DNA from: Anaerolineae bacterium
Lineage (GTDB): Bacteria; Chloroflexota; Anaerolineae; Aggregatilineales; Phototrophicaceae
DNA: 64,000 nt
Reading direction: 5' to 3'
Assembly (NCBI GenBank): GCA_022822305.1
Contig: JAJEBY010000016.1
Span: forward strand, 744,001-808,000
Program-made: the position numbers and the translations under genes
The notes under the pieces: model-generated
Told to the model about the DNA's origin: nothing
Databases searched by the model: none
What the model saw: only the letters and a program-made list of their open reading frames with translations
In this document: one piece after another, positions 1 through 64,000 of the stretch
Layout of the letters: each line of letters starts with the position of its first letter
Numbering within the stretch: the first letter of the stretch is position 1

Positions 1-91
1 AGCCAAGGTCGAAAGCGGAAGCAATTTGGTCATCACCTTGCCCATCGACGACAGCATATACGGGAACATCACGGTAACGCCGGTGGAATAG
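1..91 (+). CDS. C-terminal fragment of a CDS entering from the left edge
   Basis: Open frame from position 2 (AKVESGSNLVITLPIDDSIYGNITVTPVE) ending at TAG 89-91; upstream part outside window. Confidence 0.5.
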   Translation, partial: AKVESGSNLVITLPIDDSIYGNITVTPVE

Positions 92-155
92 GCGCCAGGT
101 CTCTTGCTGATTCTGTGTGCCTATGCGTATGGCGACTACTGCTAAGGCTGCTCGG

Positions 156-1187
156 TCATAAGGAGGCTTTGGCAAATGGCAGCCCATCCTCCAAACGCTG
201 CAGCATATCGCTCTTTCGATCGTCGTCGAGGAATGAAAGCCGAACCGATTGACGAGCCAGTTCGGTAATCTCGTCGACGGTCAATCCGCATTTTTCGTGC
301 GCCCACACGTATTCGTCGATCAAGGTTGATTGATAGAGCGACGGCATATCCGCGGACAGCGCAACTTGCACGCCGCTTTCCAGCAGATCTCGAAGGGGAA
401 AGTTCGACAGCGTCTTTACCTTGCGGGTGCGCATGGCGCGCCCGAGCGAAACGATCAGCGGAATCTCCAAATTGCGGATGGATTGCAAGGCGGATTCATC
501 TTGAGCGATGCCCAGCGAGTCAGTCAATCTGTGCGGATTCAGAACTTCCAACGCCTCGGCAATGCCGGCAGGACCCAAATCGCTGCCAGCATTTGAAACT
601 GTGCGGACTTCTTTCTTGCGGGCTGTCGCGTACGCGCGCTTGAACTGACCTACTGGCTGCGCGTCGTCTCGGCCGAGCATCCCCAAAGCGACGACGTTGC
701 CGTTTCTCGCGCTGGCTCCCGTCACCCAACGCGCAACATCGTCGCCGGCGCGCGGGTTGTCGACAGGGATGCAGAATATCCATGCCATGTCCACTCCCCA
801 AGCGCGCAGGGCGCGGTCACGGCCATCGTTCAAGGCGTTGATGAAAACATCGATGTTCATTTTGCCGTTAGCCAAAAAGCGCGACGGCGCAACGCAGATT
901 TCGGCGTAACCGATATTTTGCTTATGAAGAGAAACGCCAACATCGTAGACGACGCGGGCGATATCTTCCGGATACATGACCCAACTGCCCGCGGCAGCGG
1001 CAATTTCGTCGAGTCGATCGTTATCAGGCGCCTCCAGAAGCGCGACCCAGTTATCGAAATCATCGACGGTTGCGGGCACACCATTCTGACGCGCAATCAT
1101 CAGCAGGCTATCGTTCACAAGAGCGCCGGTCAGTTGAAGATTCAAATCGACCTTGGGGATCGCCTGAACAAATTCACGAATACCCAT
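156..1187 (-). CDS. Adenosine deaminase-fold protein, predicted catalytically inactive
   Basis: 343 aa. Aligns by eye to ADA motifs (PKVDLNLQLTGAL, NAGSDLGPAGI, LSADMPSLYQSTLIDEY) but most metal and catalytic residues are substituted. Confidence 0.8.
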   Translation of the reverse strand: MGIREFVQAIPKVDLNLQLTGALVNDSLLMIARQNGVPATVDDFDNWVALLEAPDNDRLDEIAAAAGSWVMYPEDIARVVYDVGVSLHKQNIGYAEICVAPSRFLANGKMNIDVFINALNDGRDRALRAWGVDMAWIFCIPVDNPRAGDDVARWVTGASARNGNVVALGMLGRDDAQPVGQFKRAYATARKKEVRTVSNAGSDLGPAGIAEALEVLNPHRLTDSLGIAQDESALQSIRNLEIPLIVSLGRAMRTRKVKTLSNFPLRDLLESGVQVALSADMPSLYQSTLIDEYVWAHEKCGLTVDEITELARQSVRLSFLDDDRKSDMLQRLEDGLPFAKASL

Positions 1188-1263
1188 AGCTAATTCCCCG
1201 GATACAAATCAGATTTGCTGAAATACTCTTGCGCGCGGGCGATGAGTGCGTCCAATGGTCTAT

Positions 1264-2925
1264 TCAGGACAAATCACCGGATTCCACGCCGGAGTGAAGC
1301 GTGCCTTGCATTTGCGCTTTGGCGTCTCGAAAGGCTGCCGATGCCCGTACAAAGGTCGAAAACAACGGATGCGGGCGATTTGGCCGGCTCAAAAACTCGG
1401 GATGAAACTGACAGCCTAACATGAACGGGTGATCCTGCAATTCAGCGATTTCAACCAACACGCCATCGGGACTCAGTCCGCTGAAGCAGACGCCTCGGCG
1501 ATCAAAATGGTCTCGATAGTCGTTGTTAAACTCGAAGCGATGGCGATGTCGCTCGTTCACGGCCGACCGTTGATAGGCGTTGGCGGCAAGAGAACCCGGC
1601 ATCAACTCACAGGGATACTCGCCAAGGCGCATGGTACCGCCCATATCGGTAATGGCGCGTTGCTCCAGCATCAGATCAATGACAGGATGAGCCGTGCTGA
1701 CATCAAACTCGGAGCTATTGGCATCCTCCAAGCCTAGCACATTGCGCGCGAATTCTATACACATAACCTGCATGCCCAGGCACAGTCCTAGATAGGGTAC
1801 GCTGTTTTCTCGCGCGAATCTGGCGGCGGCGATTTTCCCTTCGATACCGCGGTAGCCGAAACCACCGGGCACAAGAATGCCGTCGAGTTCAAGCAACGCA
1901 TTGCTTGCTCTGCCTTTTTCCAGGTCGCCGGAATGAATCCATTTTATTTGAGCATCATTATCCAGATGGATTGCCGCATGAATTATGGATTCCTTAACTG
2001 ACATGTAGGCATCGTGAAGCTCGACGTATTTTCCTACGATGCCGATACGCAGTTTTTCTTTGACCCGGCGAGAGCGCGACACAATTTGACGCCACTCATG
2101 CAGGTCCGGAGCGCCCGCCTGCAGCTTGAATCGATCGAGAATATAATCGCCCAGGCCGGTTGCTTCGATCATCAGCGGAACGGCATAGATGTTGTCGGCC
2201 GTTTCCAGCGGGATCACGGCGCTTTCGTCAACATCACAAAAGAGCGCGATCTTGTTGATGATATCGTCATTGACGGGATGATCGGTGCGCGCAATGATGA
2301 CATTGGGCTGAATACCGATGCCGCGCAATTCTCGGACACTGTGCTGGGTGGGTTTGGTCTTCAATTCGTCGGTAGCGCCGATGTGCGGAAGGAAGGTCAC
2401 GTGAACGTACAGAGAGTCGCGGCGCGTTAGCTCGGTCCGCAATTGACGCAAAGCTTCCAGAAACGGCAAACTCTCGATGTCCCCGGCCGTGCCCCCGACC
2501 TCCACGATGACTATATCGGCATCCGTGCGCTTCGCCACCAGCTTGATGCAGCGCTTGATCTCGTTAGTGATATGCGGCACAACTTGAATGGTTCCGCCGA
2601 GGTAATCGCCCTTGCGTTCCTTTTCTATGACTGTGAGATAGACCTGCCCCGCAGTGACATTGGACAAGCGGCTGACGTTTTCATCAACGAAACGTTCATA
2701 GTGCCCGAGGTCGAGGTCAGTCTCCGCGCCGTCGGCGGTAACGAAGACCTCACCGTGCTGATAAGGACTCATGGTGCCGGGATCGACATTGAGATAGGGA
2801 TCAAGCTTCTGTATGGCAACCTTCAAGCCGCGAGCCTTGAGGATGCGGCCGATTGCAGCCACGGTCAATCCCTTGCCGACAGAACTCACCACGCCGCCAG
2901 TGCAAAAGATATACTTCGGCTTCAC
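1264..2925 (-). CDS. pyrG: CTP synthase
   Basis: 553 aa; KYIFCTGGVVSSVGKGLTVAAIGRILKARG N-terminus and GLCLGMQVM glutaminase motif. Confidence 0.98.
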   Translation of the reverse strand: MKPKYIFCTGGVVSSVGKGLTVAAIGRILKARGLKVAIQKLDPYLNVDPGTMSPYQHGEVFVTADGAETDLDLGHYERFVDENVSRLSNVTAGQVYLTVIEKERKGDYLGGTIQVVPHITNEIKRCIKLVAKRTDADIVIVEVGGTAGDIESLPFLEALRQLRTELTRRDSLYVHVTFLPHIGATDELKTKPTQHSVRELRGIGIQPNVIIARTDHPVNDDIINKIALFCDVDESAVIPLETADNIYAVPLMIEATGLGDYILDRFKLQAGAPDLHEWRQIVSRSRRVKEKLRIGIVGKYVELHDAYMSVKESIIHAAIHLDNDAQIKWIHSGDLEKGRASNALLELDGILVPGGFGYRGIEGKIAAARFARENSVPYLGLCLGMQVMCIEFARNVLGLEDANSSEFDVSTAHPVIDLMLEQRAITDMGGTMRLGEYPCELMPGSLAANAYQRSAVNERHRHRFEFNNDYRDHFDRRGVCFSGLSPDGVLVEIAELQDHPFMLGCQFHPEFLSRPNRPHPLFSTFVRASAAFRDAKAQMQGTLHSGVESGDLS

Positions 2926-3022
2926 CTTATTCCTTCCACGTTTGAATGCGATTCGGTGTCCACATCTGTTGACTCTATCAAAAAAGCTATACCCGTGCTT
3001 GCAGCAAAAGTGAGAATCTCAC

Positions 3023-3451
3023 CTACAAGATTTGAGACAAATCAGCCGCCGCTTTGCGCATATCCAGAAACATGAGACCGAGCTGCATGTCGTGTTTTAC
3101 GACGGCGGTCAGGACAGCCGCATCGTTGATGGATACCAATATCACTGAACCTGCGTCGCCCTTAATCACCACTTGATCCAGACTGCCGCGATCCAGTTCT
3201 GAAGCAATGCGTTCGCCCAGGCCGACCATCGCGGCGGTCATCGACGCCACTCGTTCATCGTTGAGTCCGTCGCTCAGACTCGAGGCGATGATAACACCTT
3301 CTATGCTTACGACAGCAGTGGCCTCGATATCAGGTTCCGCGTCCACCAGGGCGCTCAATTGAGCGGTGACGCGGTCCATTCGGCGCTTCGCATCCGCGCT
3401 CGCCAAATGATTCGTCGGCACTTGGGATGTCATAGGCGAAATCACTGCCAT
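3023..3451 (-). CDS. Roadblock/LC7 domain protein
   Basis: Sequence VTAQLSALVDAEPDIEATAVVSIEGVIIASSLSDGLNDERVASMTAAMVGLGERIASEL is typical of Roadblock/LC7. Start at internal ATG (MAVISPM) is inferred; ORF track extends to 3547. Confidence 0.8.
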   Translation of the reverse strand: MAVISPMTSQVPTNHLASADAKRRMDRVTAQLSALVDAEPDIEATAVVSIEGVIIASSLSDGLNDERVASMTAAMVGLGERIASELDRGSLDQVVIKGDAGSVILVSINDAAVLTAVVKHDMQLGLMFLDMRKAAADLSQIL

Positions 3452-3661
3452 TGTGAGGCGTCTCGCAAGAAAGTAATCTAGAATTAAACAGAGTAGGATT
3501 GAAAACTTGCCATAATGTGTCAAGTCTTTATCCATTATACTTGTCACAGTTCATTCGGCAAGCGAGGCGATGAAGAATTCAAAGCGTAGAACTGTCGTCG
3601 GTCAGTTTTACAGCGCTATCCGCCAGAATAGAACTCGCGTCACATACGCGAACGGACCGGA

Positions 3662-4663
3662 ATGATGAGTGAACAATACCAGGAAACGCAGCGCACGCGG
3701 CAGGTTCGGCAATCGACCACGCCGGTGCAGGACATTGCAGAACGCATTGCGAGCAGCGTCGGTCACGTCATCATCGGAAAAGACAACGAGATTCGGTTGA
3801 CAGTACTTGGATTGCTTTGTCGCGGGCATATCCTGCTTGAGGATATACCGGGCGTCGGCAAGACCATGATGGCAAAGTCGCTGGCGCGCGCTGTGGGCTG
3901 CACCTTTAACCGGATCCAGTTCACGCCCGACATGCTGCCGTCGGATATCACCGGCGTCTCGATCTACAATCCGAAGTCGCGCGAATTTGAGTTTCGCCCG
4001 GGCCCGATTATGGCGCAGATCGTCCTTGCCGATGAGATCAATCGCGCCACGCCCAAGACGCAGTCCGCATTGCTTGAGGCGATGGAAGAAGGGCAAATGA
4101 CGGTCGATGGCGTCACCTATCGGCTGAGCAATCCATTCTTGATCATGGCGACACAAAACCCAATTGAATATGAGGGCACCTTTCCTTTGCCGGAGGCTCA
4201 GCTCGATCGATTCTTGATTCGAATACAAATGGGTTACCCTCAACCTCAAGACGAATTGAAGATTCTTTCGGCACAACAATACCAGCATCCGATCAATAAC
4301 GTGCAGCAGGTCGTCAGCCTGCAGGAAATGCTGGCCGTGCAGCAGTTGATCAAGGACGTATACGTCGCCAACGAAGTCAAGCAGTACATTATCAATTTGA
4401 TCACGGCGTCTCGTCGGCACCCGGATGTTTATCTGGGCAGCAGCCCTCGTGGGTCCTTAAGCCTGTTCCGTACTGCCCAGGCGCGCGCAGCTATGAGCGG
4501 CCGGGATTTTGTCATCCCTGACGATGTCAAGGCGCTGGCCGAGGTTACGCTGGCTCATCGCATCATCGTCGGCCCGGCGGCGCGCATCAAGAACATCACC
4601 TCGCGAACGGTCGTGAAAGACATCCTGCAGACGACGCCGGTGCCGGGCGCCTCGGTACGTTAA
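3662..4663 (+). CDS. MoxR-family AAA+ ATPase
   Basis: Walker [17 protein letters not shown], Walker [31 protein letters not shown]. Confidence 0.95.
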
Positions 4664-4669
4664 GGCGTC

Positions 4670-5923
4670 ATGCCAAATCGACGCAATGTTCTATATGTAT
4701 TGATGATAATCAGCTTGCTGGCCGGACTTTTGACGGGGCGCCAGCAGCTTTTCAACCTCACTTACCTGATCGCGCTGCTGCTGCTGCTGTCGCTGGCATG
4801 GACGCAATTGTCATTGCGCGGCATTGGCTTGCGGCGCGCGACGCGGTCGCGTCGGTCGCAAGTGGGGCGCGTATTTCGCGAGACCTTCAGCGTACGAAAT
4901 ATTGGCATACTGCCCAAACTTTGGCTGGAAATCGTCGATCACTCCACTTTGCCCGGTCACAACGCCAGTCAAGTGGCGCCTCTGCTGGTTGGGCGCGCCG
5001 AAAACAGCTGGGAAGCGGAGACTACTTGCGCTGTCCGCGGAGAGTTTCAGCTGGGACCCATTACCGTTGTCAGCAGTGATCCCTTTGGTTTTTTTCGGTC
5101 GCCACGACGCGTCGGCGCATCGGAGAAGCTCATCGTGTATCCGTTGACCGTGGAGATAAACCAGGTTTTGCTGCCAATCGGTCTGTTGTCGGGCGGGGAC
5201 GCGCAGAGACGTCTGACTCATCAGATTACCACCAACGCCAGCAGCGTGCGCGATTATGTGCCGGGGGATACGATGAATCGCATCCATTGGCGCACGACGG
5301 CCCGCACCGGCAATCTGATGGTCAAGGAATTTGAGCTGGATCCCCTGGTGGATATCTGGCTGTTCAGCGATTTTTCCGCGGATTCGTTATACGAAGATCC
5401 GTCGATGAAGCGCGCGCGCGAATTGAGGCAATCCGGCGTAGCGCATAGTCAAGTACTCCCGTCGACTGAAGAATACGGCGTGGTCATCGCAGCATCATTG
5501 GCGAAGCACTTCATCGATAGCGAGCGCGTGGTGGGATATGCGGCTTACATTCCTTATCGTCAGGTGTTTCAACCTGATCGAGGCAACCGACAGCTGGCGC
5601 GCATATTCGAGGCATTGGCGGTCGCGCGCAGCACATCGAATCACTCATTGCGTGAGACGCTTTCGCTGGAAACGCCGAATTTCACGCGAGGCACGACGCT
5701 GATGATCATTACTGCTTCGTTGGATCCGCGCTGGATCGAACAAGCGCAGATCTTGATGCGGCGCGGCATACGACCGATCTGCGTGTTTGTGGATCCGCAG
5801 TCGTTCAATACGCAGCTCGATTCGTCCTCGATCCGCGGAATGTTACAATTGGCCAAGATCCCGACCTTGTTGGTTGGGAAAGGCGATGATTTGTCCGCAG
5901 CTTTGGAGCAGCGACCGATGTAA
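4670..5923 (+). CDS. DUF58 domain protein
   Basis: VRDYVPGDTMNRIHWRTTARTGNLMVKEFE motif; adjacent to MoxR. Confidence 0.93.
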   Translation: MPNRRNVLYVLMIISLLAGLLTGRQQLFNLTYLIALLLLLSLAWTQLSLRGIGLRRATRSRRSQVGRVFRETFSVRNIGILPKLWLEIVDHSTLPGHNASQVAPLLVGRAENSWEAETTCAVRGEFQLGPITVVSSDPFGFFRSPRRVGASEKLIVYPLTVEINQVLLPIGLLSGGDAQRRLTHQITTNASSVRDYVPGDTMNRIHWRTTARTGNLMVKEFELDPLVDIWLFSDFSADSLYEDPSMKRARELRQSGVAHSQVLPSTEEYGVVIAASLAKHFIDSERVVGYAAYIPYRQVFQPDRGNRQLARIFEALAVARSTSNHSLRETLSLETPNFTRGTTLMIITASLDPRWIEQAQILMRRGIRPICVFVDPQSFNTQLDSSSIRGMLQLAKIPTLLVGKGDDLSAALEQRPM

Positions 5924-6009
5924 CGCGCAAGCGAGCCTTGGAAAGTATGACTGTTCCGTACTTATGGCGGTGCTTGCGCTGAGCTTGAGCAGGCGAAGGA
6001 GAAGATAGA

Positions 6010-7155
6010 ATGACCGAAACTTTCGACGCAATCGTTCTGGGAGCGGGGGCCATGGGCAGCGCCGCAGCATACTACCTCAGCCGGCGGCGTCAAAAGGTGC
6101 TGCTGCTGGAGCAATTCGAAATCGATCATCGACGGGGCAGTTCTTACGGTTATTCCCGCATCATTCGATATTCGTACGATCATCCGGAATATGTGGACTT
6201 GGCCAAAGATACCTATCCGATGTGGTTTGCGCTTGAAGACGCGCTGGGCGAAACGCTGGTGGTCAAGACGGGCGGCATAGACTTTGGACCGGCGACAGAC
6301 GAAACCCTGCAAGCATCAATCGGATCAGTCAAGCAGTCCGGCCTCGACCATGAACTGCTGGATCCAAAAGAAGCTGAGCAGCGCTTCCCGCAATTCAAGT
6401 TCAATGATGATTTCCAGGTTCTGTACCAGCCGGATAGCGGCTACGTGAGCGCCTCAAAAGCCGTGCTTGGGCATATCAGATTAGCCAAGCGGCATGGCGC
6501 AGTCGTCAAGGCAAATACGCCGGTTGCGGAGATCTCGATGAACGGCAAGGGCGCAAGCGTGAAGACGGCGAATGAGACGTATGCTGCGGGGATGCTCCTG
6601 GTGACGGCGGGCTCTTGGGCAAAGTCGCTGCTGCGGCAGATTGGCATTGACCTTCCATTGACGCCCTTGAGATGCCAACTGAATTTCGTTGAGACCAATG
6701 GCAATGCCAACTTCGAAGCTGAGAACTGCCCGGTGTGGATCGCTCACGTCAGGGGGCTGTTTCCTGAAGCGCTGTATGGTATTCCTTCACATCATGGGAC
6801 GGGTTTCAAAGCGGCCTTTCACGGCGGGCCGCCAGTTGCTCATCCTTCGCAGGTGGATTACAGGCCGGATCCGGAGAACTTCGCCCAGGTACAAGCCTTC
6901 TTGCGCGCGCATATCCCGGCAATCGCTGATGAACCGCTGAAGGAGAGTCGCATCTGCTTGTATACGCAAACACCGGACGAGCATTTCATCGTGGACAAGC
7001 ATCCGGCACACGATCACGTGGTCATTGGCGCCGGCTTCAGCGGTCACGGATTCAAGTTCAGCACTATCATCGGCAAGATGCTGAGTGACATTGCCCTGGA
7101 TGGCGCGACGATCCACAACGACCGACTGTTCAAGATGGATCGCTTCCTGGCGTGA
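6010..7155 (+). CDS. solA: FAD-dependent sarcosine / N-methyl-L-tryptophan oxidase family protein
   Basis: GAGAMGSAAAYYLSRR dinucleotide fold; RICLYTQTPDEHFIVDKHP with the Cys used for covalent flavin in MSOX/MTOX; GAGFSGHGFKFS. Confidence 0.88.
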   Translation: MTETFDAIVLGAGAMGSAAAYYLSRRRQKVLLLEQFEIDHRRGSSYGYSRIIRYSYDHPEYVDLAKDTYPMWFALEDALGETLVVKTGGIDFGPATDETLQASIGSVKQSGLDHELLDPKEAEQRFPQFKFNDDFQVLYQPDSGYVSASKAVLGHIRLAKRHGAVVKANTPVAEISMNGKGASVKTANETYAAGMLLVTAGSWAKSLLRQIGIDLPLTPLRCQLNFVETNGNANFEAENCPVWIAHVRGLFPEALYGIPSHHGTGFKAAFHGGPPVAHPSQVDYRPDPENFAQVQAFLRAHIPAIADEPLKESRICLYTQTPDEHFIVDKHPAHDHVVIGAGFSGHGFKFSTIIGKMLSDIALDGATIHNDRLFKMDRFLA

Positions 7156-7825
7156 ACGTCCACCATTGATAGTCGCCGACCTTCGAGAATCCGTTGTCAA
7201 TCAGCAATTCCCGTGCCGGTGAATCGGTCTCGTTGATGAGGGCGCCGATCGTATGGGCGTCATTTGCTTGCGCACGCGCCATCGCCGCCTGGATCATCTC
7301 GACAGTGAGATGACCTTCGATCCAGATGCCGCGATATCCCAGCGTGTTTACCGAGACTAAATTGTCAACCGGAATGGCTGAAGCTTTGCCTGTAGCAGTG
7401 ATATCGTCGCAAACATAGAGACCAAATCGTCGTGGACACTGCTTGTAGCCGCAGCGCGTCATCAAGGCTTGCATGGCGGCATTCTCGATTCTCACCAGCG
7501 CGCGCGCTTGATATACACGAAGCGATTGAGCCATCCGGTTGCATACCCGGACGAGGCTCGCGCCGAGTCCGACGCCCCGAGCCGATGCGGCCACCGCGAG
7601 CAGATCGAATTCAAGGCGCAACTGACCGCCAGACGATCGCGTGAGGAAGCAGTCGGCGAATCCACAAACGGTTCCCGCGCAGTCAGCAACAAGAGTGTAG
7701 TTGCGCCCGCTTTGCAGCACCTGACGGATATGCCCGGGATCGTAAGCATGACCGAATGATGTCGTGGCGAGCCCGGCGATCGCGGCCGAGTCGCCTGACA
7801 ATGCCGGGCGGATGATAGCCTTCAT
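7130..7825 (-). CDS. GNAT family N-acetyltransferase
   Basis: DLLAVAASARGVGLGASLVRVCNRMA acetyl-CoA-binding motif. Start taken at MKAIIRP; ORF extends to 7870. Convergent 26-bp overlap with the solA-like gene. Confidence 0.75.
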   Translation of the reverse strand: MKAIIRPALSGDSAAIAGLATTSFGHAYDPGHIRQVLQSGRNYTLVADCAGTVCGFADCFLTRSSGGQLRLEFDLLAVAASARGVGLGASLVRVCNRMAQSLRVYQARALVRIENAAMQALMTRCGYKQCPRRFGLYVCDDITATGKASAIPVDNLVSVNTLGYRGIWIEGHLTVEMIQAAMARAQANDAHTIGALINETDSPARELLIDNGFSKVGDYQWWTFTPGSDPS

Positions 7826-7886
7826 TGATTTTTCACCGGTCGAGCCACATAATCTGATCTTGTACGACATTTGCGGAAGCGACGGG

Positions 7887-9509
7887 GTGGGCGCGGATTT
7901 GGACGCAGCAGCCGAATCTACACGACTGAATAGACGTTATCTCTACATTATCGCCTTTACCGGCGGCATGACCACCCTGGCGGTTGAGCTGTCGGCATCG
8001 CGATTGTTGGGCAACGTCTTTGGCAACAGCAATCTGGTATGGGCGAACGTGATCGGATTGATGCTGCTGTACTTGACGGTCGGCTACTTCATTGGCGGCC
8101 GTATCGCCGATCGATCGCCACGGTCGAGTCTGCTGCTGAAGATAGTGATCTGGTCCGCGTTTCTGTGCGCGCTGATACCCATCGTTTCACGGCCGGTGGC
8201 GACGATGGCCGCCGAGGCGGTTTTCGGCGCCGAGGCCGCCCTGGCGTTGGGCTCGTTCCTGTCGATTCTTGTGCTGTTTTCCGTGCCTGTGACTATGCTG
8301 GGAACGATCTCGCCATTCGTGATTCGGCTGGCGGTGAATCGTGTAGAAGAATCGGGAAAAGTCGCCGGTCAAGTATACGCTATCAGCACCCTGGGCAGCC
8401 TGGTCGGGACTTTTCTGCCGGTGCTCTGGCTGATTCCCGAGATCGGCACATTCCGGACGTTTCTGCTGTTTGCTGGAATCTTGTATGCCATCGCCTTGAT
8501 TGGCGCGCTGCGCACGTCGGGCAGGTCGGCATTGAAATATCTTTGGATGCCGGCGCTGATCGCCCTGCTGGCCATGGAATTGCTCGATGGCCCCCTGCGG
8601 CCGCCGCCGGCCAGCGCCATGCTGCTCGCTGAGGACGAGAGCGCTTACAACTATATCCAGGTGCAGGAAGACGCGGCCGGCAATCGATATCTGTATCTGA
8701 ACGAAGGTCAGGGCGTTCACAGTCAGTGGCACGAATCGGAAGTCTTCTTCGGCGGCACCTGGGATTACTTTCTGGCTGCCCCATACTTCAATGCGCCGCC
8801 TTTCCACGCTGAAGACGTATCATCCCTGCTGTTGATTGGATTGGCGGCGGGCACGATACCACGTCAGTACACTGCGGTTTACGGCGACATTCATATGGAC
8901 GGCATCGAAATTGATCCAGCCATTGTCGATATTGGCGCTTCATACTTTGACATGACTGCTGACTTGATGCCGAGCCTGACCCGCCATATCGGCGACGGGC
9001 GCTACTTGCTCAATCAGATGAATCGTCGCTATTCGGTCGTCGCGGTTGACGCCTATCGCCCGCCGTATATTCCCTGGCATCTGACGACTGGCGAGTTCTT
9101 CCGCGAAGTCAAGACGCGCCTTGCGAACAACGGCGTTGTTGTGATCAATGTGGGACGGACTGATACGGATCGCCGCCTGGTGGACAGCCTGGCCAAGACG
9201 ATGTCGCTGGTCTTTCCCAGCGTGCACGCGATTGATGTGCCACAATCATTCAACACCATTCTTGTCGGCACGGTACAGGAGACCTCACCGGACAACCTGC
9301 GCGCCAACCTGATGCACAAAAGCGATTCGGTCGATCCCAGGCTTTATGAGATCATCGAACGCGCTGCCCAACAGATTGTGGCTTTGGGCGATAGCGACGT
9401 GATTTTCACCGATGACCGCGCGCCCGTGGAGACCCTGGTCGATTCGATTGTGCTCAACTTTTTGCTGTCTGGACGCGCCGACGAATTCCGCATCAACGAT
9501 GAATCCTAA
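7887..9509 (+). CDS. Fused membrane domain / spermidine synthase-like protein
   Basis: N-terminal multi-TM region (GGMTTLAVELSASRLLGNVFGNSN), C-terminal spermidine-synthase-like domain (IGLAAGTIPRQY, DGIEIDPAIVDIG, VVAVDAYRPPYIPWHLTTGEFF). Start uncertain: ORF opens at 7764, GTG at 7887 avoids overlap with the divergent GNAT gene. Confidence 0.82.
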   Translation: MGADLDAAAESTRLNRRYLYIIAFTGGMTTLAVELSASRLLGNVFGNSNLVWANVIGLMLLYLTVGYFIGGRIADRSPRSSLLLKIVIWSAFLCALIPIVSRPVATMAAEAVFGAEAALALGSFLSILVLFSVPVTMLGTISPFVIRLAVNRVEESGKVAGQVYAISTLGSLVGTFLPVLWLIPEIGTFRTFLLFAGILYAIALIGALRTSGRSALKYLWMPALIALLAMELLDGPLRPPPASAMLLAEDESAYNYIQVQEDAAGNRYLYLNEGQGVHSQWHESEVFFGGTWDYFLAAPYFNAPPFHAEDVSSLLLIGLAAGTIPRQYTAVYGDIHMDGIEIDPAIVDIGASYFDMTADLMPSLTRHIGDGRYLLNQMNRRYSVVAVDAYRPPYIPWHLTTGEFFREVKTRLANNGVVVINVGRTDTDRRLVDSLAKTMSLVFPSVHAIDVPQSFNTILVGTVQETSPDNLRANLMHKSDSVDPRLYEIIERAAQQIVALGDSDVIFTDDRAPVETLVDSIVLNFLLSGRADEFRINDES

Positions 9510-10212
9510 AGCCGCCTCTCACGTTTTGGCGCAGGTCTACTTCATCTTGGCTTTGCCGTTGCTATTGATGATCGGCGCGGCCCGGCTGGCGCTGACCCAT
9601 GAGTTTCTGAGATTCGAGTACACCAGGCCGGGCTTCCCCGCGGATGCTTACGGGCTGTCAATCCATGATCGCCTGGCGCTGGGCAACTTTGCCATCGATT
9701 TTCTCTTCAATGGCGAGGACATCGCTTATCTGGCCGAACTGCGCCTGCCGATCGACAAGTGTTGGCGGGCGCCTGCTGATGCGACGGATTGTACCATGTT
9801 CAATGAAAGCGAACTACGACACATGAGCGATGTCAAGGAGATCGCGAGCCTCGCCTTTTCGCTGACTGCGGGCTTGCTCATTGTGGCGCTATTGATTGTC
9901 GCAGCCGCGTGTCGATCACGGTGCTATCTCCGATCAGTTAATCGCGGCGTTTTCCTCGGTTGCGTGTTGACGCTTGGGCTGCTGGCGACTGCGTTGGTCT
10001 CGGTGACGGTTGCCTGGGATCGCATGTTTGACGCCTTTCACGAGCTGTTCTTCGCGGCAGGAACCTGGCGCTTCCCCTATTCAGATACCTTGATTCGTCT
10101 TTATCCGGAACAGCTATTCGTTGACGCCTCAATTCTGATTGCGGCGCTGATGACTGCCGGCGCCCTGGTTTTGCTCCTGATCAATGGGCGATTGACGAGG
10201 CTTCTTCCATAG
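9499..10212 (+). CDS. DUF1461 / TIGR01906-like integral membrane protein
   Basis: Four predicted TM helices and ELRHMSDVKEI motif; ATG at 9499 overlaps the preceding stop by 11 nt. Confidence 0.7.
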   Translation: MNPKAASHVLAQVYFILALPLLLMIGAARLALTHEFLRFEYTRPGFPADAYGLSIHDRLALGNFAIDFLFNGEDIAYLAELRLPIDKCWRAPADATDCTMFNESELRHMSDVKEIASLAFSLTAGLLIVALLIVAAACRSRCYLRSVNRGVFLGCVLTLGLLATALVSVTVAWDRMFDAFHELFFAAGTWRFPYSDTLIRLYPEQLFVDASILIAALMTAGALVLLLINGRLTRLLP

Positions 10213-10377
10213 CCGTCATTTGTATCCGCGGCAAGGCGCTATCCATAGGCTAAACGTCAGCGCAGAGTGACACGATCGGCGAGGAGTTCAGCATTCTAAA
10301 ATGGGCAGCCGTGTACTAAGCTAATTGCGGAAAATCGCAAGAATACAATCCAGACCGCGAATGAAGGAGGGAAGAGC

Positions 10378-11385
10378 ATGTCGATTCGGGTTGGAATCAA
10401 CGGCTTCGGGCGCATTGGCAGGCAAGTACTAAAGGCCATTATGGAGCGCTATGCTGACGATATCGAAGTCGTGGCCTTCAACGACCTTGGCGACTTGGAC
10501 ACCATGGCGCACCTCTTTCGCTACGACTCCAATTACGGCGTGTACGACGGCAGCGTCGAGGTTGCGGACGGCGCATTGGTTGTCGATGGCAAGGAAATCG
10601 CGGCCTTATCGGAACGTGATCCGGAACAATTGCCTTGGGGCGCGCTGGGCGTCGACATCGTGATTGAAAGCACCGGCATCTTCCGCGACAAAGTCAGCGC
10701 TTCCAAACATATCACCGCCGGCGCCAAAAAGGTCATCATTTCCGCGCCCGCCAAAGGCGAGGACATCACTATCGTGCTTGGCGTCAACCAGGATCAGTAT
10801 GACCCGGCCAACCACACTGTCCTTTCCAATGCCTCTTGCACCACGAACTGTCTGGCGCCGCCGGCCAAAGTGGTGAACGACGCCTTCGGCATCAACCAGG
10901 GGTTCATGACCACGATCCACAGCTATACCAACGACCAGTCAATTCTGGATCTTCCGCACAAGGATTTGCGCCGGGCGCGGGCAGCAGCCGTGAATATGAT
11001 TCCCACCAGCACGGGCGCCGCGCAAGCGGTCGCGCTGGTCATCCCGGAATTGAAGGGCAAGTTTGACGGCATGGCCGTCCGCGTGCCGACCCCGACCGGA
11101 TCCCTGGTTGATATTGTGGCGTCAGTCGAGCGGACGCCTGACAGAGGCGAGCTGATAGACGCCTTCGAAGAAGCGGCAGCCGGTCCGATGAATGGTTACC
11201 TTGATGTTTCACACGAACCCTTGGTGCTTAGCGATTATGTCGGCAATCCTTATTCAAGCATCATTGACGCCTTGTCAACGGATGTCGCTGGCGACCTGGT
11301 CAAGGTCATCAGCTGGTACGACAATGAGTGGGGTTATTCTTGTCGCACGGCAGATTTGGCCAAATTCGTCGGGGAGCGCCTTTAG
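10378..11385 (+). CDS. gap: Glyceraldehyde-3-phosphate dehydrogenase, type I
   Basis: [13 protein letters not shown] and [12 protein letters not shown] active-site motif. Confidence 0.98.
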
Positions 11386-11413
11386 GCGAGTTCAGCGCAT
11401 ATTTGGCATAAGG

Positions 11414-11438
11414 GCGAGGCTAACACCCTCGCTTTTTT
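11414..11438 (+). terminator. Rho-independent terminator downstream of gap
   Basis: GCGAGG-CTAACAC-CCTCGC stem-loop followed by TTTTTT. Confidence 0.85.
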
Positions 11439-11458
11439 GATTACCCGGGAGCAATTGA

Positions 11459-12646
11459 ATGAACAAGTTAACCGTGCGCGACCAGAGTTTTTCCGGCAAG
11501 CGCGTCCTTATGCGCGTCGATTTCAATGTGCCTTTGGCGGGCACGGCAGTCACCGACGACACGCGGATACGGGCCGCGGCGCCAACGATCAAATTCATAT
11601 TGGAACAGAATCCACGCGCGGTCATATTGATGTCGCATTTGGGTCGTCCAAAAGGGCAGCGCATTTCCGAGCTGTCGCTGAAACCGGTCGCGCCGATCCT
11701 GGCAGAATTGTTGAACAGGGAAGTCGCGTTCGCAGACGATTGCATAGGCGACGCGGTCAGGCGTGAAATTGAGCGGCTGCCGGAGGCCGGCGTTATGCTG
11801 TTGGAGAATACGCGATTTCACGCGGGCGAAACCAGCAACGACCCGGCGTTTGCCGCATCCCTGGCGGCGCACGGCGATGTATTCGTGAACGACGCTTTTG
11901 GGACTGCTCATCGCGCGCACGCTTCCAACGTCGGGGTTTCAGCGCAGATGAAATCGGTCGCCGGGCTGCTGCTGGAAAAAGAGATCAATTATCTCTCGAC
12001 CGCCATTGAGCAGCCACAGCGGCCATTTGTCGCTATTCTTGGCGGCGCCAAAGTATCGGGAAAGATAGATGTTATTGGCGCTCTCTTAGACAAGGTCGAT
12101 AAGCTGCTGATCGGCGGTGGCATGGCGAACACTTTCTTTGCCGCGCAGGGTCGAGACATGGCGGATTCGCTCGTTGAGTCGGATGCCATCCCAATCGCGC
12201 ATGAATTGCTGGCGATCTCCGGCGAGAAGCTGGTTCTCCCTATCGATCAGCGCATCGCCAGCGCGTTCGACAACGATGCCGAGACCGGCGTTGTTGCCGC
12301 TGCGGATGATGTGCCGGAAGGCTGGCAGTCGCTGGATATCGGACCGCGAACGATCTTGGCGTTCAAAGATGAACTCGCTGACGCCAAGACTATCGTATGG
12401 AATGGCCCGATGGGCGTTTTCGAATTGCCTACTTTCGCCGTTGGGACGGTCGCTGTTGCGCAAGCGCTGGCCGATCTGACCAGCAAAGGGGCGACAACGA
12501 TCATCGGTGGCGGCGATTCGGCGGCGGCGGTGGAGCAAGCTGGACTGGCGGGATCTATGTCGCATATCTCGACCGGCGGCGGCGCAAGTCTCGAATTGCT
12601 GGAAGGTAAAACGCTGCCTGGGCTGGCCGCTTTGACCAGCAAATAG
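11459..12646 (+). CDS. pgk: Phosphoglycerate kinase
   Basis: RVLMRVDFNVPL, GGAKVSGKIDVI, GGGDSAAAVEQ. Confidence 0.98.
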   Translation: MNKLTVRDQSFSGKRVLMRVDFNVPLAGTAVTDDTRIRAAAPTIKFILEQNPRAVILMSHLGRPKGQRISELSLKPVAPILAELLNREVAFADDCIGDAVRREIERLPEAGVMLLENTRFHAGETSNDPAFAASLAAHGDVFVNDAFGTAHRAHASNVGVSAQMKSVAGLLLEKEINYLSTAIEQPQRPFVAILGGAKVSGKIDVIGALLDKVDKLLIGGGMANTFFAAQGRDMADSLVESDAIPIAHELLAISGEKLVLPIDQRIASAFDNDAETGVVAAADDVPEGWQSLDIGPRTILAFKDELADAKTIVWNGPMGVFELPTFAVGTVAVAQALADLTSKGATTIIGGGDSAAAVEQAGLAGSMSHISTGGGASLELLEGKTLPGLAALTSK

Positions 12647-12756
12647 CTTGTCGATTCGCGTGGCCAGCGACAAGAATCAGCCGATTGATTGGCGCAAACC
12701 TCACATCCCCTATTAGAATGAAGATTACGGTCTGAAGGTGAAATGAAGGAGCCGCT

Positions 12757-13530
12757 ATGTCGAGAACACCAATCATTGCGGGAAACTGGAAAATGCACAA
12801 ATCGCCCAACGAGTCGGTTATGTTCGCATCAGAACTCGTCGAGCGAGTGGCGTCATTTGACAACGCTGAGCGGGTGATCGCCCCGACATTCTTGTCCATA
12901 TCCGGTGTTGCCGATGCCCTGCTCGGCACGCCGCTGCAGATCGCCGCGCAAGACGCGCATTGGGCAGATGCCGGCGCCTATACCTCGCAAGTGTCGGCGG
13001 AGATGCTGCGCGGATTCGTCAATTACGTGATTATCGGGCATTCAGAGCGGCGCGCTTATTTGCATGACTCCGATGAAGATGTGAACAAGAAAGCCAAGGC
13101 GATACTGGCGCATGGTCTTAAGCCGATTATCGCTGTGGGCGAGAGCCTGACGCAGAATGAAGCCGGCGAAACCGTGGCATTTGTGAGCGGCCAGGTGCGG
13201 GCGGCATTGGATGGGATCGTAGCTTCGGATATGGCCAAGGTCGTTATCGCCTACGAGCCGATTTGGGCGATCGGTACCGGGCTCAGCGCAAGCGGCGCGC
13301 AAGCCAATGATATCATCGCGTCTGCCGTGCGAACGACTGTTCGGCAGCTGTATGGCGATACCATCGCCGACGGGACTCGGATTCAATACGGCGGCAGCGT
13401 CAAACCATCGAACATGGAAGAATTCATGTCACAGCCGGATATTGATGGCGCGTTGGTCGGCGGCGCGTCCCTCAATGTCGATGACTTCACAGCGTTGATT
13501 GAAATCGCTTCGCGGGTCAAAGGGGATTGA
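12757..13530 (+). CDS. tpiA: Triosephosphate isomerase
   Basis: IIAGNWKMHK, VIIGHSERRAYL, VIAYEPIWAIGTG. Confidence 0.98.
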   Translation: MSRTPIIAGNWKMHKSPNESVMFASELVERVASFDNAERVIAPTFLSISGVADALLGTPLQIAAQDAHWADAGAYTSQVSAEMLRGFVNYVIIGHSERRAYLHDSDEDVNKKAKAILAHGLKPIIAVGESLTQNEAGETVAFVSGQVRAALDGIVASDMAKVVIAYEPIWAIGTGLSASGAQANDIIASAVRTTVRQLYGDTIADGTRIQYGGSVKPSNMEEFMSQPDIDGALVGGASLNVDDFTALIEIASRVKGD

Positions 13531-15151
13531 GCTGGCAGAACTGGACCTGTTTGCGCTTGCGCTGTTTGCCGGGCTGCTCGCCTTCATATTTCGGCGCAGC
13601 GAAAAGTGGATGCATCAACATGTCTTCAAGGTCGGTTGGTTGCTCAGTCGCAATAACAAGACCACCGTCATCTTCTACTACACTGCCTTTCTTCCCGGGG
13701 TGCTGCTGCATGAGTTGATCGCTTGGCTCATCGCGGGGGTTTGCAATGTGCGGGCGACGCGCGCCGTTCAGCTGCCACAGGAAGAACAGGTCGATGCCTT
13801 GCAGTTGGGATTCGTCCGCATCGCCAATGTCGTCCATCCCTTGAAGCGTTTGGTCATTGAACTTGTGCCGCTATGCGTTGCGCTGTCTGTAATCTGGCAT
13901 ATCGCCATTGACATTCTTGATTTGAGCAGCGCTTGGGCGATGGCGGCGTCAGGGAATCTGGACGATGTGTTTCTCGCTATCTCACGCGTGACCTCGACGG
14001 CCGATTTCTGGCTCTGGTTCTACCTTGCGTTCACCATCGCCAATACGATGATGCCGGATTTACCGGCCGCGCTCAAAGGGCGCAAAGGGCTATCACTAGC
14101 GATGGGCGCGGCGCTACTCGTTTCTATCGTCCTGGGCGTGGGCGATTTCCGCAGCTCGTTTATCACCGCAAGTGTGGAGAGTCTGTTGAGCAGCCTGACC
14201 ATCGTCCTGCTGGCGATCATGTGCGCCAACGTCGTCATGGTGTTGGGACTGGGTTCCATTGAAGCGACTATCGAACGCCTCACCGGACATAGCGCGACAT
14301 TCATTGATGGCAAGCTGACAACCCGTACTCGACAGGAAGCGCGGCAACTGCGAGAGACTGAGCAACGCCGTCGATCCCGCCAGCCGGCGCCGCCTGCCCC
14401 GGTCGCTCCGCCAAAGTCCATTTACGCCCTCCCCTTGCCCATTCCCGGTCCGCCAGGAATCGAGCCGGTCAGCCGGAACATTGCAGCGATTCTCGATTTG
14501 AAATCCAGCACAAGCGGGCAGCATCCCAGAGGATCCGAATCGGGCGCTGGTCGAGACAAGCCAAATGCAATGCGTGAAAAGACCTCGACCCCAAGATCCC
14601 GCGTGGCTGAAGAACAGCCGATTACAATTGTGCCGCCGCGCATGCTCGGCACAGCTGCGAATCCCTCAGACGAGAAGGCGGCAGAAAGCGCTCAATCTGC
14701 AGAGTTTCCAGGCGCGAACGAACCCGCGTTGGATACGCGTCACTTGAGCGATGAGCGCGCGCCCTTCGATCGCCCCTTCGCCGGTGAAGCCTTGGAGAGC
14801 TTCAATGACGATGAATCGCTAGCGTTGGACGCGCCAGATACAGGCTTTGCTCGGCCGTTTTCCGCGCCGCACGGTTCTTACACGTCAACAGAACGCCGCA
14901 CTGACTCGTCAGCCTTAGACCAGGATTCTTCTGCGACATCTGTTGAAGCCGAGAAAGTTGACGCCAAACCAGTCTCCACTACTGGCGACCGCCCGAGCGC
15001 AAGCACGAAACCTGTGCCAAAGCCGTCGCAAAAGTCGAATGCCAGCGGCAGAAACGCATCCAAGCCTGTTGAAGACGATGAGCTTCGTTATGAACCGTTA
15101 GATGGCGGTGAATTCTACGACTACGATGCGGCGGCCGATGATTCTTCGTAG
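13499..15151 (+). CDS. Uncharacterised membrane protein with long low-complexity C-terminal tail
   Basis: 550-aa ORF (TTG start); several hydrophobic segments (HVFKVGWLLSRNNKTTVIFYYTAFLPGVLLHELIAWL) then a Ser/Pro/Asp-rich tail. Start uncertain. Confidence 0.7.
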   Translation: MKSLRGSKGIELAELDLFALALFAGLLAFIFRRSEKWMHQHVFKVGWLLSRNNKTTVIFYYTAFLPGVLLHELIAWLIAGVCNVRATRAVQLPQEEQVDALQLGFVRIANVVHPLKRLVIELVPLCVALSVIWHIAIDILDLSSAWAMAASGNLDDVFLAISRVTSTADFWLWFYLAFTIANTMMPDLPAALKGRKGLSLAMGAALLVSIVLGVGDFRSSFITASVESLLSSLTIVLLAIMCANVVMVLGLGSIEATIERLTGHSATFIDGKLTTRTRQEARQLRETEQRRRSRQPAPPAPVAPPKSIYALPLPIPGPPGIEPVSRNIAAILDLKSSTSGQHPRGSESGAGRDKPNAMREKTSTPRSRVAEEQPITIVPPRMLGTAANPSDEKAAESAQSAEFPGANEPALDTRHLSDERAPFDRPFAGEALESFNDDESLALDAPDTGFARPFSAPHGSYTSTERRTDSSALDQDSSATSVEAEKVDAKPVSTTGDRPSASTKPVPKPSQKSNASGRNASKPVEDDELRYEPLDGGEFYDYDAAADDSS

Positions 15152-16194
15152 TCGTCGCGCAAGCGAGAGATGCGCGCCACCGTCAAGAACCCGATGGCAA
15201 TGCAGATCAGCATGACGATGAACGCGATGAACTTGAACAGCTGGCTATTGGTGACGAGCGTCAGGCAACCCAAGAAAGCGCAAAGCGAGTAGTAGCCGAG
15301 CGCGACTTGACGCGGCGTCAGAATGCCGGTGTCCAGCAGGCGAAAATGAAGATGACCGCGATCGCCGCGGAAGGGATTGGACCCCAGACGCAAGCGATTG
15401 ACCAGCTGCCAGCCCAAGTCCATCAACGGCAAACCCATGACCAGCAGGATCGTCGCCATCTTGGCGCCGCCGACAATGCTCAGCGCGCCCAGCACAAATC
15501 CGAGGTACCAGGCGCTGCCACCCAGATATATTCGCGCCGGGTAAAAATTATGCAGCAGAAAACCTAGCAGCGAGCCGGCGAGCGCAAGCGGCAGCAGGCT
15601 CACGCTGGTTTGCGGAGGATCCTGGCGGAAGGCGCTGTTGAGGAATAGCACCAGCGCGGCGATGAATGCGACGCCCGCCGCCAAGCCGTCAGCGCCGTCA
15701 AGCAGGTTCACGGTGTTCATCATCAGCACCAGCCAAAACACCGTGAGCGCGACAGTGACGATCGGCGACCAGGGATCTGTCTGGACGCCCGTCAGCGGAT
15801 TGTTGAAAAACTCGATGAAGATCTGAAACGCAATTGCGATGCCGGCGGCGCAGACTTGTGCAATGAATGCCTGGATATAGTTGAGATCGTACATGTCGTC
15901 AACGATGCCGACGACAAAGATTAATAGGCCGCCGATCAGAAGGCCGGTCAGACGGAATCCCTCGCCCGGATCGTGACGCGGTACCGGCAGCAACTGGGCG
16001 GCGAGCACAGCTATGCTGAATCCCGCGAAGATAGCTAGGCCACCGAGCTTGGGCATCGCGACGTGTTCTTGTCGGCGTCCGCCCGGGATTGAGGTGATGC
16101 CGAAGCGATGACTCAGAAGATTCGCTATCGGGATTACCAATAGCGATACGGCTAGCGCGAGGTTGAAAACGATGATAAACGCAAATGTATCCAA
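15121..16194 (-). CDS. WecA/MraY-family undecaprenyl-phosphate glycosyl-1-phosphate transferase
   Basis: AMPKLGG, VGIVDDMYDLN, NTVNLLDGADGLAAG, FRGDRGHLHFRLL motifs; multi-TM. Confidence 0.92.
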   Translation of the reverse strand: MDTFAFIIVFNLALAVSLLVIPIANLLSHRFGITSIPGGRRQEHVAMPKLGGLAIFAGFSIAVLAAQLLPVPRHDPGEGFRLTGLLIGGLLIFVVGIVDDMYDLNYIQAFIAQVCAAGIAIAFQIFIEFFNNPLTGVQTDPWSPIVTVALTVFWLVLMMNTVNLLDGADGLAAGVAFIAALVLFLNSAFRQDPPQTSVSLLPLALAGSLLGFLLHNFYPARIYLGGSAWYLGFVLGALSIVGGAKMATILLVMGLPLMDLGWQLVNRLRLGSNPFRGDRGHLHFRLLDTGILTPRQVALGYYSLCAFLGCLTLVTNSQLFKFIAFIVMLICIAIGFLTVARISRLRDDYEESSAAAS

Positions 16195-16197
16195 GAC

Positions 16198-16824
16198 TCA
16201 GGTTCCGAACATGCGATCACCGGCATCGCCCAGGCCGGGCACGATAAAGCCGATATCGTTGAGCCGCTCGTCCAACTCGCCCACGTGGATCGGCACGTCC
16301 GGATGCGCGGCGGAAAGCGCGGCAACGCCCTCCGGCGCGGCCAATATGCCCAGGAATTTTATCCGTCTGGCGCCCCAACGCTTCAATATATCCACCGTGG
16401 CCACGGACGATCCGCCGGTGGCGAGCATCGGATCCAATACCAGGCAAACCTGCACGGTCGGCTCGTCCGGGAGCTTGTTGTAGTACTGCACCGGGCGCAA
16501 GGTTTGCTCGTCGCGATACAAGCCGATGTGCCAGACTTGGACCGACGGCAGCAGCTCCTGGATGCCATCGACCAATCCCAAACCCGCGCGCAATACGGGC
16601 ACCAGTCCGATCACCTCATCGGCTTCCGAACCCTGCGCTTGGCCCATTGGCGTATTGACGGTTGTCGGCCGCAGGTGCAGATCTTGCGTCGCCTCATAAC
16701 AAAGGAGCAGCGCAAGCTCGCGCACGAGTTCACGGAATCGACGATGATCGGTGTTGATGTCGCGTAACATCGTCAGCTTGTGCTTGACCAGCGGATGCGA
16801 GGATACGTGCAACAGGTCGGTCAT
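16198..16824 (-). CDS. upp: Uracil phosphoribosyltransferase
   Basis: [40 protein letters not shown]. Confidence 0.97.
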
Positions 16825-16961
16825 GACGGATGGAACCCTCCCTTCCGTACGCTATTGTTTATTAGTTTACGCGCGGGCGCCGCCGATGTAAAGCAAGCAT
16901 TGAATCGCCGGCCCTCTGGGCTATACTTCCGCGTAGCGCTGCACTAAGAAACGAGATCTCG

Positions 16962-17993
16962 ATGCCCGATGATCAGCGAGTTATGAGCGGCGGGAAGACA
17001 ACCAGCGACCGCGATTCAATTGCTTTGCGGCCCAAGCGCCTGGCCGACATGGTCGGGCAAGATCGCTTGCGCGAGAATCTGAGCATCATCATCGACGCGG
17101 CGGCAGCGCGTGAAGAGCCGATCGACCACCTGCTCTTCTACGGTCCGCCCGGTCTCGGCAAAACCTCCCTGGCATACGTGATTTCGCACGAGGTCAATAC
17201 CAACATTCGGGTTACCGCGGGCCCGGCGATAGAGAGAGCCGGCGATTTGGCGGCTATTCTCACGCATCTCAAGAAGGGCGATATTCTCTTTATTGACGAG
17301 GTGCATCGCCTGGGCAAAGCCGTGGAGGAAATCTTGTATCCCGCGATGGAAGACTTCGTGCTGGATATCGTCATCGGCAAAGGGCCGGCCGCCAAGACAT
17401 TGCGCTTGAATCTTCCGCGCTTCACAGTCATCGGCGCAACCACACGGCTGGCGCTCCTGGCCGCCCCGCTGCGCGATCGATTCGGCGCTCGCTTCAGACT
17501 GGACTTCTACGATCAAGACGCAATGGAGCGCATTGTCCGGCGCGCGGCGGGGCTGCTCGATGTGGAGATCATACCCGAAGGCGTGATAGAAATCGCCAGA
17601 CGCGCTCGGGGCACGCCCCGGGTCGGATTGCGATTGCTGCGCCGCGTGCGCGACTTTGCGGAGGCGCGCGCCGATGGCATCATCACAGCCGAGGTCACTG
17701 CAAGCGCGCTGGAACTCATGGAAATCGACGAGTTGGGACTGGATGAACTTGACCGGCGCATCCTGAGCACGATCATAGTGAAGTTTGGCGGTGGACCGGT
17801 GGGACTGGATACGATTGCCGCCTCAATCAGCGAAGACAGCGCTACGATCATGGATGTTTACGAACCCTATCTGCTTCAGTTGGGTTTCATCGATCGCACG
17901 CCTCGCGGACGGACATGTACTGCTCACGCCTATAGCCATCTCGATATCCCGTTTCCCGACGAGGTCAGCTCGAACCAGCAACAGCTACTATGA
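16962..17993 (+). CDS. ruvB: Holliday junction branch migration ATPase RuvB
   Basis: [48 protein letters not shown]. Confidence 0.98.
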
Positions 17994-19054
17994 AAGTCAG
18001 CGACTTCGACTACGAGCTGCCGGCACAATTCATCGCGCAGACACCGGCCGACCCTCGAGATTCATCGCGTCTGCTGCATCTCGATCGAGCGACCGGCGGC
18101 ATCCGTCATTTGCGATTTCGAGACGTCCTCCAATTGCTGCGGCCGGACGATGTGTTGGTCTTGAACAATACGCGGGTGATCAAAGCGCGGATTCGGGCGC
18201 GGAAAGCTACGACTGGCGGCAAAGCAGAGATCCTGCTCCTGCGAAGACTGGACGATCATCAATGGGACGCCTTGGTTCGAGGACGAAACCTCGGCGCGGG
18301 CGCGCGCCTGCGCATTGACGGCGCCAATATGTCGTGCACGATTCTCGGTCGCTTTGATCGAGGCAAAGCGCGCATCGCGTTCGAGCAGCCGATTGACGAA
18401 CTGTTGGACGAGCTGGGCGAGGTACCTCTGCCGCCATACATCCGGCAATCGCTCGCGGACGACGACAAGTATCAGACGGTATACGGCCAAGTGAAGGGGT
18501 CGGCTGCGGCGCCGACCGCGGGTCTGCACTTCACCGACGCGCTCCTCGAAGCCGTCCAGCAGCAAGGCGTCAAGCTGGCCTTTTGTACGCTGCATATTGG
18601 CTTGGACACCTTTCAGCCTGTCACCGTCGACAATATCGCCGAGCACAAGATTCACAGCGAGTACATCAAGCTCGGCGGGAATTCCGCGCGGATTATCAAT
18701 GACGGCAAGCTGCGGGGCGGTCGCGTGATTGCTGTAGGCACAACCTCGGCCAGGACATTGGAGAGCGCGGCAAGATGCTCGCGTGTGGACGCGCATGCGT
18801 GGACTCAGCAGCAGTTTGATTCGCGACCGGACATGGTCGAATCCTATGAGGGATTCACCGACTTGTTCATAACACCCGGCTATCAGTGGCGGATTGTTGA
18901 TGCGATGATCACCAACTTTCATCTGCCGCGTTCGACGCTCGTGATGATGCTGAGTGCCTTCGTGGGTCGAGAAGCATTGCTGAAAGCCTATGAAATTGCC
19001 AAGTCAGAAAACTATCGCTTTTATTCATTTGGCGATGCGATGGTTGTCACTTGA
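17990..19054 (+). CDS. queA: S-adenosylmethionine:tRNA ribosyltransferase-isomerase
   Basis: [42 protein letters not shown]; overlaps ruvB stop by 4 nt. Confidence 0.97.
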
Positions 19055-19097
19055 CCGGGACATCGCATAGACACGCCGGGATGCGACAAATCAACGC

Positions 19098-19127
19098 TTG
19101 ACCGGAGCGGCGATCGACCTGTATAAT
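19098..19127 (+). promoter_or_regulatory. Sigma70-like promoter for rplU-rpmA-rpmE
   Basis: TTGACC (19098-19103), 18-nt spacer, TATAAT (19122-19127). Confidence 0.65.
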
Positions 19128-19245
19128 GTCGGTTGCCCTGCCATCTTAAGTGGGGTATTTTGCTGTCAAACCAATTTTCCTCGCGAGCGAAGTCGAATTG
19201 GGCGTTTGCCGCGGAGAATTCAAGTGAAGATTGGAGAAGTCCATC

Positions 19246-19557
19246 ATGTATGCCATTATTCGTTGCGGCGGCAAGCAGTATCGCGCGCAAGTGGGAGCGA
19301 CCGTCGATGTCGATCGTTTGCCGCAGTCGGTCGGTGACTCGGTCGAGATTGACGATGTTTTGCTGGTTGCTGACGGCGGCGAGGTCAAGGTAGGTCAGCC
19401 GCGCGTGCAAAGCGCAAAGGTCTCGGCCACAGTGGTCGACCAATTCCGCGGCAAGAAGATCATCGTCTATAAGTATCGGCAGCGCACCAGCTATCGTCGC
19501 AAGCAAGGCCATCGTCAGCACTACACCAGACTGCGCATTGACGCGATCACGGTTTGA
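19246..19557 (+). CDS. rplU: 50S ribosomal protein L21
   Basis: MYAIIRCGGKQYRAQVG, KKIIVYKYRQRTSYRRKQGHRQHYTRLRI. Confidence 0.97.
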   Translation: MYAIIRCGGKQYRAQVGATVDVDRLPQSVGDSVEIDDVLLVADGGEVKVGQPRVQSAKVSATVVDQFRGKKIIVYKYRQRTSYRRKQGHRQHYTRLRIDAITV

Positions 19558-19575
19558 TTAGGGAGGTCGGTTGCT

Positions 19576-19863
19576 ATGGCTCACAAAAAAGGCGGCGGCT
19601 CGTCCAGCAACGGTCGCGATAGCAATTCCAAGCGGCTGGGAATCAAGAACTTCGGCGGGGAATTCGTCGTGCCCGGCAACATTATCGTCCGGCAGCGCGG
19701 TACCAAATTCCATCCCGGCGAAGGCGTGGATATGGGCCGGGACTATACGATTTTTGCAACGCGCCCCGGATTCGTAACTTTTGAGCGGATGCGCGGTCGC
19801 AACGGCCAGAAGCGCATCAGCGTTTACGAAACTCACCAAAAGACCGGTCGATCCCTGAATTAA
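19576..19863 (+). CDS. rpmA: 50S ribosomal protein L27
   Basis: [48 protein letters not shown]. Confidence 0.98.
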
Positions 19864-19924
19864 CGCAGTAGGGCATCAAGTCATTCACGCCACTTCTCGA
19901 AGCCGTGAATGCGTGGAGGAAAAC

Positions 19925-20383
19925 ATGAAAGAAGGCATCCATCCCGCCTGGTTCGAGGCGCAAGTCCGCTGTATCACCTGCGGCACAACCTGGACAACCG
20001 GCGCTACCGTAGATTCGCTGACGGTAGAAATCTGCTCCAATTGTCATCCATTTTACACCGGCGAACAGCGTATCGTCGATACCGAGGGACGCGTCGACAA
20101 GTTCATGAAGCGGCTGCAGCAGCGTGATGACATTCGCAGCGCGCAAGAACTGCGCGAGGCGGAGCGGGCGCCGCATGATCTGCCGATCGCCGAACTCGAT
20201 ATCAGCGCGCGCTATGCCAACATCCTTGAAGAAAACGGCGTCAAAGTTGTGGGAGACATTCTCGATCGATTGGGCGACGAAGACGACGAGAACAGCATTC
20301 TCGCGATTCAGGGCATCGGCCGCAAAGTGCTCAGCGATCTGCGGAAAATGCTTCGCGCGCAAGGGTATCAGCTAGCTGAGTAA
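19925..20383 (+). CDS. rpmE: 50S ribosomal protein L31 with C-terminal alpha-CTD-like (helix-hairpin-helix) domain
   Basis: L31 core [26 protein letters not shown]...[27 protein letters not shown], then in-frame [29 protein letters not shown]...[24 protein letters not shown] resembling RpoA CTD. Confidence 0.92.
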
Positions 20384-20406
20384 CATCCGGGCATCACAAT
20401 ATTCCA

Positions 20407-20431
20407 GGCAGTCATCCTTTGGCTGCCTTTT
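20407..20431 (+). terminator. Rho-independent terminator downstream of rpmE
   Basis: GGCAGTC-ATCCTTT-GGCTGCC stem-loop followed by TTTT. Confidence 0.75.
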
Positions 20432-20493
20432 GATTTCTGCTGCCTGCACGACTACATGATGCGCGACACCCCAAATTAGGAGATGCGCAAGGC

Positions 20494-21096
20494 ATGCGAC
20501 ATGATTCCGGTCGAATTGAAGTCATTTGCGGCAGCATGTTCTGCGGCAAGACTGAAGAACTGATCCGGCGGGTGCGCCGCGCCATCATCGCCAAGCAGAA
20601 AGTCAAGGTATTCAAGCCCAGCATCGATGACCGCTATGGCATACAGCATATCACCAGTCATACCGGTCAATCCGTCGAGGCCATCCCGGTAAGCGCCGCG
20701 AGCGAGATGCTGGAAATTGCCAACGGCGAAACCACTGTTGTAGCGATAGATGAAGCACAGTTCTTTGATGACGGAATCACCGAAGTTGTACAGGCGTTGG
20801 TGGATTCGTATGGCAATCGCGTCATCATTGCCGGGCTGGATCTGGACTTCCGCGGCGAACCCTTTGGCGCCATGCCGCATCTATTGGCCATCGCCGAAGA
20901 CGTCACCAAGCTTCATGCCATCTGCGTTTCCTGCGGCAACGAAGCAAGCCGCACACAGCGCCTGGTGAATGGCGAACCGGCGCACTATGACGATCCGACT
21001 ATCCTGGTTGGGGCGCAGGAGTCATACGAGGCGCGCTGCCGCAAGCACCATATCGTGCGGCGCTCAGATGAGACCGCCGAGACTCGAACAGGATGA
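20494..21096 (+). CDS. tdk: Thymidine kinase
   Basis: [40 protein letters not shown]. Confidence 0.96.
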
Positions 21097-21099
21097 CTC

Positions 21100-21957
<858 letters not shown>

Positions 21958-21958
21958 G

Positions 21959-23119
21959 CTAGGCAATCTCCTGGACTGCGGCGACGGCCATCTTGGCGGC
22001 ATCGGTCAAAGTTTCCGCGCTCATGATGTTTGGTATCTGCGCCTCGTCGATGATTTGGTTGCCGGCCGCAGCATTGGTTCCTTGCAAACGGATGACCATG
22101 GGCACATCCGGATTGACCTCGTTGAAGGCTGTCAGGATGCCGTTGGCGACCTCGTCGCAACGAGTGATGCCTCCGAAAATGTTGAAAAGCACGCACCGTA
22201 CGTTGCTGTCGGAAAGGATGATCCGCAGCGCCGCCGCCACCTGCTCCGGGGTCGCGCCACCGCCGATATCAAGAAAATTGGCTGGACCGATGCCCGCATG
22301 TTCGCCGTATAGCTTGGTCATGTCCATAGTTGTCATCGCCAGACCGGCGCCATTGACCATGCAGCCGATCTGCCCGTCAAGCTTGATATAGGTGATGCCG
22401 GCTTCGCGCGCCTTGCGCTCCGATTCCGGTTCGTCGCTGGTGTCACGGTCGGCCGCCAAATCCGCTTGGCGGAAGAGCGCGTTATCGTCGATGATGACTT
22501 TACCGTCAACCGCCAGCAAGTCGCCATCGCCGGTGATCACCAACGGATTGATCTCCGCCAGCTCGGCGTCGCTCTTTGCATAACATTCGTACAGGCCCCG
22601 AATGATTTTGCCGAAGGGTCGCCATAGCGCGCGCGGCAATCCCATAGCGCTGACGATATAGGTGAGCTGGAAATCTTGCAGACCGAGTATCGGATCGACA
22701 TGCTCGCGTATAATCGCCTCGGGACGATCGCGATTCAGTTCTTCAATATCCATCCCGCCTTCCATGGAAGCCATAATCAGAGGCTTGCCCACGCCGCGAT
22801 CGTTGGTGATGGCCAGATAGATTTCCTGCTCGATATCGGCGCCGGGATCAACCAGCACTTTTTCCACGCGCAGGCCCTTGATGTCCATACCGAGGATCTC
22901 TTGTCCATGAGCTTTGGCCGCTTCCGCGCTGCGCGCCACTTTCACCCCGCCCGCTTTGCCGCGGCCGCCGACATGGACTTGCGCCTTAACGACGACGACG
23001 CCGTCGATGGCTTTGGCAATGTCATATACTTCTTCGGGCGTCGTGGCCACGCGTCCTTCCGGGATGGGAATTCCGAAGTCTCGAAACAGAAATTTCGATT
23101 GATACTCATGTAGCTTCAA
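21959..23119 (-). CDS. sucC: Succinate-CoA ligase subunit beta
   Basis: [57 protein letters not shown] start inferred; 1 nt gap to sucD. Confidence 0.95.
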
Positions 23120-23457
23120 ATCTAGTCCCCTTTTTTGATTGGCTCCGCGGGCAGCGGCCAATTCGCAAATGCGCTGACATTGACCGACTTGCCGACCGCG
23201 AAATCCGCAATCAGCCTATCAAATTGTTAGCTGAGAGATGCTTCGCCGACGCAAACGCAAACTGGCTTGATTACTCGAATTTGACCGTTGTCTAGTTTGG
23301 CGCACCGCGCAAGGTTACGCTATACTTGGGCGTATCTCAAGTGACAATCATTTAGGTTTGGCGGCGCATCAATTGTTGATCGCAGAATGTGGCGCGAGAC
23401 AAGGCCTTAGACTTGAGACGCGCGTTCAGCGCTTCACTTCACAAACGGGGGGAACCG

Positions 23458-25407
23458 ATGAAACGACTGTCGGTATTGATGCTTGTTACGGCATGTTTCT
23501 GCTTCATCGTTTTCAATGTCACGCCTCAAACTGTCACCAATCTGCTGTCCAATCCTGGTTTCGAAGGCGACTTCGAGAGCCGTGACGGTGAATCGCCGCA
23601 GAAAGTAGCCGCTGATTGGACGCCGTGGCATATTCCGGCGGCCGACGGCAGCCCCGCATACGCGAAACACGCGCCTTTTTATGACGAGGAGACCGTCAGA
23701 ATCCGCGGGGACGAAGAAGGCAAATCGCAGGTTTACTTCAATCAATTTGCGACGCATCAAGGCGGCGTCTATCAGCAAGTCGATGGTCTGACTGACGGCG
23801 CCAGTTACCGCTTTAGCATCTATGCCTGGGTCTGGTCTTCAATCGGCGAGGATTGGACCGTGAGCGAGCAGCCGGGCAACGTCAGCGTACGCGTGGGCAT
23901 TGATCCCAACGGCGGCACCGATGGCGCCAGCGACGACATCGTATGGTCTACCACGGCAGTGTTTCTGTATAACGCCTTCTATCAGTATTCGGTGATTGCT
24001 GATGCGGATGGCACGACCATCACTGTCTTCGTGGAATCGACTATTGGCGAACCCGTGGCAAACAATTACATCTATCTCGAGGACGCCGTGCTTGAGGTGG
24101 CAACGCAAACTGTCGTAGAGGCCGATGCCAGCCCAACTAGCGAGACCAATGTCGATTTGGTTCCTGAAGACGCGACGCCGACCCAAGAACCTACGGCTGC
24201 CGAAACAGAAGCGCCCACCGCAACAGAGACGCTTGAACCCACTCCAACAATGACGCCCGATACACAGCAGCGCGATCCAAATGCCGAGTTGGAGATTGAA
24301 TCGTCTGAGACGCCGCTGCCGAGTGATACGCCGGTGCTTGACGACCCGACGGAGACGCCTTTGCCCAGCGAAACGCCGATGGATGACGACCCGACGGAGA
24401 CACCCGTGCCGACTGCTACGCTTGAGCCCACGGCAACGGCGACCTCTGCGCCAACGGTTACGCCGAGCCCTAGCGCAACGCTTGAGCCAAGCGCGACCGC
24501 GACGGTGGCCACAGTCGATCCAAACGCCGAGGAGTTTCCCGATACTCGAATTCACGTAGTTGTGGCAGGCGACACGGTTTCTGGCATCGCCTTTCAATAT
24601 GGCAGCAGGGTCGATGCGATCCGGCGCGCCAACAGCCTTAACGCGGCATCGGTGATCGTTGTTGGTCAGCGCTTGATCGTGCCGATTAACCTGCCAGAGC
24701 CGAGCGCGACGCCGCTTCCGGAAGGCTCGCCGACACTGACAAGCACGCCGGTTCCGCCATCAGCGACTCCGATTCCTCCGACCGCGACGATTACGCCATT
24801 GCCTACGGCTACTCCGATCACATACACCATCAGCGCTGGCGACACACTGGTAAATATCGCCCTGCGATATGGCACAACGGCTGATGTGTTGGCGACCCTG
24901 AACGGCATTGCCAATCCGAATCAGATTGATGTCGGACTGGTGCTGCTTATCCCGACCGCGATTCCGCCGTCGCCAATACCCGCTGCGACTGCGATTCCGA
25001 CCGTACAGCCATCGTCCGGGGTCACGCTATACACGGTGCAAGCCGGCGACACGCTGGACGGCATCGCCAGTGCCTTCGATACGACGATAGACGCTATTGC
25101 CCAGCTGAACGGCATCACCAACCCCAGCCGGATCTTCCCTGGACTGGTATTGCAGATACCTTCCGGTGATTCAACGGAATCAGTGTCGAGCGACGGGCAG
25201 CCGCTGCCCACACCGACAGCGACTTTAGCGCCGACGCCGACCCCGCTGCCGACAAATGTCCCCACCGCCTACACGGTACAGGCGGGAGATACCTTGTTCC
25301 AGATCGCAAACCTGTTTGGCGTGAGCGTGGTGGAGCTGGCAGCGATCAACGGCATCGTCGACTATAACCAGATCCTTGTTGGCCAAGTGCTGACCATACC
25401 GGGATGA
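23458..25407 (+). CDS. Secreted multi-LysM protein with N-terminal carbohydrate-binding-like region and Thr/Pro-rich linker
   Basis: Signal-like N-terminus, LLSNPGFEGDF; four LysM repeats (VVVAGDTVSGIA, TISAGDTLVNIA, TVQAGDTLDGIA, TVQAGDTLFQIA). Confidence 0.87.
   Translation: MKRLSVLMLVTACFCFIVFNVTPQTVTNLLSNPGFEGDFESRDGESPQKVAADWTPWHIPAADGSPAYAKHAPFYDEETVRIRGDEEGKSQVYFNQFATHQGGVYQQVDGLTDGASYRFSIYAWVWSSIGEDWTVSEQPGNVSVRVGIDPNGGTDGASDDIVWSTTAVFLYNAFYQYSVIADADGTTITVFVESTIGEPVANNYIYLEDAVLEVATQTVVEADASPTSETNVDLVPEDATPTQEPTAAETEAPTATETLEPTPTMTPDTQQRDPNAELEIESSETPLPSDTPVLDDPTETPLPSETPMDDDPTETPVPTATLEPTATATSAPTVTPSPSATLEPSATATVATVDPNAEEFPDTRIHVVVAGDTVSGIAFQYGSRVDAIRRANSLNAASVIVVGQRLIVPINLPEPSATPLPEGSPTLTSTPVPPSATPIPPTATITPLPTATPITYTISAGDTLVNIALRYGTTADVLATLNGIANPNQIDVGLVLLIPTAIPPSPIPAATAIPTVQPSSGVTLYTVQAGDTLDGIASAFDTTIDAIAQLNGITNPSRIFPGLVLQIPSGDSTESVSSDGQPLPTPTATLAPTPTPLPTNVPTAYTVQAGDTLFQIANLFGVSVVELAAINGIVDYNQILVGQVLTIPG
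24165..24540 (+). repeat. Degenerate low-complexity region coding Thr/Pro/Glu-rich linker
   Basis: Repeated TETPLPSETPxDDDPTETPxP / LEPTATATxAPTVTPSPSATLEPSATATV units inside the LysM ORF. Confidence 0.8.
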
Positions 25408-25781
25408 GTCAGTATCGCAAGATCGTCAATACAAGCATAGGACAAACAATCGCGGCTCGCGCAAAGTACTGCGCGAGCTTCTATTGCAGTTTTCGGGGAT
25501 TGATGTTTTCGGGGTCTCCAAATGACGTTGAAAGCATAATATTCGAACGACCGCTAGAGAGTCGATTATTGGCTGCTATGCATACCATGGGTATGAGATA
25601 CTCAATCGGGATTGTCTGGCTGGACCGAGAGTTATCAGTTGTGGAGATGCGCGTAGCGCCACCGAGGCGCATAGCTTGCGTGCCATATCGGGCCGCAAAA
25701 TACGTCATTGAAACGGCGCCAGAGTCTTTAAGTCGAGTAGTCATCGGCGACCGATTCGCTTTTGACGAGGTGATCAATTGA
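25404..25781 (+). CDS. DUF192-like protein
   Basis: RGLMFSGS...MHTMGMRYSIGIVWLDRELSVVEMRVAPP...AAKYVIETAPESLSRVVIGDRF matches DUF192 pattern; ATGA overlap with upstream stop. Confidence 0.65.
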   Translation: MSQYRKIVNTSIGQTIAARAKYCASFYCSFRGLMFSGSPNDVESIIFERPLESRLLAAMHTMGMRYSIGIVWLDRELSVVEMRVAPPRRIACVPYRAAKYVIETAPESLSRVVIGDRFAFDEVIN

Positions 25782-27289
25782 AATCGATCTTGAGCATCGC
25801 CGTCGTCTTGGTCGCGAGCGCCGTAATCTCGTTCCTGCCGCCCCTGCAGGCACAAGCGCAGCGGGATGCTATTCTGACCGTACATGTTGTGCAGCGTGGC
25901 GAAAATCTATTCAGGATCGCGCTTCAATATGATTTGTTTGCTGATCAAGTGGCCAGAGCCAACGGCCTAAGCGACACTGACAGTATCGCGGTCGGCCAGC
26001 GCCTGATCATTCCGTTGCTGGGTGATTCGCCGCAGCCTGCCATCAGTCATACGGTGTCGGCAGGCGATACGCTCGAGAGCATTGCCGAGTTCTATGGAGA
26101 AAGCGCGGAGACGCTGATCGCCATCAACGGCCTCGCCTCGGCAGCAGATCTAGCCCTCGGTCAAGAGCTGATTGTGGTCACCGCCGCTGACGAGGGTAAC
26201 CCAATCGCAAATCAGGAGGGATCTGATCTAGACGAGGGACGGGCTGTCCTATTAGAAGAATCGGTTGAGGTCCTTTCCGCGAACGAAACGAGCCTGGTGT
26301 TAGGTGATTCGGATTTCACCTATGTTCACGTGGTCGAAGCCGGCGATACCGTTTACGATATCGGTCTGCGCTTCAATCAGACTGTTAACAGCTTGGCCGC
26401 GCTCAACAACCTGCAAGATCCAACGAGCATCTCGATCGGACAACGGCTGGTGATTCCGGGCATAGAGCCGCCGCGACTGATGGGACAATTGCCGGAAACA
26501 GTAGTCTCGCTCGCGCTAGATCCGCTGATACTTGTGGAGGGCGGCACGGGTCGGATTGAAATCCACACTCGCGAGCCAGCGACCGTCAGCGGCGAGTTCC
26601 TCGATCAAGAGCTCCGCGTCATCGAGCGAGAGCCCGGGATGATTCATACGATTTTGGTCGGTATTCCCATGTTCACCGGTCAGGATGTTTTCCCATTGCG
26701 CTTGAGCATTTTGAGCGAGGCCGGGGAAGAGCAGGCTGTCGAAGCCGCTTTGCAGGTGATCGCCGGCGGCTATGGCTACCAGAACATTACCATCGACAAT
26801 AGTGAACTCCTGGCGCCCGCAGTGGAAGACGAGGAAACTAATCTGCTCGCTCGGGTGACCCGCCCATTCACTTTGGAGAAGCGCTGGAACCAATCGCTAG
26901 GCCTGCCGGCTGCGGCGTCAATGAATGCCGTTTACGGGACCTTGCGCTCCTACAACGGCAGCCCCTACAACCGCTATCATAGCGGCGTTGATTTCGCCGG
27001 CGCGACGGGCACGTCTGTCCTGGCCGCGGCTGATGGCCAGGTGGTATTGGCCGATACTCTGCATATCCGCGGCAATACCATTGTTATTGATCACGGATGG
27101 GGACTGTATACCTTGTACGCGCATCAGAATTCGATGCTGGTGAGCGTTGGGGAAATTGTCACACTCGGACAAACCATCGGCACGATCGGTTCCACGGGAC
27201 GCAGCACCGGCCCCCATCTGCATTGGGAAGTCTGGCTGCACGGCGTCAATGTTGACCCTATGCAATGGGTGCGGCAAAAGTTTCCGTAG
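25778..27289 (+). CDS. LysM-domain M23 family metallopeptidase
   Basis: Three LysM repeats then SPYNRYHSGVDFAGATGTSVLAAADGQV...GPHLHWEVWLHG M23 motifs. TTG start. Confidence 0.92.
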   Translation: MKSILSIAVVLVASAVISFLPPLQAQAQRDAILTVHVVQRGENLFRIALQYDLFADQVARANGLSDTDSIAVGQRLIIPLLGDSPQPAISHTVSAGDTLESIAEFYGESAETLIAINGLASAADLALGQELIVVTAADEGNPIANQEGSDLDEGRAVLLEESVEVLSANETSLVLGDSDFTYVHVVEAGDTVYDIGLRFNQTVNSLAALNNLQDPTSISIGQRLVIPGIEPPRLMGQLPETVVSLALDPLILVEGGTGRIEIHTREPATVSGEFLDQELRVIEREPGMIHTILVGIPMFTGQDVFPLRLSILSEAGEEQAVEAALQVIAGGYGYQNITIDNSELLAPAVEDEETNLLARVTRPFTLEKRWNQSLGLPAAASMNAVYGTLRSYNGSPYNRYHSGVDFAGATGTSVLAAADGQVVLADTLHIRGNTIVIDHGWGLYTLYAHQNSMLVSVGEIVTLGQTIGTIGSTGRSTGPHLHWEVWLHGVNVDPMQWVRQKFP

Positions 27290-27309
27290 CTGCGGCTTGG
27301 GCGCCAGCG

Positions 27310-28461
27310 CTAATTGGCGAATGCGCCATCCAGCGCTTCAAAATCGGTGAAAAGGAAGTGATCGTGGTAGTAGTGAATCCACAGGAATGACAAGATTGAC
27401 GTGTAGTAAGCGATATCAAAATGGCTGTTGCCGTCGATGCCGGGTCGCACGATGCCGGCCAGAGCGTAAACCAAGACAAAGATAACGGCTGAACCCAGCA
27501 ACAGGAATGCGCTGAAGGCGTAAAGCGCGCGAGCGTCTTTGGTACGGCGGCTGAAACGCGCCACCAAGGGCGCCTCCCCTTCCAGGTCTCCCACCATCTG
27601 GCGCACCTTGATGATGTAAAAGGTTATCGCCAAATACTGGAATGAGTGCCAGGTATTCAAGCCTTGGAACGCCGTATCCAGATTCGGCAGCAGCGGTGTG
27701 AAAAACGCGACCAGCACGGTCAGCGCTACAAAGACGAATTTGGGCATATTGAGTATGCCATTGCGATGCTCGTAAACAGACTTAAGCACAAAAGCGGTCA
27801 ACGCGCTGCCGAAGACCAGCGAAACCAAAACGAAGAGCCAGGGGTTATCCGGCTGTTGAAACAGCGCCGGGATCGCCTCGCCCAAGTCATTCTGACCAAT
27901 TTCAAATCGCCCCTGACTTATCTTCCATATGGCGATCGGGAACAGGCTCGTCAAGACTACGGCATAATCTACTGATCGAGCCAGGGGACTGAGCGCGCTC
28001 TTGCGCACGAACTTGGCTTCCTTGTGATTGTATAGTTCGACAATATAGGTCACCTGATGCAGGACGTGCAGCGAAGCCCAGAAGAAAAAGAAGGTCAGCA
28101 TCAGGCTTAGATTGAGGAAGGCAAGCGAGATCACGATAACCGGTATGATGATGGAAGACCGGATCAAAGTCGGGTAGCGCTCCTTGAAGCCTTCATCAAG
28201 CCCGGTGCGCAGAAAGGTAGACATCATGTGCGGACCGCCAATGGCGATGGCCACGAAGGCGTTCACAAGGTTGCGGCTGATGTCATCTTCAAGGCCAAAT
28301 CTCATGCCCAGCAAGTACAAGACATAAGGCAATGGCACGACAACCACGCTAAGCGTGATGAAAAAGAGATCCCAGCGCTTGTTGCGCAGCCATAAACCGC
28401 TCTTGTCAATTTCGGCGCTGTATTGTTGTGTTTTCTGCAATGTAATCGCCGTTGAAACCAC
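27310..28461 (-). CDS. Polytopic membrane protein with conserved-looking histidine clusters
   Basis: 383 aa, multiple TM segments; GGPHMMSTFLRT, LHVLHQVTYIVELYNHKE, NTWHSFQYLAITFY, WIHYYHDHFLF. Confidence 0.75.
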   Translation of the reverse strand: MVSTAITLQKTQQYSAEIDKSGLWLRNKRWDLFFITLSVVVVPLPYVLYLLGMRFGLEDDISRNLVNAFVAIAIGGPHMMSTFLRTGLDEGFKERYPTLIRSSIIIPVIVISLAFLNLSLMLTFFFFWASLHVLHQVTYIVELYNHKEAKFVRKSALSPLARSVDYAVVLTSLFPIAIWKISQGRFEIGQNDLGEAIPALFQQPDNPWLFVLVSLVFGSALTAFVLKSVYEHRNGILNMPKFVFVALTVLVAFFTPLLPNLDTAFQGLNTWHSFQYLAITFYIIKVRQMVGDLEGEAPLVARFSRRTKDARALYAFSAFLLLGSAVIFVLVYALAGIVRPGIDGNSHFDIAYYTSILSFLWIHYYHDHFLFTDFEALDGAFAN

Positions 28462-28638
28462 TCGATGCCTCCAGCAACTGACCTAATGTAAAGCGCGTTT
28501 TAGCGGACGATATGAACCGACAATTGAATGCCGAAAGCGGCCCGCAGATCGCCGAATAGCTACCCAGCAATTATACTTGAATTTATTTAGCGACGCAAAG
28601 TATTTTCTCGAAGATGCCATTCAACATGCTTCAATTTG

Positions 28639-28950
28639 TCAGGGAATAAGACCAAACCAGCGACAAAAGTATGTCGCGTGCGCTTCACAACTCGAGGGCG
28701 CGTTCAAGAGCAGAACAACACCGCCCGCGATGCCCAAGCCGCCAAGTATCAGGAGCAAGCAACCGCACCAGGCAATTGGCCCGCCCTGTAGTATCTCGAT
28801 CACGATTTCGGCGAAACCAAACAGGACTTCAAAGATACCGCTGATGGCTTGCAAGAGGAAACCGATGACGATGACGACGACGCAGAGCAAGGCGCATCCA
28901 ACGGCGATATACGGCAGCAAGCCGGGATCAATGCTCTGCAGGATTTCCAT
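28639..28950 (-). CDS. Small hydrophobic membrane protein
   Basis: 103 aa with two strongly hydrophobic segments. Confidence 0.5.
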   Translation of the reverse strand: MEILQSIDPGLLPYIAVGCALLCVVVIVIGFLLQAISGIFEVLFGFAEIVIEILQGGPIAWCGCLLLILGGLGIAGGVVLLLNAPSSCEAHATYFCRWFGLIP

Positions 28951-28970
28951 ATCGTCAGTCTCGACAGCCC

Positions 28971-29414
28971 TTACTGGTCCGGATTGCAGTGTCCTGAGTA
29001 CGCGCTCTCCAGCATCCAGGCGCTCTCTTCGTTTTCTCGTTGGTAACAGTCACAGTAGTTGACATCTTGATTATCAGATTGGGATTGCCATAGCAAGAAA
29101 CGGACGTTGGTTTCGATGCAGGTTGCCGTTGTCGAGCGGCCGCCGCCGGCCACAAACGAGCGCTCGATGCGCAGGCCCCTGTCGTCCATCTCGCTGACCA
29201 GCGATAACAGCAGCAGCGGATGCGCGTGTGGCTCCGGCACGTCCCGATGCCACAGCCGGACTTCCCGATTTGCGGCAAAATAGAACAGGGCGCACGGCGC
29301 CAATAACAACGTAAACCATAATACTAGCATTGCGCTACATCCGAGCCGGCGCATTGGACTACAACCTTTACGCATCTGAATGTCGTCGGTTGCCGTTACG
29401 ATGCCATCATCCAC
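28971..29414 (-). CDS. Hypothetical membrane-anchored protein
   Basis: 147-aa ORF with one N-terminal TM segment (SAMLVLWFTLLLAPCALFYFAAN); start uncertain. Confidence 0.45.
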   Translation of the reverse strand: MDDGIVTATDDIQMRKGCSPMRRLGCSAMLVLWFTLLLAPCALFYFAANREVRLWHRDVPEPHAHPLLLLSLVSEMDDRGLRIERSFVAGGGRSTTATCIETNVRFLLWQSQSDNQDVNYCDCYQRENEESAWMLESAYSGHCNPDQ

Positions 29415-29641
29415 GTCAGCGGAGGCTCCCTGCGCTTTAGCCAGTTATCGCGCAAATGCACATTGATCTTCGCACGCAAAGTGTCCACAGGTTGCGGCAG
29501 ATCAGCTCGAACTTCCATATCATCCAGACTCCGGGACTAACGGTTGTCGACCGCGGCTTGTCCACGCGCACCCTTGTGACCGCCTTCGAAAACGGGATAT
29601 TTCCATTGCGAGATGCACGAAGACGACAGGCAGCATTCATC

Positions 29642-30160
29642 TCAAATTTGATCGCTGAAGCGCATTTTGATACTATCGTCGTGATCGTAACTGACGTGCG
29701 CGAAGCAGGGCAGCTGCCCTTCCCGCATCGAGAATAGACGAGGCAGCAGTTGCGGAAGATCGTCGACCAAATCATAATCCAACACCGTGGCGCGCGGCAC
29801 CCACTGCAACTCGCCTTCGGGAGAATAGCGCTTCACGTCGCGGGTGTCGCTTTCGGCAGTGAATACAAATAGCAAGATCCCGCTGGCCTCGCCGGCGTCG
29901 ATATTGTGAACGGATCTCAAGCGCAAGTTGCGCACCGCCAGGCCACTCTCCTCTTCAATCTCACGCAGCGCGCTGCTGTACGGGTCTTCGTAGCGCTCAA
30001 TATGACCGCCGAGACCGTTGTACTGATTGGGGAACACGCGTTTGTGCGAAGCGCGTTTCATCAATAGTACAGCGTCGTCATTGGTGACGAATGATAGCGT
30101 CCTGGCGATGCACAGCCAGCGATTTGACGTGGCGTCCGCGCCCTGCGCTTCGGCGCCCAT
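29642..30160 (-). CDS. NUDIX hydrolase
   Basis: Nudix box GGHIERYEDPYSSALREIEEESGL. Confidence 0.92.
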   Translation of the reverse strand: MGAEAQGADATSNRWLCIARTLSFVTNDDAVLLMKRASHKRVFPNQYNGLGGHIERYEDPYSSALREIEEESGLAVRNLRLRSVHNIDAGEASGILLFVFTAESDTRDVKRYSPEGELQWVPRATVLDYDLVDDLPQLLPRLFSMREGQLPCFAHVSYDHDDSIKMRFSDQI

Positions 30161-30252
30161 TTCAACTGTTCCCGATGGACATTACAATTGCCGCCTCTAT
30201 ACCATCGTGCTAAATTACTGTGACGTTCACTTCCATTGTACTAAGGAAGCCC

Positions 30253-31071
30253 ATGAATACGAATCCGAATAGCTCGCCGTTACCGGATTTGTGCATAGTC
30301 GATATCAATGACGTAATCCCGCACGAAACCGGCGATGAGCAGCGATCGCGGCCATTGATGCGGCGTCTGGAGCATGCTGAGATATTCACCAATCCGCCGG
30401 TTGTCGCGGCCATCAATGATGGGAAATATGTGTTGATGGACGGGGCCAACCGTCACTATGCGCTGAAGCAGCTGGGTTACAAGCATATTCTCGTTCAGGT
30501 GGCCAGTTACGATTCCCCTTTCATTAAGTTGGGCGTCTGGCAGCATATCGTGGCTGACTGGAATGCGAGAGATTGCCTGAGAAATCTCGAGGCGATCGAA
30601 GGCACAAGCATACGCGACGGATGGGATTCGAGCGCGGTCGCGCAGGTATTGCTTAGGGACGGGCCGGTGTATGGCGTTCACGCAAATGTCGACGGTGTCT
30701 TTGAACGCAACGCGGCGCTGCGTGATGTGGTGAACGCCTATCATGATCACGCGACGCTTTATCGCACGCCATTGACCGATCCATCGCAGATTTGGTCTTG
30801 GTATCCGAGTGGCGTCGCCTTGGTTATGTTTCCCACCTTCGCGCCGGAGCATGTCATTGAGGCGGCAGTCAGGGGCGCGCATTTCCCGCCGGGCGTTAGC
30901 CGTCATATCATTCACGGTCGCGCGCTAAACGTGAACTATCCCATGCAAAGGCTGCGCGAAGACGCGTCCGTAGAACAGAAAAACGAAGTGTTCAAGATGT
31001 GGCTGCAGCAGAGACTATCCGAACGCAGCGTGCGATATTATGCCGAAGCTACTTATCAGTTCGCTGAGTAA
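30253..31071 (+). CDS. ParB/Srx-fold protein resembling SerK/SbnI free-serine kinases
   Basis: VDINDVIPHETGDEQRSRPLMRRL...PPVVAAINDGKYVLMDGANRHYALKQLGYKHILVQVASYD: ParB-like core with PHE and DGxxRxxALKxLG motifs. Confidence 0.65.
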   Translation: MNTNPNSSPLPDLCIVDINDVIPHETGDEQRSRPLMRRLEHAEIFTNPPVVAAINDGKYVLMDGANRHYALKQLGYKHILVQVASYDSPFIKLGVWQHIVADWNARDCLRNLEAIEGTSIRDGWDSSAVAQVLLRDGPVYGVHANVDGVFERNAALRDVVNAYHDHATLYRTPLTDPSQIWSWYPSGVALVMFPTFAPEHVIEAAVRGAHFPPGVSRHIIHGRALNVNYPMQRLREDASVEQKNEVFKMWLQQRLSERSVRYYAEATYQFAE

Positions 31072-31080
31072 GCGCAGACG

Positions 31081-31521
31081 ATGAATTCGACCGCTCGGAA
31101 AGCCTTGGCGGAAGCAGCCCTCTACAGCGACGGCGTCGAATATAAGCTGGTCAAGTTAGCGCCTAACGCAATCACGCTGGCGGCGGGCATCGTCGCCGAA
31201 GCCGGTTGTCCGTTTGCTTCAATGATCGCGGACAAAGATGAGGTCAGCTTGATATTGCCGGCAGACGCATGCCAAGCGTTCGAGCGACGCCTGCGGCTGG
31301 CGGAGATTAGCGATATGAGTTATCGCTTGCTGACGTTTGACGTCATTCTCGAGCCGAATCTAGTAGGATTTTTGGCGCTGATCAGCCAAAGCCTTGCGGA
31401 CGCAAACGTGCCGGTGTTGGCCTTCGCCGCCTATTCCCGCGATCATATCTTTGTGCCCGCATCGCGATTTGATGACGCATATGCCGCCATCGAGTCGCTG
31501 CGCCTGTCGACCGAGCCATAA
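31081..31521 (+). CDS. ACT-domain-like protein
   Basis: LVGFLALISQSLADANVPVLAFAAYSRDHIFVPASRFDDAYAAIESL resembles ACT domains of the ACT_7 type; N-terminal second copy possible. Confidence 0.65.
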   Translation: MNSTARKALAEAALYSDGVEYKLVKLAPNAITLAAGIVAEAGCPFASMIADKDEVSLILPADACQAFERRLRLAEISDMSYRLLTFDVILEPNLVGFLALISQSLADANVPVLAFAAYSRDHIFVPASRFDDAYAAIESLRLSTEP

Positions 31522-31533
31522 GGCAGACTTCCC

Positions 31534-31896
31534 GTGGAAATCAATCTCTTCAACGATGCCAATCTTGTGCCACAGCCGAAACATAAGGTCAAAATCGAGG
31601 ACATGACCGCCAGTCCCTATGCTGATCGGTTTCGTGTGAAAGTTGGTTTGAAGATTACGCCATTTCAAGAGCGGCCCAACCTGATTGTGGTCGCGCGGCG
31701 ATCCGATGGCCAACTGGTTAGCGATCTGGATATCATCGCGACTATGCACTACGAAAACGAATACACGATGCATATTCGCGGCGTCGATGAGCCGGAAGGA
31801 ACATATACCTTGTCCGCCGAGCTCTATTACGAGACGCGCAATCCAGCGCAAGATAGCCGCGAAATCACCTTCAGCATACCGGCGGGCGACGGTTGA
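31534..31896 (+). CDS. Hypothetical small protein, probably beta-rich
   Basis: 120 aa, GTG start, 12 nt after the ACT gene and 1 nt before the JAMM gene. Confidence 0.65.
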   Translation: MEINLFNDANLVPQPKHKVKIEDMTASPYADRFRVKVGLKITPFQERPNLIVVARRSDGQLVSDLDIIATMHYENEYTMHIRGVDEPEGTYTLSAELYYETRNPAQDSREITFSIPAGDG

Positions 31897-31897
31897 T

Positions 31898-32446
31898 ATG
31901 ACTTACCGGATAGACGCCGACGTTGCCCGCGAGATCGCCAATCACGCGCGGTCGCGGTATCCGGACGAGGCTTGTGGATTGATTGCCGGGCGCCATCAGC
32001 GCATTTCGTTCGCGGTGGCTTTGCGCAATGTCGCTCAAGAGCCGCAAAAGGAATTCGCCATCGAGCCTGCGGAGCAACTGCGAGCGCTGAAATCGATTGA
32101 CGCTGAGGGGTTGAGATGGATCGGGGTTTATCACTCGCATCCCTTCTCCGCGCCGATTCCGTCTGCCGAGGATCTTGACAGCGCGCATGATTATGGTCTG
32201 CTTCAGCTGATCGTCTCGCTGCGGGGCGGCAAACCCGCTTTCAAGTTGTGGCAATTGCATGAGTTTGGCGCTGACCCGCTTGACCTGCACTTTGATGGCG
32301 AACGGGTACCCGACGTCAGTGATCCTCGATTGACCCAGCAGCAAAGGCTGGCGATGCTGATAGCCGGGGCGCTGGCGGTCTTGCTAGTGCTTGTCATCGC
32401 CTTCAGCTTGTTGCCGCCGGCGCCGGACCTCTCCGTGATTCGTTGA
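31898..32446 (+). CDS. JAMM/MPN (Mov34) metalloprotease with C-terminal membrane anchor
   Basis: PDEACGLIAG...YHSHPFSAPIPSAEDLDSA JAMM motif (E, HxHP, SxxD); C-terminal TM LAMLIAGALAVLLVLVIAFSLL. Confidence 0.9.
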   Translation: MTYRIDADVAREIANHARSRYPDEACGLIAGRHQRISFAVALRNVAQEPQKEFAIEPAEQLRALKSIDAEGLRWIGVYHSHPFSAPIPSAEDLDSAHDYGLLQLIVSLRGGKPAFKLWQLHEFGADPLDLHFDGERVPDVSDPRLTQQQRLAMLIAGALAVLLVLVIAFSLLPPAPDLSVIR

Positions 32447-32453
32447 GACGAAT

Positions 32454-33317
32454 ATGATGCTTCAGCTGTCGGAAATGCTTTTGCTGGCAGCGGCGGCAAT
32501 TGTCGCCGGCGGCGTGGCAAATGCGCTGGCCGACGACCTGCCGGCCGGGCGAAGGCTGGGCCGTCCCAGGTATGCCGACGGCCGGGTACGCCCGATGTGG
32601 GCGTGGCTGGGACTAAGCGCCTTCGTACTCGATCGATTTCCGTCTCGCTTGATGAAGACGACTCAGCCGGCGGCCGAAGGCGGCTCCGACCAGTCGAGGC
32701 TCGGACTGCGATACCCGTTGACCGAATTAGTCACGGCCGCCCTTGCGCTGATATTCTACTCCACAACCAGGCATTTGATAGGCGGCGCTTTATCCATGTG
32801 GCTGTCGCTTGCGTATGCGATGCTATACACACTGATCGGCGTCGTGGATATCGAGCGGCGCCGCATCCCGGCAGTGACATTGCTTCCGTTGGCGGCATTG
32901 GCTCTGCTGGATGCCGCATACATAACGGAAACGGGTCCAAATTTGGGTTCAGCGATTGCCGGCGGATTGTCAGGATTCCTGATATTCTATCTGGCATTCG
33001 CGGGTGGGATGCTCTTCGCCGCTGCTATGAAGCGCCTTCAGAAGCGGACTCTGGGCAGCAGCGCCCTCGGATTCGGCGATGTCATGTTGATGAGCGTCGC
33101 AGGCATGATTGTTGGATTTCCCGGCATTCTGGCAGCGATTTGCGTCACCATTCTTGCCGCTGCCGCCGGAGCAGTTGCAATCATCGTCAGGCACTACGCA
33201 ATCGAGGGGACGTACAGTGGATTCGCGCGGATGCCATACGGACCGTATATTCTTTTCGGCGCAATTGTCGTTCAGTTGTTGCGAAGCCAGTTGACAGCGC
33301 CGATGCTCGGCGTGTAA
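32454..33317 (+). CDS. A24 type IV prepilin peptidase-like membrane protein
   Basis: LRYPLTELVTAALAL, GVVDIERRRIP, LGFGDVMLM: both catalytic Asp contexts; no N-terminal CxxC pairs. Confidence 0.82.
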   Translation: MMLQLSEMLLLAAAAIVAGGVANALADDLPAGRRLGRPRYADGRVRPMWAWLGLSAFVLDRFPSRLMKTTQPAAEGGSDQSRLGLRYPLTELVTAALALIFYSTTRHLIGGALSMWLSLAYAMLYTLIGVVDIERRRIPAVTLLPLAALALLDAAYITETGPNLGSAIAGGLSGFLIFYLAFAGGMLFAAAMKRLQKRTLGSSALGFGDVMLMSVAGMIVGFPGILAAICVTILAAAAGAVAIIVRHYAIEGTYSGFARMPYGPYILFGAIVVQLLRSQLTAPMLGV

Positions 33318-33321
33318 GACG

Positions 33322-34413
33322 CTAGTAGTCGAATTGGTTGATCACGCCGCCGCCCAGGCAATTGTCGCCAAGGTATACAACCGCTGATTGTCCCGGCGTA
33401 ATATCTCGCTGCGGTTCATCGAAGACGATAGACATGCCGCCATCGACAATCGGATTGATGAGAGCCGGCTGCGGCGTCGAACGGTAGCGAATCTTGACCG
33501 TTGCCCGAAAGGCCTGTCGTGGCGCGGCGCCGCTGACCCAATTCACTTGCCGGGCGACAAGCCTGTCTCGTCCCAGCTCGCCTTTGGTTCCGACTACCAG
33601 CACATTCGCATTGGCGTCCAATTCGAGGACGTACAATGGCTCGGCGAAGGAAACACCCAAGCCCTTGCGCTGGCCGATAGTATAGTTGACAAGTCCTTGA
33701 TGCTCTCCCAATCGTTCGCCGTTTCTCCGCAGGATCGGACCGGCCGCCATGACTTCCGGCGCGTGCAGGCGCAAGAATTCACGATAGTCGCCGTCTCCCA
33801 GAAAACATAGATCCTGACTGTCGCGCTTGCTCTCCACGTCCAGACCAAAAGACTTGGCCAGCTCCCGCACTTCGGCCTTGGGATACTCACCCACCGGAAA
33901 CATGGTACGAGCCAATTGTGATTGCCCCAGCACACTTAAGACATAACTCTGGTCTTTGTTGAGGTCCAGTCCGCTGCGCAAGCGGCACAAGCCGTCCGCA
34001 TCCACATCAATTCGGGCGTAGTGACCAGTCGCGAGGTAATCAGCGTCCAGGGCCAAAGCGTGATTTAAGAGCCAGTCGAAGCGGATATGACGGTTGCATT
34101 CGAAGCAGGGATTGGGTGTATTGCCATGTTTATGCCCATCGATGAAGAACTGGACAACTTTTTGGCGAAAGATGTCTTTGCTGTCCAGCACGTAAAAAGG
34201 AATGCCGAGCTTATCGGCAATGCGGCGCGCATCGGACATTTGCTGCGGCGTGCAACAGCGATTGTGCTCCGGCCCGCCGAGCGCGGGATCAGACCACAGT
34301 CGCATCATCATGCCCACGACATCGTAGCCCTGCTCTACCAGCAATGCGGCAGCGACCGAGCTATCGACTCCGCCGCTCATGGCGACGACGACGCGTGTAT
34401 TGGAGTTGCTCAT
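33322..34413 (-). CDS. mnmA: tRNA-specific 2-thiouridylase
   Basis: VVVAMSGGVDSSVAAALLVEQGYDVVGMMMRLW, TGHYARI, DQSYVLSVL, KRDSQDLCFL. Confidence 0.96.
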   Translation of the reverse strand: MSNSNTRVVVAMSGGVDSSVAAALLVEQGYDVVGMMMRLWSDPALGGPEHNRCCTPQQMSDARRIADKLGIPFYVLDSKDIFRQKVVQFFIDGHKHGNTPNPCFECNRHIRFDWLLNHALALDADYLATGHYARIDVDADGLCRLRSGLDLNKDQSYVLSVLGQSQLARTMFPVGEYPKAEVRELAKSFGLDVESKRDSQDLCFLGDGDYREFLRLHAPEVMAAGPILRRNGERLGEHQGLVNYTIGQRKGLGVSFAEPLYVLELDANANVLVVGTKGELGRDRLVARQVNWVSGAAPRQAFRATVKIRYRSTPQPALINPIVDGGMSIVFDEPQRDITPGQSAVVYLGDNCLGGGVINQFDY

Positions 34414-35588
34414 GAGACCGGCGCGCCTTGCAGACGCCGCAGCTTTGCGACTGACGCCGCCAAAACATCGAGCGCATAATCGATATCGTCTGCGGTCGTG
34501 TGCAGCCCCACGGACAGGCGCAGGCCGCATTTGGCCTCGGAAGGGGTGAATCCAAGGCCGAGCAGAATCTCTGACGGTTCAGGGTCGCCGGTTTTGCAGG
34601 AGGAGCCGCTGCTGGCGCAAACGCCGCCCATATCGAGGTGCATCAACAAGGCATTGGCATCAACGTCCGGTATCACGAAACTGGCGTGCGAGGGCAAGCG
34701 CTGGGTGGGATGGCCGCTTATCTCAGCGCCGGGCACGCTTTCCAAAATCCCTTGAATCAGGCGGTCGCGCATGGCTGCGAAGTGCGACAGACGCGCCTCG
34801 TTTTCCTGATACGCCAGTTCGAGCGCCTTGGCCATACCCACAATGAATGCGGTATTGTGGGTGCCGGCGCGCCGTCCGTCTTCGTGACTGCCGCCGCTTT
34901 GGGATGGTTCGAGCTGGATGCCGTTCTTTACATAGAGAATGCCAACCCCTTTGGGACCGTAAAACTTGTGGGCGGACAGACTCAGCATGTCTACGCCTAG
35001 CTCGTTGACATCAAGACTCAATTGTCCGCCGGCTTGTACGGCATCGGTGTGGAATGGTATGTCGTACTCATGAGCTATGCTCGACAGCAGCGGCAGATCT
35101 TGAATGACGCCGACTTCGTTGCTGGCATAGATGACGCTCGCGATTGATCCGCCACGTTGGCACGCGGCGCGGAAGGCCTCGGTCATAACCCGGCCGCTCT
35201 TGTCGACGGGTACGATTTCCATTTCGAAATCCATCAGGTTGCGCATCTGCCGCATGGTGTTGATCACGGCGCTGTGCTCGACTGGCGTGGTAATCAGGCG
35301 GGTGAGAATGCCGCGACGTCGGGCGTTCCAGGCGGCGCCGCGAACGGCAAGATTGTCGCTCTCGGTACCACAGCTGGTGAAAACGATCTCGCGAGCCGCA
35401 CAATTCAAGATGCCGGCGATAGTTTCGCGAGCGTCTTCAATCGCGCTCTCGCCGCGATGACCTTGTCGATGCGATGCGGTGGAGTTGCCAAATACCTCGC
35501 CAAAGTAGGGCAACATCGCCTCGATGACGCGCGGATCCACTGGCGTCGAGGCCGAATTGTCCAGGTAGACTTCCCGTTTGGGTACCAT
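34410..35588 (-). CDS. Cysteine desulfurase (NifS/IscS type)
   Basis: VYLDNSASTPVDPRV, SLSAHKFYGPKGVGILYVKNG, GGVCASSGSSCKTGDPEPSEIL; 4-nt overlap with mnmA. Confidence 0.95.
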   Translation of the reverse strand: MVPKREVYLDNSASTPVDPRVIEAMLPYFGEVFGNSTASHRQGHRGESAIEDARETIAGILNCAAREIVFTSCGTESDNLAVRGAAWNARRRGILTRLITTPVEHSAVINTMRQMRNLMDFEMEIVPVDKSGRVMTEAFRAACQRGGSIASVIYASNEVGVIQDLPLLSSIAHEYDIPFHTDAVQAGGQLSLDVNELGVDMLSLSAHKFYGPKGVGILYVKNGIQLEPSQSGGSHEDGRRAGTHNTAFIVGMAKALELAYQENEARLSHFAAMRDRLIQGILESVPGAEISGHPTQRLPSHASFVIPDVDANALLMHLDMGGVCASSGSSCKTGDPEPSEILLGLGFTPSEAKCGLRLSVGLHTTADDIDYALDVLAASVAKLRRLQGAPVS

Positions 35589-36219
35589 GGTTTAAGCCTG
35601 TTCAAACTGTATTTCTTCCAACGGTTATTGTAATTGACAAAATGCGTGTTTATCAATGCAGGGCAATTAAGCTTATCAAATCGCGGGTAGCGAACGGCTC
35701 CCGCTGGCCAGCCGTAAACTGCGAGATCTTAGTGAGGCGCTGCTTTCCCTCATCACCTCCATCAATCCCCTTAAATCTCTAGAAGGTATCGACACGGTAT
35801 GGATACAGGGGGGTATTTTGCGGGGGGTACCCCCGCTTTGGCAAGCAGCGCTACAGCGACAATGAATGCGCGCCGCCGATGTCGTGAGGTGAGAGTAGAA
35901 CAGGTCCATAGCGGTAAGTCTAATGGGTATTGAGCGGAATGGGTGAAATTAGAGTCGCGCTGGCAGAGGAAAACCCGACTGTGAACAGGGATCGCCGATC
36001 TGAGAATTGTTTTAGGAACATAAGTGATCGTGCAACGGATAGAGGGAAGGCGGTATGACCTGGTGTCAGCGCCGCTGTAATTGCGGTTGAGATGGGCCCA
36101 AGGGTGAGCATACGCGAAAATCATCCACGTAATGACCTTACTCCGCGCGCGATTGCGGGTAGGTATGACATTGTTGATGTACTATCATGTTCGGAGGCAA
36201 AACTTGATTTTGCGTCTGA

Positions 36220-37554
<1,335 letters not shown>

Positions 37555-37579
37555 TTGCAAGTTGTGAAAGCCAGCGCCT

Positions 37580-39049
37580 GTGCATCTGAATCTCCATAAC
37601 AAACATACCAAGATAGTCGCCACGCTTGGCCCGGCGTCGCGTGACGCTGAGACGCTGCGCGCCATGATTCGCGCGGGCATGAATGTGGCGCGCATCAACT
37701 TCTCGCACGGCAGCCACGATGTCCATGGTGAGACGATCGATTTGGTTAGGCGTCTGGCCGAAGAAGAAGGAACGGTAGTTGCGATCTTGTGCGATATTCA
37801 GGGTCCCAAGATTCGCCTTGGCGACCTGGCGCAGGAACCGGTGGTTCTCAACCCCGGCGATTCCATCACCTTGACCTTGGACGATGTGGTGGGAAGCAAC
37901 GGTATCGTGTCGTTGCCGCATCCCGAGTTTCTGAGAGACATCATGCCCGGGACGACCCTCTTGCTGGATGACGGCAATTTGCAGTTCAGCGTCAAGGAGA
38001 CGACGGCTCGTGAACTGACTTGCGAAGTTGTCATTGGCGGGGCTTTGCGATCCCGCAAGGGCGTTTCCGCGCCGAATGCCAAGTTGACGCTTTCCGCGAT
38101 AACCGACAAAGATCGCAAAGACATTGAATTCGCGCTATCGAAAGATTGCGACTATATTGCGATGTCCTTTGTGCGATCGGCGAATGACATCCGCGAATTG
38201 CAGTGGCTGATGAAACATCTGGGCAAAGAGGTTGCCATCATCGCCAAGATCGAGATGGGTGAAGCGCTGGATAACATTGAAGAGATCATTGATGTTTGCC
38301 AGGGCATCATGGTGGCGCGCGGCGATCTCGGCATTGAGACGCCCGCTGAAGAAGTTCCATTTCACCAGAAGCGCATCATCAACTTGTGCAATGCTGTGGC
38401 CAAACCGGTGATCACTGCCACGCAGATGCTGGAATCGATGACTGACAATCCGCGTCCCACCAGGGCGGAAGCCAGTGATGTATACAATGCCATTATTGAT
38501 GGCACTGACGCAATCATGCTGAGCGCGGAAAGCGCCAGCGGCAATTTCCCGGTGCGCTCAGTCGAGGTGATGACCCGCATTTCTCGAATTGCCGAGCAAC
38601 ATTTGAGGCGGATGTCCGCCAACAACCGCAGCGCAGCGGCGAAGGTCCCGGATGATGGTCCGGCGGGCGAATACGTCTCCGATGCCATCAGCCGGGCGAC
38701 TTTCGATATTTCGCGCTTTGTGAAGCCGACCGCAATCGTCACGACCAGTCTGTCGGGTTACACGACGCGGCGAGTCGCCAAGGAGCGGCCCGGAACAACG
38801 ATATTGTGCATGACCCCTAGCGTGACCACGCAAAGGCGCATGGCATTGGTGTGGGGAGTAATCCCGCTTTTGGTAGAGGAATTCACCACGATTGACGAAA
38901 TGATCAGCATCATTGTGCGCGCCGCCCACGACCGCAATCTGGTGCATCGCGGCGATCGCTTGATCATTATCGCGGGCGTACCTTTTGGAATTGGCGGGCA
39001 GACCAACCTGATGAAGATCCACACAGTTGGCGAAGCGGGCGAAATCTAG
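37580..39049 (+). CDS. pyk: Pyruvate kinase
   Basis: TKIVATLGPASRD, GMNVARINFSHGSH, MVARGDLGIETPAEEVPFHQK; GTG start. Confidence 0.97.
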   Translation: MHLNLHNKHTKIVATLGPASRDAETLRAMIRAGMNVARINFSHGSHDVHGETIDLVRRLAEEEGTVVAILCDIQGPKIRLGDLAQEPVVLNPGDSITLTLDDVVGSNGIVSLPHPEFLRDIMPGTTLLLDDGNLQFSVKETTARELTCEVVIGGALRSRKGVSAPNAKLTLSAITDKDRKDIEFALSKDCDYIAMSFVRSANDIRELQWLMKHLGKEVAIIAKIEMGEALDNIEEIIDVCQGIMVARGDLGIETPAEEVPFHQKRIINLCNAVAKPVITATQMLESMTDNPRPTRAEASDVYNAIIDGTDAIMLSAESASGNFPVRSVEVMTRISRIAEQHLRRMSANNRSAAAKVPDDGPAGEYVSDAISRATFDISRFVKPTAIVTTSLSGYTTRRVAKERPGTTILCMTPSVTTQRRMALVWGVIPLLVEEFTTIDEMISIIVRAAHDRNLVHRGDRLIIIAGVPFGIGGQTNLMKIHTVGEAGEI

Positions 39050-39056
39050 CCGGGCG

Positions 39057-39575
39057 CTAGGACGCAACCCATTTTGCATCAATAGGCGGCGGTTCCGCGG
39101 GCTTCACGTGGCGGGATGTGGTAGCAATAGTGCCGTCAGACGTGTAGCTGACCTGGCTCGTCGTGCAGCGCGGGCATATATTCCAGGCCAGTTCAAGCAG
39201 ATAACTGCACTCCACGCAGGATTTCTTGAGCCGCGCGTGACAGTGCGGGCAGGCCTGCCAATCGTGCTGCGCTCGTTGCCCGCAGCTGGGACAGGTAGGT
39301 TTTTCCTCGATTTCTTGCAGCAGCGCTTCTTCTTCCAGGGTCCGCTCGTACGCTTCTGAGAGTGTCTCGCGGGGCCGCAGCATGACGTAGATGACTAGAC
39401 CGGGAATGTTGAGCAAAGCCACCATTACAGCGACAAGCATTTGCGCCAAAGGATCGCGAGAACGCGCGCGCATATCACGGTATGCCCACATCACCATTGA
39501 CAGCCAAAATACCGCGATCAATACGCCGACTATGACCAGCCCGAGGAGGACAATGTCTTCGTAATTCTCTAGCAT
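39057..39575 (-). CDS. Membrane protein with C-terminal double zinc ribbon
   Basis: Two TM segments then CPSCGQRAQHDWQACPHCHARLKKSCVECSYLLELAWNICPRC. ATG with GGAGG upstream chosen. Confidence 0.82.
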   Translation of the reverse strand: MLENYEDIVLLGLVIVGVLIAVFWLSMVMWAYRDMRARSRDPLAQMLVAVMVALLNIPGLVIYVMLRPRETLSEAYERTLEEEALLQEIEEKPTCPSCGQRAQHDWQACPHCHARLKKSCVECSYLLELAWNICPRCTTSQVSYTSDGTIATTSRHVKPAEPPPIDAKWVAS

Positions 39576-39747
39576 CTTATTCACCTCCCCCATGCCCGGT
39601 TACTTGCCCAACTCGACCCAGCGATCTTGGCCGGGAGCACGGGCAACCGCCTGCATAACAAGGGCACACAGTGAAGCCGAGCATTGCGTTTCAGTATAGC
39701 AAGAGCGCCGAATCCTGACAATTTAGCACGCGGAGACGCTGATTGAC

Positions 39748-41166
39748 TTAGCTCCGATTGGATTCGGTATCGGCGATAGACCTTTCGTCGCTCAACAGGA
39801 GCAGAATCTCGCCAACAACAGTATCGAACTGGTGCCCTGACGCATAAAACTGTACGCCGGTCAAGCGTTCCGGTCGGTCGACTTCGTCGATCAGCGTCAG
39901 CAGGTTCTCCGATTCGTAGGTATACCAGACGCGTTTGTTGATAATCAGATGTTCTTGCATGCAGGTTCCGCAACGCGTGTAGAAGTCGCTGTCCACTGCC
40001 TTATCGAAATGGAAACCCCGAATCCAATGCCGGCTGACCGGAAGCGAATCTTGGTAATCAACGCGAATCATCAGCGGACACTCGCTGCCTTCGGTGCCAC
40101 ATTGACTCAATGATTGGTCCTTGAGGTAGAAGGTGGCGATGAGCTTGATCGAATCGTATTGACTTACATCCAGGCCGTCGCCGTCGAATTGATAGTAGCA
40201 GTCGATCTGACCGTGCGATGTGGCATTGTCCAGGCGCCGCAAACGTACTCCGGTGCGGCCGTCGAATGTCTCGTATGACACGCGTCCCGGCGGGAAGTTA
40301 TCCTGGGTAATGATGCAATCCCATGCTTTTGGCAGCGCTCCCGCATCACTGCGGTTAGCGACGTCAGATTGGAGGCTGAAAGACGATCCGGTCAAGGCGT
40401 CAATGGCGCCGGCGCGATGCTCAAATGTCCGGTTGCCGAGTCGGACGACAAGCTCGGCGCCCGGCTCCACATTGGTCACGATATTCATTTCGTCCAGATA
40501 GTATGCCGTGGCACGACCTTCTAAATTGAAGAGCCGAACTTCGTCATCGGTAGCGGATACTTGGTATCTACCGCTGCCGTGGAATTCCAAGGCAATGCCT
40601 TGCTCCGTGCTCACGTTCAAGAGGAAGGGCTTGTCTGTGTCGCTGGTAACCAGAATATCGAGGTTGCCTGTGAGCCGAGACAAACGAATTGACTGCTCCG
40701 CAAGGCTCCAGTCGAAGCGGGGACGAGAGGCGCGATCAAAGGTGACAATGGTATTGCTCTGCAGCGTGATGGACGCGAGCAAGGGCGGAATCCCGGCTTC
40801 CACAAGCGGGGCGTCACGAAATTGAATGGTGGCCTGCGACAGTGAATCGGTGCTAATGGTCGTTTGCGAATTGGTGATATCTTCCAGTTCGCGCTCGACG
40901 GCTTCGACGAAATCCGAACCCGTTATGCCAACTGTGCCTTTGCCGACCTGCAATACCGCCGGGATGGCGACGCTGGATCGAAAGAGAAACGCATAGACCG
41001 CCACCGCGCTGGTGATGGTGAGTACGCAGAAGAGGACAAACGCGCCGACCAGCACCAACCATGCCATTCGCTCGGGAGGGACGTTGGCGCGATGTGCGAA
41101 ATCCGCGACGACAACTTGTGGTTCACTGGAGCTCTGCTCGGCCGTATTCTGAGCAGTTTCCGCCAA
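39748..41166 (-). CDS. Uncharacterised membrane-anchored protein
   Basis: 472 aa; one TM (AWLVLVGAFVLFCVLTITSAVAVYAFLF) and large beta-rich soluble region; TTG start. Confidence 0.75.
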   Translation of the reverse strand: MAETAQNTAEQSSSEPQVVVADFAHRANVPPERMAWLVLVGAFVLFCVLTITSAVAVYAFLFRSSVAIPAVLQVGKGTVGITGSDFVEAVERELEDITNSQTTISTDSLSQATIQFRDAPLVEAGIPPLLASITLQSNTIVTFDRASRPRFDWSLAEQSIRLSRLTGNLDILVTSDTDKPFLLNVSTEQGIALEFHGSGRYQVSATDDEVRLFNLEGRATAYYLDEMNIVTNVEPGAELVVRLGNRTFEHRAGAIDALTGSSFSLQSDVANRSDAGALPKAWDCIITQDNFPPGRVSYETFDGRTGVRLRRLDNATSHGQIDCYYQFDGDGLDVSQYDSIKLIATFYLKDQSLSQCGTEGSECPLMIRVDYQDSLPVSRHWIRGFHFDKAVDSDFYTRCGTCMQEHLIINKRVWYTYESENLLTLIDEVDRPERLTGVQFYASGHQFDTVVGEILLLLSDERSIADTESNRS

Positions 41167-41299
41167 GGCGCGACCTCATTACAAAATTCACAAGGGGGTG
41201 CGTAATCCGAAAGTTATTATAGCATCGGCGGACAGTTTTGTCGCAGACCATTTGCGGTATAATGTTGAGGGCAAGGGTCAAACGGTGAGGAATGGAGCT

Positions 41300-42043
41300 A
41301 TGTCTGGTCATAGCAAATGGTCAACAATCAAGCGCAAAAAGGGCGCTGAAGACGCCAAGCGCGCCAAGATATTCACTCGGCTCACGCGCGAGATTATGGT
41401 TGCCGCGCGTGAAGGCGGTGACGAGAACATGAATCCGAAACTCAAGCTCGCCATCGGCAAGGCCCGCGCCGCCAACATGCCAAAGGAGAATATTGAGCGC
41501 GCCGTCAAGAAAGGCACTGGCGAGATCGCCGGCGGCGAAGTGCTCGAAATGACGTACGAAGGGTACGGTCCCGAGGGCGTAGCCTATATCGTCGAGATCA
41601 TGACCGACAACAAGAATCGCACCCTGGCGGAGATCAAGCACGCCTTCAGCAAGTATGCTGGAAGCCTGGCGACAAATGGCGCTGTCATGTGGCAGTTCGA
41701 TCAAAAGGGATATCTCACGATTCGCGGGGAAGCCGACTTTGATGAGGTCTTCATGCAGGCGGCCGATGCCGGGGCGGACGATGTCGTGGAGGAAGATGGC
41801 GTCATCGCGGTCTTTACGCCTCGGGATGATTTTTCGACAGTCGAACAGGCGCTGGGCGCGGCGGGATACGAATTTGAAGACAGCGAATTGCGCTGGTTTC
41901 CACAGAATGAAATTGAAATTCCAGCCGGCAAGGCGCTGCAGAATATGCGCTTGATGGAACAGTTGGAAGACTCCGATGATGTGCAATCGGTAGCGTCGAA
42001 TCTGAGTATTACCGACGACCTGCTCGCGGCGTTTGCGTCCTAA
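41300..42043 (+). CDS. yebC: YebC/PmpR family transcriptional/translational regulator
   Basis: MSGHSKWSTIKRKKGAEDAKRAKIFTRLTREI. Confidence 0.97.
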   Translation: MSGHSKWSTIKRKKGAEDAKRAKIFTRLTREIMVAAREGGDENMNPKLKLAIGKARAANMPKENIERAVKKGTGEIAGGEVLEMTYEGYGPEGVAYIVEIMTDNKNRTLAEIKHAFSKYAGSLATNGAVMWQFDQKGYLTIRGEADFDEVFMQAADAGADDVVEEDGVIAVFTPRDDFSTVEQALGAAGYEFEDSELRWFPQNEIEIPAGKALQNMRLMEQLEDSDDVQSVASNLSITDDLLAAFAS

Positions 42044-42044
42044 G

Positions 42045-42539
42045 ATGCTTTCGCTTGGCATAGATCCAGGTACGGCAACTCTCGGTTTTGGCCTCGTCCG
42101 CGAATTGGACGACGGCGGATTGAAAGCAGTCGACTTTGGCGTGATCCGCACCGGGCCAGAACGGGCAATGCCGCGCCGTCTGGAGCAGATTCACCTGGAA
42201 TTGGGCGCGATTATCGAGAAGCATCAACCCGATCGCGCGGGCGTCGAAGAATTGTTCTTCTCGCGCAATGTATCGACGGCGATGACGGTGGCGCAGGCGC
42301 GCGGCGTGATCCTGCTCACCTTGCAAGCAGCGGGCCTGCCAATCGCGGAATACAAACCTAGCGTGATTAAGCAGTCGGTGGTCGGGTATGGCGGCGCGGA
42401 CAAAGCGCAAATGCAAGAGATGGTGCGGCTGCTGCTAGATTTGGGCGATACGCCGAAACCCGATGACGCCGCGGACGCGCTCGCCGTAGCGATCACGGAC
42501 CTCAACAGTTATCGTCTGCATAGCCTTAGTCTCGCTTAG
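42045..42539 (+). CDS. ruvC: Holliday junction resolvase RuvC
   Basis: MLSLGIDPGTATLGFGLV, VEELFFSRNVSTAMTVAQARGV, DDAADALAVAI. Confidence 0.97.
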   Translation: MLSLGIDPGTATLGFGLVRELDDGGLKAVDFGVIRTGPERAMPRRLEQIHLELGAIIEKHQPDRAGVEELFFSRNVSTAMTVAQARGVILLTLQAAGLPIAEYKPSVIKQSVVGYGGADKAQMQEMVRLLLDLGDTPKPDDAADALAVAITDLNSYRLHSLSLA

Positions 42540-42551
42540 GGATTCCTGCGC

Positions 42552-43127
42552 ATGATAGCGAATTTGAAAGGGCGGGTATCCCGCAAGGGCGCGGACGGCC
42601 TGGTGCTGCAAGTGGGTGACGTCGGCATAGAGGTTTTAGCTTCCTACCCTACCCTAGAGAGCATCGACAATGATCACGCATTTCTCTACACTCGGCTCAT
42701 CGTGCGCGAAGACTCGTTGACATTGTATGGATTCGCCACCGAGACGGAGCGCGATCTCTTTGATACGTTCATCAAGATCAGCGGCATCGGACCCAAACTG
42801 GCGATCACGATTCTCAGCACACTCAGCGTGGAGAACGTGCGCGCCGCCGTAAGCAGCGAAAATGCTTCAATCATTCAGCGCGTGCCGGGCATCGGCAAGA
42901 AAACGGCCGAAAAAATCATTATCGAATTGCGCGACAAATTGCAGGTGGCGCTGGATGATGTGCCCGCAAGCGAATTCGTCAGCGCCAATGCCGATGTGCT
43001 GGATGCCTTGACCGGTCTGGGATACAGCGTGGTTGAAGCGCAGGCGGCGATTCAGGCCTTGCCGGCAGACGCGCCGGAAGACAGTGAGACGCGGATTTTC
43101 CTTGCGCTGCAAAATCTCGGCGGCTGA
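42552..43127 (+). CDS. ruvA: Holliday junction DNA helicase RuvA
   Basis: MIANLKGRV, IKISGIGPKLAITILS, IQRVPGIGKKTAEKIIIELRDKL. Confidence 0.97.
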   Translation: MIANLKGRVSRKGADGLVLQVGDVGIEVLASYPTLESIDNDHAFLYTRLIVREDSLTLYGFATETERDLFDTFIKISGIGPKLAITILSTLSVENVRAAVSSENASIIQRVPGIGKKTAEKIIIELRDKLQVALDDVPASEFVSANADVLDALTGLGYSVVEAQAAIQALPADAPEDSETRIFLALQNLGG

Positions 43128-43195
43128 GCCGAAACCTGGACCTGTGATGAGCGGTTGGTCTACACAAAGGTCGAAGACTGCGGAGCAACTCAAAA

Positions 43196-43918
43196 ATGGT
43201 TGAATCGCCGCTAGGCAAGCGGGTCAACGTTCTGGACAAGGGCTGGATCGAATTGGTGGATCTGATGCCTCATCCAGAATCAAAGGTATCCGGCGATCTG
43301 GCCATCGTGAACGCCGCGCGTGTCAGCTTTCTGGGCGAGAGCAAAGGCCCGGACCGTGACAAGAGACTGCTGTTTTATCTGTTGCGCCACCGTCACACCT
43401 CGCCCTTCGAGATGGTCGAATTCAAGTTTCGCGTGCGGGCGCCGCTGGTCACGTGGTGGCAATGGGTGCGCCATCGCACCTGGAATATGAACGCGCAATC
43501 GGGACGCTACACGCCATTCAAGGAGGAAGATTTCTATGTACCCGATGTCTGGCGCAAGCAGAGCGCGGACAATAAACAGGCAAGCGAAGGCACGCTAGAA
43601 GCAAGCGAAAGTCTGGAGCTGACCGACAAGCTGCTGCGCCATTATGATGAGGGCTACCGGCTTTATGAAGAAGCGCTGGAACGGGGCGTCTCCAAAGAAA
43701 TGGCGCGTCTGTTTCTCCCGGGTTTCAGCGTCTATTACACCTGGGTCACCAAAATCGATGCCCACAATCTGATGCACTTTTTGCGGCTGCGAATGGCCAG
43801 CGACGCCCAATACGAGATTCGCGTCTATGCGAAGGCGATCAACGAACATTTCTTTGCGCCCGCCCTGCCCTGGACGGCCGAGGCTTTTCGCAAGCATGTC
43901 CTCAATCAAGCTGAGTAA
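43196..43918 (+). CDS. thyX: FAD-dependent thymidylate synthase
   Basis: RHRHTSPFEMVEFKFRVRAPL, RHRTWNMNAQSGRYTPF (RHRX7S signature). Confidence 0.96.
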   Translation: MVESPLGKRVNVLDKGWIELVDLMPHPESKVSGDLAIVNAARVSFLGESKGPDRDKRLLFYLLRHRHTSPFEMVEFKFRVRAPLVTWWQWVRHRTWNMNAQSGRYTPFKEEDFYVPDVWRKQSADNKQASEGTLEASESLELTDKLLRHYDEGYRLYEEALERGVSKEMARLFLPGFSVYYTWVTKIDAHNLMHFLRLRMASDAQYEIRVYAKAINEHFFAPALPWTAEAFRKHVLNQAE

Positions 43919-43927
43919 CTCTGCGGC

Positions 43928-44362
43928 TTATTCCGGGGTCTGGGCCTCGTCCGGGCGGTTGATCAGGAAGGCGGACGCGCGATCAAAATACTGCCGCATT
44001 TGCGCGCGCGCGGGATCGACAATTCCAGCATCGTCGATTGCCTCCAGCATGTGCCCCAGCCATTGATCGCGAGCGCGGCGATCGATGGGGAAGCGAAAAT
44101 GCCGCATGCGCAGCCGCGGATGGCCGCGCTCCTCCATATAGTATCGCGGGCCGCCAAAGAACTGTATCAAGAATAGACGCTGCCAGCGTTTGCCTTCTTC
44201 CAAATCGTCGGGGAACATTGGGCGCAAGATCGGATCCTCTTCAATCTTGGCGTAGAAGGAATCCACGAGAACGCGGAAAGTCTCGTCGCCGCCCACCATG
44301 TCATACACGCTGTGGGTATGGGCGCGCTCGGGGCCAATGGGTATTTCGGGCAAAGCTGACAC
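43928..44362 (-). CDS. glbO: Group II truncated hemoglobin
   Basis: MVGGDETFRVLVDSFYAKIEEDPILRPMFPDDLEEGKRWQRLFLIQFFGGPRYYMEERGHPRLRMRHFRFPI. Confidence 0.93.
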   Translation of the reverse strand: MSALPEIPIGPERAHTHSVYDMVGGDETFRVLVDSFYAKIEEDPILRPMFPDDLEEGKRWQRLFLIQFFGGPRYYMEERGHPRLRMRHFRFPIDRRARDQWLGHMLEAIDDAGIVDPARAQMRQYFDRASAFLINRPDEAQTPE

Positions 44363-44500
44363 GCGATAGCTGCTTTCACTGGATTCAAGGACCGCTGGCG
44401 CACGGATGCTATTGAAGGCGCCTGCTTAAACTATGACTTTACATTCACAAGCCTAAATGTACAATCCTTCGGATTGCCTTACGTACTTGCCGGGAGCCCG

Positions 44501-46399
44501 ATGTCGATGCGCCGAATTCTAAAGTATGCAGCGTTTGTTTTCCTTCTTGTGTTGGCAGGCGCCACCAGTTTTTCCGCGGCGCAAGATGAATCCCGGATCA
44601 CCCTGGTCGGATCCAAAGTCGGCATTGCGCTGATTGACACGCTTTCGCAAGTCTATGCTGCAGAGCATGTGGACGCGACAGCGAATGGCACAATGGCGGG
44701 CATTCAACAGTTTTGCAGCGGAGGCGCGACCATTGTCAGCGCTCTGCGTCCCGCTAGCGCGGCGGAGGTCGCGGATTGCATCTCAAACGACGTTGGATTC
44801 AGCGAGTTTCTGATCGCGCACAAGATTGTCGCGTTTGCCGCGCATGATTCGGTTCCCGTCACGTGTATAACGCGCGATCAACTTGAGGCGTTTGTCAAAC
44901 CGTCGGTAAGCAACGTGCAGCTGGATTGGTCGGCGTTGGCGGAGGGGGATGATGCTCCCGGCTTCATGCTGTTGCTGCCCGCCCCGGGTACGTTGGAATA
45001 TATGATAGTCGACGACCTTGTTGCGGGCGATCTCATGCGCCGCGATGCAGTCGTCTATGCCGATAGAAGCGAAGGTATTGAGGGCGTTGCAGAAACCGCT
45101 GGGGCGTTGGCAATTCTCCCCTATTCGTCTGATCCGCCGTCCAGCGACGACATTAGGCTGCTGGGCTTTCAGGATCAAGACGCATTGGCTTGCGCCTCGC
45201 CTTCGGCCGAGCGCGTCGAATCGAATCAGTATGCCGCTGCTCGCTCGATCTATGTTTATGTCAATCGGCAGCAATTGGAATCGAACGAAGCGTTATCGAG
45301 TCTGTTGCAGGAATTGATCGGCGACTCCAGCGTGGACAAGATTGTCGATGCCGGTTTCACCCCGCCGAGCGCGGAGCGCATTGCCATCAATGCAGACGTG
45401 TTGGTCGATCCTTCAGCGGACGCTTCGCTTGGCGAAGGTCAAACGGAATTCGAAATTCCTGCAGGTCTCTCGGGCGAGGTCAATGTTGTCGGAGCAGCGA
45501 ATGTTTATCACCTGATCAAACGCACATCGGACGCCTTAACACGCGACCATGGTCAGCTGCAAGTGAACATTACCGCAAGCGACTCGGAGGCTGCAGTCAA
45601 TCAGTTGTGCAGCGGCGACGTTGAAATAGCTATGGTGGACACGAGAATCGAGGGCGATGCGAATCTGTCGTGCGACGAGGACCAAGCTGCGCTCATAGCG
45701 CTGCCCATCGGAACGCAGGCCGCCGTGCTTCTGGGCAACAGCGCAGACGCCTTTACGCAATGTTTGACTTTGGATCAGATCGCTCGGATTTGGACGGCAT
45801 CGGAGACTGATGGCGCCGCATCGTGGGATGATATAGACGAATCGTTTCCATCGCTGGGGATGGTGCTTTTCGGCACGGCTACCGTCGACCGCAATGCCGA
45901 TATGCTGCTGACGCGACGCGGGCAAGCGACGCCGCCGATTCGACGCGATACCGAAAGAGACTTCGATCCACTATATCGCGCTGCCGCCGTCGGCAATGTT
46001 TCTGGCTCGCTTACCTACATGTCGTGGCAAGATTATGCGAGCGTGCTCGAAAACCAGCAGCGGAATGTACAGCTGGTCGGCGTCGACGCCGGTTCCGGAT
46101 GCGTAGCCCCTGCGGAGCATAACATTGTGGACGGCGACTATGCCCTGGCGCGACCGGCAAGTTTGCTCGTGAATAGCGCCTCGCTCGCCAACATCAACGC
46201 GCAGTCACTGCTCTGGCGTCTGTACGCCGACGACAATTGGAGCAATTTCGAACGCGAAGGATTCGTCGGTATGGCATTGGCGGATCTTGCCAGACATCGC
46301 CGTCAACTGGAGACGCAGTTCCGCCTGGCGGAGGCCGATGTTAATCAAGCCGATCCGGAGGCTGAATCTGACACGGCGAACGACAGCGACGCCGATTGA
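44501..46399 (+). CDS. Secreted protein with two PstS-like substrate-binding modules
   Basis: Signal-like N-terminus; two modules: ITLVGSKVGIALIDTLSQVYA...GTMAGIQQFCSGGATIVSALRP and VNVVGAANVYHLIKRTSDALTRDHG...SEAAVNQLCSGDVEIAMVDTR. Confidence 0.8.
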   Translation: MSMRRILKYAAFVFLLVLAGATSFSAAQDESRITLVGSKVGIALIDTLSQVYAAEHVDATANGTMAGIQQFCSGGATIVSALRPASAAEVADCISNDVGFSEFLIAHKIVAFAAHDSVPVTCITRDQLEAFVKPSVSNVQLDWSALAEGDDAPGFMLLLPAPGTLEYMIVDDLVAGDLMRRDAVVYADRSEGIEGVAETAGALAILPYSSDPPSSDDIRLLGFQDQDALACASPSAERVESNQYAAARSIYVYVNRQQLESNEALSSLLQELIGDSSVDKIVDAGFTPPSAERIAINADVLVDPSADASLGEGQTEFEIPAGLSGEVNVVGAANVYHLIKRTSDALTRDHGQLQVNITASDSEAAVNQLCSGDVEIAMVDTRIEGDANLSCDEDQAALIALPIGTQAAVLLGNSADAFTQCLTLDQIARIWTASETDGAASWDDIDESFPSLGMVLFGTATVDRNADMLLTRRGQATPPIRRDTERDFDPLYRAAAVGNVSGSLTYMSWQDYASVLENQQRNVQLVGVDAGSGCVAPAEHNIVDGDYALARPASLLVNSASLANINAQSLLWRLYADDNWSNFEREGFVGMALADLARHRRQLETQFRLAEADVNQADPEAESDTANDSDAD

Positions 46400-46526
46400 T
46401 TTGGACGATCCGCTTGTTGCGTTTTCGCGACGACAATCACCTGTTTCGGATACAAATCTTGAAATCACCCTTGCGCCACAAGGTTATAATTTAGTGGACA
46501 ATCCATGCCAAAGACTGGAGACATAG

Positions 46527-49295
46527 ATGCAGGGCGACTTCATCGCCTTTGATTTGGAGACTACAGGTCTCAACGCCAACACCGATGAGATCATCGAGAT
46601 TGGCATCGCCAGGTTCCGTGACGGCGAACTGCTAGACCGGTATCAATCATTTGCAAAGCCCTCGATTCCGATCCCCGCAGACATCACTCATTTGACCGGC
46701 ATCCATCCGGAGGATGTTGAAGACGCGCCCGAATTTAGCGAGCTGGTTCCGGAGCTGCGCAGCTTCTTCGCTGACACGCCCGTCATTGCGCACAACGCCG
46801 GATTCGATATGTCGTTCATGCGCAAGCACGACATTCTCGATGCCAATCCGGTGATCGATACCTTCGAGCTGGCGTCGATCGTATTGCCTTCAGCGCCACG
46901 CTACAGCTTGTTTAGCTTGACAGCGGCCGCCGGCATCAAACTGGAAAACGCGCACCGGGCGCTCGATGACGCGATTGCCACCGGATACCTTTATTGGCAC
47001 TTGTGGAATACCGCGATAGACTTGCCGGCCGCGGTGCTGGGAGAGATCATCGGCGCCAGCAAGGGATTAAGCTGGGGACTGGCTGGATTCTTTCAGGGCG
47101 CGATGGCGGCGAGTCTTAGATCTGGGCAGCGTTCCACAGTCGCTTCACCGTTTTATGCGGAATCTTTCAAGACAGATCGCATTGTTCCGGGTGAAAGCTC
47201 TCCGGCCAAGATTGACCACGGCGAGGTGGAGGCCATTTTCGGCGAGAACGGCGCATTGGCGGCGATGTTTGCTGGATACGAGAGCCGCTCGCCACAAATT
47301 CAAATGGCGCGCGAGGTTTGTCGTTCGCTCAACCAGGGCGAACAGACGATGATTGAAGCCGGCACGGGAACCGGGAAATCGCTCGCCTATCTGATACCGG
47401 CAGCCATGTGGGCTATCAAGAATGAGCAACGGGTTGTCGTCTCTACCAATACCATAAATTTGCAGGATCAACTGCTGAACAAAGATATACCGATCGCGAA
47501 GACGGTGGTTGGGGAACAACTGCAGGCGAGTGTCATGAAAGGGCGCGGAAACTATTTGTGTCCGCGACGACTGGAGATCTTACGCAGACGCAAACCATCG
47601 AATTTGGAAGAGCTGCGGACGCTCGCGAAGGTGCTCATTTGGATGCAGACGGACCAATCCGGAGATCGCGGCAGCTTGTCTTTGCGCGCGGGCGAGTGGA
47701 ATACCTGGTCGCGCTTGAGCGCTCAGGACGAAAACTGCACGACAAGCCAGTGCGCGACGCTCATGAATGGCACATGTCCATTTTACCGGGCGCGTCAACG
47801 AGCCGAACGCGCGCATATCGTGATCGCCAATCACGCGCTGCTCATCGCGGACGCCAGAATCGATAACCGCGCGTTGCCGGAATATTACAATCTCATCGTC
47901 GACGAAGCCCATCACTTTGAAAACGCCATCACCGACGGCTTAAGCAGACGTGTAGACCAAGCGCTATTGCTTGGGCGATTGCAGGAACTGAGCATGGCGA
48001 AAGGCTCGGTGCTGGGCAACTTTCTGCTGGCTTCGCGCGGTCGCCTATCTGCCGAAGACTATCGTAAACTGGAGAGCTTCGCCGAAAATATTGGCGCGAC
48101 GATCAAGCAAATGACCGTGCGCGTCCGTCGTTACTTCCAGCAGCTGCATGAATTCGCGCGGACGCAGGATAACAACAATCGCTATCAGATGCGCGTGCTC
48201 GATTCGCATCGAGAAAAAGGCGGTTTCGCCTCTGTGCAAGACATTTGGAGACAACTTGACGAATTCTTTCTGGTAATCGTGGACAAATTGGCCCATTTGT
48301 CGTTGGCTATGCAGCGCTACAAGCCATACCAGATCCCGGACTTCGAGGAATTCGTGGGCGAGTTCCGCGCCCAGCAGCGATATCTCGAAGACTTGCACGA
48401 ACTGCTGGAACAATTCACCAGCGCGCCGGATCCGGCCTGGATTTATTCGATCGCGCCCGGCAGTTCTCCGGAGAACGCGCGTATTCACGTTGCGCCGCTG
48501 CACGTTGGCCCGCTAATGGAGTCATACTTGAGTCAGCGCAAGGAATGCATCATCCTGACCAGCGCCACGCTGCGGACGCAAGGTGATTTCCATCATCTCA
48601 AGCAACGGCTCTATGCGGAGCATTTTGGCGCATTGTCACTGGGTTCGCCATTTGACTATGAGCGATCCACTTTGGTATACGTACCTGATGACATGCCAGA
48701 GCCGTCTCAGCGGAATCGCTATCAAAAGATGTTGGAACGGGGAATCATCGACTTGGCCGCCGCGCTGGAAGGCCGGTTGATGGTATTGTTCACGAGTTAT
48801 GCGCAACTGCGCGAGACGTCGCGCGCGATAACGCCACGCTTGGCGCTGGGCGAAATCAGCGTCTTCGATCAGAGTTTCGGCACGAGCCGCGATGTGTTGC
48901 TGGATAGCTTCAAATCCGCCGACAAAGCCGTGCTCATGGGAACGCGCAGCTTTTGGGAAGGCATAGACGTACCGGGCGACGACCTAAGCGCGGTTGTGAT
49001 AGCCCGGCTGCCGTTTGCGGTGCCGACGGATCCTATATTCGCCGCCCGCGCGGAAACGTATGATAATCCCTTTCAAGAATATGCCATTCCCGATGCCGTT
49101 TTGCGTTTCCGGCAGGGATTTGGGCGATTGATCCGCAGCAAAGATGATCGTGGGATTGTCGCGATATTTGATAGCCGGGTCATCAACAAAAGTTACGGGA
49201 ACAGTTTTTTGGAATCGTTGCCGGATTGCACCACACTATACGGTTCTATGGATAATCTGGCGCCCGCTGCCACGCGATGGCTGAGCCCGCCGTAA
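46527..49295 (+). CDS. dinG: DnaQ-like 3'-5' exonuclease fused to DinG-family helicase
   Basis: FDLETTGLNANTDEIIEIG, HNAGFDMSF, HRALDDA exonuclease motifs; EAGTGTGKSLAYLIPA, VDEAHHFE, GTRSFWEGIDVPG helicase motifs; cluster of Cys between. Confidence 0.95.
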   Translation: MQGDFIAFDLETTGLNANTDEIIEIGIARFRDGELLDRYQSFAKPSIPIPADITHLTGIHPEDVEDAPEFSELVPELRSFFADTPVIAHNAGFDMSFMRKHDILDANPVIDTFELASIVLPSAPRYSLFSLTAAAGIKLENAHRALDDAIATGYLYWHLWNTAIDLPAAVLGEIIGASKGLSWGLAGFFQGAMAASLRSGQRSTVASPFYAESFKTDRIVPGESSPAKIDHGEVEAIFGENGALAAMFAGYESRSPQIQMAREVCRSLNQGEQTMIEAGTGTGKSLAYLIPAAMWAIKNEQRVVVSTNTINLQDQLLNKDIPIAKTVVGEQLQASVMKGRGNYLCPRRLEILRRRKPSNLEELRTLAKVLIWMQTDQSGDRGSLSLRAGEWNTWSRLSAQDENCTTSQCATLMNGTCPFYRARQRAERAHIVIANHALLIADARIDNRALPEYYNLIVDEAHHFENAITDGLSRRVDQALLLGRLQELSMAKGSVLGNFLLASRGRLSAEDYRKLESFAENIGATIKQMTVRVRRYFQQLHEFARTQDNNNRYQMRVLDSHREKGGFASVQDIWRQLDEFFLVIVDKLAHLSLAMQRYKPYQIPDFEEFVGEFRAQQRYLEDLHELLEQFTSAPDPAWIYSIAPGSSPENARIHVAPLHVGPLMESYLSQRKECIILTSATLRTQGDFHHLKQRLYAEHFGALSLGSPFDYERSTLVYVPDDMPEPSQRNRYQKMLERGIIDLAAALEGRLMVLFTSYAQLRETSRAITPRLALGEISVFDQSFGTSRDVLLDSFKSADKAVLMGTRSFWEGIDVPGDDLSAVVIARLPFAVPTDPIFAARAETYDNPFQEYAIPDAVLRFRQGFGRLIRSKDDRGIVAIFDSRVINKSYGNSFLESLPDCTTLYGSMDNLAPAATRWLSPP

Positions 49296-49304
49296 GGACG
49301 CGCG

Positions 49305-49652
49305 ATGCAAACACCTGCCGGACGCGAGTGCCCTCACTACTATGCTGATTTCAATCGTCATACCCGTGACGTTGAAGAATGTCGGCTGGCAAAAACCAAT
49401 CCCGATTCTGAACCCTGGCACCCCAAGGACTGCTTGAAGTGCCCGGTGCCCGATATTGTGCTCGCCAACGCCAGTCGCGATACATATTTGGTATTGACCA
49501 TTCGGACAAGCTTGTTCGGTATATCAAGGCGTGTGGAAGTGGAGGCAATTTGCTTGAAGACCGGCGAAAAGGTCGATCCTTATATCGGATGCCCCGACGA
49601 GCATCCGGGGCTCGAGATCTTCCGCCAGGCGCTGGACGGCGACGATGATTAA
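49305..49652 (+). CDS. Small cysteine-rich protein, putative Zn or Fe-S binding
   Basis: RECPHYYADFNRHTRDVEECRLAKTNPDSEPWHPKDCLKCPVPDIVLAN; tight coupling to dinG and the downstream gene. Confidence 0.72.
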   Translation: MQTPAGRECPHYYADFNRHTRDVEECRLAKTNPDSEPWHPKDCLKCPVPDIVLANASRDTYLVLTIRTSLFGISRRVEVEAICLKTGEKVDPYIGCPDEHPGLEIFRQALDGDDD

Positions 49653-50814
49653 GGCTGTGCTGTTCCAACTGGAAGATACTTTGCTGCACGGCGCAAACGG
49701 CGGTTTTGCTGAAGCCGTTCAAGATTCGATTGCTGCTGTTTCACGCGCGACTCCTGGCGCGGCCGAGCTGGCAACGGCCTACGAAGCGGCCATCACACAA
49801 GCGTCTTTTCAACGCGACATGATGACCTGTAATGCTGATTTCTTGGCGGGATTGGTCGCGGAGGCTCTTGGTTCGAATCGAGAGTCAATGCAAGCGGATC
49901 TGGATGCTTTCTTCGCCCAGCTGAATGACGCATTGAGTGAGCGATTTGTGGCGGACGCTTGCGCTGGTCCGCTGGTGAACCAGCTTCTGGATCAGAATCT
50001 GTCGGTAGCGTTCACCGTTGAGCCGGTGTATCCGGAGAGCACCGTCCGGCAATGGCTGGACTGGGCCGGGCTCGCCCCTGTGGTCGAAGCTCTGGGCTTT
50101 CTCGGACACAGTGAGAATCTGCATGTTGTCAATCCGGATCCCGCGCTGTATGCCGAAATCGCGGCGCGAATTGGCGTTGAGCCGGACGAAACGATTGTGG
50201 TCGGTCACTGTCGATCTATGGCGTTGGCTGCGGCTAGCGCGGCGGGATTGCATATTTGGCAGGTTTGTGAGACCGCCACATTGCCGACGTTTCTCAAGCA
50301 GATTGGATCGCCATCGTGGCGGGAACAACACGGGACGAGACCGATCGCCGTCGAAGCGATCGAATCGCAGCTACGGGGCAATATCGGCGCTCTGTATGGA
50401 TTGCTCGCCGAAACAAAGCCGCATCAGTGGCGCCAAAAGCCTGATCCAGAAGAATGGTCAATCCTGCAAATCCTTTGCCATCTGGCTGATGCCGAAGCCG
50501 CGGTCCACCATCATCGGCTTACGCGAATTCTGACAGAAGAGAGCCCGTTCCTCAGCTCTCCCCCGCCGCCGGGCCCAGACTTGCCGCCCTGCCACGATGA
50601 TGGCAACGCGGTATTGAATCGATTTCGTGATGAACGCCTGAAAACCATGCAGCTGTTGGCCGGATTGGCGGCGGAAGATTGGCAGCGGCCGGCGCGCCAC
50701 AGCATCTTCGGGCTCACTACTTTACGCGAAATGGCCACCTTTACGGCGCAGCACGACCGACTGCACATAACGCAGCTGTGTCAGACGCTGGGCAAATGCA
50801 GCGACACGCTTTAG
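49645..50814 (+). CDS. Degenerate HAD-like domain fused to DinB-like domain
   Basis: N-terminal FQLEDTLLH / NPDPALYAEIAARIGVEPDETIVVGH HAD-like scaffold; C-terminal WSILQILCHLADAEAAVHHHR...TLREMATFTAQHDRLHITQL DinB-like. Confidence 0.78.
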   Translation: MIKAVLFQLEDTLLHGANGGFAEAVQDSIAAVSRATPGAAELATAYEAAITQASFQRDMMTCNADFLAGLVAEALGSNRESMQADLDAFFAQLNDALSERFVADACAGPLVNQLLDQNLSVAFTVEPVYPESTVRQWLDWAGLAPVVEALGFLGHSENLHVVNPDPALYAEIAARIGVEPDETIVVGHCRSMALAAASAAGLHIWQVCETATLPTFLKQIGSPSWREQHGTRPIAVEAIESQLRGNIGALYGLLAETKPHQWRQKPDPEEWSILQILCHLADAEAAVHHHRLTRILTEESPFLSSPPPPGPDLPPCHDDGNAVLNRFRDERLKTMQLLAGLAAEDWQRPARHSIFGLTTLREMATFTAQHDRLHITQLCQTLGKCSDTL

Positions 50815-50915
50815 TTTCGCTGCTAATCGCGGGCAATGTCAGATTATTGCTGCTGCTGAATGCCGGCGGGCGTGGCTGACCTGGCTATCGATCGGATCAC
50901 GGTACATGGGTTGAG

Positions 50916-50943
50916 TTGACTGTAGTCATACTTTGGGTAAAAT
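50916..50943 (+). promoter_or_regulatory. Sigma70-like promoter for polyprenyl synthase gene
   Basis: TTGACT (50916-50921), 16-nt spacer, TAAAAT (50938-50943). Confidence 0.5.
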
Positions 50944-50990
50944 ACAGTTAGATAGTTCTGAACTTCACAAGCGACGCATTGGAGCCGGTA

Positions 50991-51947
50991 ATGGCAGCCA
51001 CAACGGCGAATCAAGCGAACCTGCGCCAGCTGGTCGCAGCGGGTCTTGAAGCCACTGAGCAGGCGATGTTGCAGGTCATCGACAGCGATGTGGACGTCTT
51101 GCGCGATGCCAGCCGACACATCCTGGGCGCCGGCGGCAAGCGCGTCCGCCCTCGTCTCTTGCTTTTGTCCTATCTCGCGCTAGGCGGACGAGATGTGGCC
51201 TACGCCGCCAAGCCCGCCGCAGCTGTCGAACTCATGCATACGGCCAGCGTCGTCCATGATGATATCAATGATCATGGCATCGTTCGGCGCGGACGGCCTT
51301 CGGTTAATTCCGTTTGGGGCCGAACGTTTGCGCTGTTGACCGGTGATTTCCTGTTCACGGCGGTGTACGAGCTTATGGCGCCCTACGGTCGGCTCAATGT
51401 TGACCTGGCAAAAGCCGCTACAGCGTTGGTAGAGGGCGAGACCTTGCAGGCTAGCGCCGTCAAGAACAACAATCTCAGCCGAGAGATTTATATGCAGGTC
51501 ATCTCGCTGAAGACGGCCGCCTTGTTCCGCGCGGCCGCTGTCATCGGAGCGAAGTTGGCTTCCGCCGAGCGCGAGGAAATCGCCGCGCTATCAGACTTTG
51601 GCTTCTATGTCGGTCTCGCCTTCCAAATCGTAGATGACATTTTAGATTTGACCGCCGACGAAGATACGCTCGGCAAAACTTCCGGCATAGACGTGCAGCA
51701 GGGTCGTGGCATTGCGGTCGCGTTGAACGCGGATCCTGGCGACCAGGGCAACGGCAGCAACGGCAAGCATGATACAGTCGACGATATCAAGCGACGGCTG
51801 CTCGAAGGCGATACCATGGATCGCGCTCGTGAACAGATTGAGCTGCTGATAGCCAGCGCCGTAAGTTGTTTGAGCGGCCTCCCCGTTTCTCCGTACAGGC
51901 GCGAGCTGGAAGCACTTGCCACGCAGCTAGTCAGCCGCAACTATTAG
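50991..51947 (+). CDS. Polyprenyl (trans-isoprenyl) diphosphate synthase
   Basis: HTASVVHDDINDHGIVRRGRPSVN and FQIVDDILDL Asp-rich motifs. Confidence 0.95.
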   Translation: MAATTANQANLRQLVAAGLEATEQAMLQVIDSDVDVLRDASRHILGAGGKRVRPRLLLLSYLALGGRDVAYAAKPAAAVELMHTASVVHDDINDHGIVRRGRPSVNSVWGRTFALLTGDFLFTAVYELMAPYGRLNVDLAKAATALVEGETLQASAVKNNNLSREIYMQVISLKTAALFRAAAVIGAKLASAEREEIAALSDFGFYVGLAFQIVDDILDLTADEDTLGKTSGIDVQQGRGIAVALNADPGDQGNGSNGKHDTVDDIKRRLLEGDTMDRAREQIELLIASAVSCLSGLPVSPYRRELEALATQLVSRNY

Positions 51948-52037
51948 GGTCATTACGTGAGCCGTATGTCCAGGCGCGTATCATTTTGATATGCGTTTTT
52001 TTGTTTGCAAGGCAGACTTATTAGACTGGCAAGCGCC

Positions 52038-53663
52038 ATGTTAAAGGTTGTTAGCATTGAGGAGATGCGCGACATTGAAGCGGCTGTGGACGCGTCGCTG
52101 CTCAGTTACGATCAGATGATGCTCAATGCGGGGCGGGCCGCGTCGCGCTACTTGCGGCAACGAATTGAGATCCATGAAGAGACGAATATTACCGTTCTCA
52201 TTGGCAAGGGGAACAACGGCGGCGACGGGCTGGTATTGGCCCATGATTTAGCCGAAAACACCTCGGCGCAGATTCGGCTTTACCTGCTTGAGGCGCGTGA
52301 CCCAGGGGATAGCAATTTCGCGGCCATACAAGCGCTACGTCCATTCATCGCCTATGCCGACCACGATGACGATCTGCGACTCTTGAAAAGCTTGATCAAC
52401 AGCTCGGATGCAGTTGTGGACGCGCTTTTTGGAATCGGATTGCGCCTGCCCTTGCGCGGCCGGCCCGCGCGAATTCTGCGAGCGATCAATCAAGTGATCA
52501 AACAGCGGGAGCATGGCGGCGACCGAGAGCAAAGTTGTGATTTGACCCAACCGGCCAGGGCTCAACGGGTGGATGGGCCGTTTGTCCTGGCGGTAGACTG
52601 CCCCAGCGGCGTCAATTGCGATGACGGAAGCGTTGACCCCAATGTATTAGCGGCAGACGCGACAATCACCTTTATCGCTGCCAAGCCGGGGTTGCTCACC
52701 TTTCCCGCCGCTGCGGCTGTTGGCGAACTCATCTTATCGACGATTGGAATACCGGAGGACTTCGCGCCCCTGGCTGATATTAGGCGGACCGTCACTGATT
52801 TGGGCGCGGCAAACGAGCTCTTGCCCCGGCGTCCGCTAGACGGCCACAAGGGCACATTCGGCAAAGTGATGGTAGTCGGCGGCTCGGAAACGTACATTGG
52901 CGCGGTCGCATTGGCGGCGGAGGCGGCCTACCGAGCCGGCGCCGGCCTGGTCACGATTGCGACGATTAGCCGTCTGGTCGACATCGTTGCCGGCAGCCTG
53001 CGCGAGCCGACATTTGTTCCATTGGCAGAAGAGGGGGGCGCGATTGCGGCATCGGCCAGCGAAGCGGTCAAGGGCGCCTCAATGGACTATGACGCGCTTG
53101 TAATCGGCTGCGGCATGGGGATGAATGCTTCGGCGCGCGCGTTTGTGAACGACTTGCTAGCGAGCGATGGCTTGCCGCCGTTGATTGTGGATGCCGATGC
53201 GCTGAACGCGCTGGGCGAGAGCGATCGATGGTGGGAGCGTTTACCGGCCGGAACGATTATCACGCCACATCCGGGTGAAATGGCGCGATTGTGCCAGATG
53301 ACGGCAGCCGAGGTAAACGCCAATCGCTGGGAGATCGCGGCTGTGTATGCCCAAGCCTGGAATCTCGTAATCGTCCTTAAGGGCGCGCATACGCTGATTG
53401 CGGCGCCGGATGGCAGCGTCACCGTTATTCCATTCAAGACAGATGCCCTTAGCACGGCTGGAACCGGCGATGTGCTGGCGGGCATCATCGGCGGTATGCG
53501 CGCGCAAGGCCTGTCCGCCTACGATGCCGCTAACCTGGGCGCCTATGCGCACGCGCTCGCAGCCACGATCGCTGTGGAGGAAATTGGCAGCAGTCGGAGC
53601 GTCATCGCCGGAGATGTGCTGGCGAGCCTGGGGCGTGCATTTGAGAGAATCGAGGGCGGCTAA
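52038..53663 (+). CDS. nnr: Bifunctional NAD(P)H-hydrate epimerase / dehydratase
   Basis: IGKGNNGGDGLVLAHDL epimerase; GTFGKVMVVGGSETYIGAVALAAEAAYRAGAGLV and TAGTGDVLAGIIGG dehydratase. Confidence 0.95.
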   Translation: MLKVVSIEEMRDIEAAVDASLLSYDQMMLNAGRAASRYLRQRIEIHEETNITVLIGKGNNGGDGLVLAHDLAENTSAQIRLYLLEARDPGDSNFAAIQALRPFIAYADHDDDLRLLKSLINSSDAVVDALFGIGLRLPLRGRPARILRAINQVIKQREHGGDREQSCDLTQPARAQRVDGPFVLAVDCPSGVNCDDGSVDPNVLAADATITFIAAKPGLLTFPAAAAVGELILSTIGIPEDFAPLADIRRTVTDLGAANELLPRRPLDGHKGTFGKVMVVGGSETYIGAVALAAEAAYRAGAGLVTIATISRLVDIVAGSLREPTFVPLAEEGGAIAASASEAVKGASMDYDALVIGCGMGMNASARAFVNDLLASDGLPPLIVDADALNALGESDRWWERLPAGTIITPHPGEMARLCQMTAAEVNANRWEIAAVYAQAWNLVIVLKGAHTLIAAPDGSVTVIPFKTDALSTAGTGDVLAGIIGGMRAQGLSAYDAANLGAYAHALAATIAVEEIGSSRSVIAGDVLASLGRAFERIEGG

Positions 53664-53884
53664 TCCTCAGCTTCAACACGCTGCCTGGCGATAGCTTTGG
53701 CTTGCGAAATATTCGCATCAATTTCGCGTTCAATGGCGTCGCCGCCGAAGGTCGCCAAGTCTTTTCGTCGCTGGCTTCCACTCTTGTCCAGACGCATGAT
53801 CGCGTACAGCGCCCCGAACAACAAGCCGAGCAACAGACCAAGTGCTGTCGCCCCCTGATGCAAGCCTCGCTTAGCCGACGTCAT
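53660..53884 (-). CDS. Small single-TM protein
   Basis: 74 aa, TALGLLLGLLFGALYAIMRL; tail-to-tail with nnr, overlaps start of its upstream neighbour. Confidence 0.6.
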   Translation of the reverse strand: MTSAKRGLHQGATALGLLLGLLFGALYAIMRLDKSGSQRRKDLATFGGDAIEREIDANISQAKAIARQRVEAED

Positions 53885-54377
53885 CAGAATCGAGTTCTAT
53901 TTTGTCATCGGTCTGCAGCAAGGCGCGAATGCGAATGATCTCCCGCAAGAACGTGAGCAGCCCAACAATGAAGCTCTTGATCTGAATAAGGGGATCAGCA
54001 CTATTCTTGCTTACGAACTCCGCCGTGGCTTTGGTCATGCGGGTCGTTTCACGCGCGTTATCCAGAATCGGTCTGATTTCGGTTTTCAACATGATGAAGA
54101 AGCCCGCCGCCTGCAACATCAGCACCGACAGTGCCGTCGCGATCAAGACTGATTCCAGGACCAGAATTACAATGAAGGTATCGCGAATGATTTGTACTAC
54201 AGGCGACCAAGTCTCGGCAGCGGTGACGGCCACCAAGAGACCCAGCCCCAGCAGAACCAGTATCACTACGACTGTGATCAGCGCTGTCCACTTGAGTACT
54301 GAGAGTATACTACGCCCGGAACCGGTGGCAGATTCGTTTGGACTCGTCGAGTGGTTCTCGTCGTCGCGATCGCTCAT
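53871..54377 (-). CDS. Hypothetical membrane protein
   Basis: 168 aa with two TM segments and coiled-coil-like region. Confidence 0.65.
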   Translation of the reverse strand: MSDRDDENHSTSPNESATGSGRSILSVLKWTALITVVVILVLLGLGLLVAVTAAETWSPVVQIIRDTFIVILVLESVLIATALSVLMLQAAGFFIMLKTEIRPILDNARETTRMTKATAEFVSKNSADPLIQIKSFIVGLLTFLREIIRIRALLQTDDKIELDSDDVG

Positions 54378-54380
54378 GGG

Positions 54381-54659
54381 CTACCGCCGCGTCACCCGGC
54401 TCTCAGTTTCGGTGGTGACCAACTGCGCAAACAGCAGCATGGCAAAGGCGCATATGGATGCCGGCAGAAGGTGCACGATGCCGATTCTCAAGAAATCGGC
54501 TTCTATGTAGCCACCGATATATTGGCCGAGCAAGAAGCCAACCCAACTTGTGGATACGAACAAGACCATGCGGCGAGCGGCCCCGCCCATGATGACGTGA
54601 AAACCGAGACCGTACATGGTCGAAAGAACGAAACAAAACACAAATACGGGGCTGGGCAT
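54381..54659 (-). CDS. Hypothetical three-TM membrane protein
   Basis: 92 aa, hydrophobic segments with GGAARRMVLFVSTSWVGFLLGQYIGGY; 3 nt upstream of next gene. Confidence 0.6.
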   Translation of the reverse strand: MPSPVFVFCFVLSTMYGLGFHVIMGGAARRMVLFVSTSWVGFLLGQYIGGYIEADFLRIGIVHLLPASICAFAMLLFAQLVTTETESRVTRR

Positions 54660-54747
54660 GCTGGTTGCGAATCAATCATCCAGTGGTAAAATCCACAGAC
54701 AGTGTAGCACAAAGGCAAATTGCAGTCACGTCTCGACGGTTCCAAAC

Positions 54748-55941
54748 ATGAATGCCATCGATCTCGAGATTCTCATTCCGGCGTCTCCCGATTTCATCTG
54801 GCGCTTCCTGGGCGATCTGGCTCAGTCAGTTGAGTGGCAGGAGGGCGTGAAGTCGATATCCTTCCTCACGACACAGCGTGATGGCAAGGGGACACGTTGG
54901 CGCTACGCGACCAACCGCGGCGGCGATGTCATTATGGAAGTCACAGCCTGGTATGATACGTTGGGTTACGAATACAAGGTGGTTGACGGCGCGAGCTTTG
55001 GGGAGAACCAGGGCCGCATACGCTTGCACGAGGTGACCGACGGCACGCTGGTGCGCTGGACATTCAACTACGAATTGAGCGGCATGTTGGGCGGGCTGCG
55101 CAATGCCATGCGTCAAAAGCGCAGCACCACAAGACAAATTCAAGAGAGCCTGCGCAATCTTCATCGGCACGTGCTAAAGGAATCGGGAGGCATATCCACG
55201 CATCAGGCCCGCGCCAGCGTCCGTGACGCGCCGGATGTGGACGAGCGCTCAATTTATACGCCCAGACACCCGTCCAGCTATATTGATCCGACAACGGATA
55301 CGGAGAAACTGCTGGAAGAAGACATGCCGTCGCCGCTGATGTTCGAGTATGAGCAGGCATCGGTAGCGCCGTCCTCAGCCCCCGAAACCGATACAAAACC
55401 GAATCCCGTTGTTCAAACGGGCGATATTGCGGCTGAAGTAGATGTTCCTGAAACTAGGGTTGAAGAAGCCACGCAGCCGATAGATATGGAAATCATCGCT
55501 TACGAGCCGCAAGCCAGCGCCGACGTTGAAGCGTTGACAAGCGATGCGGAGGAAGAAGAAGAGCCCGTCTCGGAAGTTGCCGCAATCGCTCCCGAGCCGG
55601 CGCCCAGGGAAGCGCGCGCCGTTGATACCTCGAGTGTCAGCGTGTTTGAGATTTTCGGATTGCGCAAACCCAGCGAAGCCGGCGGCCAACTGCTGGAAGA
55701 TGAACTGGCAGCCGAGCGCGCCGAGCTGCGCCGCAGCGCTCAACGCTCCCCCAGAGCGTGGGGCGATGAGCCAATAGACGGCATGGCCGACTACAAAAAC
55801 TCGGGCGCAAGCGCGTTGGAATTGGAACGCAAACGTGTAGACAATCCATTTGCAGAGGTCACCACCGCGCCAGAGCAGATCGTTGGCCGGCGCCGTCGGA
55901 CGCGCATGCGCCAGACGAATCTGCGCTCACACAACCGTTAG
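54748..55941 (+). CDS. SRPBCC (START-like) domain protein with long acidic disordered tail
   Basis: MNAIDLEILIPASPDFIWRFLGDLAQSVEWQEGVKSISFL...GTRWRYATNRGGDVIMEVTAW; tail rich in E/P/A/T. Confidence 0.75.
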   Translation: MNAIDLEILIPASPDFIWRFLGDLAQSVEWQEGVKSISFLTTQRDGKGTRWRYATNRGGDVIMEVTAWYDTLGYEYKVVDGASFGENQGRIRLHEVTDGTLVRWTFNYELSGMLGGLRNAMRQKRSTTRQIQESLRNLHRHVLKESGGISTHQARASVRDAPDVDERSIYTPRHPSSYIDPTTDTEKLLEEDMPSPLMFEYEQASVAPSSAPETDTKPNPVVQTGDIAAEVDVPETRVEEATQPIDMEIIAYEPQASADVEALTSDAEEEEEPVSEVAAIAPEPAPREARAVDTSSVSVFEIFGLRKPSEAGGQLLEDELAAERAELRRSAQRSPRAWGDEPIDGMADYKNSGASALELERKRVDNPFAEVTTAPEQIVGRRRRTRMRQTNLRSHNR

Positions 55942-56020
55942 GCGCGCATCGCCGCTTAACCGCAAGAGGTTAGACCATCAAGTTTCGTGAAAAGTAACCG
56001 GGGACCCTGGTGCAAAAACG

Positions 56021-56093
56021 GGTGGATGAAGGGGCTCGAACCCTCAACCGCCTGAACCACAATCAGGTGCTCTGCCATTGAGCTACATCCACC
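56021..56093 (-). tRNA. tRNA-His (GTG)
   Basis: Cloverleaf by eye: acceptor GTGGATG/CATCCAC, D arm GCTC/GAGC, anticodon arm CCTGA-TTGTGGT-TCAGG, T arm GAGGG-TTCGAGC-CCCTT, plus G-1:C73 specific for tRNA-His; CCA not encoded. Confidence 0.95.
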
Positions 56094-56117
56094 ATAATTG
56101 AAGTTATTTTAGCATGA

Positions 56118-56819
56118 TCACTGCGGCATTTCCAGATGCGATACGCCTATCGGGACTTGCGCCAGTGATTTCTTTTTGAGTATCAACAGATGTACGACGC
56201 TGTCACTCAGATGCAGCGTTTGCAAATCCGTCACAAATCCAGCGGCAGGAATGTGGTCCGACACGACTGATTCAACCTTGCCATCATATGTTTGCCCGGT
56301 CAAACGGTACAGATGCTTGATTATCCAGCGCAGCAAACCACGCCCGTTCAAATGCCCCGACAGCACGATGAATGCGCAGCCATCCGTTTTCAATACCCGA
56401 TGTATTTCCGACAATGTTGACGCTTGAGTGATGAAAGCTGTAGGAAAAGTACAGACAATTGCGGGAAAACAAGCGGCTTTGAATGGCAGCGTGAGCGCAT
56501 CGCCGCGAACGAAATCGGTGGAGAGACCTTGTTTCAAGAGTTTTCGCCTGGCGATTTGCCCCATCCTTGGCGACAGATCAAGCGCGACCGTCCGGTAGTT
56601 GGACCTGTGCATGTCCAACTGCAAGTTGCCGGTACCGTGCGCCAGCTCCAGCACGGGACCCGGGATTTCCGCATCAAGCCGCGGCAATACCGATCGTTGC
56701 CAAGCACGCCAGCGTCCGAGCGACACCAGCCGGCTCACGGCATCGTAGCTGAAGGCGCATTTGTTATAGAGCAGGTGGAATAAGAACTGGATCAGCCGCC
56801 GCCAGAAACGCCGGATCAT
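56118..56819 (-). CDS. Class I SAM-dependent methyltransferase
   Basis: GPVLELAHGTGNLQLDM, TVALDLSPRMGQIA, LSEIHRVLKTDG; start at MIRRFWRR overlapping upstream stop. Confidence 0.85.
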   Translation of the reverse strand: MIRRFWRRLIQFLFHLLYNKCAFSYDAVSRLVSLGRWRAWQRSVLPRLDAEIPGPVLELAHGTGNLQLDMHRSNYRTVALDLSPRMGQIARRKLLKQGLSTDFVRGDALTLPFKAACFPAIVCTFPTAFITQASTLSEIHRVLKTDGCAFIVLSGHLNGRGLLRWIIKHLYRLTGQTYDGKVESVVSDHIPAAGFVTDLQTLHLSDSVVHLLILKKKSLAQVPIGVSHLEMPQ

Positions 56820-57574
56820 GCGGAGAAAACCGCGGCTATGCGGTCGGGGTTGTCGGTGATGACGCCATTGACCCCCAACGCTCTCAGCTGCAAGGCGCGC
56901 TTCGGCGCGTTCACAGTCCAGGCATTCACAACGTAGCGATGATCCCGTGCCCATCGCATGTAATCGGCGTCAACTGTTTCGTGCCAGGGGTGACGCGCCT
57001 CGTGTCGCAAGGATTCAAATGCCTGCTGCGTTTCAGGCGTCGGCGATGAACCGGTCAACGCGCCAAGCATGACTTCAGGGAATGATTTCCGCACGCGCTG
57101 CAACACCAACGGATTGAAAGAGGAAATGATGATGCGATCGGTCGCCTGATGGCGTCGGATGCAACGGCTAACCGCCGCTTCAACGCCATTTGAATGATCA
57201 CTGGCAGACTTAATTTCTACGTTGATCAGGAGATCGCCTGCGAACCGCTCGATTACCTCATCCAGAGTCGGGACGCGTTCGCCCGCGAATTCCGGCGCGA
57301 ACCATGCGCCGGCATCCAAGGCTTTGAGCGCAGCCAGCGTTTTGTCGCAAACCATCCCGGCGCCGTCAGTCGTAGCATCGACTGTATCATCGTGAATGAT
57401 GACGGGAAAGCCGTCGGCTGACAGCTGCACATCCAACTCGATGCCATGCGCGCCTTGCCGCTGCGCCATTTGAAAGGACGCCATGGTATTCATCGGCGCA
57501 TAAGCCATAGCGCCGCGATGCCCAAACACGAGCGTTTCGCCGGACATCATCAAGTCGCGAATGGTTGCTGTCAT
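56816..57574 (-). CDS. Glycerophosphodiester phosphodiesterase family protein
   Basis: VFGHRGAMAYAPMNTMASF, GIELDVQLSADGFPVIIHDDTVDATTDGAG, NAWTVN. Confidence 0.92.
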   Translation of the reverse strand: MTATIRDLMMSGETLVFGHRGAMAYAPMNTMASFQMAQRQGAHGIELDVQLSADGFPVIIHDDTVDATTDGAGMVCDKTLAALKALDAGAWFAPEFAGERVPTLDEVIERFAGDLLINVEIKSASDHSNGVEAAVSRCIRRHQATDRIIISSFNPLVLQRVRKSFPEVMLGALTGSSPTPETQQAFESLRHEARHPWHETVDADYMRWARDHRYVVNAWTVNAPKRALQLRALGVNGVITDNPDRIAAVFSA

Positions 57575-57594
57575 GCCAATTGCCAGAGGAATGG

Positions 57595-57921
57595 TCAGAC
57601 CAGGATTTCGATTTGGCCGTTCTGGATCCGAACTTGGAACCAGGGCACATCAATCTCGGCCGGGCTGCGAGTTGCTTTTCCGTTGCGAATATCGAAGCGA
57701 CCGCCGTGACGTGGGCACTCAATCTCAAAGCCACGCAACTGACTCGGACGATCAGCGCGGTCGAATGCGAGCACGTTGCCATCGTGCGTGCAAAGGTCTT
57801 CGATTGCGTAAACCTTGCCGCTGACGTTGAACACGGCAATCCAGCGTCCGGATACGCCGAATACTTCACGTTGCCCGTCCGGCAATTCTTCCAATGCGCA
57901 GAGCGACACCCACTCCGCCAT
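57595..57921 (-). CDS. Rieske [2Fe-2S] ferredoxin-like protein
   Basis: EDLCTHDGNVL and ECPRHGGRFDIRNGKA Rieske motifs. Confidence 0.95.
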   Translation of the reverse strand: MAEWVSLCALEELPDGQREVFGVSGRWIAVFNVSGKVYAIEDLCTHDGNVLAFDRADRPSQLRGFEIECPRHGGRFDIRNGKATRSPAEIDVPWFQVRIQNGQIEILV

Positions 57922-58340
57922 TAGCCCTGATGACCTCGCTCAATTTGCGCCCAGTATTCGCTGCCGCCGCGTCCGTAGGCGCCGATTACCAGCGTCTTCA
58001 AAGGTAGCAGCGCGCATTTGACTCGATTGATGCTCAATTGAAGGCCGATATTCTGCAGCAGGCGCTGCTTGTCGATAGCGCGGGCTTCGGCGAGCGTCAT
58101 GCCCAGGATGTCTTCGCCCAGCATGGAGGCGGATGCCAGACATATGGCGCAGCCTTCGCCATCCCAGCCCAGGTCGGTGATGATACCGCTGTCATCGACG
58201 CGCAGGGTGAGGCGCAGGCGATCGCCACAAAGCGGATTTGATTCTTCGTGATCCAGATCGTTGGGATCGAGCAAGCCCCAGTGTCGTCGATGGCGGGCAT
58301 GATCAAGAATCAATTGGCGGTACATGTCTTCCATCGACAA
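57921..58340 (-). CDS. sufU: SufU/NifU-like Fe-S assembly protein
   Basis: NPLCGDRLRLTLRV, GEGCAICLASASM, RVKCALLPLKTL: three conserved Cys. Confidence 0.95.
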   Translation of the reverse strand: MSMEDMYRQLILDHARHRRHWGLLDPNDLDHEESNPLCGDRLRLTLRVDDSGIITDLGWDGEGCAICLASASMLGEDILGMTLAEARAIDKQRLLQNIGLQLSINRVKCALLPLKTLVIGAYGRGGSEYWAQIERGHQG

Positions 58341-58373
58341 GCTAGTCCTGTACCAATGGCGCTCCGCTCAAGG

Positions 58374-59708
58374 TCAGCCGATGATTTTCAGCTCGATTTC
58401 GTCCATCAGGCGCTGACGCACGCGATCAAATGGCACACGCTGCAGCAGTTCATCAAAGAAACCCTCGATGATCATAAGCTGCGCTTGTGGCCGCGAAATG
58501 CCTCTGCTCATCAGGTAATAGATTGGTTCCTCTTCAAGCGTGCCAAAGGTGGCGGCGTGCGAACAAGCCACATCATCCGCCTCAATCTCCAATCCAGGAA
58601 TGCTGTCCATGCGGGCTTCGTCGTTGAGCATCAGATTTCGGCAGACCTGATAGCCGTCAATCTGCTGCATCTTGGGTAGCGATTTGATCATGCCCTGCCA
58701 CAAGGTGCGCGCATTGTCGCGAGCCGCGCCCTTGAAAAGCAGATCGGTATTGGTCAGGGGCGCATTGTGATTTTGCTGCGTGTCCAGATCAAAGAACTGG
58801 CCTTTGTCCGCGAAGAAGAAACCGCTGACGCGGGCGTTGGCGCCGGCGCCGACGGTATCGACTTCGATGAATGCTTTGGTCAGGCGGCTGCCCATCACGC
58901 CATTGACCCAGTCCAGCTGCGCATCGCGACCGACGATGCCACGCTGGTGACTGAACTCGAATGTTTCGCGATTCCAATCCTGAAGCGACACATAACGCAA
59001 GTTGCCGCCGTCTCCCACGATGAGCTCGGTCGCGCCAATATAGGATGATTGTTTGTCACTGTCTTTGGATGCGTATTCTACCTGCACTGTGGCTTGGGCG
59101 CCGTCTTCCACCACCACCAACACATGACCCAGCGCCGCGCCTGGAGTCGAGGTGTAGCAGACAACGTGCATGGGCAAGCGAGCGATGGTGTTTCGCGGAA
59201 TGTATATGAAGGTACCGTAATTCCAGAGCGCTCCATGCAAGGCGGCGAACTTGCCGTCCGTTGCTTTCACAGCGGTAGTCATAAAGTGTGTCTTGACGAT
59301 GGATTCGCGCTCGTGCAGCGCTGTGCGCAAGTCGGTGAAAACCACGCCTTGGCGATCGAGCTCGTCGGCGAGTTCGTGTCGCACGACCTGACCATCGACA
59401 AAGACCAGCAATCCACCCTGTTCGTCGCCGGTCAAAGGCTCAAGGTTCTTCGCTGGCACTACATTTGTGGCCGCGCCATTAGGCTGCGCAATCGTTTCGG
59501 CGTCATCCCACTGGATATGGCGGTAGTCGGTTCGACGCCATTCCTCTTCCATATAGGGCATCGGCAGATTCTGGTAATGCTCCCATGCTTCAAGCCTCAG
59601 CTCGAGCATCCAGGCCGGTTCGTTCAATTGCTGGCTCAACGCTTCCACATCCGCCCGTTGGTACGCAGGCGCTTGCGGCAGCGACGACCGACGTCTAACA
59701 ACAGCCAC
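58374..59708 (-). CDS. sufD: Fe-S cluster assembly protein SufD
   Basis: QNHNAPLTNTDLLFKGAARDNARTLWQGMI, CSHAATFGTLEEEPIYYLMSRGI; GTG start. Confidence 0.95.
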   Translation of the reverse strand: MAVVRRRSSLPQAPAYQRADVEALSQQLNEPAWMLELRLEAWEHYQNLPMPYMEEEWRRTDYRHIQWDDAETIAQPNGAATNVVPAKNLEPLTGDEQGGLLVFVDGQVVRHELADELDRQGVVFTDLRTALHERESIVKTHFMTTAVKATDGKFAALHGALWNYGTFIYIPRNTIARLPMHVVCYTSTPGAALGHVLVVVEDGAQATVQVEYASKDSDKQSSYIGATELIVGDGGNLRYVSLQDWNRETFEFSHQRGIVGRDAQLDWVNGVMGSRLTKAFIEVDTVGAGANARVSGFFFADKGQFFDLDTQQNHNAPLTNTDLLFKGAARDNARTLWQGMIKSLPKMQQIDGYQVCRNLMLNDEARMDSIPGLEIEADDVACSHAATFGTLEEEPIYYLMSRGISRPQAQLMIIEGFFDELLQRVPFDRVRQRLMDEIELKIIG

Positions 59709-59777
59709 GTGTTTTCTCCTTCAATGCTTCAGCTGTCGAGTGTGTGTATAGAATTCGCATCAAATGCCCGGATGCGC

Positions 59778-61226
59778 CTAGCCGATTGAGCCTTCCAACT
59801 GGATCTGAATCAGGCGATTCAGTTCCAGGGCGTATTCCATCGGCAGCTCTTTGACCAGGGGCTCCAGGAAACCGTTGACAATCATCGCGTTGGCTTCGTC
59901 TTCGCCGAGACCGCGACTCATCAGATAAAACAGCTGATCTTCGCCGACTTTGCTGACGGATGCCTCGTGCCCCATCGTGACATTCTTGGCATCGATCTCG
60001 ATGGTCGGATAGGTATCCGAGCGACTGAAGTCGTCTAACAGGAGCGCATCGCAAACGACGTTGCTTTTGCTGTTGCGCGCTTCGTCGGCGATTTTGAGCA
60101 AGCCGCGATAACTGGCGCGTCCGCCGTCTTTGCTGATAGATTTGCTGATGATCTGGCTGGTAGTCCGCGGCGCCAGGTGCGTGATTTTGGCGCCGGCGTC
60201 TTGATGCTGGCCGTTGCCGGCGAAGGCAATCGATAGCACTTCGCCATGGGCGCCCTCTCCGCGCAGGATTACCGCAGGATACTTCATGGTCAAGCGGCTG
60301 CCCAGGTTGCCATCCACCCATTCCATGGTAGCGTTCTTTTCCGCGACTGCGCGCTTAGTCACCAGGTTGTAGACGTTGTTCGACCAATTCTGGATCGTGG
60401 TGTAGCGGCAGCGTCCGCCTTCCTTGACGATGATCTCGACCACGGCGCTATGCAGGCTATCCGAGCTGTAGATCGGCGCGGTACAGCCCTCGACATAGTG
60501 AACGTAGGCGTCTTTATCGACAATGATGAGGGTACGCTCGAATTGCCCCATATTCTGGGTATTAATGCGGAAATACGCCTGCAGCGGCATTTCAACATGC
60601 ACGCCGGGCGGAACGTAGATGAAGCTGCCTCCGGACCAGACGGCCGTATTCAGCGCGGCGAACTTGTTGTCGTTCGACGGAATGACGGTCCCGAAATATT
60701 CCTGCACGATTTCGGGATACTCGCGTAAGCCCGAATCCATATCCAGGAAGATTACGCCCTGTTCTTCCAGACTTTCCTGAATGTTGTGATAGACGGATTC
60801 GCTGTCATACTGCGCTGAGACGCCATGCAGGAATTTCTGCTCGGCTTCGGGGATGCCCAGCTTGTCGAACGTATCCTTGATTTCTTGCGGCACTTCGTCC
60901 CAATCGCCTTCAGTCTTATCGGTGGCGCGGACGTAGTAGTATATGTCGTCGTAATCAATGCGATTCAAGTCACCGCCCCATTGCGGCGTCGGCTTGTCCA
61001 AGAAGATGTTGTAGGCGTCGACGCGGCAATCCGTCATCCACTGCGGTTCGTCTTTCATGGCGCTGATTTGACGGACGATCTCCTCATTGATGCCCTTTTG
61101 ACTCTTGAAAGCGTAGTCGACATCGTCATCGTGGAAGCCGTACTTCTCCGCGTAAGTCAGACCTACGTCTTTCAGTGCCTCTTCTTCGTGAGTGAGTTGC
61201 TTTTCGCTCTTGATGACATCCGTCAT
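59778..61226 (-). CDS. sufB: Fe-S cluster assembly protein SufB
   Basis: [65 protein letters not shown]. Confidence 0.97.
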
Positions 61227-61249
61227 GGTTGCATCCTCTTCCGACTACC

Positions 61250-62041
61250 CTAGACTTGCGCGACCTGCAAAGACTTGTGTTTATCCCGCACCCATTCGTA
61301 GCCTTTTTCCTCAAGTTCAAGCGCCAATGCGGGACCGCCGCTCTCGACAATTTGTCCTTCAAACATAACGTGCACAAAATCCGGCCGGACATGATTGAGT
61401 ATGCGCTGATAATGCGTGATTACCAGAGCGCCCATGTCGGGACCTGTCAACGCGTTCACGCCTTCAGCGACGATGCGCAGCGCGTCGATATCCAGTCCGG
61501 AATCGGTTTCATCGAGGACGGCGATTCGCGGCTCCAGCACCGCCATTTGCAGCACTTCCGCGCGCTTCTTCTCGCCGCCGCTGAATCCTTCGTTCAAGTA
61601 TCGTCCCGCGAAGGCGTGGTCGATTTTGAGCTGGCTCATCTTCTGGCGCATCATCCGGGCGAATTGCGGGATTGGAATCCCTTTGCTGTCCGGGTCTTCG
61701 CTCTTCAGCCGCGCATTAATGGCGTGGCGCAGGAAGTTGGCCAAAGTAACGCCGGGGATAGCCACCGGATATTGAAAGGCCAAAAACAGCCCGGCGCGAC
61801 TTCTCTCGTCCGGTTCCATCTCCAGCACATCGTCGCCATCGAGCAAGACCTGACCGTCGCGGACTTCGTATATGGGATTGCCCATCAATACGTTGGCCAA
61901 GGTACTCTTGCCCGAGCCGTTTGGACCCATCAGCGCGTGAATTTCTCCTTGCCTCACGGTCAAGTTCACGCCGCTGAGAATATTGTCTGCGTCGCCTTCC
62001 ACACCCGCGTGCAGATTGCGGATCTCCAATGTCGCTACCAT
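61250..62041 (-). CDS. sufC: Fe-S cluster assembly ATPase SufC
   Basis: ALMGPNGSGKSTLANVLMG, FSGGEKKRAEVLQMAVLEPRIAVLDETDSGLDIDAL. Confidence 0.97.
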   Translation of the reverse strand: MVATLEIRNLHAGVEGDADNILSGVNLTVRQGEIHALMGPNGSGKSTLANVLMGNPIYEVRDGQVLLDGDDVLEMEPDERSRAGLFLAFQYPVAIPGVTLANFLRHAINARLKSEDPDSKGIPIPQFARMMRQKMSQLKIDHAFAGRYLNEGFSGGEKKRAEVLQMAVLEPRIAVLDETDSGLDIDALRIVAEGVNALTGPDMGALVITHYQRILNHVRPDFVHVMFEGQIVESGGPALALELEEKGYEWVRDKHKSLQVAQV

Positions 62042-62059
62042 TAGCGCCACATCTCCTCT

Positions 62060-62078
62060 CCACAAAATTTAATTGTGG
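62060..62078. repeat. Inverted repeat in the sufC leader
   Basis: CCACAA-AATTTAA-TTGTGG. Confidence 0.7.
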
Positions 62079-62097
62079 TTAATCATGCGATTTAACC
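62077..62097. promoter_or_regulatory. Candidate operator palindrome of the suf operon
   Basis: GGTTAA-TCATGCGAT-TTAACC, just downstream of the predicted transcription start. Confidence 0.5.
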
Positions 62098-62114
62098 GAG
62101 TCGAACTTATGGGC

Positions 62115-62143
62115 AGTATATCAGCGCCAATCTGTGCTGTCAA
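62115..62143 (-). promoter_or_regulatory. Sigma70-like promoter of suf operon
   Basis: On minus strand TTGACA (62138-62143), 17-nt spacer, TATACT (62115-62120). Confidence 0.8.
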
Positions 62144-62261
62144 TACACATGTCTACACGCATGGGCGGCGCTATTCGTGAGTGTCTGCCTCGGCAACTGT
62201 ACTGGAAAAACTTCGGGGTGTATCGATAGAATTTCATCAGAAATGGCTAGTTCTACGCTGA

Positions 62262-62290
62262 TTGACAGCCAAGCCTCGCTATACTATGCT
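62262..62290 (+). promoter_or_regulatory. Sigma70-like promoter of the MIP18/DUF59 gene
   Basis: TTGACA (62262-62267), 17-nt spacer, TATGCT (62285-62290). Confidence 0.7.
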
Positions 62291-62417
62291 AAGCCTGTTT
62301 CAATGGAGATTCATGCAAGGGAATTTGATCAATCCGCTGACCGTTGAATCTCCAATTGCCCGAAATTGATTGGGGCAGACCAGGGAAGGTCAGAATATCG
62401 ACAAAAGGGTGCGCAAT

Positions 62418-62723
62418 ATGGAAGACACGATTGACAAGGAAGCCGGATTGTACGAGGCCTTGCGCAGCGTGATCGATCCGGAAATCGGCATGAATATCAT
62501 CGAGTTAGGTTTGGTGCGCGGCGTCGACATTGAAGAAGAAAGCGCTCACGTCAACATGATCATGACGACGCCATTTTGCCCTTACGCGCCGCAGTTGTTG
62601 GAGCAGACGCGCAGGACCACTCAGGACTTCCTGGGCGTGCCGACCACGATCGAGATGGGCATGGAGATGTGGGATCCGAGCATGATGGAAGAGGGCGCCG
62701 CCAGCGACTGGGGTCTATTCTAG
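62418..62723 (+). CDS. MIP18 family (DUF59) metal-sulfur cluster assembly factor, SufT-like
   Basis: LRSVIDPEIGMNIIELGLVRGVDIEEESAHVNMIMTTPFCPYAPQL; divergent from suf operon. Confidence 0.92.
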   Translation: MEDTIDKEAGLYEALRSVIDPEIGMNIIELGLVRGVDIEEESAHVNMIMTTPFCPYAPQLLEQTRRTTQDFLGVPTTIEMGMEMWDPSMMEEGAASDWGLF

Positions 62724-62808
62724 CCGCGGTTGTTTCGCTCCCCCGATTGCGTCCCAAGCGCTAGCCAAGCATGAGCCGGGCGACAAGCTCCAATTCATAG
62801 GGCAGGAA

Positions 62809-64000
62809 TTAGGGCCGATTGCGCTGGATCCACTGCAGCGGATCAATGTAGTGCGAGATAAGTTCATTGTAGTTGAGCTTGGGCCAGTTGCCTGGTCGCT
62901 GCTCAAACATGGATGTGGGACTTAGGTCGAAGTGCAAATGAGGCACAAAGCGACCAAAGGCGTCGCTCACCTCGCATATGCGCTGACCTCGTGTTACCCG
63001 GTCCCCAACGCTGACGCGCATATTCTGCACGTGCGCGTATCGGCTGTAGATGATTTGCCCGGCCGGGATATACAAGGGATCGTGCCTGATCACAACCAAG
63101 TTACCCCAGACGCCTAATCTGGCAGCAAATGTGACGACGCCGCTGGCGACAGAATAAACGGCCATGCCCTTGTCCGCGAAGGGTCGACCGAAGTTCAAGT
63201 CGGCGCCGGTGTGATAGGCTTCGCTGGGTGTGCCGGTGAAGTACAACTTGGCGAAGGGAGTGGCATCACGCCAGCCGGGCGGCCAGACCTCTGAGCCGCG
63301 ACGTTGTTCGCTAGTGCCGACGGGCGAATCGTAGCCGTCCGCCACGTTGACGCCACCGATGACGCTGGGACGGCTTCCGTTTCCGCCGGGTGGCTGGCTC
63401 GGTTCATTTGCCGGACCCGCCGGCGAGTATCCGGGCGGCGTGGTGACGATGCGGCGAAAGCGCACGGCATCAAAAGCGATTTGCTTATCCGCCTCGCCGG
63501 TAACATCGTTGAGAAAAACGCGTCCGGCATTCTCCATCGTGCGATCGAGATCGAAAATGCCCAGCGATACCCAGGTATTGCGGTTGATGCTCTGGTTAAT
63601 GTCTAGCACGACTTCGGTGGTGGTGCCGACGATGCCGTGTACCTTGTAACGTGCGCGGGTTGAAGTTGCCTTTTGATTGGGAATGAAAGCGGCAATCTCG
63701 TATAGCCCCGACTGGGGCAAGTCTTTGCGCCACTCGGCCCAAACCTTGCTGGTGCGCAGTTCCGTATTCGTGTACAGATAGTCCCAGCCCCAGGTATTGG
63801 TACGCACGTTGAATTCCGGTTTGCCGGTATATGTTCCGCTCCGGAATCCCTCACCGGCAGGCTTAATCACCACCTCGTCGGTGAAATTCTCGATATTGCC
63901 AAGCGGCGCGTCCGCGGGAGAATCGGTCAGCTCGATACGCGTGTTGACGGCCGTCCATTGCGAGATGACGCCGTAGCGCCACCAACTGATGCCCTTGGCG
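62809..64000 (-). CDS. M23 family metallopeptidase with golvesin-like N-terminal domain (5' truncated by window)
   Basis: GIFDLDRTMENAGRVFLNDVTGEADKQIAFDAVRFRR golvesin/xanthan-lyase-like; YHTGADLNFGRPFADKGMAVYSVASGVV and FVPHLHFDLS M23 motifs; frame stays open to 64000. Confidence 0.85.
   Translation of the reverse strand, partial: AKGISWWRYGVISQWTAVNTRIELTDSPADAPLGNIENFTDEVVIKPAGEGFRSGTYTGKPEFNVRTNTWGWDYLYTNTELRTSKVWAEWRKDLPQSGLYEIAAFIPNQKATSTRARYKVHGIVGTTTEVVLDINQSINRNTWVSLGIFDLDRTMENAGRVFLNDVTGEADKQIAFDAVRFRRIVTTPPGYSPAGPANEPSQPPGGNGSRPSVIGGVNVADGYDSPVGTSEQRRGSEVWPPGWRDATPFAKLYFTGTPSEAYHTGADLNFGRPFADKGMAVYSVASGVVTFAARLGVWGNLVVIRHDPLYIPAGQIIYSRYAHVQNMRVSVGDRVTRGQRICEVSDAFGRFVPHLHFDLSPTSMFEQRPGNWPKLNYNELISHYIDPLQWIQRNRP

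Follow-up and report, generated by a model that had tools for sequence, protein, structure and literature searches.

The window analyzed here, a 64,000-nt stretch of an Anaerolineae genome, carries a predicted operon of five genes on the plus strand at positions 30253–33317. The spacing between consecutive genes is 9, 12, 1, and 7 nt, and the ORF coordinates agree with the layout of five same-strand genes given in an earlier note made from the sequence alone. The codon-position composition is of the coding type in all five ORFs. Gene 1 (30253–31071, 272 aa), which opens with an ATG, is followed by gene 2 (31081–31521, 146 aa), gene 3 (31534–31896, 120 aa, with a GTG start), gene 4 (31898–32446, 182 aa), and gene 5 (32454–33317, 287 aa). 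Outside the operon, a divergent nudix-like gene assigned by eye (29642–30160, minus strand) also lies 5′ of gene 1 in most relatives. On the other side is a convergent gene for an MnmA-like tRNA thiolase (33322–34413, minus strand; called by resemblance), and beyond it one for an IscS/NifS-like cysteine desulfurase (34410–35588, minus strand; by resemblance and a class V aminotransferase match); most relatives have both in collinear position. We noted that this MnmA-like and IscS-like pair (33322–35588, minus strand), convergent and directly 3′ of the operon in most relatives, consists of users of cysteine sulfur.

Gene 1 is a member of the SerK/SbnI superfamily of ParB-fold free-serine kinases, and it falls outside both named equivalogs. 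No Pfam family matched the protein, ParB included. Against NCBIfam it reached SbnI (7e-19) and SerK (2e-10), each under the curated cut-off (68.1 bits against 350 for the SbnI equivalog NF033589, and 40.3 bits against 380 for the SerK equivalog NF053625), and a phmmer search of the PDB placed SbnI at the top (7e-13) and SerK next. An AlphaFold2 model built from 25 homologs (pLDDT 88.9) was compared with solved structures; SbnI was best (2e-17), then SerK (2.5e-14), with nearly the whole length aligned, whereas ParB and Noc aligned over the core only (TM about 0.25). The model gave no fold evidence for an extra DNA-binding domain. SbnI, the serine kinase of staphyloferrin B in Staphylococcus, is nearest to gene 1 in both full-length sequence and fold; when the structures are aligned, identity is about 22%, and Glu20 and Asp58 are kept. 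SerK, the ADP-dependent serine kinase of Thermococcus kodakarensis, for which ADP is the phosphate donor, shares the fold at about 15% identity.

Glu20 and Asp58 of SbnI have been reported as necessary for kinase activity (PMC9641203). In the phmmer alignment they correspond to E25 and D63 of gene 1, which are invariant across about 117 homologs, as are H24, D28, R31, R67, W96, H98, R217, and R223. Superfamily placement follows from the fold match to SbnI and SerK together with these conserved equivalents. Gene 1 probably encodes a free-serine kinase of the SerK/SbnI type, with E25 and D63 as its predicted catalytic residues, and serine phosphorylation is its likely activity. The earlier note had proposed this type from a ParB-like core with IPHET and DGANRHYALKQLG; both are present in the sequence, SbnI proved closest in the PDB search, and the catalytic glutamate, on whose alignment with SerK/SbnI the proposal was staked, pairs as E25 with SbnI Glu20. 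A SerK-like archaeal protein has been found to bind CTP (PMC12704722).

The second protein had been described as ACT-like, and gene 2 indeed matches the Pfam ACT_7 (CASTOR-type) domain (E = 1e-8), with weak PDB matches to CASTOR2 and VC0802. Judged solely from its family, gene 2 is a possible amino-acid sensor; it is missing in some operons that retain genes 1 and 3. Gene 3 had no match in Pfam or NCBIfam. Its model (pLDDT 91.7) is a small all-beta sandwich of seven strands, whose Foldseek matches were GH2 sandwich domains with nothing function-specific among them, and it adjoins gene 1 or gene 2 in several families. A CysO-like ubiquitin-fold protein was ruled out for gene 3 by the seven-strand model. 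Gene 4 is predicted to encode a JAMM/Prok-JAB metalloprotease-like protein: it matches Pfam Prok-JAB over the cut-off (2e-20) and a desampylase model under the cut-off (3e-24), and by reading of the sequence it has a complete JAMM motif (HxHx7SxxD; HSHPFSAPIPSAED), an upstream Glu, and a hydrophobic segment at its C-terminus. Gene 5 is a putative A24-like membrane peptidase, with a Pfam Peptidase_A24 match over the cut-off (9e-11) and two catalytic Asp residues found by reading, one within GxGD and the other earlier. Some relatives have a shorter A24-like version. Pfam matches and intact motifs thus bear out the JAMM and A24-like assignments that genes 4 and 5 had been given before.

Every one of the 34 genomes sampled from the genus (own genome counted) had gene 1, as did 51 of 61 relatives. 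Across 80 named loci, mostly from Anaerolineae or Chloroflexi MAGs, the five genes were collinear in 63; the random gene order in relatives that the earlier note had held would count against the operon was thus not seen. The flanks were usually collinear too, with nudix 5′ and mnmA, iscS, and eno 3′, so that operon synteny partly reflects common descent; the five-gene order exceeds chance, and shared ancestry explains part of it. A reading from a small sample, in which genes 4 and 5 were confined to the family of this genome, gave way to this wider set. In other families with different flanks, genes 1 and 3 remain together, with or without gene 2, and genes 4 and 5 are absent from these operons; deeper in the Chloroflexota, gene 3 is often missing where gene 1 occurs. 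One genus has a gene for a secreted esterase-like protein inserted after gene 1 and before gene 2 (L038:10097–11317, plus strand). A plasmid search for gene 1 returned distant Bacillota relatives only, the best one inside a siderophore cluster. The SbnI-type gene of Bacillus is found in such a cluster, whereas gene 1 here lies with ACT, JAMM, and A24 genes.

A check of the rest of the genome for cysM, cysO, and serB, as the earlier note had suggested, found CysM and CysO homologs and a SerB-like gene outside the window. The genome has 11 places with PLP fold-type II enzymes, one of which is cysteine-synthase-like and of the CysM type (G000:C2:12374–13336), outside the operon. A CysM-type ortholog (at least 60% identity) was present in 46 of 51 gene-1 genomes versus four of 10 others, a difference that was not significant by genus (10/12 versus 4/9, p = 0.16). 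In some relatives the CysM type occurs with neither gene 1 nor cysE, and many cysE-positive genomes carry instead a cysK adjoining cysE. At the position of Arg220 in Mycobacterium tuberculosis CysM (reference sequence identical to 3dwg), all CysM-type sequences examined have Lys and the cysE-linked CysK has Gln. Compared with the MtCysM type of O-phosphoserine sulfhydrylase, the synthase at G000:C2 has a basic residue there; this Lys is suggestive and non-specific, because E. coli CysM has Arg at the same position.

The genome also carries a JAMM–CysO–MoeZ operon (L268:3621–5873, minus strand; G000:C16 near 949 kb), whose ThiS-type protein matches M. tuberculosis CysO (3dwg_C, 3.6e-14) and whose third gene encodes a MoeZ-like ThiF–rhodanese protein. 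The CysO-like protein runs about ten residues past its GG and may therefore need trimming, perhaps by the adjacent JAMM. Another small ThiS-like protein, with GG as its last residues (L256:1498–1770, minus strand), adjoins a BNR-repeat-like gene. As for the supply of O-phosphoserine, the genome has a class V aminotransferase adjoining a SerA-like gene, together with a SerB-like gene located two genes upstream of SerA, so O-phosphoserine may also arise from 3-phosphoglycerate. Among possible users of O-phosphoserine, tRNA-dependent cysteine synthesis was rejected, as the SepRS match in this genome reached 19.6 bits, far under the cut-off.

A gene 1 that provides the O-phosphoserine for cysteine would be expected where serine acetyltransferase is absent. 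Among the 61 close relatives, cysE (scored over the TIGR01172 cut-off) was found in five of 51 genomes with gene 1 versus seven of 10 without it (Fisher p = 1.7e-4), and by genus in 2/12 gene-1 genera versus 6/9 others (p = 0.03). A phylum sample of 400 genomes, with a cysE threshold of E ≤ 1e-40, gave 3/28 with gene 1 versus 214/372 without (p = 1e-6). By genus this became about 4/21 versus 125/204 (p = 3e-4), a genus being scored positive if any member has cysE and one genus containing both types. Kinship is allowed for in these tests only to the extent of collapsing to genus, and an incomplete MAG can look as if it lacked a gene. A comparison within the same class gave 2/21 versus 9/20 (p = 0.015) in its less biased form; an alternative same-class count of 2/21 versus 19/30 is biased, because part of its negatives came from the cysE list. 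Since gene-1 relatives are usually without cysE, gene 1 is probably an alternative first step toward cysteine. Some gene-1 genomes have cysE as well.

Distant homologs of gene 1 occur in contexts that point to serine and O-phosphoserine, though not to any one use. A 585-aa SerA–SerK fusion (L097:5995–7752, minus strand) matches the PGDH model over residues 8–320 and the SbnI/SerK domain over 317–584. A 913-aa protein (L100:4296–7037, plus strand) combines three parts, a dehydratase-like PLP enzyme, a SerA-like domain, and a SerK domain; in a second genome of the same genus, a frame matching dehydratase–SerA–SerK ends at a contig edge (L101:2–1687, plus strand). These fusions are reminiscent of the Desulfurococcales, where serK adjoins serA. 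Elsewhere the homolog adjoins cystathionine beta-synthase (at L093 with a model match over the cut-off, at L083 by resemblance) or, in two genomes, the O-phosphoserine-dependent tryptophan synthase TrpB2 (at L095 with a model match over the cut-off, at L044 by resemblance), and indolepyruvate oxidoreductase-like genes assigned by eye lie beside it at L095 and L098. The cysteine link, which the earlier note had called speculative, gains support from the absence of cysE, the CysM-type synthase, the CysO operon, and these distant fusions and neighbors.

We lean modestly toward a model in which gene 1 is a free-serine kinase whose O-phosphoserine feeds CysM/CysO cysteine synthesis, replacing or backing up CysE. 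Its observed basis comprises the family and fold of gene 1, the catalytic residues, gene order, the inverse distribution of cysE, the homologs of CysM, CysO, and MoeZ, and the fusions and neighbors. The gene 1 protein would convert serine into O-phosphoserine, which the synthase of the CysM type, encoded at another place in the genome, would take up to form cysteine. A thiocarboxylated CysO-like protein would serve as the sulfur carrier, and the JAMM adjoining CysO would release the cysteine. In these Anaerolineae, serine phosphorylation would thereby replace or back up serine acetyltransferase. Gene 2 would probably tune serine phosphorylation through amino-acid binding and gene 3 may partner the kinase, while genes 4 and 5 are assigned no part. 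Kinase activity, the phosphate donor, the substrate preference of CysM, the direction of flux, and what genes 2–5 do are the components that we infer. Several observations weigh against the model: gene 1 scores under both equivalog cut-offs, 3-phosphoglycerate is a second potential source of O-phosphoserine, cysE accompanies gene 1 in some genomes, the CysM type occurs in others that have neither gene, CysM lies outside the operon, its association with gene 1 is not significant by genus, and its Lys is non-specific.

The same kinase might instead make O-phosphoserine mainly for tryptophan synthesis by TrpB2, or send carbon from serine back to 3-phosphoglycerate, a function suggested for SerK in archaea (PMC5120207). 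Two genomes place a homolog beside TrpB2, others encode a SerA fusion, our genome has a TrpB2-like gene, and TrpB2 enzymes are reported, in work cited in PMC11917138, to use O-phosphoserine. We nevertheless consider this unlikely: neither TrpB2 nor SerA adjoins gene 1 in its own genus, and such uses alone would leave the absence of cysE in gene-1 genomes unexplained. Somewhat less likely again is that gene 1 is an SbnI-type regulator of its neighboring genes, one that binds either DNA or a nucleotide and has little or no kinase activity. SbnI has been described as both transcriptional regulator and kinase, and its relative EdeB binds the promoter of its own cluster (PMC9641203); the invariant catalytic residues argue against a purely regulatory role, as does the lack of an added DNA-binding domain by fold, and the SerA fusion and the pairing with PLP enzymes suggest metabolism.

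The operon as a whole could also form a single serine-to-cysteine proteolysis unit, in which gene 4 would act on CysO-cysteine in the manner of Mec and gene 5 would participate. The frequent collinearity of the five genes and the intact JAMM motif of gene 4 fit such a unit, whereas the conserved flanks weaken the argument from synteny, and operons of other families dispense with genes 4 and 5 while keeping genes 1 and 3. The comparison of gene 4 with Mec, raised in the earlier note, is itself weakened because a different JAMM gene directly adjoins CysO and MoeZ, and gene 4 showed no genomic pairing with CysO. Nor was anything found connecting gene 5, or proteolysis, to serine phosphorylation, a connection that the same note had drawn, and we judge the single unit quite improbable. 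A ParB-type partition or DNA-clamp protein is the least credible reading of gene 1: the ParB-CTPase fold core is common to both, but ParB and Noc match only there, SbnI and SerK align nearly full length, and the Pfam search returned no ParB. Partitioning was therefore ruled out as strongly disfavored.

The favored model, O-phosphoserine from gene 1 feeding CysM/CysO synthesis, has counterparts in two known systems. T. kodakarensis has been proposed to make cysteine from serine through O-phosphoserine without a clear serine acetyltransferase, and it has both O-phosphoserine routes, from serine and from 3-phosphoglycerate (PMC5120207); its SerK lies outside any operon, whereas gene 1 lies within one. 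For the CysM/CysO/Mec/MoeZ cysteine pathway of M. tuberculosis (PMC3227635), homologs of CysM, CysO, MoeZ, and the JAMM protein are all in this genome. This genome differs from M. tuberculosis in keeping CysM away from CysO, in adding a serine kinase, in having a CysO-like protein that extends past GG, and in carrying Lys where CysM has Arg220.

A literature search, in a collection lacking most subscription journals, found no SerK/SbnI proteins tied to the Chloroflexota. We tentatively raise the possibility of a bacterial lineage that phosphorylates rather than acetylates serine for cysteine, combining a SerK-type kinase with CysM and a protein-bound sulfur carrier, served by a dedicated sensor of the ACT type and by a beta-sandwich protein as a new partner, with the kinase fused to SerA in relatives. 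If true, free-serine phosphorylation for cysteine would extend beyond a few archaea into a large bacterial group, which would explain cysteine synthesis in many Anaerolineae without serine acetyltransferase and assign a role to proteins that annotation readily labels ParB-like or hypothetical. It would also predict lineage-specific uses of O-phosphoserine. Finally, we noted SerK-like clusters with TrpB2 and/or indolepyruvate oxidoreductase-like genes (L095:4361–8550, minus strand; L098:661–4070, plus strand), suggesting that tryptophan or indole metabolism draws on O-phosphoserine there.
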